Assembly: GCA_948567375.1 (NCBI GenBank)
Contig: OX419761.1
Coordinates: 41,082,243-41,146,242, forward strand
DNA: 64,000 bases
Source of the DNA: Lunularia cruciata
Lineage: Eukaryota > Streptophyta > Marchantiopsida > Lunulariales > Lunulariaceae
Direction: 5' to 3'
In this document: positions 1 to 64,000 of the stretch, piece after piece
How positions within the stretch are numbered: the first letter of the stretch is position 1
Layout of the letters: each line of letters opens with the position of its first letter
Made by a program: the position numbers and the translations under genes
The notes under the pieces: generated by a model
Told to the model about the DNA's origin: nothing
The model's database searches: none
Seen by the model: the letters and a program-made list of their open reading frames with translations, nothing else

Positions 1-110
1 TTTGGTGATATTTCTATCTGATCTATTTTGACCATCATGTATAATATCATTCAAGATGTTACTAAATCGAATTTCACATCTAGATCATATGGTTAGCTCT
101 TGGTGTTACA
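1..110 (-). repeat. Partial LTR of family A
   Basis: This stretch matches the right-hand end of the family A LTR at 7558-8282, including the run from the TTGGTGATA motif to the terminal GTTACA. It is cut by the window edge, so the rest of the element cannot be seen. A solo LTR of the same family lies in the opposite orientation from 283. Confidence 0.8.
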
Positions 111-282
111 ATCTCGTACGAGAGCTAGTTCACTATTGGAACTCCTCACAATGCAACTTCTTGCATCTTCTCTATTTCTTTCTCTACTAGCTTGAGCTTT
201 GCCTTTGTTGCATACTCATTTATATGCATCTTCTTTGCTAACTTGGTGTAATCTTTAATATCTCGCACACTCTTAAAATAAA
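111..282. other. Unassigned spacer between two family A LTR copies
   Basis: An AT-rich stretch with no recognisable gene. It lies between an LTR end (110) and a solo LTR (283). It may be the older sequence into which both LTRs inserted. Confidence 0.4.
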
Positions 283-1019
283 TGTAATACCAAGAGTTAG
301 CAATATGATCTATATGTGAAATTTGGTTTGGTAATATCTAGAATAATGTTATACATGATGGTCAAAATAGATCAAATAGAAGTATCACCAAAAGAGTACT
401 TTTACTAATAGGGAAAAAACCAAAATAGACTTGAAAACCTTAGAACCAATAGCTAGACATATGATTTAAAGGTGAGAATTGGTTTGGTAACATTTGGATG
501 GATGTTAGACATGATGGAATAAACAGATCAAAAAGAGGTATCACCAAAAGGGACTTCTACTAATAGAGTAGGAACCAAAGTATGCTTGAAATCTTTGAAG
601 GCAATTTTGGAGGCCTAAATGATGAATTAGGCCTCAAAAATGTAAAGATTCCCCCCCATCCAATGGAGGAAAGGCTGACCTGCCCTCCCCCTTGCTTTGT
701 GTCATCAAGAGCTTTCCAATGGTACCTCCCTCACCCACATGATTCTGACACAAGAAGATTCTCTAAAAGATTCCCTCCGGTCAAAGCTTGTTTGACCAAC
801 CAGATAGGACCAGGACAGACATGTCACCCATCCAAGTAAGTAATCCAAGGGTGGAGCTTGCTGACATGTCACCTATCTATGTAACTAATCCTATGGTGGA
901 GCTTCCTTGGAGGAGATCCTCTTTGTCTATATAATAAAGAGAAGGTGCTCCTTTGGAGCATCGGATGATTGAGTGTGAAATTTGTGTTTTCTTTCTTCTC
1001 TTGTCCTTGGAGTATTACA
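283..1019 (+). mobile_element. Solo LTR, family A Ty3/gypsy
   Basis: The segment begins TGTAATACC and ends GTATTACA, the inverted termini of family A LTRs. It aligns along its length with the LTRs of the element at 1710-8282 in reverse orientation. The flanks are ataaa (278-282) and ataag (1020-1024), a near-perfect 5-bp target duplication, and no primer-binding site follows. This is the usual outcome of recombination between the two LTRs of one element. A TATA/polyadenylation-like motif (tatataataaa) lies at 928-938. Confidence 0.8.
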
Positions 1020-1709
1020 ATAAGAAAGAAGTAGCATTTGGAAATAACTCAGCAAATTTTTAAAAGTATCCTTCAAGAATGCAATTCCATTGAATAATGC
1101 AATGTTCCAATATTGACAAAAATGTGGTATATTGATAAGAAACAAGTTGTTCCTACAAGGATACATGTCGGAAATGGCTAGACTTGAAGAAAAGTATCAT
1201 TATTTTTATTGTTACATGTTTAACCTCTTGTGCAAGAACCACTCCCAAAAGAGGTTAATGCTACCACAAAGGCACACTATGGCAAATAGAAAAGAAAAGA
1301 TCATTATTGTGTACCAAAAAGAACTCACCTCAAAGAACTCACCTCAAAAGCCATGCCACACCTTAAAATGAGGAACCCAAGAACAAACACAAGTGGCCAA
1401 TTAACCGCCAAGTGACATGCAAGAAGGCATGTGGACACCAAGTGACAAGCAGCAGGAAAGTCCAAGTATGAGAAACCAACAAAATAGAAATCTAATTCAA
1501 GAAGACCAAAACCTTCAACAAGTCATATATTCTTATCTAGATCTTTGTTTGTAATGATTTTGGTGTCTATAGAAAGCTCTTGAGAAGAAATTTCCAACAA
1601 GATGAAGCCCTTTGAGTTTAGATGAGTATTGATAGAGAAATCAGATTTGACATGAATTGAGAGGTTCTTTGAGGAATGCACTATATGATCCAATTGCAAA
1701 ACTCCTATG
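1020..1709. other. AT-rich non-genic stretch, older repeat
   Basis: I recognise no gene here. Positions about 1490-1660 resemble 8297-8450 on the other side of element A1, sharing ATTTTGGTGT, a TATAGA stretch and TTCCAACAAGAT in the same order. The stretch is therefore part of the repeat that A1 entered, possibly a terminal region of family C. Confidence 0.5.
1705..1709. repeat. Target-site duplication of A1, left copy
   Basis: The five bases ctatg lie just outside the left LTR and recur exactly at 8283-8287 just outside the right LTR. Confidence 0.9.
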
Positions 1710-2445
1710 TGTAATACTCAAAGGACAAGAGAAGAGAGAAAACACAGATTACACACTCAAACATGTAATGCCCCAAAGGAGCACCTTCTCTTTATTACAT
1801 AGACAAAGAAGATCTTCTCCAAGGAAGCTCCACCATAGGATTAGGCACACAAATAGGTGACGTGTTAGCAAGCTCCACCCTTGGATTACTTACTTGGATG
1901 GGTGACATGTCTGGTCTAGGTCCTATTTGGTTGGTCAAACAAGCTTTGACTGGAGGGAATCTTTTAGGGAATCTTCTTATAGGAATCTCATAATCACGTG
2001 AGTAAGATACCATTGGAAAGCTCTCGACAAGACAAAGCAAGGGGAGGGATGGCCAACCTTTCATTTGTAAGGGGGGAGGGAATCTGCACATTTTTGAGGC
2101 CTAATTCATCCGTTTAGGCCTTTGAAATTGCCTTCAAAGATTTCAAGCATCTTTTGGTTCCTACTCTATTAGTAGAAGTCCCCTTTTGGTGATAACTCTT
2201 TCTGATATGTTTAGTCCATCATGTGTTACATCCTTCCAGATGTTACCAAACCAATTCTCACCTTTAAATTGTATGTTTAGCTATTGGTTCTATTTTGGTC
2301 TATTTTGGTTTCTGCCCTATTAGTAGAAGTACTCTATTGGTGATACTTCTATCTAATCTATTTTGCCCATCATGTATAAAATCGTTCTAGATGCTACCAA
2401 ACCAAATTTCACATCTAGATCATATGGCTAGCTCTTGGTATTATA
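1710..2445 (-). repeat. A1 3' LTR
   Basis: It begins TGTAATACTC on the plus strand and aligns throughout with the LTR at 7558-8282. The inner end has drifted from GTATTACA. It carries the conserved palindrome around 2096-2121. Confidence 0.9.
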
Positions 2446-2460
2446 GACCTCCATCCTTTT
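2446..2460 (-). other. A1 polypurine tract
   Basis: Read on the minus strand this is the purine-rich run aaaaggatggaggtc, directly next to the 3' LTR. That is where plus-strand DNA synthesis is primed in LTR retrotransposons. Confidence 0.7.
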
Positions 2461-2465
2461 AAGAC

Positions 2466-2917
2466 GCAATGTCCTCGTTGTGCAATTGTTGCTGAAATGC
2501 TTGCACCAACACCGGTGCATGTGTCAAATTGGCAACGGGCTCCTAGGTTGCTTCATAGAGAAGGTAACCTTTCCATTGTACTAGATAGTCCACCCGCGGA
2601 CGGTGAGTACCATGCATGTGTTTTTGGAGAATCCGCTCCACTTCATATTCCTCTCCACCATCAATGAGTGTTGGACAAGGTCAAATGTCTTGTGTAGAGT
2701 GACCCTGGCGTGATCAAGGAGCATATATGCATAGTAGGGAGACATGGAACACTGGATGGATCTTTATGTGTGGTGGTAGCTCAAGGTGATAGGCCACAAC
2801 GCCGACATGATGAAGAATTAAGAAAGGCCCAATAAAATGAGGTCTAAGCTTATGAGGTCCAACTGATGTGAGGTTGGTTGTTAATAGCCACACTTGATCC
2901 CCAACATTGAACTCCAT
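2466..2917 (-). pseudogene. A1 integrase C-terminus and chromodomain-like tail
   Basis: Minus-strand translation gives the chromovirus GPY/F-type module: FNVGDQVWLLTTNL, then KLRPHFIGPF, VAYHLELPP and HPVFHVSLL. A tail containing YLVQWKGYLLYEAT follows, which fits a chromodomain (LVKWKGY type). In the chromovirus family this tail steers integration toward particular chromatin. The part is fossil. Confidence 0.75.
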
Positions 2918-2950
2918 GTGCCTACAGTGTGCATCAACATACTGCTTCTG

Positions 2951-3670
2951 TCAATTTTGTGCAATCTGTAATTTGTGCTTGGCGCTCTCCACACTTTGTT
3001 GGATTCTAGAAACAAATGTGTTGATTGCATCGACCTTGGTAGCCACTGGATGGATCTTCATCAAGCTAGAAGGTGTGAAGGGATGCTCACCATACATGAG
3101 GAAGAATGGAGTGACCTGGGTGGATGCATTCACTAAATTGTTGTAAGTGAATTCCACCAACGAGAATAGGATGTCCCACCTCTCTTGCTCTTCTACGGTG
3201 AAGCCATGTAACATGTCTTCAATCGTGCAATTAGCCTACTCTGTTTGGCCATCTGTTTGTGGGTGGTAAGCTGTGGACATGGCCAATTTGGTTTTGAAGA
3301 AACCGAAGAGTGTTCACTTAAACAAACTGGTGAATTGGGTGCCTCTATCGGTGATGAGTACTTTAGACAAGCCATGGTGAGAAAAGACTGCATCTAAGTA
3401 TAATTGAGCTAGTTGTGGAGCGGTCACATCCTTGGTGGTAGGGCGTGCATGAATCATTTTGCTGAGCTGGTCCACAAAGACCACAATGGAGTCAAACCTT
3501 GAGGTGGTCTTGGGTAATTCACAGACGAGATCCATACTCACTTGTTCCTAACGGTTGGTAGGAGTAGGGAGAGGTTGAAGGAGCCATGTAGGAGCTTGAT
3601 TAGTAGATTTGTTCTCTTGACAAAGTAGGCAGTTGCACACGTAGTCAATCACATCGTTTCTCATCTTGGG
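2951..3670 (-). pseudogene. A1 integrase core fossil
   Basis: The minus-strand reading contains CNCLLCQENK, the cysteine half of the HHCC zinc-binding domain. SMDLVCELPKT, VVFVDQLSKMIHA and FSHHGLSKVLITDRGTQF follow, matching the DDE integrase core of Ty3/gypsy elements. The pieces lie in the expected order upstream of the chromodomain part. Confidence 0.85.
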
Positions 3671-3849
3671 CCAATAGTAATGGCGTTTAACTACATCCAA
3701 GGTCTTGTCCACTTCGACATGACTTGCAATGGCCGAATCATGACATTCCGCTAGAATAGTGGTGCGTAATTGTGGGACATTTGGGATCCATAATCTACCA
3801 TCACTAAAGGTGAGTCCTTGGGTGCTAATGACACATTTGGATAATTGTG

Positions 3850-5123
3850 CTTCTACAATCTATGGATCAATTTTTGTAGCAGCCAGAATCTCTGGCTAGA
3901 ATTCAGGGTTAATCTTAACCTCTACCACCAAGTTGTTTGCCATTGGCATGCAGGTGAATGCATCTGCAAGTTGCTTCTTACCTTCCACGTAGGTGATTGT
4001 CATGTTGAAGTGTTGTTACCACTCTGCCTACCAAATTTGGCGATGAGATAGATCACTCTGCGTCTCGAGGTAGACTAGAGGTTTGTGGTCTATCTCTACT
4101 ACAAACACCTTCTTGCCCTGATAGTGCTTCCAATGCTTGGTTGCCAGAATGATGGCCAGCTCTTCTTGTTCTATGGTGTGGTAGTTGCGCTCTACCGGTA
4201 ACAACTTTCAAGAGAAATAGGCAATTGGATGCCATCCGTCATGCTACGCTTGATGCATCTATAGCCAACTTGATTGGACGTTTTGAGTCATACCACTTCA
4301 AGATTGGTACATGTAGCAAGGCGGCTTTCAATTCTTTAAAGGCCAACTCTTGTGCAATTCCCCATGTCCACTTCTATCTCTTGCCAAGTAGTGCCATTAA
4401 AGGCTATGCAACCTTGGAGAAGTCCTTGACAAATCTACAATAGAATCCCGTCAATCCCAAGAAGCTCTTGAGTTGAGTTTGATCTTCAAAGGCACTCCAT
4501 TTTTGAATGACCTCTATTTTATCCATCAATACTTGAATGCTCTCTGCACTTACTCTATGCCCCAAGTAGTCTACTTCAGATTTTCCAAACTCACACTTTG
4601 AGATTTTGGCATACAATTGATTCTATCTTAGAATCTGGAGTACCTCTCGTAGATGTTGTTTGTGTTCCGTCATTGTGCTACTATATACTAAGATATCGTC
4701 CAAGAAGATGATAATAGACTTATCCAAGTATGGACAAGATATGTCATTCATTAGACTCATGAAAGTGGCAGGTGCATTGGTGAGGCCAAAAGGCATCAAA
4801 AGATACTCAAAGTGGCCATACTTGGTTTGAAAGGCAATTTTGTACACATCCTCCTCTGCAATTTGGATTTGATTGTAACCGCTCCGCAAGTCCAATTTGG
4901 TGAAGTATCTTGCTCCATGGAGTTGATCAAATAGGTCATCCATGCAAGGTAAGGGGTATTTGTTCTTCACTATTTGCTGATTGAGATCCCGATAGTCAAT
5001 GCACATGCGCATTGTACCATCCTTCTTCTTCACAAACAAGACAAGGACCCCATATAGTGATACGCTAGGTTGGATGAACCCTTTCTGCAGCATCTTCTCA
5101 ATTTGAGTCTTACACTCCTCCAA
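3850..5123 (-). pseudogene. A1 reverse transcriptase and RNase H fossil
   Basis: The best part at 4623-5123 shows [57 protein letters not shown] and the catalytic FLDDILVYS motif. SAESIQVLMDKIEVIQKW and SFLGLTGFYCRFVKDFS continue at 4404-4616, the thumb/connection region. RNase H-like sequence follows to about 3850. It copies RNA into DNA in the particle. Ty3/gypsy assignment is secure; the element as a whole is broken. Confidence 0.9.
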
Positions 5124-5216
5124 CTCTTGAGGTGATAGGCAATATGGGGCCTTACAAGGAGGTGTCTTCCCCGGGAGTGTCTCAATTTTATGATCTACTC
5201 AACTTTTTGGTGGTAA

Positions 5217-5780
5217 TCATGAGGGTAGATCATCGGAAACAACATCTTGAAACTCATCTACCACATCCTTCAATTTATCAAGAATTTTTTCATCAAGTTG
5301 TGCACTCTGGACTTCTCTTATTAGACCCATGAAACATCTATTGGTCTTACAGACAATTGCCGTCCTTATGACATGTAGGGGCAGTTTCTGCCTGTGTGAT
5401 TTTTCTTTAACCCCAATGATTAACCATTGGTGGGTTCTCACTACTTTCTTCCTCCAATCTACCATAAGGTTGTAATGCTCCATCCATGGCATGCCTAATA
5501 TTGCATCATAATGAGCTTATTATATCACTCGCCACTCAATTGCTTCCTGATATTCTCCTCCAGGGAGTGTTACCTGTCTAGGTAATGATTCAATCCTCTT
5601 TGTTTGCCCATTAGATAACTTTACTTCTTCACTCCTATCTTTCTCTAGATCCATTCCCAATCTTATTGCAACAGAGCAAGACAAGAAATTCTCTGTTGCT
5701 CCTGGATCTATTAATGTCTCATTTGATTACCTTCTAGGATTCCATTCACGACAATCAATTGTGAGGTTGCCTTTTGGGAT
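5217..5780 (-). pseudogene. A1 aspartic protease region
   Basis: A minus-strand LIDPGATENFLSCS motif near 5690-5720 matches the LIDSGAT active-site loop of retrotransposon aspartic proteases. The conserved linker to the reverse transcriptase lies downstream (MPWMEHYNLMVDW, with KLKDVVDEFQDV at about 5240). Confidence 0.7.
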
Positions 5781-5899
5781 CTTTGCGCATTAGTCTTCTT
5801 CCTTCCCTCACTTCTCTACTTCCTTATTGAGCTAGTAAGTCAACAAGGTACATTTACTGGCAATCTTTGTTTCTTGAAGTGATTTCCACCTCCTCTTCT

Positions 5900-7430
5900 T
5901 CAATGTGCCTCTCCATGTTGTTCAAAGATCACCAGTATGAAGGCCAAGGGCCTCTTGGGAAATGAGTGCAACATTTGGTAGAGATGTGCCCAATACGGCC
6001 ACAATTGTAACAACGGCGTTGTTCTTCTCAAGTTCCTTCTCCTTGTGGGACTCTATCTCTTTTTTCTTCTACCCGTCTATGCTCCTCTTGAAGCGGTCTT
6101 GCTCCTCGATCTTGGAATCAAAGGTTGTCCAATTCCAACGGTACCGGTCCACCCGTGTAAATAACTTTGGTCTGCACAATAATGTTGAGGTGGAACTACT
6201 CCTTCACCTCCACCTAATGCTCCTACTATTCGCCTCCTGCTTTACGCCAAGCAATGGCTTCAAATACCATGCAAGGATTTTGCACCATAACTTCTTGGCA
6301 AATCCGCTCCTTCAACCCTTGTTTGAAATTGTCGAGAGCCTCTGCTGAACTCATGTTGGTTATTATGACTTGTAGATCCAGAAATACCTCCACATACTCT
6401 TGTATATTGTTCTTTTGTCTCAATCCTCATAGTTGGGTTTGAGCCATCTGCACCAAATCCACCGATAGGAAATTCTTTAGCAATCCTTCTTGCATTGCCG
6501 TCCATGTGACCTCCCTTCTCTCTGTCAACATGGATTTTTCTCAAGCATCATACCATGTGAGTGCTTTATTGGTCAAGTACCCACATGCAAACACACCTGC
6601 AGCATGCTCTATGATCTCTGTTGAGAATAATCAGAAATATCGATTCATTCTTGAGATCCAATTTTCCACTACTCCCATTGTACGCTGCCTCTTGTAAGGC
6701 TTGATGTTGCAGGTCTTCTTCATCCAGAGTAGCAGTGTGGCTTCATTGTTGATAGGGTTTGTAGGCACGGGTGCCTCTCCAAGTCCTTAAGTTGCACGTA
6801 TTGGGTTTTGAGATGGCTCTTCTTCTTGCATGGCTTGATCGTTCCTGAGGATCTGCACTTGACTTTGTAATGTTTCCATGGTCATCTTAATCTCTCAAAA
6901 TTCATTCAACATCCCTTGCATTCCTTGCCGCAGCTCTTGCAATTGCGGATCCATGGTTCCTACAACACTCAATTGCTAATGTCTACTTCAATACATAGTC
7001 AATATGATCACTTTGGAAGGCGCACAAACTATCAGAACTACCATTGGGACCTCAGAAGCTATCACTTGTTGATAATACTCCTCACCAAAATTCCTAACCA
7101 TAAAATCTCTAAACATCACTTTCGGTCTCACTACATAACGGATTTCTACTTGAGTGTTGAAAGAGAGAGGATTTGGGACATTCATATCCATATTATCATA
7201 ATAGAATGTAGATTGTCAAATCCAACTCTCTGTCATATATCACCATTGGTAGAATCACATGGTTTGGTGAGTTCATCACCCTATCTATGAATTCTGCACC
7301 AAAGTGATAAACTAACAATACCCTCATCTGCTCACGCTGGATGTACATAACCTTGATGTGGAATGGATTTGAGAATGGAAATCTAGGTGCGGGAAATTGT
7401 CTTCTTGGTGCATCCATCCCATCCGCTCTC
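5900..7430 (-). pseudogene. A1 gag fossil with CCHC zinc knuckle
   Basis: The minus strand encodes gag-like sequence at 6226-6544 (QKNNIQEYVEVFLDLQ, ALDNFKQGLKERICQEV) and an N-terminal part at 6988-7417. A zinc knuckle, CYNCGRIGHISTKC, is readable at 5971-6012. Gag forms the particle shell and the knuckle binds RNA. Confidence 0.8.
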
Positions 7431-7544
7431 TAAAGTCCTTCCTAAGTCTAGCAATTACTCTATGTTCTCCACCTCAAATTAATCAGTTTCAGTAGTTTGT
7501 GCTCTTCCAAGAGAGGTGATCCACTCTCTTGGACTAAAACACTC

Positions 7545-7556
7545 GCTCTGATACCA
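7545..7556 (-). other. A1 primer-binding site
   Basis: On the minus strand this reads TGGTATCAGAGC, the classic plant LTR-element site complementary to the 3' end of initiator-methionine tRNA. One base separates it from the LTR. Confidence 0.9.
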
Positions 7557-7557
7557 T

Positions 7558-8282
7558 TGTAATACTCTAAGGACAAGAGAAGAGAGAAACACAAATTATA
7601 CACTCAAACATTCAATGCCCCAAAGGAGCACCTTCTCTTTATTATATAGACAAAGAAGATCTCCTCCAAGGAAGCTCCAACATAGGATTAGGCACACAGA
7701 TAGGTGATGTGTCAACAAGCTCCACCCTTAGATTACTTACTTGGATGGGTGACATGTCTGGTCTAGGTCCTATCTGGTTGGTCAAACAAGCTTTGATCGG
7801 AGAGAATCTTGTAGGAATCTCAGAATCACGTAAGGTACCATTGGAAAGCTCTTGATGAGACAAAGCAGGGAAGAGGGAAGGCCAACCTTTCCTTCATTTG
7901 GGGGGGGGGGGGAACCTACACATTTTTGAGGCCTAATTCATCCATTCAGGCCTCCAAAATTGCCTTCAAAGATTTCAGGCATCTTTCAATTCCTACTCTA
8001 TTAGTAGAAGTCCCCTTTTGGTGATACCTCTTTCTGATCTGTTTAATTCATCATATGTTACATCCTTCCAGATGTTACCAAACCAATTCTCACCTTTAAA
8101 TCATATATTTAGCTATTAGTTCTAAGGTTCTCAAGTCTATTTTGGTTTTTGCCCTATTAGTAGAAGTACTCTTTTGGTGATACTTCTATCTAATCTATTT
8201 TGCACATCATGTATAACATCATTCTAGATGTTACCAAACCAAATTTCACATCTAGATCATATGGCTAGCTCTTGGTATTACA
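7558..8282 (-). repeat. A1 5' LTR
   Basis: A 725-bp LTR with TGTAATAC and GTATTACA termini, next to the primer-binding site. It contains a 13-base G run at 7900-7912 and the palindrome near 7929-7954 shared by family A LTRs. The target duplication ctatg follows at 8283-8287. Confidence 0.92.
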
Positions 8283-8559
8283 CTATGGGTACCAATTCCA
8301 AGAAGATTAAAACTTCAAGTGTCATTAATTCTTTTGACATTTTCTTGCCACAATTTTGGTGTATATAGATAGCCCTTAAGAAGTCACTTCCAACAAGATA
8401 TAACACACCCCATTTGATCTAGTAATCATAGAGAAAACTACCATGACATTCATTTCCTCTACCTTAGCCAATAGATCAGCCTGTAGTTCAACCTTAACAC
8501 AACACATATTTTAGAACTTGAGAAAATTTATATTGAAATATATTTGAAGTTGTATTTTA

Positions 8560-8840
8560 ATTAGTGAGTAGTCTACTTTGTGACATCCACCCCCTTATGA
8601 CTTACACATTTCAAAGGTGTGCAACTAAGGTTCCAAGTTGAAGTGGATTGCATCACTCTTGATCTCCATCACATTGATCTTCAATAGCCTTGGGATTACC
8701 TTCATCTTCATCCGGATTTGTTTCCTCCATTTCGTCTCTTGGAACTTGAAAATCTGAAAAATACCATTTACTTCCTTCTTCCTAACAATTTCAATCTTTT
8801 ACAATCAATTGTTGCTCTAAGCATTGTCCTCTACAATTCC
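8560..8840. other. Non-coding tail of C1
   Basis: No coding part is seen. By position it would be the 3' untranslated or LTR region of C1. A resemblance to 1490-1660 lies just left of it (8297-8450). Confidence 0.35.
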
Positions 8841-8841
8841 C

Positions 8842-9900
8842 TCAATTGATCAATGCCATTGTCAACAATCCAAAAACTAACATAAAGCCCAAACCAAATT
8901 CTATAAATTTTTTAAACTGTGCTATGTTGGTTGTCAAGAATACTAAAATAACTAAGACCCAATTATCTTCCTTCAAAGGAGTTGGCCTTAATCTATGGGT
9001 TTTGTCAAACCTTGCCTTATTCCTCATTTTGGCAACACATAATCATTGCAAAGCTCTTTTAACATCCTTTAACTTGTATGATAGTTGCCTTATCCTAAGA
9101 GCTAGTAAATCATCAATGGATATTTCATATTCCCAAGGAATTACACTCCATGTTGGTATTATTTCCTCAATTGGCATAATAAGTTTTTGTGCATGCATCA
9201 ATTCATACAACATGTAACATAGCACTGAATTTTGTGTAGTTCTATCAACCCACAAAGAAAAGGGTAGTAATTTTTTGCCATTGATGCATCCTCTCATCAC
9301 AAGATTTAACCAAAAATTTCTTTATAGGTGAATGAGCCCTCTCTATCTTTCCAATTCCCTCTCAATTGTAAGCAATAATTAAAGATAAATGCACCCCAAT
9401 CCTTTGGAAAAATTCCTTGGCCTTTGTAGCATCCAGCTCACATCTATCTATAGCAACATTCCCCATACATCCATATTAGTAAATAATCTCCTCCAAAATG
9501 AATTGGAAAACAACTTTTGTGCTCTTGGTAGTTAAATCCCTCCCTTCTACCTAATTTGTAAGATCCACTCAAGCAAATCAAGTACCTTCTTTTCCAAAAT
9601 CCCTAAGACATCACAACAATATCTATTAGTGTGATGCACTTATAGTGCATGGCCAATGGATATGTGGGGCAAAGTCTTTGCCTATACATGATAGTGGAAT
9701 AGTATTAATAAGTTTCCCAAGTACTACATCTTGATGCACTCCTTTCCACCAATACTTTTCTTTCAATCTAGGAAATGTAGCCCATACACCTCAATGCCCT
9801 ACCCAAAGGCAATGATGATATTCTTGGATCAATTGAGTCTTTCTTTCAAGACTGCAAACAACTCTCTAAGAGATTTGACCAAAAACCTTTGGATGCTTCC
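8842..9900 (-). pseudogene. C1 integrase fossil, C-terminal half
   Basis: The minus strand gives KKLLPFSLWVDRTT, YMLYELMHAQKLIMPIE and WEYEISIDDLLALRIRQL, then ARFDKTHRLRPTPLKEDNWVLV. This matches the distal integrase of Ty3/gypsy elements (LPFALWADRTT, ARKDRFDKRHRLRP). Plus-strand frames here are shadows. Confidence 0.8.
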
Positions 9901-9948
9901 ACAAAAAACCATATCTTAAAAAATAGTTATTTGCCTTCTTTTTGATCT

Positions 9949-10626
9949 ATGAGCCACCTTGTCTCTCACTCAAGATGAACCTCTAATGGATATTATGGTA
10001 GCACACCATGGACTAAGAAGGCAAAGAACCCCAACTCCATCATACTCCTCCAAGGCTAACACTCCAAGACTCAAGACATTGCTCACTAGAGAACTCAATG
10101 AGAGAGAGATAGTTACAAATGAAAGGATGATGAGTACCTCATCACCCCTAGTTTATATACTTGTGAAATAGTTACGCACCAAAGTTACTAATTATTAGAG
10201 TAACTCAAGTTACTAGGCTAAAAGTCAAATAAAGTCAAAAAGCTAAAGGAATATCTATACTCATGGGAATTTTCTCCTAAGCATATGATCTTATCTTGAT
10301 CCAACCACTAAGTCAAGGTTTCTTCACATGTGCTATCCTTGGACTATAGAAAAATCTGAAACAAAAAGGCTTGTGGGTCCAAGAATCCTCAAATCCAAAC
10401 ACATAAGAATAATACCAAGTCAATACATTAGAATCAAAAATAGTGGTGCTCATCTTTTCCACTTCTTCTAAAGTAAGGTCTTCTCTATCTTAGCTATGAC
10501 TAACTTAAGCTAATCATAACTAATGTAGAACCATCCTTTATCTCTATATAAATAATACCTTTCATTTACTTATAATACCAAACTAAATATCACAATCACT
10601 AAATACATGCACAAATAGGTGTTACA
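9949..10626 (-). mobile_element. S1: LTR-like repeat inserted in C1
   Basis: On the minus strand it starts TGTAACACC and ends GGCTCAT, and it is flanked by perfect 5-bp repeats gatct (9944-9948 and 10627-10631). It matches 25591-26297 and 31194-31873. There is no long ORF, and an internal TATA-like site fits a solo LTR or short non-autonomous LTR element. Confidence 0.75.
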
Positions 10627-10639
10627 GATCTCTTCAAAG

Positions 10640-12280
10640 AACTCATATGTCCAACCTTCTTGTCCATTGAGTGCTCAAGTAATTCCCATTAAAAAACCAT
10701 TCTTCTTCATATAAATCCTTAGAGAAAGTTTCAAAAGAGAAAAAAAAATCTCAACAATATCTTCCACTACTTTTATGGTGTAGAAGTTATCCCCTACACA
10801 ACCTTCTTGCTCATCATAGAACCTTGCTCTAGATAGCTTGTCATCCACTAGATTTCATGCACCAAGAATGTACCTAAAATATGGATTGAATGTCTTGATA
10901 TATGCTATTCATTTGAGCAAAGCAATATCCAACATTGAGCAACCTATGATTATACCAAGTAGCAACAAACAATATGTTTCCACAATTAATGGTGCTCCTA
11001 TGAAATACTCCTTATTTTCCTTTAGAGAAAAAATGATCTCTCATAACTCCCACTTAACTTGAAGGTAATGTCATTGCCTTTGGTGTAAAATTTTAGCATA
11101 AAATTTGACCACATATCTTTAGCCATCCTCATCCTCTTGTCTTACTATCTAATTGACACCAATAGAACTAGTAGTAGTTGTAAGAAAGACATATTTATCT
11201 CCATCATATGATGCCTTTCTCAACATTGGTGCAAAAACTAGTAGTTTCTTCAACTCTTGCATGGAAGAAATCTACTTCTCCTCCCATCAAAATGTCTCCT
11301 CCTTCCTTAGTAGTTGGTACAAGAGATCCACAACATGTGCAAAATGAGGAATCCAAGTTTTGTAAAATAGAAAAGCACCTAAAAACCTTTTAACTTCTAT
11401 CTTGGTGTTACTTCCTATGGCTTGCACTTTCTCAAGACTTGACTTCTTGCCATAAGGTCCACACAAATGCCCAACTACAAGTACTTCATAAACCCCAAAG
11501 GTCAATTTCTCCCCTAATAATGTCAAATGTACTTCTTGCAACCTTGATAGAATGTTTTGACAATCTATTATGTAATCAAAAAGAAGTTTCATGCACCTTT
11601 TTTGATCCAAAGGCTCATCCTTGTTGATTTCCTCACATTCTTTTATAGGTACATCATCCAAGAAAGGCATAGTTTTATTTGGAATGAAGTCATGTAAAAG
11701 CCTATGCACACCACTCATCATATAGGCTATAGAATTTGTTGCTCCTTGAGGTAAGGTATACATCTTTATAAAACCCAATGGTGTCCTCATTGTTGTCAGA
11801 TCTTTCCTTCTCTCAGCCAATTGGAATTGATTGTATCCATATTATAGATCTCCAATAGAATATATGGATCTACTTGCAAACTCCTCCCCTATAGGTCTCA
11901 CACCTATGTGAGACCTATAGGGGTAACTTCGTAATGGTAACTTGGTTCATAGGTTGCATATCATGTATAAACCTCAATTTTTCATTCTTTTTAGGAATTG
12001 TAAACCACCAACTAGAATATGGAGCTATAGATGGCTTCAAAATTTCCAATTGAATCTTCTCGGTTAACAAAGCAATGAGACTCAGAAAATGAGCTTTAGG
12101 AGCAAGAATTGGTCTCAAATTCCATAGAACATACAGAATTGTGAAAATGATCATGGGTAATAAAATGGTTGGATCAACACACCCTATTTTTAGTGGTTGA
12201 AAGGCAAAGAATTTACCATGTTTTGATGATTTCTTTGGTAAATAATTTCTTTTCTTCATCTGTAAGAAAATTTCCCTCAT
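10640..12280 (-). pseudogene. C1 reverse transcriptase/RNase H fossil
   Basis: At 11915-12280 the minus strand shows LEILKPSIAPYSSWWFTIPKK and KLRFIHDMQPMNQVTI. At 11287-11820 it shows MRTPLGFIKMYTLPQGATNS, the catalytic PFLDDVPIKE and FLGAFLFYKTWIPHFA. These are fingers/palm and connection motifs of a Ty3/gypsy reverse transcriptase. RNase H-like sequence continues to about 10640. The part carries several breaks. Confidence 0.85.
11886..11923. repeat. Perfect hairpin, 17-bp stem and 4-base loop
   Basis: Bases 11886-11902 are the exact reverse complement of 11907-11923, with loop ccta. It lies between the two reverse-transcriptase blocks of C1. Neither arm shows drift although the surrounding fossil is worn. 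Confidence 0.95.
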
Positions 12281-12469
12281 CCAACCTTCAACATCTTCAA
12301 TATCTCCTTTGTGAACTGATGAACCACACTTGTTGGCTCTTTGAGACTTTCCTTGTTTGTGGTTTTCCCCAACTGTTGTAGCAAATCTACAAGTAGTGGT
12401 TGAGAAATAGCCTTCACTTTTGTATCAACATTTTTATCCTTTGTCTCAAGCACCACCTCTTGGTACATG

Positions 12470-14090
12470 AAACTTCTCTACTTCTTACAAAACCCATCCA
12501 CTATATCATAAACCTCCTTGGAGCATTTATGTATAATGGTTTCTTCACCCATATCCAAAGAATCATTGTTGATCTTTGACAATGTACTCAAATCATCCAA
12601 GAAATAATGCTCCTCCAAAACTTGGGATACAGATTCTACTTCTTCTATCTATTTTTCCTCCAACAACACATGCTTCATATTTCTTACATAATATCTTCTT
12701 TCTCTTTCTAAGTTTCCACTTTGGTAAATGAAACACAACTATCTTGTGTAGTACACACAAAATCTACACAAAAGAACTTTTCTTCTGCACCATTGTGAAG
12801 CAAGAATCCATAATAATCAATGCTACCACATTCTTGTCTTCTAATGGCAACTCCTAAACATCTATTTCATCAAGAACATTGATAAACTCCCTCCGTAGCA
12901 TAAGTAAGGACACATTCCTTATTTGTCCCTATTTTGGTGATGGTCAAGAATTGGACCACCTTTGTGCCATCCCTATTCCTTATCTAAGCATATGCAGATC
13001 CATCATCTAGAATCTTGGTCTCCATTCTCAGTCCAATAATATAATGCTGATCTAACAAGATTGGATATGTAGCCTTCTCATGAATAAAGAAATTATGGGA
13101 GGCACAAATATCTCCAATTGGTCACCTTAATATTAGGGCAAGCCCCATTCAGCCCACTTTCTTTTGTCATTCACCCCTCTGACTTTCCAGTCATGATGAA
13201 TATCAATAGACCATAGCTCTTCATTATACAAATCCTTGGAGATTACATTTAATTCTGAACTTTGATCAATCAAGGCTACAATTGGTTCCTCCAAACCTCC
13301 CAACTTGACTTACGTCTCTATCATAGTTCTTGCACAATGGTTATGGCTAAAATGGCTTCCCACCTCCTTGGCTCAAACATCATCTTCAAACCACACTTGA
13401 TGGATTTTATGGGTAGGTTTGGAGTTATAGCATTTAGCACATCCATCCTCTCCATTCACTACCTTTCCTTGATAAAATTTTGTAGCTTGAGTTTTTGGTA
13501 ATTTGGGCTCTTCAACCGCATACCACTTTCTCTTGATTAGATTAATAATACATGAAACTGCCTTTGGCAATGCCAAGTACTTCCCTAAGCATAAATTCCA
13601 CCTTCCTATTCAAGATCCTTTCCTCCAAAATCTTCCTCAAATTAGTCATTGCTTTGATCTCCAATTGGAGTTTGTAAGCACGTAATTTGCCTCTTTGGTC
13701 TTTCTCACCCCCTCCAAATGTTTGCTAAGCTTCTTATTTAGTTATCCTTTCATCCATGATCATATCATTCCCAATGGTTTTTTTTTTTGCTTAACTTTAA
13801 GCTTTGATGTCAACCTCTATTTATTCTTAGGTTCTGATGTAGGCCTCTACTTTACATTGGATTTTTGTGCTTCACTCCATGTTTGCCTCTTTGATAGTTT
13901 GGCTTCCTCACTATCATCCCTTCTTATCTCTTTTTACTATCAAGATTTTGTACTTGGTTTTTTCTATATAAGCGTGAATATGCATTGAGTTTATAGGGTC
14001 ATCCAATCTAGCGGATGTTTTAATGGTATCCCCTATCCCTTGTTGAACATCTTGAGATACCTTTTGCTTGCAAATAGAGCTTTGAAGTTG
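12470..14090 (-). pseudogene. C1 gag/protease region
   Basis: By position, upstream of the reverse transcriptase on the minus strand, this should hold gag and protease. A cysteine pair with downstream histidine appears in CAKCYNSKPTHKIH near 13440. No other domain is secure. The border with element B2 is near 14090 but not sharp. Confidence 0.4.
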
Positions 14091-14093
14091 TGA

Positions 14094-14700
14094 CTAGAGA
14101 GGGTCATGTAGCTTCTTCTCATCATCAAGTTGTATTTGACAAGTCATAGCTTCCACAATGACAATGCATGAGAAGTCAAAATATCCTTTGCTGATTTCTT
14201 CATCCCTCCTTTGCCAAAAGTTTTCTTCAATTAGGAGAGAATTTTGTACTTTTTTTCTTAGAAGTATTATATGTAAACTTGACAAGCATAAGACAAGTAT
14301 CCAAATTGGGGTAGTAAACATTGACAAAGACACATAGCATGTCTTCTATAGTGTGATTTTCTCATTTAATTTGCACTTTTGTTTGCCTATTACAAGTCAT
14401 AGACAAGGCAAGTTAGATGCCAAGTACTTTGAAGAGTGCTTGCTAAAATTTACCAATGAATCAAGGATCAAAATTAGAGATGAGAATCCTTGGCATCCCA
14501 AGGTGCTTCAAGACATTGTTGAAGTAAAATTTTACCAACATGGGAGCATCTATTGTATCTATGGCAGGAGCCAAATTAATTTGATTGTTGAGCTTATAAA
14601 AAGAAACCACAATTGATATATGGAATTGGTTCATCTTTGGCAAGGATGTGATGAGATTTAGGTTCACATGTTTCTATCAAGTAGATAGAATTGATAGGGG
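14094..14700 (-). pseudogene. B2 integrase fossil
   Basis: Minus-strand readings give LITSLPKMNQFHISIVV, LKHLGMPRILISNFDP and, further on, EDMLCVFVNV and FTYNTS. These align with the DDE core of gypsy integrases (DLITGLPKT, GLPKVIISDRDP, EDMLRAYV, EFAYN). Confidence 0.75.
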
Positions 14701-15149
14701 TTGAAGTAATCTATCAGCTTTTGGTTGCTTATCTTGTTGCATTGGCAACTTGCAAAAGATCAAAAAATCTCTCTAACCTCTCATGTCATGTTTGGAAATA
14801 ACCATTGGTGTTGTAGGGTACTCAACATCTTGTCCATGCCCATGTAACCAATAGGTGGTAAATCATGTGCTCCTTGAAGTTGCACAAGTCATAGATCTCT
14901 CATCATATGGAACTTAGATTTGATTCTCAAAAATAGAAGACCATTCTTGAATGAAGAGAATTCATGTGCCTTGTCATGTGCTAGAAGATAAATTTGCACC
15001 AAATGAAAGAAGAGATTTTGTTGTCAAGCAATTGTGAACTTTTTTGTACCTTTGAGTTCATCAACACTATGGTGATTGTTGCTATTATACAAGATTCAAG
15101 AAGAATCTTTAGATTAAGTGTTCATGATAGGGCATCATGAATGACATAG

Positions 15150-16350
15150 AACTTTATTGGTTTGTACTCAAACTTGATATCGAACAATTTTAGTTGTTCC
15201 CCCCATTAATGATGGCAGCTCTTCATATGCTCCAAATGTAAGGTCTATAATAAGGGTTTGTGATTAGTTTGCATTATCACTTGTTTTCCCCAAAAATAAT
15301 ATCTTTACACATTTTTTGCATATATCATTGCAAGTTGTTCTTGATATTGAGCAAAATAATTCCTTTTAGTTGCATTTAGTTTTTTGAGATAAAAAGGCAA
15401 TGGGATGCAATCCATTTGAGAATTCTTATTGTAACACATCTCCAAATCCAAAGTTAGAAGCATCAAAATCATCCACACAAGGTATTTGAAGATTATATTG
15501 TTGGAGGATGGGTCATGAAGAAACCATCTCCTTCTTTAATGCTTCCTCTCACTTGGTAGTTTGCTTGAAGCTTGTTGTCTTCTCCAAAAGATCAATTAAT
15601 AATGCGGTCACATGGACAAAGTAGTGGATGAATTGTTGGTAAAATCTCACCAATTCATTACATCCTCAAACTTCCATGGCATCCTCAGGAGTAGGGCAGT
15701 CTATAATGACCTTGATTTTCTCTCTTTCTATCTTGATCCCCTTTGCTAAAACCTTATGGACCAAGAAAGTGATTTCCTTTTGAAAAAAGGCACACATTGA
15801 CTTCTTACAATATAAGTTCTAGTATCTTAGCCATCTTTAGACTTATATTATGTGGTTCTTGTGTTCTAGCTCTGTCTTATTTTATAGAGGTACTAACATC
15901 ATCCAAGAATATTGCAACATATCAATCTAATAGTCCTTTCAACACCCAATGAATTTGATTCATGAATACTATTGGAGTATTAATGAGCACAAAAGGTCAA
16001 AATTTCCATTCAAGATGCCCATAATTTATGAAAAAGATAATATTTTGCACATCTTCACAATCAATTGGAATTCTCCAATAGCTACTCCAAAGATCCAACT
16101 TTGAGAAATTTTGTGCTCCATTTAATTGATCCAACAAATCATAAATTCAAGGCAAGGGATATGTAATCTTCATCATTCATTTATTAAGTCTATGGAAATC
16201 AATATAAAATCAAAGGCCTCCATCCTTCTTTGGTACAAAGATGCTTCACAAGAGGATGTGCTATGTCATACAAAATTCTTCTCCAACAACTTGCTTAGTG
16301 ATGTTTGAAAACCTTTTAACTCCTTTGGTGATAAGCAATAGATTGGTCTA
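15150..16350 (-). pseudogene. B2 RNase H and reverse transcriptase fossil
   Basis: No long reading frame is left, but the nucleotide sequence aligns block by block with 18640-18987 plus 28803-29085. Both have the connection region (settings around CCTTATGG) and the FLDD region near 15895-15920. The order and spacing fit a gypsy polymerase on the minus strand. Confidence 0.6.
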
Positions 16351-17099
16351 CTTACTAAATTACTACTTAGCAATAGCTCAAGCTTGAAGCATATTTTGAT
16401 TAGAGGGTAACCTTTGATCCTCTAGAAGAAGAAGATCATCTCAAAACACATTTGCAAAATTTTGTACTATTTGATCAACCACCACTTTTGAGGTTTCTTG
16501 TCTTCATCAAATTTCCTTGCATGATAGGTTTGATCCACATTAAAAAAAATAAGAATATCTTCCTCCAAATCTTGCTTTGCAGTTACTATATTGATAAATG
16601 TTTCATCTTGGGATTCACTACTCTTAGGTGTCTTCCTTAGAGATACTAAACAACTTAATTGGTAATTCTTACCTTGGTGTTGTACTTGAATTTATCATTT
16701 AACTCAATCAAATTGAACCTTATGACACTCAAGCAAGGAAGATCTGGAATAATATTGTACTATAAGGGAATTACTACAAAACTCATGCAATTAGAATACT
16801 CTTTAATTATCTTGAATGCAATAGTTGTGAGGTTTAAAATGTAGTACTATTTTTACCATCCATCATCATCAATCTGGTACCTAATACTAGCTTCATAAGA
16901 ACCTCTAATTCCTTTGTTAATTGTATAGACATACAATTCTCAAAACTCTTACAATCAACTAAAATTCTACAACTACAATTATAAATCATAAATTGCATGT
17001 GAATCAAACTTGCATAAGTAAAGCCTTGAATTCTAATAGAACTAATCAAATTCCCAATAAATGGCTCAATATCTCCTATTAAGACACTTTATTTTCCTG

Positions 17100-17720
17100 A
17101 TCATCATGCTATAAGAAATAAATTTGTGCAATTGTCATCTATTCTTGTTTGGACATTCAACAATGTAGTGCACATTTTGGTGAAAATAGAAGCAACCACC
17201 ATTTTATCACAACCACTCTTGGTCTACCATGTTAAGTGGTCTTTATTGGATGACATCAATCTCCATTGATGCTAGCTCATCCACCTATACTTGGGTGTGT
17301 TTATAAATTCTATAGATGTCTAGGTTGAAGACCAAGTTGTACCAATCAAGGAGTCAAAGCATTGAGCCATATGCATGGCTTCTTTAAGATGTTTGGGTTT
17401 GCATATGATGACTTCCAATTTGGTGCATGATTTCAAGCTCACAAACTAATCCAAAGGTTTTCCTTCTTGTATATCCAGAATTAGTATCATTGTGTTTTGG
17501 AATTGAGAAAGGTAACTTCTCAAAAAACCATATTAGCTCAATTTTTTCATTTATTCTTGTGTAGTTTGTGCAACATCCATGGATTGGAATCTCCCAATGA
17601 CTGCACCCTTGAAGTCTTTGCATTTCAAAGTTGGAGCAACAAATTGCTATTCAATCTACTCCATCTAAATCACCATCATAGTTTTGCCACTCCATCTTAT
17701 TGACTTGAAGCCAAGAGGAT
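17100..17720 (-). pseudogene. B2 gag fossil
   Basis: Minus-strand reading shows FGLVCELEIMHQIGSHHMQTQTS, cut here to its family-specific core, plus a worn zinc-knuckle-like stretch near 17170-17210 (GGCFYFHQNVHYIVECPNK). The homologous parts of B1 lie at about 24200-24520. Confidence 0.6.
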
Positions 17721-18233
17721 TTATCTCTACTCATTTAGATAATTTATGGCTTCAAAATATATTCACTGGTGAATATACAAATCAGTACTATATCCATTAG
17801 ATTCATGCCTTCAAATAACTTTGATTTTGAAGATCAAACTTGATTTTTTCTCTTTTGAAATCTTACTTTCTCTAATAACTCTTGTTGTTGACAGTCATGA
17901 TCTCTCTTCTCCAACAATTAAATAAGATGTATGATTTGTTATTGCATAATAATGATAATTTGGGTATTGTCACCATGACTTCTACTCTACCACACTACCT
18001 ACTTGCAATTATTTCATTTAACATATAGATGAACACATTCACCACTCTTCATAAGTTACAATTGGAAGGATCATTGGTTCATTACACAAGATGAGTGGAT
18101 TTGGAAAATCTTGACCAAAGTATGAAGTGATAAAATGTTAGAAATGGTGTCTTGATAATACATGAATATAAAAATCCCAATGATTGAGAGAAATTGATTT
18201 GGTGATCCATAGATTCTATCTATACCATTCATA

Positions 18234-18244
18234 CTCTAATGCCA
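18234..18244 (-). other. B2 primer-binding site
   Basis: On the minus strand this reads TGGCATTAGAG, next to the B2 LTR. It is a drifted form of the TGGTATTAGAG site of B1. Confidence 0.6.
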
Positions 18245-18621
18245 ATATAAAATACCAAGGAGAAAAATAATGGAATGGAAGGGTCATATTGGAAACTCTT
18301 GCTTGAAGGGAAACTCCTAATGTTAGCAGGAGCTTTGACTTTGGTTTTAATAGGGTAGATAAGTACAAGTCTCCCAAGAAGTTTACAAAGAAAGTTCCTT
18401 CTAGAAGCCAAATTTCTTGGATTGCAAGCCAAGCTAGCCAACTAATTGGTATACAAGGTACTAAAACCTTAGGAAGTTCCTAGAAGCTTCTTGCCAAGAA
18501 GCTTCCTTTATGCTTTTGGAACATTCTTAGCATTTGTAAATTGTCCTAGTTCTACATTCCTTTTGCTATAATTAGCTGATTCTACTAACTCATTAGCTCC
18601 TACTAACTCCATATTATTACA
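18245..18621 (-). repeat. B2 5' LTR
   Basis: On the minus strand it begins TGTAATAATATGGAG and shares with the B1 LTRs the phrase GGAAGCTTCTTGG and the motif GGCTTCTAGAAGGAA. It ends at the primer-binding site at 18244. Confidence 0.7.
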
Positions 18622-18987
18622 ACTTTGATTGCAAAGTTTGAAGCATCAAAATCAACCACATAAGGCAGTTGAGGATGGACAATGAGAACATCATATCCTT
18701 AAGTTTTCATGCATGTTTATTCTTGCTTTGTGGTCCCTTCAATTTTTTTTGTCTTTACTCCCAAGAGGTCCATTGATGGTGTGACTACAAGAGTTTAATA
18801 ATGTACAAATTGTCAATAAAAAGCTCACAAATCTATTAAATCCTTGGGAGTATGCTAATTTCTCATAACTTTGATTTTCTTCTCTTCCATCTTAATCCCC
18901 TTCATTGAAACCTTATGGTCTAAGAAGATAACTTCATTCTACCAAAAGGTACACTTTGCTTTCTTGCAATATAGTTTTCACCATAGT
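18622..18987 (-). mobile_element. B3 fragment, first half (split by B1)
   Basis: This aligns with the RNase H/reverse-transcriptase region of B2 at about 15440-15830 and stops exactly where the B1 LTR begins. The alignment resumes at 28803. It is the remnant of a third family B copy that served as landing site for B1. Confidence 0.75.
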
Positions 18988-19304
18988 TGTACTAATATCA
19001 AGTTAGCAAAAGTTAAGTATAGCTAAAAAGATAAAGAATTACAATTTATTCAGGATTCTAATAATATTCTAGAAGCATCTAGGAAGCTTCTTGGTGAGAA
19101 CCTTCTAGAACCTTCCATAAGATTGAGTAGCTTGTACAAATTTGATGGTTAGCTTAGCTTATATGCCAAATAATTGATGAGATTAGCTTGTACTCCAAGA
19201 AAGGTGACTTCTAGAAGGAAACTTCTTGTGAAAAAAAATTTGAGCTTACCTATCCCTACAAAATATTAAAGCTCAAGTTCAACTCAAGCATTTGGTCTAT
19301 TACA
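18988..19304 (+). repeat. B1 5' LTR
   Basis: It begins TGTACTAATATC and ends CTATTACA, followed by the primer-binding site. It matches 28396-28802, which is longer. Confidence 0.8.
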
Positions 19305-19305
19305 A

Positions 19306-19316
19306 TGGTATTAGAG
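19306..19316 (+). other. B1 primer-binding site
   Basis: TGGTATTAGAG follows the LTR after one base. It differs by one base from the initiator-methionine tRNA complement TGGTATCAGAG. Confidence 0.75.
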
Positions 19317-21104
19317 TAAGTGTAGTGCATGATAAATTCAAATTTCTTACTTTTTATGTTTTTCCTTGTTTAGAATAGAGAGGAGTGGAATTTTTGCCTT
19401 TAGGAGAGAAATCCGGTGAAACTAGATTTTGGGTGAAAAACCTATCTTCAAAAGTTATGTCACCATATTGGTGTCTTCACAAATGATGGTCACAATTTTC
19501 AATGAAGACAAGAAATCCAGTCTTTGGGAGACCATATGGATTACACTAATGTTACACATTGGTCAGATGCCCTAGGCTCTAACCTAGGCTCACATTTCAT
19601 GTGTTTTGTATTGTGTTTCTAGCCTTTTGACTCTTTGGGTCTTTTGGGCTTTATATTTCATTGTTTCATTGATTATCTTTGAAAGAGAAGGAGGACTCTT
19701 TAGTGAAGAGAGACCAATGGTACATAAATTTCAAGAACATGCAAAGACCATCTCCAAGACAGCTCACATGAGTAGAGAGTGCTAGGAGATTGAAGAATTG
19801 CAAGTAAGGGAAAGGAAAACCACTATAAACTTGAGACTTTTGTGGTGGAGAGGTTGCAGATTTCCTTAGCCTTCCACTCATCACAAATTTTTGCTTCTTG
19901 CAATCCAAGTGAGTAGAGGAGAAATTGACTGTCAATTCGTGAGGAACATGGATTGCTAGCACAATGGTGAAGTGCACTTCCCATTGAGTTACTAAGAATG
20001 CTCTAAACTTGAAGGCTCCAATTGGAAATGGCTGGCTTAATCCCTTGGAAATGGCTGCCCAAAGAGTTGAGAGTTACTTTTGTTTTGTGGAATCGGGAGC
20101 ATACTTCAGATACTATGGCTTTAAAGCTTCATGGGATGAAGAGAGTAGTATTGGAAGGTAGAAAGTGAATGTGAGAGAATCAATACCCTTCTATTAGAGC
20201 AAGACATTGGGGAGAGAGCTTAGAGTGGCAGGAGGCTATACTTTTGAATCCTGGTTCGATCTCAATAGCAAGATGCAAGCAAGGATAAATAAGGCCTTTG
20301 CCCATGTATGCATCCTACCAATAGATGGTTTGTGGCCAATTACAAGAACCCTACTTGAAGGGATTGCTGGAGCACTGATGAAGATCTTCAAGCCCTAACA
20401 CACTACCTATCTCCCAAAATCATAGATTTCTTTCTTCAACCACTTGTTTTTGGAAGGACCTATTGATTGGAGGCAGATGATACACATCCATGTGCAGAAG
20501 ATATACAATATGTTTGATACGCCAAGACCTTACTACTTGATGTTGTTCATGGTGCATTTCTACATCAGTCATGGATTACTTACCAAGGAAGAGAAGCTAG
20601 AATTAGATTACTCACCAAGTTAGAGAAGCTAGAATTTTTTAGTCATGAAGTGTCACTTGCCTACTTTGAAGAAGATGAGCTTGCATCAAATGGAGCTCAT
20701 GTAGGAAGTACATGAGAAGTACCAAAAGATGGGTGAATTTGTGATTTTGATGAAGATGGAAAAGAAGCATACATTCCCTACTACCCCCACCATCAAGAAG
20801 TTTGCTACTTGAAAGAGTGCAAAGAGACTCCAAGCTATCAAGAAGGTAGATGAAGATGAGGACATCCAACCCAAAGAAGAAGAAGAAGAAGAAGAAGAAG
20901 AAGAAGAAGAAGAGAAGACCTTTGGAAGCATATAAAATAGAAGCAAGAGAAGCTCCAACTCTTGGCGGTAGCTCCTACTTTTGCACCAACCAAGGCTCTT
21001 CAAGATGGCAAAGTGATGGTGCAATTGCTTGTGAAGGGATCAAAGGAGGACCCACACTAGAACACAATGAGGCAAGTATACAACATCATGGAGGACATGG
21101 TGGT
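19317..21104 (+). other. B1 leader and unidentified internal region
   Basis: This is the long region between the primer-binding site and a nested solo LTR. A worn open stretch from about 20200 to 20930 has no family I recognise. An (AAG) run lies at 20873-20912. B1 is longer than A1 mainly because of this and the following 2 kb, which may contain further old insertions. Confidence 0.4.
20873..20912 (+). repeat. (AAG)n microsatellite
   Basis: About thirteen uninterrupted AAG units inside the B1 internal region. Confidence 0.95.
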
Positions 21105-21617
21105 TGTAATTTTCCAAGGATGGAAGAGAAACATAGAAGAGGAAAACACAAGTTTCACACTCAAACTCTGATGCCCCAAAGGAGCACCTTGGCTTTATTA
21201 TATAACAAAGTAGAGACACCCAATGGAAGCATAACCCATGGATTAGATACATGGATTTGTGACATGTCATTGGTCTCCATTCTCAGACTAGATGCATGCA
21301 TGGGTAACATGTCACATCTAGTCCATCTAGTTGGTTAAACCAATGTTGATTGGAGGGAATCTTCTTGTAGGAATCTCCAAATCATATGGGTGAGGTATCA
21401 TTGGAAAGCTCTTGATGAGACAAATAAGAGCTGGAATCAACACATTTTGATGCCTAATTTATCTATTTTAGGTATATTTTGGTTTCTACCCTATTAGTAG
21501 AAGGACCCTTTTGGTAATAACTCTATCTGATCTATTTAGTACATCATGTATAACATCCTTCCAAATATTACCAAACCAAATTTCACCTCTAAATCATATA
21601 TATAGCTATTGGTAGTA
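21105..21617 (-). mobile_element. Solo LTR of family A nested in B1
   Basis: It starts TGTAATTTT and ends GTAGTACA, and aligns in minus orientation with the A1 LTRs (for example the shared block GCCCCAAAGGAGCACCTT). The flanks are perfect 5-bp repeats gtggt at 21100-21104 and 21618-21622. There are no internal element parts, so it is a solo LTR that arrived after B1. Confidence 0.9.
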
Positions 21618-22289
21618 CAGTGGTGGAGTTTGTGCAGACCAGTTCTACTATAGATGAGATCCAATTGGGACATTAGAAACTCATGGAGCCACATGAAGAC
21701 CACACCTTGGACCAAATTGTCTTAGGACTTTGGACTATAATACAAAGAAATTTTAGGAAGTTGAGAGAGAGCTTGAGATAACTTTACTATCTATTAGAGC
21801 TAGACGGGAAGCTAGAGGAGGCACCAGAATCTATAGTGCAAATTCTATAAATATTGGGGAATAAAAATGTCTTGGTTTTACCTTCTTTATACACTCCTAG
21901 AGCTACACCCCAATAGTAGCTATGATTGACCATTAGGCATTTTTAGCAGTGGTCATTTGTTAGTTTTGTTAGTTTTATAGTTTGGAGTTTTGAGTGTCTA
22001 TAGCTATTTAAGTGCAACATTTGAAGTGCTACATAATATACTAATGATTGGTGAACAAAGTTAAAGAGCTTCCTTGCTTTTTTGCTTTGCTCAAACTTTC
22101 ATGAAATTTTCTTGATTTGTATTTCCACTTTGGTAAAGATCAATAAATATTATGGGTTGCTTGGTGTGTCCAATCACTAGCTTTGGCGCAATCACCTCAT
22201 ACAGTGCCTTGATGGAATTTAAGCTATAGTGTTGTAAGTCACCAAAGTGTGAAGCCCAAATGGATAAATTTTCACAAAGATCTTGTGGT
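21618..22289. other. Unidentified part of B1 interior
   Basis: AT-rich sequence with no recognisable domain on either strand. It lies between the nested solo LTR and the 40-bp tandem repeat. Confidence 0.35.
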
Positions 22290-22750
22290 GTCTCAAAGAT
22301 TATGCCTTTTTGAAGGACAAAAAATTGGTTTTTGGTGAAGATAGTGCCTAGTGAAGGGTAGAACATCATTTCCAAAAGATAATGCCTTCTAAAGGGTAAG
22401 ACATCGGGTTTCAATCAAAAGTAATGTCTTACAAAGAGATGGAACATAGGTCAAGGGAGAAGACAATGCCTTCCAAAAGGTTAAACATTGTGGTTTGCTA
22501 AAGATGGTACCTTTGGAAGGGTAGTATATTATCTTTGGTGAAGATAGTGCCTTCACAAGGGGAGTATATTGACTTGATAGAATGCAGTGGCTTCAAAAAG
22601 GGATGCACATAATCTTCAGAAGACCTTAGATTCCGGTCTTTGGAAGGAGCAAGGATCTTTGGGAGGAGGTAAGGAGGCCTTTCAAAGAAGGGATGATATT
22701 CAACTTTGGAAGACCATACCACTTATCTTTAGAAGGGTATGACATTTACC
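22290..22750. repeat. Degenerate tandem repeat, about 40-bp unit
   Basis: The core GAAGATAGTGCCTT recurs in drifted form near 22302, 22344, 22382, 22426, 22466, 22507, 22547 and 22587, at steps of 38-44 bases. Each is followed by an AAGGGTA-like phrase and an ACAT-like phrase. Weaker copies run on to about 22750. The step is not a multiple of three, so it is a minisatellite rather than a protein repeat. Confidence 0.8.
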
Positions 22751-22876
22751 TACCAAGGATCTTTAAGGGATTGTCAAGCGTATATAAATTGCTACACAAC
22801 ATACATTGCTGTCAACATCATACACTATAGAAGAAAAACTCACACATAAGTCATACATAAACTCTAAAGTGCCACA

Positions 22877-22969
22877 ATAGTAGTTAGAGGTATTTTGGCA
22901 GTTCATCACAGACTACTTTCCGACGGTCAGATTTCATGTTTAGTGTAATGACTTCATGTGGGGCCCACC
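22877..22969 (+). repeat. Left arm of a 93-bp inverted repeat
   Basis: It runs from ATAGTAGTTAGAGG to GGGGCCCACC and pairs with 23290-23383 with only a handful of mismatches. The arms are about 320 bases apart. Confidence 0.9.
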
Positions 22970-23289
22970 ATCACTTGCACCATCAAGTGATGTCGAGCCT
23001 TTGAGTTCCTGGCTAGAGTGGACAGAAACCCAGCAAGTGTCACCTGGATTCTTGTAGCTAGAGTGGGTGTGGCTTGATTATAATCAGTGCCTTGTTGTTG
23101 ATAAGTTGTTGAGGATCAGATCAAGTATTCATATGAGTTCAGTTGATTCGAGTTGTAAACACTCTGATTACATTAGAGAAGTGAGCTCTCTGGGGCTGCA
23201 CTTCTAGGGTATACTCCTGATTTTGACCTAGGTCTCATCCCAACGGTCCCACTGATGGCACACCCGATGGTGCGGATGGTGCAAGTTAC

Positions 23290-23383
23290 GGTGGGCCCCA
23301 CCATGAAGTCAATACCCTAAACACAAAATCTGACCGTCAAAAAGTAGTCTATGAGTAATTGCCAAAATGCCTCTAACTACTAT
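23290..23383 (-). repeat. Right arm of the inverted repeat
   Basis: It runs from GGTGGGCCCC to CTAACTACTAT and is the reverse complement of 22877-22969 apart from scattered differences. Confidence 0.9.
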
Positions 23384-23599
23384 CATTGGAACTCTAGTGT
23401 CCGAGAAATCTAGATGTGACACTACAAATGGCGTGATAAGACCTTTGGAGAGGAGCATCTCTTGTTCTGAATTGTAAATTCTCACAATTCATTGGAGTTA
23501 TAAACATTTGTGTGAATTATCGTTTGTTGTTTCCATAATGTGCCTTCTTGGTGTCATTGTCCTTGTCTAGGAGTTGTATTTGCCCGAAAGGTTAACGAA

Positions 23600-24520
23600 T
23601 AAAGAATAAAGGACTCTTATGTGATACTCCCCATTGGTTTCAATCATCTCTGACCCATATCCTTGTAAGATTGAACTGTTACTAACTAAAATACTTCAAT
23701 TGTGTGTGTGTATTGAGTTGTCATAATAAGAATTGGATGGATGGAATCTATTGTTGGAATGAAGAGATTATGATTATCAATAACTTGAGCAAATAGAGAG
23801 AGCAATGTTCTAGGAATTAGAAGATTGATTCAAATTCTCAAATTGAAGTTAACTACAACAAAGAATCTACCAAGTGTAGTAAAAATTTGTATTTGATTGC
23901 AAATAACATTTCAAAGCTACAAATCTTCTAGATGATTAGAGACCAATCTTCTTGGTTTTGTGTCAATAAAAGAGAGTGGCAAAACTATAGTAGGGATTTC
24001 AAGTTAAGCAAGCTCAACGGCAGTTTGCTACTCCAATCTTGACATGAGAAGACTTCAAGGGTATAATAATTAATAGATTCTAACACTAAATGGTACCCAA
24101 GTTTTGCAAGGTTGATAAGAAAAATTAAGGCAAACTGGTTTGTGAGGAGCTACATTACTCTATTCCAAAATACAAATGATAAAGATTCTACAAAACCATG
24201 AAAGTAAAGCTTTGGATTGGTTTGTGAGAGGCTTGAAATCATGCATTCAATTAGAAGTAACCATGTATGAACCCAAACATCTAGAAGAACAAATCATTTT
24301 ACGAATCAAATATTTTGATTCCTTGGTTGCCACAACTTGACTTTCACTAAAATTTCAAACACATCAAGCATAGGTGGAGGAGCTTATATTGATGGAGATG
24401 GATGCCATCTAATGGAGACCACTTGGCACTATATATTGGAAATGGTTGTAAAAAATGGTGTTTTCTTCTATTTTCATCAAATCAGACATTGCATTGCCCA
24501 ATGTCCAAGCAAGAATTGAC
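23600..24520 (+). pseudogene. B1 gag fossil
   Basis: Plus-strand readings contain WYPSFARLIRKIKAN, RSYITLFQNTND, FGLVCERLEIMHS and, at the end, the worn zinc knuckle FYFHQIRHCIAQCPSKN. The order is that of Ty3/gypsy gag. The homologous parts of B2 are at about 17100-17720 on the other strand. Confidence 0.65.
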
Positions 24521-25379
24521 AACCTCAACCAATTGCCTAAATGAAGTTCTTCAAATGTGATGATTAAGTAAAAAAAGATTCCTCATAGGAGATATCAAAC
24601 TATTTATAAGGATATTGATTAGTTACAAGGGGGATTTAAGGCATGATCTATGCAAGTTTGATTCACCTAAAAGGTATAATATCATATTGTGATTGTAATA
24701 TATTGGCTGATCATAGAAATTTTGAGAATTGCATGTCCATGTTATAAGCAAAAGAATTATGTATTCCTATCAAGCTTGTATTAGGTAGTAAATTGATGAT
24801 AAAGGATAATAGAATAGTTTTTCATTTGTATGTTATATCTTGTTGAATTTCAGATTGGGAAGGAGTATTCAAAGTATATAAAATTTGTAGTAACTCCTAC
24901 TCTACAATCATTCTCTAATACTACTACTCTAATATCATTCTAAGTCTTCAATTGCTTGAATATCATAAGTTTTAATTGATTAGGCATGATAATAATTTCA
25001 AGTGCAATACCAAGGTAAGAATGATTGATTAAGCTATCTTGCAACTATGTGAAAGACATTAAAGAACAATAGATCACTTTATGGGAATTTTATTATTATA
25101 GCACCTATAGAATAAAATTTTGAGGAAGATATTTATATTTTATTAATTTGGATCAAACCAATAGTACAAAAAGAATCTGATGAGGGTAATAGCCTCAAAA
25201 ATAAATGTTTAATTAGATATTATAAGAGTTTGTAGAATTTTTTGTGACAATCTTCCAAAAGAGTTATCTTTTGATTGAGGTATACAGTTCAAGATCAAGC
25301 TATTGCCAAGTAATACTCTAAAAAGTAGACTGATCTAAGAGCTCTCACCAAAGGAGTGAGAAGAACTCCAGATAATTTT

Positions 25380-26480
25380 GATTAAGTTATTGAAGAAAGA
25401 TTTCATACAACATAACACATCTCATTGGAAAGCATCAGTACTATTTATACCAAAAAGAATAGAAAGTATTTGATTTTTATTGATTCTTGTGGCCTTAATA
25501 AATAAATTGCAAAGAATGTATACCCTTTGCCTCAAATTGAAAACTTATTGGATCAACTAAGTGGAGCATGACACCTCTCTTAGTTGGATCTATAACAACC
25601 TATTGGTGTATGTAGGCTCTATTGAGATATTTAGTTTGGTATTGCAAATAGTTGAAAGACATTATTTATATAGAGTTTAACAAAACTTCTACATTAGTCA
25701 TGATTAACTAGAATTAGTCACAGCCAATATAATACTAACCTTACTTTAGAGGAAATTGAAAGAGTGAGCATCACTATCTGAGATTCTAGTGTATTGATTT
25801 TATATTATTCTTAGGTATTAAGCTTTGAGGAAAAAGTTGAGAACCCTTGGTCCTACTAGCCTTTTTGGTTTGGATTTGTCTGTAGTCCAAGGATAGCCCA
25901 TGTGAAGGAATCATTAACTTAATTATCAAGTCAAGACATGATCATATGCTTAGGGGATTATTCTCATGAGGTTGAATATTCCTTTAGACTTTAGACTTTA
26001 TATAAAAATATTCCTAGTAACTTGAGCTACACTAGAACGTTGTAACTTTTATGTGTAACTATTTTATGAATATATAAACTAGGGGTGAGAAGATAGTCAT
26101 CATCTTTTCATTTGAAATTATCCTTTCACATTGAGTTCTATTATGAGCAAAGGCTTGAGTCTTGAAGATGCGTTAGAGTTTTAGCCTTGGGGGAGTGTGA
26201 TGGAGTTTGGGTTCTTTACATTCTTCTTTTGAGTCCATGGTGTGTTACCTTAATAGCCATCAAAGGTTCATACTGAGTGAAGGATAGAACAGCTAATATA
26301 TTTTTGAAGTAACTATTTGCAGATTCCAATTGATGAGAAAGGTGTGTAAAAAATTATCTTTTGGACAAGGTATGGACACTTTGGATGGAGGTTTTTACAT
26401 TTTGAGCTCATTTATTTTCAATTTTCATGGATCAAATGCATCAAGTGTTGGAGGAGCTCTTGGATTGATATGTGATAGTT
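25380..26480 (+). pseudogene. B1 reverse transcriptase fossil, split by S2
   Basis: The fossil runs through VKNSTHWKA- and DQLSGA-like motifs up to LVGS at 25590. The reading resumes after the S2 insertion with a stretch matching the IQIADE..KTAF..YGH segment, and the FLDY region follows at about 26470. These are palm motifs of a gypsy reverse transcriptase. Confidence 0.6.
25591..26297 (+). mobile_element. S2: LTR-like repeat nested in B1
   Basis: It starts TATAACAACC, ends AGCTAAT, and aligns along its length with S1 and S3. It sits between two consecutive reverse-transcriptase motifs of B1, which fixes it as a later insertion. The target duplication is too worn to call. Confidence 0.75.
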
Positions 26481-26899
26481 TTCTTAGATTATATTTTTAT
26501 GTACAATAAGACAAAAAAAAAACACAAGAAGTACATAAAAGAAGTCTTGAGACAACTACAACAATAGAATTTCTATTGCAAGATATCCAGGTGTGTCTTT
26601 TGGAAGAAGGAGGTTACCTTTTTGGTGCATAAAGTTTTAACAAAGAGGATCAAGATTGAGAGGAGAAAAATTAAGTTATTTCTAATTGATCTACTCCTAA
26701 TGATGCTACTAAAATGTGACCATCTAATGGATTAAGGAGCTTTAACCAATGATTTATGCATTATTATGCTCATATGACTGCATTGTTATTGATCTCTTGA
26801 AGAAAATAAAAAACTTCAAGAGGACCACTAAGCCAAAAGCATTCAAGAAACTTAAGGATATGGTGTCTTTACAACTCATCCTTCAACCATAATCCTCAA

Positions 26900-27930
26900 C
26901 TACCTTGTGTGGTTGATTTGATGCATTTAATTCTGCAATTGGAGTTGTGTTGCAACAAGAAATCCCAAATGGAATGCACCTCATTATTTTGTGTTTCAAT
27001 GACTAAACATAGCATAAATAAACTATTTTTCTCAAGATCAAGAACAATTTACAAGGGTATGAAAAGGTATGTAGACACTATCTCTTGCAGAAATAAGTAA
27101 TAATGTGTGCCAATCACACACCCTTATTGCATATCTTGCATTTGGAGTATATAGAAGGTCGGTATCATTAGTGAGAAGAGAAACTACAATTTTTTGCTAT
27201 CAAGCTTGAATACAAACCAAGACAATTCCATGTCATTCCCAATACCTTGTCACCACAACCTGATTTGAAGATTATTGTTGAATCTATGATAACAATGGCA
27301 ATCACCAAAATGTCGAGTGAATTAAAGATCCAAACAGAGTTCAATAGTACTTTACAACAAGACCATTTCTTTCATCTTATGCAAGGTTTCCTTGTGGCAC
27401 ACAAGGAGTACATCATTTTTTTGTTCATGAATGGCTTTTAATTTTGCAAGAAATGAATCTACATTCTAGTTATGAAGGACTTGCAACGTGTACAACTTCA
27501 AGAGGCACATGAGTTACCAATCATTGATCACATGGATTTGGACAAGACATTGAATAACCTACCATGTTGATGGTGGTGGCTCAACATGGCATGAGAGGTT
27601 TGAGGGTTTGTCCAATCTTGTCCAAGCTACCAATGCAACATGACAACCAAAAATCAATTGAACTACTTTAACCACTATCAATGTCATTTGTCCAATGGAA
27701 ACAATATAATAATACCAATTAGGCAAGTACAAGATTCTCTCCCTTCTTTATTAGTTATTCAAGAGCCATTAGTTCAAGGTTCTATGTTTACTCTACCACC
27801 ATCTCATGTTCCTTATACTTTTACCTTCTTGTCCACATTATCTACATCTTGTACATCAAGCCAAATTTTATCTTCTTTTTGCTCAAAATTAGCAAAAGCA
27901 CTATGTTGATAGACATTGTTGCAATATTAA
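26900..27930 (+). pseudogene. B1 RNase H and integrase region
   Basis: At 27180-27260 the reading EYKPRQFHVIPNTLSPQPDLK matches the end of RNase H in gypsy elements (YKPGRFNVVADALSRRPDL). Integrase-like sequence follows but is worn. Confidence 0.55.
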
Positions 27931-27939
27931 TTCTAAAGT

Positions 27940-28290
27940 AGGTGATAAGGTCATACTTTCATCTAGTAACCTTCCTCTCCGTCTTGACACCTCAATTTGT
28001 AATTTGGATAGGTCTACTTGACATTTCTCATATTGATTCTCCTATTGCCTACAAACTTGCCTTTCTGAATCACATGAAGATCCATCTTGTCTTCCATATC
28101 TCAAAATTAAAACCCTTTTTTCCCAATGCATCTTATTTGCCTACTTGTATACAACCTCTTCCTCCTCCAATCTCTATTAGTGACCATTAAGAATATGAAA
28201 TTGCACATAGTTTTGCACAAAAAGACATCTAACATGGTTGCCAATGACAAATCAAATGTAAGATCTTCTAAAAAGGGTATCCTCTTCAAA
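27940..28290 (+). pseudogene. B1 integrase C-terminus and chromodomain-like tail
   Basis: The plus strand shows DSPIAYKLAFLNHMKIHLVF, FHISKLKPFF and QPLPPPISISDH, typical of the chromovirus module just after integrase (VAYKLALPPHMKIHPVFHVSKLKPY). An EYEI start of a chromodomain is visible. Confidence 0.75.
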
Positions 28291-28395
28291 AAACCACATG
28301 TGAGACCTTTTCCATCTTAAAATGCTCAAGCAGCCATATACAAGTTCAAAGATTCCATGGCAATGAGGACGTCACTAACTAGCGATGGGAGAATA

Positions 28396-28802
28396 TATAA
28401 TAATATCAAGTTAACAAAAGCTAAGTATAGCTAAAAGGAGGTAGAACTAGCATATATCTATGATTCTAAGAATGTTCTAAAAGCATCCAAGATGCTTCTA
28501 GAACCTTCCAAAGGATTGATTAGTTTGTATGCCAAGTAAATACTTAGCTTAGCTTAGCTTGTATGCCAAGTAAACAACTAGCTTAGTTTGTATGCCAAGT
28601 AAATGGTTAATTTAGTTTATACTCTAAGAAATATGGCTTCTAGAAGGAAAATTATTGGAAAACTTCTTGTTGAGTCTTGTATTGAGCTTATCTATCCTAT
28701 AAATACCAAATCCCAAGCTCAACTAAGGTATTCAAAGTTTCTCTCAATGATGAATTTCAATTTAATCTTCCATTCTCTTATGTCTCTACTTGATCTATTA
28801 TA
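28396..28802 (+). repeat. B1 3' LTR
   Basis: It matches 18988-19304 but is about 90 bases longer, partly because a unit of about 36 bases (TTTGTATGCCAAGTAAA) is repeated three times at 28525-28615. A purine-rich run (gatgggagaa) precedes it. Confidence 0.75.
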
Positions 28803-29085
28803 GTAATTAGTTTAAGAGTTCTCATCCATATTTCTTGGGTTCTCCTCTATTTTATCATAAATTGAAACATCATCCAAGAAGACCATATTGATCCAATAGT
28901 CCAACTAACACCTAATGCATTTGATCCATTAAAAATACTAGAGTACTAGTGAGCCTAAAATGTAAAACTCTCCATTCAAATTCCCGTACCTTGTTCTAAA
29001 CGCAATCTCCTACATATCTTACCCATCAATTTGAATCTGCAAGTAGTTGTTTCAAATATCTAACTCAAAGAAAAACCATGCTATA
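28803..29085 (-). mobile_element. B3 fragment, second half
   Basis: This continues the alignment to B2 (about 15840-16100) that stops at 18987. It includes the ACATCATCCAAGAA region, the complement of the FLDD motif codons. With 18622-18987 it marks the site entered by B1. Confidence 0.75.
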
Positions 29086-29575
29086 GTTTTTCATGCAAAT
29101 ATACATTGCTACACAACATATATTTTTGTAAACATCATACACAATAGAAACACAACTTATATAAGTCACACGTAAAATCCAAAGTGCCATGATAATCAGA
29201 TGATTAATACTCAACATTCAATACTCTCTACCAATAAGCACTAATTACACCACCAAGCTGCACTCACTCTAGCTCAAAAAATCCAAGTTGCACTTGCTGG
29301 CCTTTGTACATCATAACAAAGAGCTTGAAGGCTGAGCACAAAAGAAGTGAGCTCTCTAAAGCTGCACTTCAAAGTATACTCCTCCTTGGGAAGCCAAGGA
29401 GTCCAGCCCTACTGACACATTTGACAATGTGAATGGTGACTCTAATGGTACAATTAGAAACTCTAATGTAGTAGATGGTTGCCACAAGTACCCATGAGTA
29501 GCTATTGATAAAACTATTACCAAGATGCTCACTCCACCATCCTAGAAAACTTGCTTAGGCACTACAAATATAATT
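29085..29575. mobile_element. Repeat R, copy 2
   Basis: This shares with 22779-23432 the start (TTGCTACACAACATATA), the inner phrase AGAAGTGAGCTCTCTAAAGC and the end CACTACAAAT. The strong inverted arms of copy 1 are not obvious here. Confidence 0.6.
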
Positions 29576-29700
29576 ATATTTTTCATGCAAATCTACATCA
29601 CTACACAATACATATTATTATCAACAATATACATTATAGAAGAATAACTCATATAAGAAGTCACATATAAACACCAAAGTATCAAAATTGCACTCCTAGT
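29576..29700. repeat. Repeat R, copy 3 (start only)
   Basis: It begins with the same phrase TTTTCATGCAAATCTACATC as copy 2 and follows its first 120 bases or so, then diverges. Copies 2 and 3 are head-to-tail. Confidence 0.6.
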
Positions 29701-30021
29701 TGGCAGTTAAGTCCCTCTAACTCTACATAGCTATATACTCCAAGTATATGATATGCCCTATGGTGGGCAAACATCAAGAAGTAAGGTGCCATCAAGCCCC
29801 ATTTTTAGTTGCTTGTTTGCAATCTATACCACATGAGGAGTGAACTAGCTAAAGTATCAAGTACATAACGGACATAACCAATGCTCTTGAGGAACCATCA
29901 TGAGAGGAGGAGTCAAATATGCCATATATCATCCTCTTAAACAAATATCATGCCCTTGAGGAACCACCATGTAGGGACAAGTCAAATATGCCATCCTCTC
30001 AAAAAACTATCACGCACCAAT
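29701..30021. repeat. Non-genic stretch with a two-copy tandem repeat
   Basis: The phrase CTTGAGGAACCA..CATG with AGTCAAATATGCCAT occurs at about 29889-29950 and again at about 29951-30012. No gene is seen. Confidence 0.6.
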
Positions 30022-30465
30022 ATATTTGGAGGCCTAAATGGATGAATTAGGCCTTAAAAATTGAAGGAATCCTTGCACTTTGAGGAAAAGCCTTGCTTTC
30101 TCTCCTCCCTCCTCCCCCTTCCACTATTTTTCTCATCAAGAGTTTTCCAATGGTACCTCACCCATGCAATTTTGAGCTTCCTACAAGAAGATTGCCTAAA
30201 TATTCCCTTTGGTCAAACTTATTTGACCAATCAATAGGACAAGAACCAACATGGCATCCATCCATACAACTCATCTAAGGGTAGAGCTTGATGGCATGTC
30301 ATTAATCCATGTATCTAATCTAAGGGTAGAGCTTCCTTTGAGGTAATCCTCTTTGCTATATAATAAAGACAAGGTGCTTCTTTGGGCATCAGAGTATTGA
30401 GTGTGAAGCTTGTGTTTATTCTCCTATATTTCTCTTGAGTGTTCTCCTATCCTCAAAATATTACA
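30022..30465 (+). repeat. A2 5' LTR (partial)
   Basis: It begins at the family A palindrome region (TTTGGAGGCCTAAATGG) and ends AATATTACA, followed by TGGTATCCAAG as primer-binding site at 30467. Confidence 0.85.
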
Positions 30466-30599
30466 ATGGTATCCAAGTTTGGATTCAATCCAAGAGAGTG
30501 GATCACCCCACTTGGAGGAACATGGGCTTTTGAGATGAAGGAATTTTGAGGGGAGAAACCATAGTGCAATCAATAGATTAGGAGTGTTTTAGATAGAGG

Positions 30600-32900
30600 A
30601 TGGGATGGAGGCTCCTAGAGTACAATCTTCTACATCCTTCTTTCTATTCTTGACTTTTTTCCATATCAAGATTATGTACATATAGCATGAGCAAGTGAAA
30701 ATATATATTGTTAACCATTTTGGAGTAGAGTTCATGGATATAGTGATGAATTCACCAAAATCTATGATTCTCCTTATGGTGATATATGATAGAGAGTGGG
30801 ATTTGCTAATCTACACTCTATTATGATGCAATAGATCTTAATATACCCAATCCTCTCTATCTTTCAACACTCAAGTAGAAATTTGTTATGTGGTTAGATC
30901 AAAAGTGATGTTCAAGGATTCTTTAGTCCACAGTTTTGGTGAGGAATATTATCAATAAGTGATGGCTTATGAAGTCCCAAATAGTTGTCTCAATAGTACA
31001 TTCTTCCTCTCAAGTGATCATATTAACTCTCTATTGAAGTAGGAAGTAGCAATTGATCATTTATAGTGTGTAAGAATCATGGATATGTATTTGTAGGATC
31101 TAATGCAAGGGATGTTGAACAAGTTTTGGGAGATCAAGATGACCATGGCGGCATTGCAAAGTCAAGTACGTACCTTTAGGAACTATAACACCCATTTGTG
31201 CATGAGTGTGGTATTGTGATATTTAATGTGGTATTACAAATACTTAAGAGATATTATTTATATAGAGATAAAGGATGGTTCTACATTAGTCATAATTAGC
31301 TAAAGTTAGTCATAGCTAAAATAGTGAGGATCTTATTTTTGAGGAAGTGGAAAAGATGAGCATCACTATTTTGGATTCTAGTGTATTGACTTGGTATTAT
31401 TCCTAGGTGTTTGGCTTTGAGGAAAGAGTTGAGAACTCTTGGGTCCGCAAGCCTTTTGTTTTGGATTATTCTATAGTCCAAGGATAGGCCATGTGAAGGA
31501 ATCCTTGACTTAGTGGTTAGGTCAAGATAAGATCACATGCTTAGTGGAATATGCCCATGTGGATGGATATTCCTTTATAATTTTTGACTTTATTTGATTT
31601 TTAGCCTAGTAACTTGAGTTACTATGGTAAATAGTAACTTTAGTGTGTAACTATTTCACAAGTATATAAGCTAGGGGTGAGGAAGTACTCATCATCCTTT
31701 CATTTACAACCATCTCTCTCTCATTTAGTTCTCTAGTGAGCAATGTCTTGAGTCTTGGAGAGTTAGCCTTGGAGGAGTATGATGGAGTTGGGGTTCCTTG
31801 CCTTCTTAGTCCATGGTGCGCTACCATAATACCCATCAGAGGTTCATCCTGAGTGAGAGACAGGCCAGCTCATAGCACAATCAGGCAATGCAAGAAGGAG
31901 AACCATCCCAAAACCTAGTATTAGTAACCAAACTACTTGAAGAGTCACTCACACCAATGAAGTCATATTGTTACTACAGATGAAGAGACAATGTTCCCAA
32001 CTAAACTTACAAGAGACAATGTTCCATGGGAGTAATGGAAAAATGGATGATACAAGAATGAGTTGACACTTTTGATTATTAATAATTGAGATCAAGAATC
32101 ATTCTAGAAGCATGTTTGCATATGGATATTTGATTGATAGAGCCTCCACATGGTATGATGCTTGGGAATGATCAATGTTGGCAGAAGGAAGAGAGGTCAC
32201 TTGGACGGTAACGCAAAAAGTCCTGCTAAATAATTTTCAATCCATAGATTTTGTGCAGATGGCCCAAAATCAACTATGGGAGTTGAAGCAAAAGAACAAT
32301 ATACAAGAGTATATGGAGGTAGTTCTTGATCTATAGGTTGCAATAACCAATATGAGTCTAGCAAAAGCTCTAGACAATTTCAAATGAGGGTTGAAAGAGA
32401 AAATTTGCCAAGAAGTAATGAAACAAAACCCTTGCACTATTTTTGGAGCCATTGTATACACTTAGAGAATAGCAAGGGCACTTGGAAGAGGTGAAGAGAT
32501 AGTCTCAACTCAACATTACCAAGCTGAAACACCATACTTTGGTGGATCAATTCCTATGGAATTGGGCAACATTTGGTTTAAAGATTGAGGAGCATGACCG
32601 CTCCAAGGAGAATGTGGATGGGTCAAATAAAGGAGAGATGGAGTCCCACAAGGAGAAGGGACTTGAGAAGAACAACTCATTGCTAGTGCAGTCAAGTTGG
32701 GCATATAGCCATCAATGGTTATGCACGTCTTCCTTCATACCGTTGGTCTCCATACAAGCAATATTTGAACAACATGGAGAGATGAATTGAAGAGGAGGAT
32801 ATAGAAATCACATTGGAAAACAAAGATCACCAATAAATGTACCTCATGGCCTTATTTGCTCAATGGAGAAGAGAAAAAGTGGGAGGAGGAAGAGGACAAG
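30600..32900 (+). pseudogene. A2 gag fossil, interrupted by S3
   Basis: This aligns with the gag region of A1 on the other strand, for example MTMAALQSQV near 31140 and KQKNNIQEYMEVVLDL near 32290. The S3 repeat occupies 31194-31873. A second block follows to about 32900, where the zinc-knuckle region is worn. Confidence 0.7.
31194..31873 (+). mobile_element. S3: LTR-like repeat nested in A2
   Basis: It starts TATAACACCC, ends CAGCTCAT and matches S1 and S2. The flanks are ggaac (31189-31193) and agcac (31874-31878). The A1 counterpart, read on the minus strand near 6835-6860, runs straight through with one AGGAAC, so A1 supplies an empty site. A TATA-like tatataagc lies near 31672. Confidence 0.85.
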
Positions 32901-32959
32901 TGTACAAAGGTTGCGGTAGACAAAATCACAACTGATGGTTGTGAATGGAGTCCTAAAAG

Positions 32960-33480
32960 GCAATCAAGTGAGAGTATTGATAGACCTTGGAGTAATCAAG
33001 AATTTCTTGTCTTGCTCTATTGCAATAAGGTTGGAAATAGATCTTGAAAAGGATTAGAATGAAGAAGTAGAGTTACTTAGTGGTTAGACATAGAGGATTG
33101 AGTTGTTACTTAGAAAGGTAGCACTCTCTATAAGAGAGTATCAAGAAGATATTGAATGGCAAGTGATACGGTTAGCTCATTACGGTGCAATCTTAGGCAT
33201 GTTGTGGATGGAGCACTATAACTCTAAGGTCAATTAGAGAAAGAAAATAGTAAGAACTAAACAAGAGAATATCATTGGGGTTAAAGAAAGATCACACAAG
33301 CAAGAACTGCCTCTCTATGTTATAGGGATATCAGCTATCTATAAGAAAAATGGATGTTTCATGAGCCTAATAAGAGAAGTCCAAAGTGCACAACTTGATG
33401 GAAAAATTCTTGATAAATTGAAAAATGTGGTCAATGAGTTTCAAGATGTCTTCCCGGATGACCTACCCTCAAGATTACCA
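32960..33480 (+). pseudogene. A2 protease and linker region
   Basis: Plus-strand sequence aligns with the A1 protease/linker region: a SLIDLG-like stretch near 32970, MEHYNS near 33210 and QLDGKILDKLKNVVNEFQDV near 33390-33450. Confidence 0.65.
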
Positions 33481-33567
33481 CCAAAAAGGAGAGTAAATCA
33501 TAAAATCAAGATACTTCTTGAGAAGACACATCCTTGAAAGGCCCCATATCAACTCTCACCTCATGAG

Positions 33568-34180
33568 TTGGAGGAATGTAAGGCTCAAATTGAGGATATG
33601 CTACAGAAAGAGTTTATCCAACACAACACATCACCATATGGGACTCTTATCTTGTTTGTGAAGAAGAAGGATGGTACAATGCACATGTACATAGACTCTC
33701 GGGGCCTTAATCAACAAACAATGAAGAACAAATATCACTTAACCTGCATGGATGACCTATTTGATCAACTCAATGGAGAAAAAAACTTCACCAAACTTTA
33801 TCTATAGAGTGATTACAACCAATCAGGATTGCAAAGGAAAGTGTACACAAAACAACCTTTTGAACAAAGTATGGTCACTTTGAGTATCTAGTGATGCCGT
33901 TTGGCCTCACCAACACACTAGCCACTTTCATGAGTTTTGATGAATGACATATTTAGTACATACTTGGATAAATTTGTTATCATTTTCCTAAATGACATCT
34001 TAATCTACAATAGGACAATGATGGAGCACAAGCAACATCTACGAAAAGTCCTCTAGATCCTACAATAAAATTAGTTGTATGCCAAAATCTCAAAGTGTGA
34101 GTTTGGCAAGTCTGAAAGAGACAACTTGGGGCATAGAGTAAGTGAAAACGTATCCAAGTATTAATAAATAAAATAGAGGT
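33568..34180 (+). pseudogene. A2 reverse transcriptase fossil
   Basis: [57 protein letters not shown] and the PFGLTN region are readable and match A1 at 4404-5123. Confidence 0.85.
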
Positions 34181-34219
34181 AATTAAAAAGTGAGGTGCTT
34201 CAAAAGATTCGACTCAACT

Positions 34220-34770
34220 CAAGAGTTCCTTGGGATTGATGGGGTTTTGTTGTCAATTTGTCAAGGACTTCTCCAAGGTTGCACAACCTCTAACAGCACT
34301 ACTTGGCAAGAAGAAGAAGTGGATATGGAGAATCACACAAGAATTGGCCTTTCAAGAATTGAAAAATGCATTACCAAATGCATCAATCTTGAAATGGTAT
34401 AACCCAAAATGTCCAATCAAGTTGTCTATAGATGCATAGCAATAGGAGCAATCCTACAAGAAGAGTGGCATGACGGATGGCACCTAGCTACATATTTCTC
34501 TTGAAAGTTGTTACTGGTAGAATGCAACTATCACACCACCAAACAAGAAGAGTTGGCAATTGTCCTTGCAACCAAGCACTGGAAGCACTATCTTGGCAGG
34601 AAGGCATTTGTAGTGAAGATAGACCACAAATCTCTAGTCTACCTTAAGACAGAAAAATATCTATCTTATCAACAAATTTGGTGGGCAGAGTGGAGGAAAT
34701 GGTTTAACATGCCAATCACATATGTAGTAAGCAAGAAGCAACTTGCAGATGCATTCCCTTGAATGCCTAT
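34220..34770 (+). pseudogene. A2 connection and RNase H fossil
   Basis: FCCQFVKDFSKVAQPLTALL, then TTKQEELAIVLATKHWKHYL and FVVKIDHKSLVYLKTEKYL match gypsy RNase H (DKELLAIVLALKHWRHYL, TDHKSLKYL). Confidence 0.85.
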
Positions 34771-35168
34771 GGCAAACAATCTGGTGATAAAGATCAAGAT
34801 CAACCCAAAAATTTTGTTGATTCTTGTTGCTACAAAAATTGACCCTGGCCATGATGGTCTATGTAGTCACATGAAGACCTTACTACATAGATATACATCC
34901 CAATTGTTCCACCTTCCTTCCATACATGACATTTGACCTGTCCAACACTCATTGATCGCACGGAGGAATATGAAGTGGAACACATTCTCCAAAAATGCAT
35001 CTATGGTGCACACCATCTACGGTGGAATATCTTCTATATTGGAAAGAGTACCCACTATATGAGGCAACATGGGAGCAAACAACCAACTTGACCCATGCAT
35101 TAGTGTCAGTGCAATCTTTTGAGCAACAACTTTGCAACGAGGATGTTGCATCCTAAAAGGGAGAGGTT
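34771..35168 (+). other. A2 distal coding remnant and polypurine tract
   Basis: This contains a worn counterpart of the A1 chromodomain tail (EYEVEHILQK at about 34965-35000). It ends in the purine run aaaagggagagg at 35154-35165, next to the 3' LTR. Confidence 0.6.
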
Positions 35169-35409
35169 TGTAATAGCATTAGCTAGACATACTATCTAGA
35201 GATCAATTTGACTTGGTAACATCTAGAAGAATGTTGCATATGATGGACTAAGTAGATCAAATAGAGGTGTCACCAAAAGAGTACTTTCACTAATATGGCA
35301 GGAGCTAAAAACACCCTAAAATCTTTAGAGGTAATTTTGGATACCTAAATGGATGAATTAGACCTCAAAAATAAAAATATTCCCCCCTCCCTCTCAAGAT
35401 GGAGGAAAT
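35169..35409 (+). repeat. A2 3' LTR (partial)
   Basis: It begins TGTAATAGCATTAGC and follows the family A LTR up to GATGGAGGAAA. Homology then ends abruptly. This is also the right border of the retrotransposon cluster. Confidence 0.85.
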
Positions 35410-37640
35410 ATGAGAGCAATGTATCCTACAAGAGAATTTATTCCATGCATGTATAGGTCTGAAGTTTATCAATCTTAAAACAGTTTGTTAAAAAAGTAAA
35501 TGTAAAAAACTGTTAACGTATATTAGTTTCTCATATCGGATAAATTATAAATTTGTATAAAATAATTTTTAGCTCAAAATTCTAAACCTTTTCCAACTAT
35601 AAAACTCTTCGGGGCAAAAAATAAGATGAAGGCCATTTCATCGATCGAGATTAATTATCAAACACGGAATATCTATCTAGAATTTGGGTCAAATTCGAAT
35701 ATAAAGAGGACTGCGTACTTGATCATTCTCACAGAGATGTTTCAATGCTCAAAACATGATCCTTTAAAATTAAAATTATGATCCCACTTGCCAGAATGGG
35801 ATTTAATCTCCGAGACTGACACATTTCACCTATTTGTCAAAACATACATCTATGCCTGGACACCACCAATTTCCGTATGATGGCGTAAAGAAGTCAATGG
35901 TTATCTGAGAAAGCTGATCATGGTCTGACGTCAATACGAGCGCTTAAACTGAAGTCGAATTAGCAACTCGAGTAAGGTACAGTACGATTGGCACGAAGTC
36001 TGCATGGGATTACATTGTCGTTCTTCTGCGCCGCACTAGCAACCACGGAACCTTACATGCCGTTGATGTTTCTGGTTCTGTTGTCTTGTCTGAAGTGACT
36101 TGGTGTGGTTCAGCTTTTGGTGAGGGTTTGAGGCATCTGATTTTCTAAGCAGTGGGCTGCGGCCCCGTCTAAGATAGTGCAGGGCTGGTATATTTTTGTA
36201 AGCGAAACCCAAGGCTCACAGCACCAGTTTATATGTTTGGGGTTTACATATATTCGTTCTAACAGTCCGCCAATACCTGGATTCTCTTTGCATCAACAAA
36301 GGTGGTCTAGTTGTTAATGAGTGTTTTGTTTTTCTTATGTTTGTAAGCACTAAATCCCCAGCTGTGATCCGTCTAAAGTTGGGAGTGAATGTTGGGATAA
36401 TGCTTGTAAATAAATACAAAAATTTTTAAGAAAATAAAGTCAAACATGCGTATTTCTATATCAGTTACTCTGATATTTAATGAGATCCTTGAGAATACTG
36501 ATCTATTAGCCTCTCGTTATCCAACTTATGTCGTTATCTTGATGTTATTGCGTGCCAAAGACCTCTAAAGAGTTCAGGTCCACTACTCCACCAATCAATA
36601 ATACTGACCTTCTCTTCCTTTGTTTTCTCCATTTGACCTATTTTATCGACGGTCAAAATTATTATAGGGTAGTTTGTCTTGAACTTCATCATCTCATATG
36701 CTTTTCCTCCCTTAGTTAACCATCTCCTTATGTTGAAGATCATACCAATCGGCTCTTATTTGCCGCCATTCTCCTTCTCCTCCCTCCCGACTTTTCAGCG
36801 CTTTTATTATTCTACTACCTAGGGAGTGTGGGCAATCACCACCTCCCTCCCTTAATTACTTTTCCATCATGTGGAAGGCTGATAAGTTCTTCGAGACAAA
36901 ATCCTTCGTGTATATCCGTGACAAGGAATATCCAGCACAGTATTCACGTAAATCCTTGTGAAGGAACATCTTGAAAGTGCTTCGATACGAAAATCTTTCC
37001 CTGCGATCTTTGGAGTGCCAAAGCAAACATTGCATATTTGATAAGGTATGAAATCCTCTTTCTTTCATTCAGTGGACTTTGTTACAGACGAGAAAACGGA
37101 CAAGTTACCTTGTAAGAATCACCTCGCTCGCAAAGAAGCCTTATCAATATTCTTGTGCCAAACACATGTTTCTGCGAATTTTCTTTTCCAAATTAACTAA
37201 AAATAACTGAGTTCATTCATCTTTCAAACTTCGATTCCAGGAGTCTTAGTAAAAAATGGAATTATTCCATATGATCTCCATAGGATAGAGCACCCAACTT
37301 AGCCAACTCTGGGCTGCACCACTCTTTCCAGCTTTTTCCTCTCCCTCCATAGAAAAGCCATAGAGTATCAGAGCTACCAAAGTGAAAAGGGCCAAGCCGG
37401 GACTGGACCGAGCTTGTGACCATCGGTTCTCGGAACCGCCCAAGTTTGTTAGAGTCGGAGGTGGGCGTGCGGGTCTCAACACCTTTGGGTTTTCTACGGT
37501 TGAAAACAAACGATCTCCAGCGCTGTTTTATGCTCTCACGCCACGTGCTCTGGTGTTCCTCCTTGTCCCTACTCCAGATTAGGTTGCCCTATTTCACGCA
37601 GGTTACCCTCGCGGGTCGCCCGTTCCGGTACTCTCCCTGC
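35410..37640. other. Intergenic region upstream of SAMDC
   Basis: Sequence character changes here: less AT-rich, with no LTR homology. I recognise no gene. Short open stretches on both strands have no family resemblance. A possible tRNA-like (SINE) trace at about 35780-35865 on the minus strand is noted under findings. The distal promoter of SAMDC should lie at the right end. Confidence 0.5.
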
Positions 37641-37760
37641 CAGCCCAGTCGCCCCCGTCCCCCTTTCTTAAAAGCCTCACTCCTCTCCCCACAGTCAAGG
37701 AAAAGAGAAAGCTTCCCTCCCCTTCTCATGTCCGAGTCTTCTCCCTCTAGAAGACGAAGA
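37600..37760 (+). promoter_or_regulatory. Probable SAMDC core promoter/leader start (pyrimidine patches)
   Basis: This is a run of C/T-rich patches (CCCCCGTCCCCCTTTCTT, CTCCTCTCCCCAC, CTTCCCTCCCCTTCTC) unlike its surroundings. Such Y patches sit at plant transcription starts. No convincing TATA box was seen. The true start is inferred, not shown. Confidence 0.35.
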
Positions 37761-38307
37761 AGAAGAAATCTTAGTCATATTCATCCTGTGAAGCTATTGT
37801 GCATGCACTCAATCTTCTCTCCCTGTGATGAGTAATTACTCACGGATTTTCGCTACGCTTTGATCGTACTGCACGTTATTCCGGACCTCCCTCCTCCGTT
37901 CCTAGCACGGGGATTCTGAGAGTGAATGTTCGTTCTCCTTGTGAATGAAGCTCGACTTTCAGTTGCAATTGTTGGGTTGAATACTGATACTGTACTGTTC
38001 ATGCGAGAAGTCTCAGACATTTTCCAGTTTTGGAAGAAATTCGTTTGCATTGAGGTTCACGTTGTTTACTAGCTCATTGTCCCATCTCCTTCAAGAGCAA
38101 GAGGATTCTTCGAAGGGAATGCACGCCAGTTGCACCGAAATCAGAATTCGCAGGCTTCAGCAACCGAGTCTTTCATCCTATCCCATCACATAGAGAGAGA
38201 TTCTTCACGTGGTAATCTCAAGCTACAGCGTGGTATTTAGCTCAATCCGAGGTTGCCGAGCCATTCATGACTACGGGCACTCCTCTAACTCTACGTTAGA
38301 AGCTGAG

Positions 38308-38551
38308 GTGAGAGCACGCCGCTTAGCGAGCTTCTCACCGTAGAAATGTTCGCTTCTGATCACCGCTATGGATTCACGATGAGTGCGATCTCTGGTCATG
38401 ACGATGCACCCTAACTCAGATGCAGTTGATGCGAGTAGTATTGTAAAGCAAGCTTGCATGGCAGTTGGACTTTTCACCAGACTTGAGTAGTAGACTTGGT
38501 CGAAAGAAGTATGTGTAACTGATTGTTTTTCTGGTCAACTCATTTGCGCAG
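38308..38551 (+). other. Predicted SAMDC leader intron 1
   Basis: The donor GAG|GTGAGA at 38308 fits the consensus. The acceptor TTTGCGCAG ending at 38551 follows a T-rich stretch. Plant SAMDC genes are known to carry introns in the 5' leader. No transcript data are available here, so this is a prediction. Confidence 0.4.
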
Positions 38552-38574
38552 GGAAGAGGTTGATTGCTTGTTAC

Positions 38575-38664
38575 ATGGACGGTCAAGAAGTCGCGCAATT
38601 TCTCACGAATTCAAATGTCTCCAGCTGGCGAGCTTACAAACGTCCTTTACACTTCACCAGCTGA
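38575..38664 (+). CDS. uORF-a, 29 residues, overlapping the conserved-type uORF
   Basis: This is the first ATG after the predicted acceptor of leader intron 1, and opens a 29-codon frame ending TGA at 38662-38664. It overlaps the start of uORF-b in another frame. Its stop lies one base before an in-frame ATG of uORF-b (TGACATG, 38662-38668). In plant SAMDC leaders a tiny uORF ends at, and overlaps, the start of the conserved small uORF, which sets how often the second is translated. This frame is longer than the usual 2-4 codons, so equivalence is only inferred. The encoded peptide resembles nothing I know. Confidence 0.4.
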   Translation: MDGQEVAQFLTNSNVSSWRAYKRPLHFTS

Positions 38665-38980
38665 CATGACCGGCTCGGAGAAGTTTAGCATCGTTGCTTC
38701 ATCCAAAGTAAGAGTACGAAGCCGATCCTTTCTACTGTGTGTACATATACGTCTCTGACATTCAATCATCAGTTTTATATCGGTAGCAGGATTTTCAATT
38801 GAGCTTCATAATCTAAAGTGTGCTGAAGTTGAAAATGAAGAGAAAAGTCTGAGCTTGTGGTCAAAGGTCCTTATTATGCGATTTACAGCAATTTCCTTTC
38901 AATCATGAAAATGACCTCAATGGCTGACAATTTCTACCCTGTCCTTTGTTGTGCTGCAGTGTCTTCCGATGCTGGCTTAA
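38615..38980 (+). CDS. uORF-b: spliced upstream ORF resembling the conserved plant SAMDC uORF
   Basis: The frame starts at ATG 38615, runs 31 codons to 38707, and continues after a predicted intron (38708-38959) with six codons and TAA at 38978-38980, giving 37 residues. The intron falls exactly between codons. The spliced end reads EKFSIVASSKCLPMLA. From memory, the conserved seed-plant uORF ends KKFRSAAYSNCARKPS, which shares KF, a following A, an S and a C at the same spacing. An LYTSP stretch parallels its FYEAP. In plants this peptide stalls ribosomes when spermidine/spermine are high and so lowers SAMDC translation. A second in-frame ATG at 38666 would give 20 residues. No other ATG lies between its stop and the main start. 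The homology is weak and judged by eye. Confidence 0.55.
38708..38959 (+). other. Predicted SAMDC leader intron 2, inside uORF-b
   Basis: The donor is AAA|GTAAGA at 38708. The acceptor is a long pyrimidine tract ending GTGCTGCAG at 38959. It is 252 bases, phase 0. Splicing extends uORF-b into a short conserved-looking end; without splicing the frame ends at TGA 38756-38758 with an unrelated tail. Confidence 0.6.
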
Positions 38981-39128
38981 AATTTGTATCATATCCTCCA
39001 TTCTGATCTTCGGAGAACTCGCACGAGAAGAATCGGCAAGATAAGTGCACATATTTTGCACAAACAGCTGCTGTGCGTGACAAATAGTGCACTATCTTCC
39101 TTCTCATCTCGTCATCCCGATCATCAAA

Positions 39129-40820
39129 ATGGCCGCAGCCGAGCTACCCGCACCTGGTTTTGAGGGGTTCGAGAAAAGACTAGAGATTGAGTTCTCCCCG
39201 ACACACAGCTGTGGTGACAAAGCCTTCGACAGGGGGCTAACCCTTCGAAACCTGTCTCGATCTCAGCTGGATGAATTGCTGAAACACGCAGAATGTACCA
39301 TTGTATCTCAGCTCCACAATGAACGGTGCGATTCCTACGTTCTCTCCGAATCCAGTCTTTTCGTCTATCCTCTGAAGATAGTCATCAAAACCTGCGGCAC
39401 GACACAGCTCCTCAAAGCCATCCCTCGCCTGCTCGAGTTAACCTCTGAATTGCACTTGAAAGTCATCAAATGTAAATACACTCGAGGCACTTTCATGTTC
39501 CCTGAAGTTCAGCCTTCCCCTCACAGTAGTTTCGAGGAAGAAGTGGACTATCTGGAACGTTATTTCGGTTACCTGGGTGGAGAAGCTTACGTGATGGGAG
39601 ATTTGACAAGGTTCCCAAATTGGCATCTGTTCGTGGCTTCAGAAAATCAAACAGCTGCGGCTGACCCGACATTCACTCTGGAAATGTGCATGACCGACCT
39701 TGATCAGATCAAGGCTCATCAATTCTACAATGCGAGCGGGTCTTTGTCCGGGCTGCAGATGACTACCATCTCAGGCATTGACACACTACTCCCCAAAGCA
39801 GAAATTTGTGACTTTGCCTTCAAACCTTGTGGGTACTCGATGAACGCATTAGATGGAGGAGCACATTCAACGATTCATGTGACTCCGGAAGATGGTATGA
39901 GCTATGCGAGCTTCGAGTCCATGGGGTACGGCCCCAGAGAGATGAATTTACAAGAACTGGTGAATGGAGTGGCGTCCGTTTTCAAACCAGGGAAGCTTGC
40001 AATGAGCGTGCATATGAACAGCACGAATGTTGGAGGTGAAGATCCTGGATCATGGGGTGCACCCGTAGCACCAGCTGGTTACATTTGTGTAGGGACTACC
40101 CGGCAGGAGTTACTCCACCAGGGAGCGGTGGTCTTCCACATGTTTGAATTAGCCCCTGACACATCAGTGCGAAGAATTCCATCCGCCTTTGTCTTGCCTC
40201 TAATTCAAAAGAATTCGGATGAATGTTCCAAATCGAAGCAATGCGGGGATGTGTTTTGTGCATGCAACGTGCAACTGGTCAAGGAGATTACATATCGTTT
40301 CAATGGAAGAGAGATCATGAAAGTATTTGCTGCCACCAATTCAATGTCCACGTTCAACTCGGAGGCTGCAGTGGATCCATATCTTCATCTACGAGCTGTT
40401 TCTTCCGCTGGCCCGGAGACGGAAGCAATGGGGGAATCCGAAGTATGCCAGTACCTCCTGATTGCTGCCAGAAGCTGTGGTTTGAAAGTGATTGGAGCTG
40501 CGTTGCAGTTGCACGTCGGGGGTGGTGCTGCTTTCGATGTGGCTTGTTTTGCTGAAATCATCGAGTCCGCGGCGAATTTCTTCTGCACTGCCGCGACTGC
40601 GGGGGTTTCTTCTGCTCTGAGTCTCACGGACATGGAGCTGCAGGTTCTGAATTCTAAATACAGGGGTGATGGGCGAGCGAGCTCGAGACTAATTCCAGCC
40701 GTGACATCGACCATGAACCAGGTCATCTTCTTAGAAGATGCTTGCGCCCTTGCCACCCGGAGTGGAATCTGCACCACCCACTGGGCATCGAAGTCGAACG
40801 ACGGAATCTACAGTCAATGA
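39129..40820 (+). CDS. SAMDC: S-adenosylmethionine decarboxylase proenzyme with ODC-like C-terminal extension
   Basis: It makes decarboxylated AdoMet, the aminopropyl donor for spermidine and spermine, in the cytosol. The single exon encodes 563 residues. I chose ATG 39129 (context AAAATGGCC); the open frame before it has no ATG. AdoMetDC residues are all present: F11/E12/E15, the LSE|SS self-cleavage site (E74|S75, Ser75 becoming the pyruvoyl group), C89, F231, S237 in CGYSMN, H250 and E254. TRGTF at 118-122 is the usual plant motif region. Plant enzymes normally end near residue 350-365; here about 218 residues follow. Residues 374-405, 412-500 and 530-551 resemble pieces of ornithine decarboxylase: GLKVIGAALQLHVGGG and FAEIIESAANFF against DVVGVSFHVGSG and FVQAISDARCVF. 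The PLP-lysine position (AVKCN) reads AATNS (T403) and the GGG loop is lost, so ODC activity is not expected. Identity of the head is certain; the tail is inference. Confidence 0.97.
   Translation: MAAAELPAPGFEGFEKRLEIEFSPTHSCGDKAFDRGLTLRNLSRSQLDELLKHAECTIVSQLHNERCDSYVLSESSLFVYPLKIVIKTCGTTQLLKAIPRLLELTSELHLKVIKCKYTRGTFMFPEVQPSPHSSFEEEVDYLERYFGYLGGEAYVMGDLTRFPNWHLFVASENQTAAADPTFTLEMCMTDLDQIKAHQFYNASGSLSGLQMTTISGIDTLLPKAEICDFAFKPCGYSMNALDGGAHSTIHVTPEDGMSYASFESMGYGPREMNLQELVNGVASVFKPGKLAMSVHMNSTNVGGEDPGSWGAPVAPAGYICVGTTRQELLHQGAVVFHMFELAPDTSVRRIPSAFVLPLIQKNSDECSKSKQCGDVFCACNVQLVKEITYRFNGREIMKVFAATNSMSTFNSEAAVDPYLHLRAVSSAGPETEAMGESEVCQYLLIAARSCGLKVIGAALQLHVGGGAAFDVACFAEIIESAANFFCTAATAGVSSALSLTDMELQVLNSKYRGDGRASSRLIPAVTSTMNQVIFLEDACALATRSGICTTHWASKSNDGIYSQ
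40248..40785 (+). other. ODC-like, probably inactive, domain within the SAMDC polypeptide
   Basis: This is SAMDC residues 374-552. By eye, DVFCACNVQLVKEI with KVFAATNS parallels the ODC N-terminal strand and Lys69 strand (FYVCDLGDI, FYAVKCN). PYLHLRAVSS to LSLTDMEL parallels the mid barrel from LVLRIATDD to LLDIGGG, with His462 matching ODC His197. IFLEDACALAT parallels the C-terminal LFENMGAYT motif. Segments between these are much shorter than in true ODC. A regulatory or dimer-building role like that of antizyme inhibitor or of dead paralogues elsewhere in polyamine metabolism is possible but unproven. Confidence 0.55.
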
Positions 40821-43800
40821 CTTTTCGTCGCCAATTTGCTCTACACTTAGCAATCAGATGAGGTTGAAGTATACGGTGGGGCAAATCGTCGCAAAAACAG
40901 AATCAGATAGATAGGTAGTGGACATTTTGCTCCGAGAGAATTTTCACCTATTGCTCTTTCATGTCCGCATTCACTACCTAGCTCGCGGTCAGCAACTTTT
41001 TGAAGAATGTGTGAACTTAATATGTCAATTTTGCCTTGGGTCGGTCACATGAGTGGAGTACATAAAAGGAAGGATAACACAGTCCTTAAAAAACAAGCAG
41101 CAGGCAGGCAGGGATCTATCCCATGTATCATATCTAGGGTTAAATTTGCTGCTCTCCTTAACAGCGTCTCTCCGCGCATAAATTGTACACAAACATCGGA
41201 CTAAATGCGATCATTACGTTTTTATATTCTTCGGATACAGCGATCAAGTGGTCAATTATCTCATTTTGGTTCTTCTCATGCGCAGCAGCTCAGAAACGAA
41301 CCTCGGCTTTGTATAAGCCTTACGCTCTAGAATTGTCCCAAAGACTTTTTGTTCCACTTCCAAATTTTTGTTGTTTTTACGCTGCCGGCAGTGCCGTAAC
41401 ATGCAAGGAAACGATGGGGTGGATGAAGGATGCTTCATTCGTTTAGATGGCGGGTCATTAAATTGTGTTTGACGGACGCTGTGGCTGAAATAAGGACAGA
41501 AAAGTAATCCATTATGCATGCATTGAATTAATTCCATTCATTCATTCATTAACGATACGGTAGCCAAACATACCAGCGACGTAAGAACTAGGGTCAGCAT
41601 TGCAGATTAATGCAAGCTAGCTCCTCAGGGTGGCTGATCCTCCATCGTGACCTGTCCCTTCCGGGTACACCAAGAGTAGTACGGCACTGGGTGGTTGTGC
41701 TAGGAGAATGTATGGAGTCATTGTTTGGCTTGGCCCATTGCAGTCTGATGCGATTGGAAAGATATATAGTAAGGCCACACCAGGCAGTGAGAAAGAAAAG
41801 GAATGGCGAAGCCACAATATATGGAGATATCATGCGCAAATCCTCTTATTAAGATGAAATATCCCTTTTGTCTCGGGAGTTACCAGGGACGGAATGACCT
41901 GCAAGGCTGCGCGTGGTATATCCTTGCCATTAGCGTCGGCCTTGTGAATATCGATGCAGTACTAACTCGCTCACTCACTCACTGATTGTGTGTCAGTGGC
42001 CTTTCACCCACTAGAGCTGCTGTTGCTGTCCAGAGTGGCTAGCTAGCTAAGCGCTGATTACCGATGCGGACAGAAGGGAGAGAGGAAGGAGCCAACACTA
42101 TCCACTTATAGATAGTAGCTTCCGTAACGGTTGTGGCTACTTCGTCGATTACATTGGCTGATCATGATCAGTAACTCAAAAAATTCTTCACTGATCTGTA
42201 TTGTTTGTTTCCAAACATACTACTTTATTGCTATAACTGTATCATTGAAATTCCTTCCTCTGGACTTCAATACCCGAGGTACTAGTGCTACTATACTGGA
42301 GGTTTCTGTTGTTCTTTGACCAAACAAACAAGCGCGCTGGGTCCCCCCAACATGCTGTGTCTGGATCATCTTCTTCGAATCTATCCTTTGGTTTGATACG
42401 AAGGAGGTTCAAGAATCTTTTTTAATCTGTAGGCGGTGGCTCATTGCCGTGAAAATCGATCTGGCATGGATGATTGATTCAAAGCGAGGTGGGGGTAATG
42501 GGCTGGAAGCCTGCTGCCTTCGAAATCTGTGGTGTTTGTCATGAATGGAAGATGCTCGGCAACCACAGATTAATATGTTGATCACGAAGCAAAAGCTACG
42601 GTCCATGCTACTGTAGATAGAGAGAGATAAATAGATGGAAGAAGAAGGAAGGCTCATGCTGTAACCAAACAAAGACCCGGCTATATATATCAAGGCAAGG
42701 CCAGATGAGAGTTTGAGCCTTGTGGTTAACCCCTTCCTGAATGGAAAGAGCATCTTCTGTGAGGCATACATGCAACTTTACAGCTGAAAGGGTATGCTCA
42801 ATGATGACAATTTAAACTTATGCTTCATGGTTCTGCTAGCTAGCTCCAACTAAAGCTGAAGCAATCTAGCTAGGGTGACGGAGAGTAGATCGAATCCGCA
42901 ACAAAGAGTCAGAAATTTTCGTTCGAGTTGACACGCTTATCCCAAAACTTTTTGCAGGATGCACGGACCAAGTTGGATATACATCGCAGTAGCTAGTAGA
43001 AACTTCCTGCTTGCAGACAGCAGGCAGCCAGAAGCAGTGGATGATGACTCGTAGATCGTCAGTGTTAACATATCATTTCCACTACCTAGAGAGATGCAAG
43101 CAGCACCAGTCGTACTGCAGCTGCTTTCCTTAACCAACCTCGCGAGTGAAGGAGCATATTTGTTCAGATGCTTCTTCCTTGGACAACGCAGTTACCAAGA
43201 GCACGCACGCGCAGCCTCTACTACTGTACTCCTAATACTAATCTGTGAGAGGAAGTCTGCGAGGGTTGAGAGATGTACGAGTAGACTAGATGAACAGATC
43301 TACCCGACTATGTGTGACCGGGTATTGTCTTAGAGGAAAGGGAAGATGCTCTGCCCCCGCCGAGAAAGATGTTGAAACTGTACCAGCCTAATGAGAACGA
43401 AAGATATCTGATTGCCTCTTTTTATGGGAAAGGCAACAACATCACATCTCGTTTCGAGTAGCTAGCAGATTCACATACAAATGGACGTGGTTGAGGACAA
43501 AGTTGCCTTTTTCTTTTCTCTCCAACGAAAACTGCAAAGGTTTTTGGGTCTGTGACTACGCTGCTGCTGCTGCATGCAAAAACTCAGGTCACCGATAAAA
43601 TTCTGTCTCCGATAAAATCGTGTGATCCCTCTATTCTCCGAATCCCGTCAATGGTGATGATTCGGAATAGAATCTTGTCTCTACTCGTCAAAAGCAGATT
43701 CTGAATCCGGTCAATAGTCAAGAACGTGCCTGCTCAAAGGCAAACTGTTTGTAGCGAATTTTACTCAGCTCCAACCCAGCTGTTCGCCCAGAGTAGAAAA

Positions 43801-44488
43801 AGCTTCCACTGTTCCCATCTTTATCTCTCGTACACAAGTGACATCCGGTAGTTTGCCCAGTTGTAAAGCATGTACAGTAAGAGAATAAGACTCTTGTTTG
43901 AGGATTTCTATGTACATCCTAGGAATACCTCTCACGTTATACTCTTCTTTGGATGACGATCCACAGACTGAAAATCGAGGACGACTTCCTTTTTGAGTTC
44001 CTACTTGTCCGTGTTCTTTCCTACTTGTCCGTGATTGAATCGTCAACATGTTCCTAATGAGGTTTTGGGGACGCTATGTCTCAACATCCGTCCCACAGGG
44101 GTTCGCCACCTGAATGCATTGACTTTTCAGCTAGCATGCATCACATATACATGCAGATACGGTTTGTAAGTAAATTTATGCACGGATTAATGATGTCAAA
44201 CGGCCCTCACTCATCATCACCTTAGTATCAGAACGAGAGAGAGGAACTGTTTCGGAGGGTGAGTAAGTGGCAGAACCTCCCACCTGCTAAAGCGACTAGA
44301 CTGATCATTCTCCTTCCTTCCAAATGGATATCCATTCTTCTCTCTCTCAACTGCTAGCTCAGACTCCAGTCCAAATTTCTTCTGGAAATGTTTGTTGTTA
44401 GAGGATGATGATAGTTTTCGAGGTCCAGCCTAACTTCCCAATCAAAATCAATTGTGGATCAGATCGATCATAGACCGGGGAGGCGTGC

Positions 44489-44490
<2 letters not shown>
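40821..44490. other. Intergenic region downstream of SAMDC
   Basis: It begins with the SAMDC 3' untranslated region; I could not fix a polyadenylation site. No reading frame here has support. It holds short simple repeats (ATTC units near 41537, a 17-base tandem TCCTACTTGTCCGTG at about 43999-44035) and an isolated TATA-like stretch (ggctatatatatcaagg near 42678) with no gene attached. Confidence 0.5.

Positions 44491-44568
<78 letters not shown>
44491..44568 (+). repeat. (AG)39 microsatellite
   Basis: Seventy-eight bases of uninterrupted AG. On the minus strand it reads as an LS repeat in a reading frame, which is an artefact. Confidence 0.98.
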
Positions 44569-44569
<1 letters not shown>

Positions 44570-47250
44570 AGAGCCGGCCAGAGCGGATCAGAACAGCAGC
44601 AACAACAACCTATGAAGTTTAGCCCCACTTACGCTGCAGTATGAGCGTTGGACCAACCCCAGCAGTCGTCGCACATACAGCATTTTTCTTCCTACTCCAT
44701 CTCGTCTTGTCTCGGGGCTTTCATCACGGCCAATCGAAACAGATCCACCATGGGCCACTACTGCAAGTTTTTAAAAGCCTAGTACCACAAGATAGATGTT
44801 CACACTTTGCTAGGGAGGTTGCAGATTTAATAACTCCAAAAATAAAGCACCGTGCTCTTTACAAACTAATCCTAGATCTCATAGGTTTTAGTTGTTACGC
44901 CCTAGTTTTTGCTTTACCCCCACGTTTTATACTCGTAATGTCGACTGAGATAATCGTAAAATATTTGCAATGGACAAGAATGCAATTTCCATCAGGTTCT
45001 ACATGGTTCTCCGACTAGGCACCCACAGTACCCCCGGTTATTTTATTCCATCTGCAGATCTGCAAAAACGTTCCCAAGTCACCGAGGAATTTAAGTGGTA
45101 GCTGCAACTAACTGTTCAATCATAGCTGCCTGACTAACAACTGTTCAGAAATAACCATTAGCTCGCCCCAGCTCTCAGAAGCTGGAAATTGCACGTCTTT
45201 GTTTTTTGTCTGTTAGTTTTGTTCTTGTTTGAGTTCCAGGGTCTTGGGATTAGGGTTTGTTCTTCTTCAAGCACGTGCATTCATGATTATGACGTGCGGC
45301 TGCTTCCCTGTCTAAATCTTACTCATCCTCTGACTCCGGGTAATCTAAGCACATCCAGAATTCTTAGCCTTTCCTGGAACACTAGTCTACAGCAGCAGCA
45401 TGCTCTGTGTATCTTTTCCTTCAAACTTGATGTAAAATGTTAAAAACGGATAAGGTAATCCATAATGTTTCAACTTCTGCACAAAACTTTGCTCCAGTGT
45501 CAAACAAACAAAGTTATGAATCAACCGTTGGCCAATAGACCATAGGATATTCCTTCAAAGAACATAGATGCAGGAGACACATAAGCTCCAATTCACTAGA
45601 GCCAAATTGATGAAATCTGAACCAGACACTATTTTCACGCGAGAATCAAGTCATTGCGATGAAAATTGTAACACGAAAGGACTGGAGTCCGTGTTGCAAA
45701 ACATTATGAGACTTTGGACCGAATTTCTACATGCATTTTCAAAAGTCAATCGACTCGAATCATCCCTTTAGCATACTTACCCCTTCAAGTAGCTGCACCC
45801 ATTTCTTAAATCAGAGATGTAGATTACATCATCGACTATCTTGAAATTGTCAAGCATCAGGACGGCCAAATATGTCCGCTTTAAGGATTTAGGGATCACA
45901 CAGACCAGACGTTAAGTCCAAACTCGATGACAGGAATGTTTGGCTCGCCACTCTGCAGGCAGAAATTCAAGCCGAATTGAGAAGCGCAACAATTCTGAGT
46001 GGACGGACAGAAGTCATCCACCTACTGTCACAGCCGAGATCCTGAAATTAAACGAGCTGAAGGCTAGGGCCTTTCCAATCCATGCTTGATTTCGAATGCC
46101 ATCTGTGGAGTGCAGTAGAGTCATGTAGGGTTGCTTTTCATGTTTAAGGTTTTTAGGCCATACAAGCAAATCCCATCATGTTTTACCGTCCACTTCATTA
46201 TTAGATGCAGTACGACCTTTACGGAAATGTGCATATCGCGCCCATACTAAACGTATCTATCCTGTCCAATGTTCACCATGTAATGAGCTCTAAAGCACAT
46301 TTCTGCTCTGATCATTGCAGTGATGGAAACGTAGTGCAATTCTCTTCAATCCCTAAGGATTACGCAGCATGGACAGGACATGCTTTACACATGGGCGTCG
46401 TTGGGTGAAACTAGATTTACTCTCTTGATCTTATCGAAGGAAAGTATATTGGGCTTGCATCCATGGGTTGGTGCGCTTTGACCTCCATACGTGTGTTTCA
46501 AAGATAGAATGTGTATTTGTTGCACATTAACAAATTGTGTTCTGAATGGATGAAGGCACTACTGCCAAATCGTAGTACAGGTGGAAAGCAATCCAACGCA
46601 GCAGTGCACTACCAGTGGATTCAGAAAGAATGTGTGTCTGACGATTAGACTTAGAAATAGAGGGAGGAGGAGGGTTGCATGAGAGCTTCTTGAAATGTGC
46701 GCTATCCATTTGAACAACTACATCATGGGCTCGATTTAGGAAACTCGTTCGTGGTTCCCGTAGTCGTGGACTAATGTCATTCACTTTTTGGGAAAGATTA
46801 ATATTGAAGATCAGGTCCTCGCTCAATTTAGTACATTCACTGTAGAAATTGTGCTGAGTACCGGATTTGGTCTGTACGCTCCTTTTATTCGATTCTAAGA
46901 GTATCTTGTACTGGTACTGTAGGAATTTAATATATGATATAAACACAACCAAGTCTAAAGCAGAGAACTATCAATCTGTGACGGTCACATATTCTGCCCA
47001 GTCATTCCCCTCCAAACTCTTCATTCAATTGGAACTCATTGCTAGGGATTGGATCCTCAAATAGATCCAGCCCGGTTCAGATGATTCTTGAAATTTTAAG
47101 AAATATAGCTTTAGTCTTGTAAAAATTCCATTTGGAACTTGTAGGTCAACCACATTTGACGAAGAATCATCAAACCACACATTTTACCCCATTTTCTGAT
47201 ATTCTTCAATGCTAGAAGGGGCAGAACCAACTCTTCTTCCTATGAGGTTC
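44569..47250. other. Intergenic, no supported gene
   Basis: A 125-codon frame at 44641-45018 starts just after the AG tract, but it has no family resemblance and a composition unlike the SAMDC coding sequence. I leave it uncalled. I recognise nothing else in the stretch. Confidence 0.45.
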
Positions 47251-48480
47251 AAAAGGAAAAGCTAACGTCCACAATAGATCTTGATATGTGCAAATGTTGT
47301 GGTCTTCTTCTTTAACTCTTTTGCTTACCGGTCCTCATACTGCAAGGAGTTCATCGCACCAACCACATATAGCAGAACATGAGCTCTAGTGTTCCCTCAT
47401 TTTGCATATAGGTTTTAAGTGAAAAACTCTTTTTATTTTGTTGAAACTTATCTAGATAGTATGTCTAGGTAATTATGTTTCTAAATATATCTTGGTTTAG
47501 CTCACAACTTATTGCTAGGCAAAGTGGATATGACTCTACTCAAGTTTAATGACTTTGTATCCCTAGACTCTAAGAAGTTACACATAGATCTCAATGAGCA
47601 TATACACACTCACATACTTACTAGCATCTTCATTGATGCATCTCTACTTGATTGAGCTAGGATTCTCTTTTGATGGGAGAAAGGCTCTCGAGTTTGACTC
47701 CAAGCTTCTCCCCTAATTGGTTTACTTATGGGGAATTGAGGTTGGATCTCACAAATCTAGTCCTCATAGGGCTTCCATACTCTTGAGCATACGGTTTCCT
47801 CTATGACATACAAGAGATACACTTTTTAGAGTATGCAATAGGTGAAGAGCAAACAAGAGTTCATGATGCAAATTTTTATACAATGGTTCAAATCTTATGA
47901 GCTACATGCCCAAGTTCAGATTGAGCAACGGTTGAATCTACCACAACCACCTATTTGTCAGGTGTGAGAAAATATTGTTACTTTCATGGTTAGTTAATGC
48001 ACTTTGCATAACATGATGGTGACAAATCCTCTACAAATGGAGTGATTTGTACAAGCAGGCATAGAAGTGGAGGAGTAGCAATCATTGCCTCCAAGGGCAA
48101 GGAGGACCATTACGCACCTCAATTATCCTATGATAGCTTTGTCTCCTTGGTGATTGAGATTTATATGCACATTCACCACCACTTCAACAATCTCCTCAAG
48201 GAGGTAACACAAGATTTCCTTGCAAAGGAGAGAAGCATTGGTTGTCTCTCCTGCCATGCTCACATCTTAGTATAGACAATGTGTATTAGTCACTTTATAC
48301 CGTGCTGCTTTGGGTCTTCACTAATGAGCAATGGCAATAAGAACACCCATTATGGCTAGGATTCTCACACCCCTGCTCCACCCTTACTAAATGTACCATA
48401 GAAGGACCTCTACCACACTGCTGGGGAGTAGACTTCAGTTTGAAAAAGGCAACCACATAGACCACATGAAGGATGGGAAC
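47250..48480. other. AT-rich insertion, unidentified part
   Basis: AT-rich, repeat-like sequence that contrasts with both neighbours. An open frame at 48042-48275 on the plus strand (with HHHFNNLLKEVTQDFLAKERS) resembles no family I can name. By position it may belong to the same inserted block as the LINE fragment that follows. Confidence 0.4.
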
Positions 48481-48481
48481 A

Positions 48482-49260
48482 TCAAGCAGTACAAGGGAGA
48501 GACAAAAGAGTTAAAATGGGGTTGGGCCGCAATAGTATCGATATGAGAAATCTGCCTACCGCACCTAAGATACCCAAGCTATGTAAGTTGTAAGGTCTAC
48601 AAACTACTAGAGCATCCAAAAAAGCATCACCTAGTCTAAATGCTCTCCTATTGATTGCACCAGTTAATGCTCTTTGTAGAGCAATGGACACATGAAATAA
48701 AGTATGCTACAAAGTGTGAAGTGAGAGTGGTACCCCTGACGTCTAATATGATAAGCTCTCCTGCACTCCCTGACAAGTGTGTTGAATGACATGTTCATTC
48801 CTCCATATAACTCCAAGGCTAGAGGAACAAAGAGGTGACCTTGCTTCATACCCCGACACTTGGAGACCTTGCATGCTGCTGCTCCGCTTGCCGCCCATCT
48901 AGGAAGATGAGTAATCACTCCCTCCAAAATTGCATCACGCATAGGGTCTATAACCACAACATCCACCACTGTCAGCTGATCATCTCGGACCAAGTATAAG
49001 CATGCTTTGAAAATTTTCATCTGCAAAGCATATGAATGCTCTCTCAATCAAGGTATCCACTCTATTGTGCCACAACAAACACTATATCCTTGATGACATC
49101 ATGGGTAGCTATCCTCTATTCTTTAAAAGGACACCATGTCATATGGACTACTACTGCATCTAGTGTAGAACCACACTCACAAATGAGTAACAAAACTGTA
49201 GATGGGTGGACCAAACCTAGGTGGAACCTCCTCGCTATAGAGAAGGTAACTGGTGTGAGC
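48482..49260 (-). pseudogene. LINE (non-LTR) reverse transcriptase, C-terminal fragment
   Basis: Minus-strand readings in order give RFHLGLVHPSTVLLLICECG, STLDAVVVHMTWC with ATHDVIKDIVF, then VVDVVVIDPMRDAI, FVPLALELYGGMNMSFNTLV and MSIALQRALTGAINRRA. They match the region after the polymerase of widespread LINE-type proteins (CxCG..LD..GDH...C, HD..RD, VDV.VV.P, F.PLA.E..G, SIA.QR.NA). Frames change at least twice and in-frame stops interrupt it, so it is a pseudogene. The polymerase proper is not seen and the element is probably partial. Confidence 0.6.
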
Positions 49261-50220
49261 TAGAATCCAAGAGCCTGCACCCTTGCCAGAGCAAGAGCAA
49301 AGACGTGCTTTAGTGACCGAGGAATGGATGAGTCAACTAAGAGAGAATGTAGCATATGATTACATTGTCTCTCCATCAAGGAAGACTGCAAAAATCTAGT
49401 CCAATCTGATGGTAGTGAAGCAAATGATGGGAGGTCCTCCTATGCCCATGGGGATAGACCATCTCTCGTCTACCGCAATAACACTTGGAGAGAAAAGGAT
49501 CTCTCCTCCATCTTGGTCACATAAGTCTCCAAAATTGACCTATCAACAACCACAAAATGGCAAGAAAGTAAGGGTGCCAAGAGAGCACAACTACTCAAAA
49601 ATGTTGTAAGTGTAGTCTCCTCCATAGATAACAAACCTACCACTCTGCAAGAGATTGATGGATAGAGATGTCAATCTATGTGCCAAATCCTCCCTTGCAC
49701 ACTCAAATGTCCCTTGTACATTGATATCACCAAAGACTACCATAATCCTCCTATCAAAAGCTCTAAACAAGACAGAAAAATCAAGGAAAGTGGAACCCCG
49801 TGGAGAAGATAAGTAGGTCAATGCGTAATACTAGAGGAGAGTATACCAAATGTCACTTGTGGATCTCCTAGTAGAGTCATCCACATGGAGAATATTCTCT
49901 ATAATGGTAGCATCTAAAAAGCATATGTTAAAATCCTCGGATCCTACTTCAGATGACTTCACTCTTTTTAATTTCATGGGTGCTAGTTGTTAGTGTACTT
50001 TTTCCCATGTGTCCCATTGGGCCTTATTTTGGCTTTGTTTTTATCACTTTTGGATTGATTGCTTAATCTCTTTTTTGCTTTCTGCACTTGGTTGTGCCTT
50101 GTACTCCTTTCCCCTTTCTTTTGTGTACTATATATACATAGGTATTATATTTGGAACTATGCATTCAACATAGCAAAGACATTTAAAGTATAAATACATG
50201 TACACTCCATATACATCGGT
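49261..50220. other. Upstream flank of the LINE fragment, unidentified
   Basis: A 76-residue frame at 49591-49821 (minus) reads FGDINVQGTFECAREDLAHR and GRFVIYGGDYT. It could be a LINE remnant but I cannot name a domain. A T-rich stretch with a TATA-like site (ctatatatacata) lies at about 50128-50140, close to where the sequence character returns to that of the host. Confidence 0.35.
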
Positions 50221-50603
50221 ATTGTCAAATCCTTGCTTAAGGATCAGTGCCGACAATGCTTCTCTCCAACTTTCAAGCCGGAAATCTCGAGGGTAAATAC
50301 ATTTTATGGTGCTGTAACCTAATAATTATATCACATTATCTTCGAACTCGAATTCGTGTCATTACTTCCCGAATTTACTACATCTATTGCTTGCAGTTGG
50401 GGGTAATTCATTGCTGTTTGCGGATATAACTCGCCGCCTTTCTTGCCTTCTGTGGTGTACTTTTAACGGTGTTTCACATTGTGATCACTTCCACGAACAT
50501 TTGTTCTCATTCGCTTTTGTTCTGGAATTTTAATACCGAGGCATTTATCCAAGAATACACTTGACACTTCTCACTACTAATAGTAAGGAGTGTCAAGTGA
50601 ATC

Positions 50604-50774
50604 ATGGATTCAAGTGACTCATTTTCTGAAAACCTATCCGTAGGCACACGTCTTTTAAGTCTTTTGAATCACGGAACTCCACCAAAATTCAACGGTGCAG
50701 ACTATGGACTGTGTATTCTTCCTAACTGGATTATAGGAAGCTTCGATTTAATTGCAGCTATTACTAAGTCCTAG
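50604..50774 (+). pseudogene. Short gag-like frame of an old Ty1/copia-type element (tentative)
   Basis: A 56-codon frame contains NHGTPPKFNGADYGLCILP, which resembles the start of copia gag proteins (PPKFNGTNYGLWK). Nothing downstream is secure. It may be the trace of a very worn element spanning part of 50560-54487. Confidence 0.3.
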
Positions 50775-53700
50775 CTCATTCGAATGAAGTATTTGGGAGG
50801 AAAAAATCAACACTGCTGAACTTCTGAAATGTTAACTATACTCCAAGAGCAACAATGAATGTCAAGTACTAAAAATCAGAAGGTAGTGGATCGAAAGGTG
50901 CACAGAAGATTCAGTTTCATGATCAGTTGTTTTGTCTGGTCAGTGGAGAGAACCACTGGCAACAACAGTCGAGTCAACTACAATTCAGACACCATGGCCA
51001 TAGTGAGGAGATTCATAAGAAAGCGAAGAATCAAATCGGAAGGCGCAAGATCATATCACGTCAAAGTCAAGAAACAGTTGATTAATCGAAAGAAACATCA
51101 GAAATCAGATATGGATGATTGGAAGCAGCAAAAGGCGCACAAGGCCGTCGTTTAGATCCAAACTTTACTTCGCACGAGGGAATGAACCTGTAAATATAAA
51201 ACCTAACAAACTCATTCTAAGAGAATAAGAGAGAGGCCTCCATTGAGCTTCAGCAGATACTGATCAGAAGTAAAGTTGGTACACTAAAGAACCAGAAAAG
51301 TTACAGATCAAATCTACGCAATAAGAAAGCCGGGATACGAAGACTCAAATATTGGATCTCACACACCAATCAGATAGGAGCACCAAGACCGCAGGGTCTG
51401 GAGTGGAAAGTCTGCAGACCAGATGGATTTCTACAAACAATTGGATCACTATTTAACCTGGAAACTCAAAAAGTTGCACTTGCAGGATTTTACAACCTAT
51501 ACGCGTCTTGTGTATCCTTAGGTGAGCTTCTCTCAATTATGCAATTAACATACTTAATACTTGACTGATTTATAAACTTAGAATTTTTTTGGAATATCTA
51601 GCACCAAGCAGGCACTAGTCTGAGCGTTCGGAAGATACCATGAGCTCATTGTCGGTGGTTACGAGTACGAGATGCCGACCAAACTCAGAGGTTCTTGGAA
51701 ACTGTGACTCTCTTGTTTAGAAGCATCCTCGTGACAATCTTATCACATGAGAAAAATATTCCGTGTAATAGTGATTCCGAAAAAATAGTGGCTTAAATTT
51801 GCTCGTTGTATGTTCTCACAAGGCTGGAAGATGTTTCGGATCAACATAACTTCTGACAAGAATATAATTCGTCATCCAAGTTTAAGGAATTCCTCAATTA
51901 AAGTTCGACACCTTTGATGAAAGTCAAACTTCACGACCTCACTCGTAAGAAAACTAAAGACTGAGCGTAGGGTGTTCCCTTTAGACATGCAGCCTTATTT
52001 CTGCAGTATTGGTGTTTGGTCCTGGTTTTACTCCGCTCCATTGCCTCCAGTAACTTGTAAGAGCATGAACAGAGGAGGCAGATTAATATTCGAAGAACAT
52101 TGACGTATCATAAGGCTTCGAATCCGAGGTGTTTGAGCTTCCTGCAGTGAGCTTCACGAAACTATTCTGATTGAGATATCTATCATACGAAGCATATTAG
52201 GCGCATTCTCATTTCCTGACTACCTTCCTGTTTCATTAGTATCAGTACCCAGATATTTGCATGTTCTTGATGCTTAGCTGGGAAATCGATCATGTTCCAG
52301 CTATATCAGCTAATTCGGATTGATATCAATGACTTTTGCCCGCGATATATCATTTGGGCTTCCAGATTATCTCGTATAACCGAAGGGAGATGACAAGAGT
52401 CCACGTTTACTTTTGAAGTTTAGCGGCTTCAGGAGTTTCTTGACTGAAATTGATGAGATACATCAGCAAAGTCTAACCAGATGAATGTTCAAAACTCATT
52501 GTCGATGATCTAGAAACGAAAAGATTGTCAATGATCCAGAAATCGAGGAAAACGATCACACTTGTTCTTGAAGCAGTGATTGAGCTCCAGACGCAGTATT
52601 ATATAAGTAGATGTTTCTTCCTCAGTTGAGGTTATTCGGAGAAATCAAGCCAATCAGTCTACCTATTTCTTATGTCAGGCACTCAGAAAACTGGAAATGG
52701 TTCAGATACATTCTGGAATCCGATGCCTGCCTGCACTCAAAAAAAGAAAAATCATTAGATGGGCAGATTTTGAAACGGATGAATCATGGTATCACGTCTG
52801 ATTTCGGTTTTGATGACACACTGGAAACGTTGGGATAAAATGCCAGTTTACGATGATGTACATACTGTGATTACGATTCTTAGTCAGAAAGATCACCAGT
52901 TTGAAACGCAAAAATGCCGATACCGAAACCAAGATATGTGTATTGAAGAATGAATTACTCCATTGAATTCCTGTCTATAGTGATTGATGAATGAGTCCTG
53001 AGAGACTGATGTAACCTTGTCAATGATAAGTTCAACGAGACTAATGTAAGGTGTGAGAATTAAGTATTGATGAGAGAACCCTAAACTCCCGTACCTTTAT
53101 AAATGAGCCAAGACTCAGGTTCATTGTTCCTTGAGTTAGTCTATATTTTTGAGGGAAAAGAAACATTCAGGATTGGTTCACTAGTATTGACTCTGTGTGT
53201 TGGCTCTTTTGTGTGTTGATTGTTCTGGGAGACAGTACTATCTTTTCAACAATATAAATAAGTTTACACGAAGAGCAGGAACGCAAGCAGAGAACTTCCA
53301 ACCAGGGGACAATTTGCTCCAGTATATATCATTAGCCTTTCTTGTCTCAATTCCTCTGTAAATCTGCATCTTGTTTTCTCCTTTAAATGAAAGGAGTTCG
53401 AAAGAGCGTTTTTATAATTGTAAATCTGATGGTGGCCCACGGAAGCATTGCTCATATGCTCTGTAGGTGGCTGGAGGGCTCCATGCAAGCTGAGAAGTCG
53501 TTTGATTTTAGTACTGGAGTAGTAAATATGCTCAGCCTGTGGAAACAGAGTAGTGGAAAAACTTGTCAAGGTACCAAGAATGTCATCTCCGGGCAGCTAG
53601 GAATATAGAATCTTTGTCAAAAGAGGACTTCGTGAAGATAAAAGTTCAGATTTCTTATCCTGGTTGTGAAACTTAGGCAGAAACACAGTGGAGTCCCTGT

Positions 53701-54487
53701 CTTTCAGATCGCCTTACTCTGTAAATTGATGAAACTACGGGAAAATATCGGAATTAGTTAGATGACAGGAAATTCTGAAACTTGATCCAATCAAGAGTTG
53801 TGGATCACTTAGCACAAATTGGCTGGAGTTGAGCAATGAGCTGAGATTGGATCTTTCCTATCCTCAGCTCTGAATAAACAAGGAAACACCACAGCTGCAA
53901 GATGTAGATGTCTTTCTCTAGGGAAATATATCTGGACCGCAATTGCTACTCCTATTTTGCTGGTTGAGTCTTCAATACAAATGCTCCACAGACAGACGAG
54001 TCTTCCTAATCAAGAATTGTACTTTGCAACTGCATACGTGTATGTCTTCATGGATACAGAGTTCTGTCAAACTTTGAAGTGTCGATGCATATGCTGAGAG
54101 TCCTATCAGATGGTGATAGACTAATTTTTTCTACTGACCGCGTGGAAAAATTCGCGTATGACTGGTACTACACACCAATTATGAGCAGGACTGAAGTGAA
54201 GAGCTCAATCAAACCTTAACATCTCTATGAAATACACACTGGGTATTTCATCGGAAAATCATAAAGCAGCCTTGATGATCGCTTTTCTTCACACATCAGT
54301 GAACGGATGGCACTCTTCAGAAAGGAGAGAAGAAAAGAAAAGAGGATTACATTTCGATGACGATACTAGAGCTGTCATATTCAATATAAAGCTGGATAGA
54401 GGAAGGGACATTAAAAAGTTAAAACAGAGACAAGGAGGCTAAGATAGAAGATGATGAATTTTGGACATCATTACTAGAAAATATTGG
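50775..54487. other. Unrecognised sequence, possibly worn retroelement
   Basis: There are several 70-100 codon frames (for example 50859-51155, rich in K and R, and 53387-53608) with no family I can support. A TATA-like tttataaatg lies near 53096, followed by a T-rich stretch. This could be an LTR promoter or chance. Confidence 0.3.
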
Positions 54488-54492
54488 AAATC
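54488..54492. repeat. Target-site duplication of the copia element, left copy
   Basis: aaatc here is repeated exactly at 58852-58856 beyond the other LTR. Confidence 0.85.
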
Positions 54493-54678
54493 TATTGAGA
54501 ATGGAGATACCAAAGTTCACCAAAGAATGGTCTGCGGGATTCAAGTCCTGCTCTATAAGGAAGAGAAAGTATACTGGTACGTTGAGTCACTCTTCACCAT
54601 GGATTTGAAATGGTAACTAATGAGAAATGCCGTGTGTACTAGCCGCGATGAATATTAGCTCGTGATACTCTATCAACA
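54493..54678 (-). repeat. Copia 3' LTR
   Basis: It matches 58616-58851 through GAGTCACTCTTCACCATGGA, ATATTAGCTCGTGATACTCT and ATCAACA. It is shorter than its partner. Confidence 0.85.
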
Positions 54679-54929
54679 CTCTCGCTCAAGTTGATGTCAA
54701 TCTCTTTGACGTCTAGATGAGATCTGAATTATTTAAATTTATCTCTAGTTAAAACTTAGGTGAAAATATCAGCGACTTGCTCATCTGTAGGTCTATTTCT
54801 CCCGCCAATCCCTTCTCTCTAATTCTCCCTAATGAGATGATAATGGACCTCCATATGTTTAGTCTTAGCATGAAGTATTGAATTATTAACAAGTTTAATA
54901 CTATTGATATTACCTGAGTATATAAGATT

Positions 54930-55065
54930 ATAAGATCATGAAAAATGCATATTGCATATATTGTACTAGGGTGTGAAGCCAGATTGATTATAAGATTATG
55001 AAATGCATAAGATCATGAAATGCATATTCCATATCTTGTAATAAGTTGTGAAGCCAAATTGATTC
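54930..55065. repeat. Two-copy tandem repeat inside the copia element
   Basis: The phrase AAGATCATGAAA(AA)TGCATATT, then CATAT.TTGTA and GTGTGAAGCCA(G/A)ATTGATT, occurs twice about 80 bases apart. Confidence 0.7.
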
Positions 55066-55192
55066 ACACGGTAGCATTAGTAGCACCCTTATATTATGCT
55101 TCTGTTATGATAAAGAGACCAGAGGTTGCTTCTTTTATGATGAACAAATTGCATAACTTCCAAGGTTAAAAACATAACTTGATGTTGATCTT

Positions 55193-56057
55193 TTATCTTG
55201 AGCACTTCTTGCCCAGTCTGCCATCAGTAAAAAAGAGTAGTATGGGCAATCCACCAATTGAATAGTGAAGACCAAACTGTATGGTAAAATTTATGTCATA
55301 TAAAATTCTTCTAACCATAACCATGTCAAGATGTGGCTTTCTTGGTGTCCTTACAAATTGACTCACTAGTCTAACAATGTAGCTTAGATATGGTCTAGTA
55401 AGAGTCAATAAATCATACTCTCCCAACAATCTGTACATATTTGGATCAGCCAACAACTCATAATCTTTGGCACTTATCTTAACTTAATGGAAGTTGGAAG
55501 AGGAGTAAAAATGAGCTTAAACGCCATCATACCAAATTTCTCCAACATGTTGAGAGAGTATTGATGATGTAGTAACCAAAGATTATTTCTGTCATTTCTT
55601 TAATAAACTCAATAAAACAACCCATGAAATATTTGAGTTCTCCCAACTCTTTCATGTAAAACTCTCACTTTAACTGATCTTGTACATGCCATATGAGATC
55701 TTGACAGCTACCATGATGATCAGGTCATTAACATAGATGAGTAATAAAACCATGTTATCACTAGCTTGTAGTCTGTACAGCAAATAATCTGAACTGCACA
55801 CTTGAAATCCAATGGATAAAAGATAGAAATTTATCTTTGCATTCCAAGGAAGCTCATGGAGCATCCTTAAGTCCATGTAGTGACTTTTTCAGTAAACATG
55901 TTTTGTTTGGATATCTCAGATCTTCATATCCAGGTGGTTGGATCATGTAGACCTCCTCCTCCAAATCTCCATTGAGGAAAGAGTTCTTAAATTTCATCTG
56001 ATAAAGCTTCCACTTATTTAAACTAGCCAAAGATGAGATAGAACAAAAAAATAACAT
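55193..56057 (-). pseudogene. Copia reverse transcriptase and RNase H start
   Basis: The minus strand shows MKFKNSFLNGDLEEEVYMIQ, PPGYEDL and KKSLHGLKDAP (55854-56057), LLIYVNDLIIM (55670-55876), then LLGEYDLLTLTRPYLSYIV and LVSQFVRTPRKPHLD (55193-55456). These are classic copia signatures (DVKTAFLNGDLEEEVYM, YVDDLI, TRPDLSY). Confidence 0.92.
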
Positions 56058-56325
56058 CTTGGCAACTAGGCTGAATATCTCATCAAAGTCTATTCCATAA
56101 TGCTATGAACAGCACTTTGCCACAAGTCTTGCCTTGTATCTACTCACAAATCATCAAAATTTCTCTTGATCTTAAAATTTTACTATGCCTTCTTATTGGG
56201 ATGTAAATCCACCAATTTACATCTTTGTGTGTGACATAGTGCTGCAACTTCAAATTCCATGGCTTGCACCAAATTGCATGATATATTGCTTCCTCAAGCC
56301 AAGTTGGTTCTTAGTCTTGTATAGC

Positions 56326-56328
<3 letters not shown>

Positions 56329-56380
<52 letters not shown>
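56329..56380 (+). repeat. (TA)26 microsatellite
   Basis: An uninterrupted TA tract inside the copia element. Confidence 0.97.
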
Positions 56381-56384
<4 letters not shown>

Positions 56385-56899
56385 TGGTGTTGGGCAAAAA
56401 CCACTTCAACTTCAAAACATCTAATTGTATTTGACCCTTGTACTTGTCTTTTGATGATCAGGCTGAGATGTATTACTTGTAGCCTCATCAAAATCATTTG
56501 GAATTTTTTAATGTGTGGTTGATTGACCATCTGTTCTAACAAAGGATGAGAAATATAAACGGACATAGTATGGGAGTGAATGTCCTGTGGATTGAGAGAA
56601 TTGGAGTAAAGACTTCTAAACAGCCTGTCTTGACCATGGATTTATAAATGGGTAAGAAAGAGAGTGCTCACTAGAAACACCCGTGGCACTTGAAGTACTA
56701 GCTTGTGGAAAAGAAGTATTACTTTGACCAGTTGAAGGTGTAGAGGGTGCAATTAGTGGTAAATCAGATGTGCAGCTTGTAGTAGCCTAATACCAAGATT
56801 TTAAGTCCTCAAATATTACATCTCTATTAATAATAAAACTATTAAAATAAGGATTATAACAACTATATCTTTTTGGATTAGAGGCAAATCCAAGAAAGA

Positions 56900-57660
56900 C
56901 ATATTTTTGTGCTTTAGGATCTAATTTTTGCCTCTTCTCATCAAGAACGTTAACAAAGCCAATACAAACAAAACCTTCAGATTTGATAAATCAATTTTTT
57001 ATGTATAAGAGCTTTAAAACATTCATGTTTTACTCAACTGCAATAGGAGATTGGTTCATGAAGTAAATTGCACAATTAAATGCTTCTGCCCAATAGCACT
57101 TGTGCATTGCATTCTTGTTCAGCATGGCTCTTGCAACCTCTACAATATGTTGGTTCTTTTGCTCAGCAAATCCATCTTGTTGAGGTGTGAAACTGCAGAT
57201 GACTTAACACTTGATACCTTGCTCAGATAAAAAATCATCAAAATGATTTGAAATAGGCTCTTCTCCTCCATCAAAATGTAGACTTAGGATATTATGATCA
57301 TATTCTTTCTCCACAAGTAGCTTGAATATTTGAAAAACTGGAAGAACATATCATTCTGCTATTATACACATGTATATCTTGAAACAAAGTCAATAAATGC
57401 AACAAATTATTTAAAGCATGTCAAACTCTTTCATAATGAACCAGTCCATACATTGTTCTTGATCAATTCTAGCACCTTGAAGGCACTTGAACCGTGATGT
57501 TAAGAAGGCTGTCTAGCTTTCTTACCAAATTGACAAGCCTCACAAACCCTTACGGGCAAAAGATTATAAATTATTGGAACCGTGTAACCAAATCTGAGGC
57601 AGATAGCATCTTTAATGTTTGTAGATTCATGTGACCTACTCTTTTATGCCACACCTCAAG
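56900..57660 (-). pseudogene. Copia integrase region
   Basis: Minus-strand sequence contains the order expected for copia integrase: a QIEKALRM-like stretch near 57550-57610, an ENGPEYVS-type region near 57180-57300 (QQDGFAEQKNQHIVEVA read backwards from 57180), and an FVCIGFVNVLDEKRQKLD-like stretch near 56920-56960. No long frame remains. Confidence 0.65.
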
Positions 57661-57670
57661 ACTTGAAAAG

Positions 57671-58448
57671 TCAGTAGAGCCATAAATAAACAGTCTTTTG
57701 ATTTGCAATAGTGCGGATCTTGATGTCTAATTGCATACTATGTGGATAGCACATTTCCCATATTTGTAGACAAACACACCATCTTGGTTCAAATATAACC
57801 TGAAAAATTTTCACAATAAATTTTCCACTAGAAATTTTTCCTAAGTTTTTGTTTATTGTATGCACTAGAAGGAATTCTCCTAAAGCACTAAAACTCACTG
57901 ATGGAGATGAGAATGGGATAGTACTCACAAGAGTAATAGTATGTCCAGTATCATCATCACTATTCACAAATGATAATTCAGATAATGCTTCTTTGGAACT
58001 GAATATACTACTAGCCTGATGGATAATGTAGTTTGAGCACCTGGAGTGTATGAACCATTGATGCAACATTATGAGTCATCATTAGTAGATGATCTTTGGA
58101 CTAAAAATATTGAGGGAGTTTGCTTGTTTGAATATCAGTTTGCTTCTTAAAATGTCTTCTCATAATGAGTTTTTGATTTACAATAATGGCAGAACCTGTC
58201 CAATGTGACTTGCTTTGTGTTACATAATGTCTATGTGAGGATTGACCTCTATTAACATTACTTCCACAAAATGAACTTCCATGTACTCTGCCTCTTGCTA
58301 GACCAGTCAGACAAGTTTCAACCCTTGTAACAAGATTAAATAGTTCTTGACCTTTAAGACAATTTTTTTTCCATATTGATATTGAATAATTGTCATTTTT
58401 TAGGGCCTCATTTGCAATGCCACCATAAGTGTAGAGGTTAGTACTCAT
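57671..58448 (-). pseudogene. Copia gag and protease region
   Basis: The minus strand at 58101-58448 begins MSTNLYTYGGIANEAL and has NDNYSISIWKKNCLKGQELF, a copia gag start (NYSIWKLCMKTYLKGQ). A zinc-knuckle-like CHYCKSKTHYEK is readable near 58150-58190. LHQWFIHSRCSNYI at about 58030-58065 resembles the protease start (WIIDSGCSNHM). Confidence 0.75.
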
Positions 58449-58603
58449 AATATAAATTTATAAAACTTAGATCAGTTAATAATTAATAATTGAGACTTTC
58501 TCACCAACTTATATTCATAATATAAATTGATAAAAATCAAATCACTTTATGGTTGAGACCTTCTCACCAAATTAAATTCAAAATCTCTCACCGTCTCTCT
58601 TAT

Positions 58604-58615
58604 GCCCTGATACCA
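58604..58615 (-). other. Copia primer-binding site
   Basis: On the minus strand it reads TGGTATCAGGGC, directly against the LTR at 58616. It is a variant of the initiator-methionine tRNA complement. Confidence 0.8.
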
Positions 58616-58851
58616 TATTACCTAGTAAAAAATGAGAATAATAATACCCAAATTCACCAAAAAAAATTTATTTGGTACGCTGGACACAAGTACTGTTCTT
58701 ATATATACATGAAGAGAAAGTATATAATTAGGTTGAATCACTCTTCACCATGGATGGGTTTCCAATGGTGACTAACGAGAAGCGGTAACTAAAGATTAAT
58801 CTTTCCCGCGTATAACCGCTAGGAATATTAGCTTGTGATACTCTACCAACA
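58616..58851 (-). repeat. Copia 5' LTR
   Basis: A 236-bp LTR lying between the primer-binding site and the target duplication aaatc (58852-58856). It matches 54493-54678. Confidence 0.85.
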
Positions 58852-58856
58852 AAATC

Positions 58857-61800
58857 GACATTAACCTGTACAGACCATTTCCAACCGAAAACAAAGAAAT
58901 TAGACGTTCGAAGTCCAAGAAGCTACTTTGGATTCAAGCATTTCATGAAAATCCTTGGAAGTCAGTAATGTGGTAGGACAAGTCGACTCAAAACATACAG
59001 CTATCAGCAAAGAACGTGACCACAATTATGCTTCAGAACACCAAGCACCCGAAAAGACACTTTTCATTTGCGCAATTATAGTATCCCGAGGACTTCTTAA
59101 AGTACCGAAGTCATTTGAAATCTTAGTTTCTTCATAACTCCCGGCAGTTCTAGGTCCTTTCCGCAAAGTTGTGAAAAGTTGTGAGTCATACAGGTGGGAA
59201 ACTATCGAGCTCGGAATCATACATAAGGCCGATAAGCCAGTTCACCGATCTATTGAGAGGTGCAGGCCCTCAGGTTCATCACGTACGAAACTGGGAAGGA
59301 ACTGAAATCAGCTAATTGACCACTTCCACGATGTGTCGCGAGGTGCTGATTATCAGACACTTCGACTTCATACGAGAGAAAAATAGCAGATATAGCAGAT
59401 TTAGCAGATATAGCAGATTTACCTCTTTGCAAATTATATAGAGAGAAGCAGACCATGAAAACTTGGTAGTGAGAAGGAACTGGATGCGAGGATTGACTCA
59501 CCGATTATTTGAAATTTGGTCGTGTCACAACTCTGACATGCCCAAAACTGTTGTGTCACTAAACGAACGAACTCATGTAAATGAACAAGTCTCTCGTCCT
59601 AGATATTGATGGCAAGCATTTATGGACGACGTGGCAACAAGGACAGTCTCAATTAATGCTGATCAATAGAACACACCAAAGTGAGAAATATGCAAGAGCA
59701 ATGAATCGAAATGTAGTAGTATTTCCTTGCAGAATTTTCATGACTTCCCCTTCGGATCTGTAGGGTATCTGTCAATTACAGGTGGTCAGAAGCCTATTTC
59801 CAAGATGTGTGCTCAATGGTGATCAATGCAGCATAGTTAGTGATAATATTCAGATATGATAATCGAATGTGGCTGGATATGAATCCGTGCAAAGGGTAGG
59901 GTGGACACTCACTTCAAAGAAGAATATTTTGCAAACAATTATAAAAGGTCAGGAACCTAGATCCAAGAACGACATCATACTGCGTGTTAAGACTGTCATA
60001 ACTGTATAACTAAGTTGGTTGTTTAAAGCACTTCATGAAGGTAAAATTAACAGTCCTGTGACATTCACAGCATGTTCACTCACTTGAGGTGAGCTGAAAC
60101 CCGGATGCAAGGGTTATGACGTCATTTTTCTGCTAGGAGTAAGAATGTGGAAGTTTAAAGCTTCGTTTCACCTCTTTCCTCGAGAGCACGTGCTGGCACC
60201 ATTGCGTAGACATATCCATTCAGCATTCTGAAATGAGAAAGAGCGTTAGACAATCGTTTCAAGTGATCCGTAACAGAGGGAAGACAGTAGCTGCTCGTAG
60301 TTGAGCGTTCATGATAGATGGCAAAGTTTCTAAGGCCCTGGATTGGCACATGAACCTCATTGAATTCAATTCATAGAAGGTTCATCGATTGGAAAACACC
60401 TTGCATTCATTCTACGGAGGACCGGGACATGCAGCTGAGATCATCGAAGCTATAACCAGCTCTCCGTTTGAGAATCACTTGCGAAACATGACGACAGCAT
60501 ATATCCACAGTTTCAGGCCTTAAAATCTCTCAGCCTTCAGAAATATGTCTGGACCACAGGAATGTACAATACCAGCTGCTTCGAATGATTTCAAATAAGT
60601 GCATGCCTACTTGGATGGAACTCCGTAAGAATTCTTGTCACAGTCCTCGTCACGTAAAAAAAGAAAAAGCGTTACACATTCCTCTTAGATATGTAGGTGA
60701 CCAAGAACCCGAGAAAAGAATTAAAAATTTGGACCCTGTAATCATCATCCGTTCATAACAGATGCAGTAGATCATTCTTTGTAGTTTTACAAGATAATAT
60801 GATATGCTCAGAACCACTCGGGCGTTTGAGGAATTCCTTGAATGCAGCTGATGGAAGCCGGGCGATGACAGCCTCAATTAGATATCGATCGTTTCGGACA
60901 AGTGAGTCGAGAAGTCACGCGATTGGCTCCCGTTATGAAGGACATGTGACAGTACGTACATGTCTGATAATTTTAAAACAAAGCATGGCGACTATTTCAT
61001 CCAGGAAAAGCTGACGCATTCAAGCAGTCCTGAAGTTTAATACCATATCCGTAGCTTTAATTTACGATAAAGTAAACTATTTTCATGTTTTTGAATCAAA
61101 TACGATCGCCCCATTCAAGACGTCATGCAAGAGTCAGAGGCTTTACTATAGGACTCAAATCGAAGCATATAGGAGATTAAATATCTGGAAAAGAATCATG
61201 TGCATAGCAGAAAAGTCTGGTCATGCATATGCTGTCCAAAAAGGCAGCAAGCAAGCAGAGCCTCATAAAAGTTTAGATGATGATGAGCTTTGAGCTTTGA
61301 TGAACGAGAAACGTTCAAAAGAGCTTTGATGGCAAACGCTCCCACTTTCCAAAACATGTCGAGTCTCTCTCTGTGTCTTAGAATGTTCACCATCAATAAG
61401 GTATTGCACGATATCATGCAAGGTGATCTTGATTGATAGTCCTTCAGTTTATCAATCTCATGGCTCGAAGCCCAAGATAGAATCAAGTTTTCAATATTCT
61501 CATGAGCGAAGTCATCCATGAGCTTCTCTCTTCGCGGATTTCACGAATCTCATCGCTCAAGGTAGATGATGCGTATAACTAACTAATCATGACCACACAC
61601 ACCTTCATCTAGAAGCCTTATTTCTCTTTTGTAGAGTGTCCAGAACTTGTGTATGTACTCTATTTCCCAGCTATGCACAATAAACCCTGTTAGTCATGAG
61701 TTTTGGAGCGTTCCGGCGTTGTACTTGACCTCCACTGGAATTGCGCTTGGTACTTCGCGAGAGAAATTTATGGACATCATCTCTATAAAGTTCGACGTCC

Positions 61801-63900
61801 TTGTACCGCTGAAACTCACGTACATCATCATAACCATCACGATGAGTGCATGGCATGAAGAAATACATGTCTTTTGATCATAATTAGTAGTTCACGCCCC
61901 GAGCTTCCGCATTGAATGATAGTTAGTTTTTGTACTATGACAGTGTCTCCCTAGCCCCCTGCTCTTTCTTCCCATTGCAAACAATAGCCGATATGTATTT
62001 GCACTTTGACTTGTGGTCACAATTTTCCTTGTACGGTCTATTGAGTACGGTCTATTTCCCGTCCGATTCAAAATGCCCGCAGCTACATTTCTAAGAAGAT
62101 CTGCTTTATTCCGTCTTTCTGCTTGTGGCTTGGAGTATGGCACGGCAAGAGGTCGAGAAGCTGTATAAAACAAGACAATAAATTGACGAGAGGAGTCATT
62201 ATAACCTGAATAGCAGCAGCATGTGCGCTTTTCACCAGAAACTTTCTCACTGCAATTCGTCTCGTCAGAGACCTCCAATGTTCAATATAACCATCAAATC
62301 GCTAATTGGAAGCTCGTGCAAGCGTGGCCAATGTTGTACTGGTTAAGATTCCAAAATGCCCTCACACCGATATATAATACGTTCATAGTCAGTTCATGGT
62401 TTTGTGGGTATCGTAACAGATGGGATCAGTGAACAATGTCAGAAAAGATGAATAACGGTCAAAATCAGGTCAGATGGTTCTTTGACCCATTAACAGTACA
62501 ATTTATCTGTTGTTGTACATCCTCCCTCCCCTTTCAACAACAGTACTCACTCACAACAGCAAATTAATGTTCATCATGGCGCTGGTCTAGCCAACTCTTT
62601 CCCTGACGTGCTTGCTGGACCAAGCTCACAGGCATAAATGACTGCACAAACTGGAATCGAACACGATATACTGTGAAAGAGATATTGTTTTCGAATGAAC
62701 CATAGTCAGGAATTTATTTCGTCACGATGAAATGACGAATGTTAACTTCTATGTGAGCGGCCATGAAGATAAATGTGAACCACTCGCTGTGACAGAATTG
62801 CTTTATCGAAGGATATGACTAAAATAATGACAAAGTCTTCGAGAATGCAACTAACCGTAGAGTTTCGAGTTTTATACCTGAAGCTGAACTTTAGAGATAG
62901 TTGGAACTCACTCCTCCGGACTCACATCCCTGTCAAGAAATCCCAGATCTTCCGAGTGACTTAGTCGATGATTCAAGTCTTCATAGATTCTGTTAAATAC
63001 GAGGCTTCTATAGTTTCTGAATGCATCACAACTCCGTTGATAGCAAAATATACAGTGAGTAAGCTGATGAGAATATTCAAATAGTCAAATTTGTTTGTTC
63101 TATAGAGAGCCATGCATCAGAGAGACATCCATCGAGTTTGCCATCGGAGGATTTCCGTCAGGAAGATGTGAAGGTCAAAACCGTTGTATTATTGATCCAA
63201 TTTCTCGTCCCCACAGAAAGCCTTCCTGTCGACCAAATAACTTTACCAAGGTACAAGTTGCATCAACAGACCCTTCAAGTAGTCTGCAGTTTCAATGTCT
63301 TGACAAGAACGCGGTAATGCAGTCTGAAATCGGATAGCACAAAAGCTCATTCATATTGGCCTTTGGATAGCATACTTGTCCCTCAGTCAAGCTTCAGACG
63401 GCCGCAGAAATGCCGAGACGACACCTGTAGTAAAGCATTCTCATCAAGGATTACAAAAAGCAAACTTTAACCTCGCAATGGTCTCAGGTCAAGTAACGTT
63501 CAAGTATCATCAACCTTGTTATCGATGACCACCGATCACAGTAGTTCGTTTTGTTCTGTCCCTTTGACCTGACACATTAGTTCAATCAATTTTTCTCTCG
63601 TTGCTCCCAACCTATTGGAATTTGACTCTGTTATTTTTCCTTGCCACTCCTACACTCTGACATATTATTACTGCTTCCCGCTGCGGTCAGTCTTCTCATC
63701 TTGACCTTGTCCTTCCAGCCGTTTTTACCGTATGTGTTCCACCACCACACTAGAGTGAATTTTTCGACTTATATTGTCCCTTCGATCGCCACACAAAGAA
63801 TAAACTCGGTTCCCGAGATCCATCAATGCTCACAAGTTAGTGTTTAATGTATATGTTTCGGATTATGCCTAATTTGACATGCAACGCGTTTTTAGCGCAA
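58857..63900. other. Unrecognised sequence, no supported gene
   Basis: Composition is like 50220-54487, with which it was continuous before the copia insertion. Frames of 60-128 codons occur on both strands (for example 61196-61519 and 61892-62278, both minus), but none shows a domain, a convincing start or codon bias. A small 9-base tandem repeat lies at 59383-59420. Confidence 0.4.
59383..59420 (+). repeat. Four-copy tandem repeat, 9-base unit
   Basis: The unit TAGCAGATA/TAGCAGATT alternates through four copies. Confidence 0.9.
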
Positions 63901-63917
63901 CACTGACTGTACCTAAG

Positions 63918-63932
63918 CCATATATAAAAGAT
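63918..63932 (+). promoter_or_regulatory. TATA-like promoter element near the right edge
   Basis: The motif ccatatataaaag is a good plant TATA box, followed by an unremarkable leader-like stretch to the window end. It may serve a gene starting beyond 64000. Confidence 0.35.
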
Positions 63933-64000
63933 TCAACCTGATCCATGTGCATTGAGGCAAGTCATTGGGTTTCTCGAACATCTACATCCTCCCTGGATAC

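Follow-up and report, generated by a model that had tools for sequence, protein, structure and literature searches.

Introduction

Spermidine synthesis has two committed steps, catalyzed by ornithine decarboxylase (ODC) and S-adenosylmethionine decarboxylase (AdoMetDC), and a single protein uniting both enzymes has been presented as a speciality of malaria parasites. A gene of the liverwort Lunularia cruciata raises the question in a plant. It lies in a stretch of 64,000 nucleotides (the window), and its reading frame runs on far beyond the end of AdoMetDC. The initial annotation, made from the letters alone, proposed that this extension is a dead ODC domain. We asked what the tail is, where it came from, and whether it still serves the protein that carries it.

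Results

A complete AdoMetDC head followed by an open tail

On the forward strand, a single open frame extends from the ATG at 39129 to the stop codon at 40818-40820 and encodes 563 amino acids, namely a complete AdoMetDC head and a tail of about 220 residues. The head (residues 1-341, 39129..40151, + strand) covers the PF01536 (SAM_decarbox) profile over its full length (residues 10-339, profile positions 3-342/343, E 5.6e-109). Residues E12, E15, E74, S75, C89, S237 and H250, whose roles we assign by presumed equivalence with human AdoMetDC, are invariant in all 34 aligned sequences, window protein included. The Glu/Ser self-cleavage site (Glu74 and the pyruvoyl Ser75) and the catalytic Cys89, Ser237 and His250 of a class 2 (eukaryotic) AdoMetDC are thus all kept. 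AlphaFold modelled the head with pLDDT mostly above 80, and Foldseek matched it to human and potato AdoMetDC. The completeness of the head, as first annotated, was confirmed, and given the catalytic residues in place the protein would be expected to process itself and to decarboxylate AdoMet.

The whole window gave no match in Rfam and tRNA scans. Elsewhere in the window, a 177-aa frame at 11287-11820 (- strand) looks like a piece of a retroelement reverse transcriptase by eye, with no Pfam match at E 0.001.

The tail is related to ODC

Homology of the tail starts at about residue 342. A frame open across 219 codons has a chance of 2.7e-5 given the base composition, and codon usage there gives slight support for coding, with 43 of 2000 random recodings doing equally well. 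Taken alone, the window tail gave no Pfam match and, with phmmer, no ODC match in the PDB; an enoyl-CoA hydratase identity, suggested by weak matches only (E 0.1-0.15), was judged to be chance. Against its own genome, the second-best match of the tail was the ODC domain of a paralogue on contig C1 (42% over residues 92-151, E 0.067). Used as a query on its own, the tail retrieved only two orthologues among 2389 candidates, one from M. paleacea and one a protein of 551 aa. Both keep the frame open into the tail, which supports its continuity on a sequence basis rather than from RNA-seq. Their tails reached E 0.27 and 0.027 against PF02784, below the family cut-off.

A profile was built from these three tails and compared by hhalign with 106 green ODCs, picked by their AVKCN motif out of 119 proteins longer than 770 aa (the other 13, with variants of AVKCN or none, were set aside). 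The match was significant, with a probability of 97.4, P 1.4e-11 and a score of 83.7; the maximum over 200 column shuffles was 26.96, and the reversed profile scored 16.3. In the opposite direction, an HMM of the 106 ODCs was run on 79 AdoMetDC tails of at least 25 residues, from 93 proteins shorter than 600 aa. It retrieved the three tails at E 1.4e-8 (window), 3e-8 and 4.6e-9. Another retrieved tail, that of P0181, is a real partial ODC, and the remaining ones among the 20 listed had E >0.2. Landmarks in the tail follow the order found in ODC: STFNSE, ESEVCQYLL..GLKV.GA..HVGGG, CFAEI.ESA..F, FLEDACALAT, NDGIY, stop.

Could the tail be an unrelated coding sequence recruited beside AdoMetDC, resembling ODC by chance? 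This reading would suit the failure of the window tail, searched singly, to match an ODC in Pfam or the PDB. We nevertheless give it practically no credence: the gap between 83.7 and the shuffle maximum of 27.0 argues strongly against a chance likeness, the HMM value of 1.4e-8 agrees, and the motif order is that of the fusion paralogue described below, at the same place and behind the same head. By these comparisons the tail is a decayed ODC homologue derived from a fusion, and the annotated idea that a plant AdoMetDC runs on in frame into a dead tail of ODC origin is upheld by the open 563-aa frame and by the profile match.

The remnant lacks the catalytic motifs and half of the barrel

The ODC remnant, as delimited by hhalign and HMM, spans residues 342-563 (40152..40817, + strand) ahead of the stop codon at 40818-40820. 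Its best-kept stretch, QCGDVFCACNVQLVKEITYRFNGREIMKVFAATNSM (residues 371-406, 40239..40346, +), stands at the position of the linker and ODC N-terminus of the fusions. The stretch contains CGDVFCACN, its Cys-rich start is absent from the five fusions aligned alongside, and its central 20-column block is identical at 18 of 20 columns across the three orthologues. By eye, its GREIMKVF..N resembles GRKILDVF..N of the Calypogeia protein P0008. STFNSE (40347..40364, +) is the counterpart of ODC TTFDSE by hhalign and motif positions; ahead of it about 115 ODC residues are gone, the PLP-lysine motif AVKCN among them. In the alignments, ESEVCQYLLIAARSCGLKVIGAALQLHVGGG (40434..40526, +) corresponds to the ODC helix-strand that ends in FHVGSG and CFAEIIESAANFF (40545..40583, +) to the helix after HVGSG, while the next ODC element, the GGG loop, is lost. 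FLEDACALATR (40728..40760, +) is the counterpart of FFAEDAFTLAT, with the EPGR directly before it deleted. The tail closes with SNDGIYSQ and the stop (40794..40820, +), equivalent to VNDGIYGS of ODC; the C-terminal beta domain with CDGLD and GAYT is missing. Both orthologues terminate in SNNGIYSQ.

From the set HVGSG, GGG loop, EPGR, CDGLD and GAYT, the window protein thus retains only an LHVGGG, and the rest of the ODC motifs are either lost or beyond the stop. The ODC positions checked are kept in 103-106 of the 106 chosen fusions, those of the five motifs just named in 105-106, and the PLP lysine in 106 of 106, these having been selected by AVKCN. The absence of the PLP lysine and GGG loop, already noticed in the annotation, was borne out by alignment. 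By what is known of ODC, such a tail should not work as an ODC. The further suggestion that this chain joins both committed steps does not hold for the window gene, whose ODC is dead and about half missing.

A structural comparison with ODC had also been proposed, and it gave no match. Block means of pLDDT in the tail are 24-63 from residue 361 on, and the model contains helices and no strands after residue 341. All 41 Foldseek matches at E <=0.001 with the window model were AdoMetDC entries, among the 50 of 770 matches listed. As a control, the intact fusion of M. polymorpha, modelled with the same 34 sequences, had pLDDT mostly of 80-98 in its ODC and matched human ODC at E 2.4e-41. No barrel was predicted for the tail, which few sequences carry, so the poor model is weak evidence of disorder.

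An intact fusion in the same genome and across green plants

The genome (566 Mb, 74 contigs) holds one other AdoMetDC among the three candidates scored. It lies on contig C1 and is 61% identical over the head. This paralogue (P0003; C1:21790339-21792918, or 3840-6419 on the - strand of the extracted locus L003) has an uninterrupted frame of 859 aa with PF01536, PF02784 (E 6e-72) and PF00278 (E 1.1e-20). Its PDB matches include T. brucei ODC (E 2.8e-99) and potato AdoMetDC (E 2.8e-77). A complete AdoMetDC and a complete ODC in one frame are therefore found in the C1 gene and not in the window gene. Since the fusion is intact in the same genome, the window gene is, on sequence grounds, its decayed counterpart. 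By their domain content, the C1 paralogue and related fusions seem capable of joining both committed steps.

With the C1 protein as query, 448 matches were obtained. The best 120 all contain PF01536 and PF02784, and 119 of them also PF00278 (P0101 lacks it). This search scored the 7992 candidates sharing most words with the query and applied a length filter that removes stand-alone enzymes; what counts is therefore the breadth of organisms, not the fraction of fusions. Among land plants, named carriers are Marchantia polymorpha (859 aa, 76% identical), two Riccia, Calypogeia fissa, Selaginella moellendorffii, Adiantum and Ceratopteris. Among algae, they are Klebsormidium, Closterium, Trebouxia, Micractinium, Coccomyxa, Tetraselmis and Cymbomonas, and Nephroselmis pyriformis by taxid; from abbreviated gene names, we take further entries to be Mesotaenium, Spirogloea, Chlorokybus and Mesostigma. 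Some of the fusion entries are transcript-derived, judging by their names. Its spread over chlorophytes, streptophyte algae, liverworts, lycophytes and ferns shows that the fusion arose long ago in green plants.

The leader keeps a probable trace of the polyamine uORF

The C1 fusion is preceded by the canonical AdoMetDC uORF of plants, which a 345-base intron interrupts ahead of CVRKPS-stop. In the window leader, tblastn found nothing convincing for an intact uORF peptide, while the control, the C1 locus, gave E 1.95e-29. A closer look at a weak match (E 0.027) nevertheless revealed a candidate for a decayed uORF at 38615..38980 (+). Its first exon (38615-38707) ends in GSEKFSIVASSK, and a GTAAG donor at 38708 falls at the phase-0 site of the C1 intron. 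The acceptor exon (38960-38980) follows a CAG and reads C and five more codons, then stop. The candidate keeps GSEKF..VASSK|C and lacks the PLGY..EDVRPHGG core and the CVRKPS end; its intron measures 252 bases (345 in C1), and 148 bases separate the exon end from the main ATG (161 in C1). Of 5000 shuffles, 6 attained the peptide score of 34. At the DNA level, the alignment fell on the same donor, with a score of 17 that equals the maximum of 200 shuffles and is not significant. Another frame, 38575-38664, was rejected as part of the uORF, as it does not run into the splice frame.

The segment 38615-38980 is probably a decayed uORF remnant, on suggestive sequence evidence, and an intron at the same place supports a shared descent of the two leaders. 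With the conserved peptide gone, the uORF of the window gene, if it is still translated, may have lost its response to polyamines. In P0035, P0036 and P0044 (Closterium and, by gene names, Chlorokybus), the uORF domain PF08132 is in the same gene model as AdoMetDC-ODC, which suggests that the uORF was tied to the fusion already in streptophyte algae.

A probable single duplication with opposite losses of ODC

A tree was calculated from 78 AdoMetDC heads out of 215 proteins. The window protein, M. paleacea and the 551-aa protein form a clade (100/99), joined by a 988-aa Calypogeia fusion and P0150 (100/96); we call this type B. In type A, the C1 paralogue, M. polymorpha and two Riccia group together (100/94) and are joined by a 462-aa Calypogeia protein and three further entries (100/99). 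Calypogeia belongs to the Jungermanniopsida, Marchantia and Riccia to the Marchantiopsida. Calypogeia-type entries, or Marchantiopsida entries, were then forced into one clade, the groups having been chosen after viewing the tree; AU tests rejected both constraints (p-AU 1.4e-5 and 3.6e-5), and with them an independent duplication in each liverwort class. From the tree and this rejection, the fusion appears to have been duplicated once, before the two classes split, with reciprocal ODC loss afterwards: type B copies would have decayed in the Marchantiopsida, and type A would have lost its ODC internally in Calypogeia and kin. A single liverwort clade of A and B is weakly supported (63/17), and the duplication may therefore predate the liverworts.

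The Calypogeia-type A copies look cut from inside. This was tested on P0134, which stands beside the 462-aa Calypogeia protein. Its tail matches the extreme C-terminus of the fusion (scores of 114-141, shuffle maxima 47-53) and does not match the linker (31-37, below shuffle maxima of 39-46), a pattern that reads as an internal excision scar. P0126 and P0128 (Calypogeia fissa, 462 aa) also end in EEYSIF..SSDD, as P0134 does, with the ODC between gone.

Over the whole head tree, the fusion label changes 8 times, at least 7 of them on starred branches. The true number of losses may be lower, as P0150, P0181 and possibly P0158, which were labelled non-fusion, may be fragments or partial. P0150 (499 aa) has a B-type head followed, by eye, by the first part of ODC and then unrelated sequence (ODC HMM E 0.21); it is perhaps a truncated contig, a retained intron or another decaying copy.

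A tree of the ODC domain (37 fusions, quick method) does not place the Calypogeia fusion firmly among land plants, and it does not contradict a joint descent of both domains. The window tail scores 120 with the A-type ODC of M. polymorpha and 109 with the B-type ODC of Calypogeia, and the tails of M. paleacea and the 551-aa protein score highest with P0009. Matching B-type ODC no better than others, the tail itself does not show B kinship. No B-type entry named M. polymorpha or Riccia was present in the best 120 of 2020 matches, nor in the two tail matches, where the 551-aa protein could belong to M. polymorpha or Riccia. The B gene may be dispensable.

The tail diverges more slowly than a fusion linker, in a patchy manner

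With gaps set aside, the window protein is 76.8% identical to M. paleacea in the head and 62.0% (132/213) in the tail, and 77.5% and 59.0% identical to the 551-aa protein; BLASTP gives 58% and 54%, respectively, for the tails. The two orthologues share 93.7% of the head and 87.3% of the tail. Tail/head rates computed from these identities are 1.8-2.1 for the three pairs. In intact fusions (two pairs), the rate relative to the head is 1.25-1.5 for ODC and 4.0-4.8 for the linker. Conservation is patchy, one 20-column block having 18 identical columns and others 1 and 4. As the tail diverges about twice as fast as the head, against four to five times for the fusion linker, some function is likely, judging from the three sequences that carry it. 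The tail would be non-catalytic, with stability, turnover or a contact as the likeliest roles.

Plain decay, in which the tail drifts until lost and is harmless to an active AdoMetDC, would account for the loss of the catalytic motifs and half of the barrel, for the lack of a confident predicted fold, for blocks that are hardly conserved, and for the absence of a named Riccia or M. polymorpha B copy among the matches listed. Against it, three sequences with the same last residues retain some 220 open codons, the window tail is 59-62% identical to the tails of both orthologues (54-58% by BLASTP), its rate is close to that of a functional ODC and well removed from that of the linker, and the conservation mosaic includes one block of 18/20. 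We consider plain decay unlikely.

A more specific role follows from the suggestion, made in the initial annotation, of an antizyme or dimer platform. On the model of antizyme inhibitor or the trypanosome prozyme, surfaces derived from ODC would bind the bifunctional paralogue in trans and tune its ODC or AdoMetDC. ODC is a dimeric enzyme, and in other organisms polyamine enzymes are regulated by dead paralogues. Both copies are present in one genome and the tail is conserved, as this proposal would have it. But half of the barrel and the whole C-terminal domain are missing, no barrel is predicted, and Riccia has type A with no named B copy among the matches listed. We regard the proposal, as an explanation of the tail, as quite improbable. 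A non-catalytic tail retained for stability, turnover or a contact is the reading we prefer, with trans regulation of the bifunctional twin as a possible activity.

Discussion

The history that we propose starts from a bifunctional AdoMetDC-ODC fusion, duplicated ahead of the split between Marchantiopsida and Jungermanniopsida. In the window lineage, type A would have stayed bifunctional in sequence. Type B would have kept its AdoMetDC, while its ODC was destroyed by a large deletion that removed the PLP lysine along with the first half of the barrel, by smaller ones such as that of EPGR, by the disappearance of the GGG loop and by a premature stop ahead of the C-terminal domain. The resulting protein would be an AdoMetDC uncoupled from putrescine synthesis, supplying aminopropyl groups without putrescine being made in the same chain. 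Its polyamine uORF would have decayed and perhaps be no longer peptide-specific. The tail probably forms no folded barrel now, and would be kept for stability, turnover or a contact centred on residues 371-406. Taken as a whole, this account of fusion descent, early duplication, loss of ODC from the B copy with AdoMetDC kept, and non-catalytic retention of the tail seems to us quite probable.

A bolder version is conceivable, and we hold it to be rather doubtful. Green plants would have begun with a bifunctional AdoMetDC-ODC and lost the ODC many times, the textbook plant SAMDC being the trimmed enzyme; in the Marchantiopsida, the dead and half-deleted ODC would have become a regulatory tail with a conserved Cys-rich block, acting on the uncoupled AdoMetDC or on the bifunctional paralogue.

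Mosses and Arabidopsis are not known to have an ODC, and a simple reason can be suggested, namely that a fusion was trimmed of its ODC half. In the C1 gene, a plant AdoMetDC uORF stands ahead of the fusion, so that a single uORF could govern both committed steps. The liverwort A/B pair with its reciprocal loss amounts to a natural experiment on the coupling of two pathway steps, in a group that includes transformable members.

A plant PLP-type AdoMetDC-ODC fusion is not mentioned in the available portions of PMC12803844, PMC11107197, PMC11020214, PMC6356823, PMC10407285, PMC9992855 and PMC8503589; these are open-access literature, and an earlier description is possible.

The closest known relatives of the window gene are green. 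The fusions of M. polymorpha, Selaginella, Klebsormidium and C1 have the same head and domain order, and the tail is homologous to their ODC; unlike them, the window copy has lost its C-terminal domain together with about half of the barrel and the key ODC motifs, and its uORF is at best a remnant. The seed-plant and moss SAMDC entries (about 355-470 aa) have a homologous AdoMetDC head in the same tree, and no ODC-like tail was seen among those covered by the ODC HMM search. Antizyme inhibitor and the trypanosome AdoMetDC prozyme are likewise dead relatives of polyamine decarboxylases. They are whole dead proteins acting in trans, whereas the dead ODC of the window gene is incomplete and forms one chain with an AdoMetDC that keeps its catalytic residues.

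Two fusions outside plants can be compared. The bifunctional AdoMetDC/ODC of Plasmodium, whose organisation is called unique there in the part of the source available (PMC3912857), resembles the green fusion in placing AdoMetDC and a PLP-dependent ODC in one chain. The Plasmodium enzyme is bifunctional while the window copy is not, and its likeness to the green fusion is one of layout, with no kinship implied. In bacteria, SpeD-SpeDC fusions with a degraded second domain, such as that of Victivallis vadensis, are described in the accessible part of PMC10407285. As in the window gene, the ODC half of a fusion died, and in SpeD-SpeDC the AdoMetDC stayed active. Both halves of SpeD-SpeDC are, however, bacterial SpeD homologues of the pyruvoyl type, whereas the dead half in the window is a PLP-type, alanine-racemase-fold ODC, in a plant.
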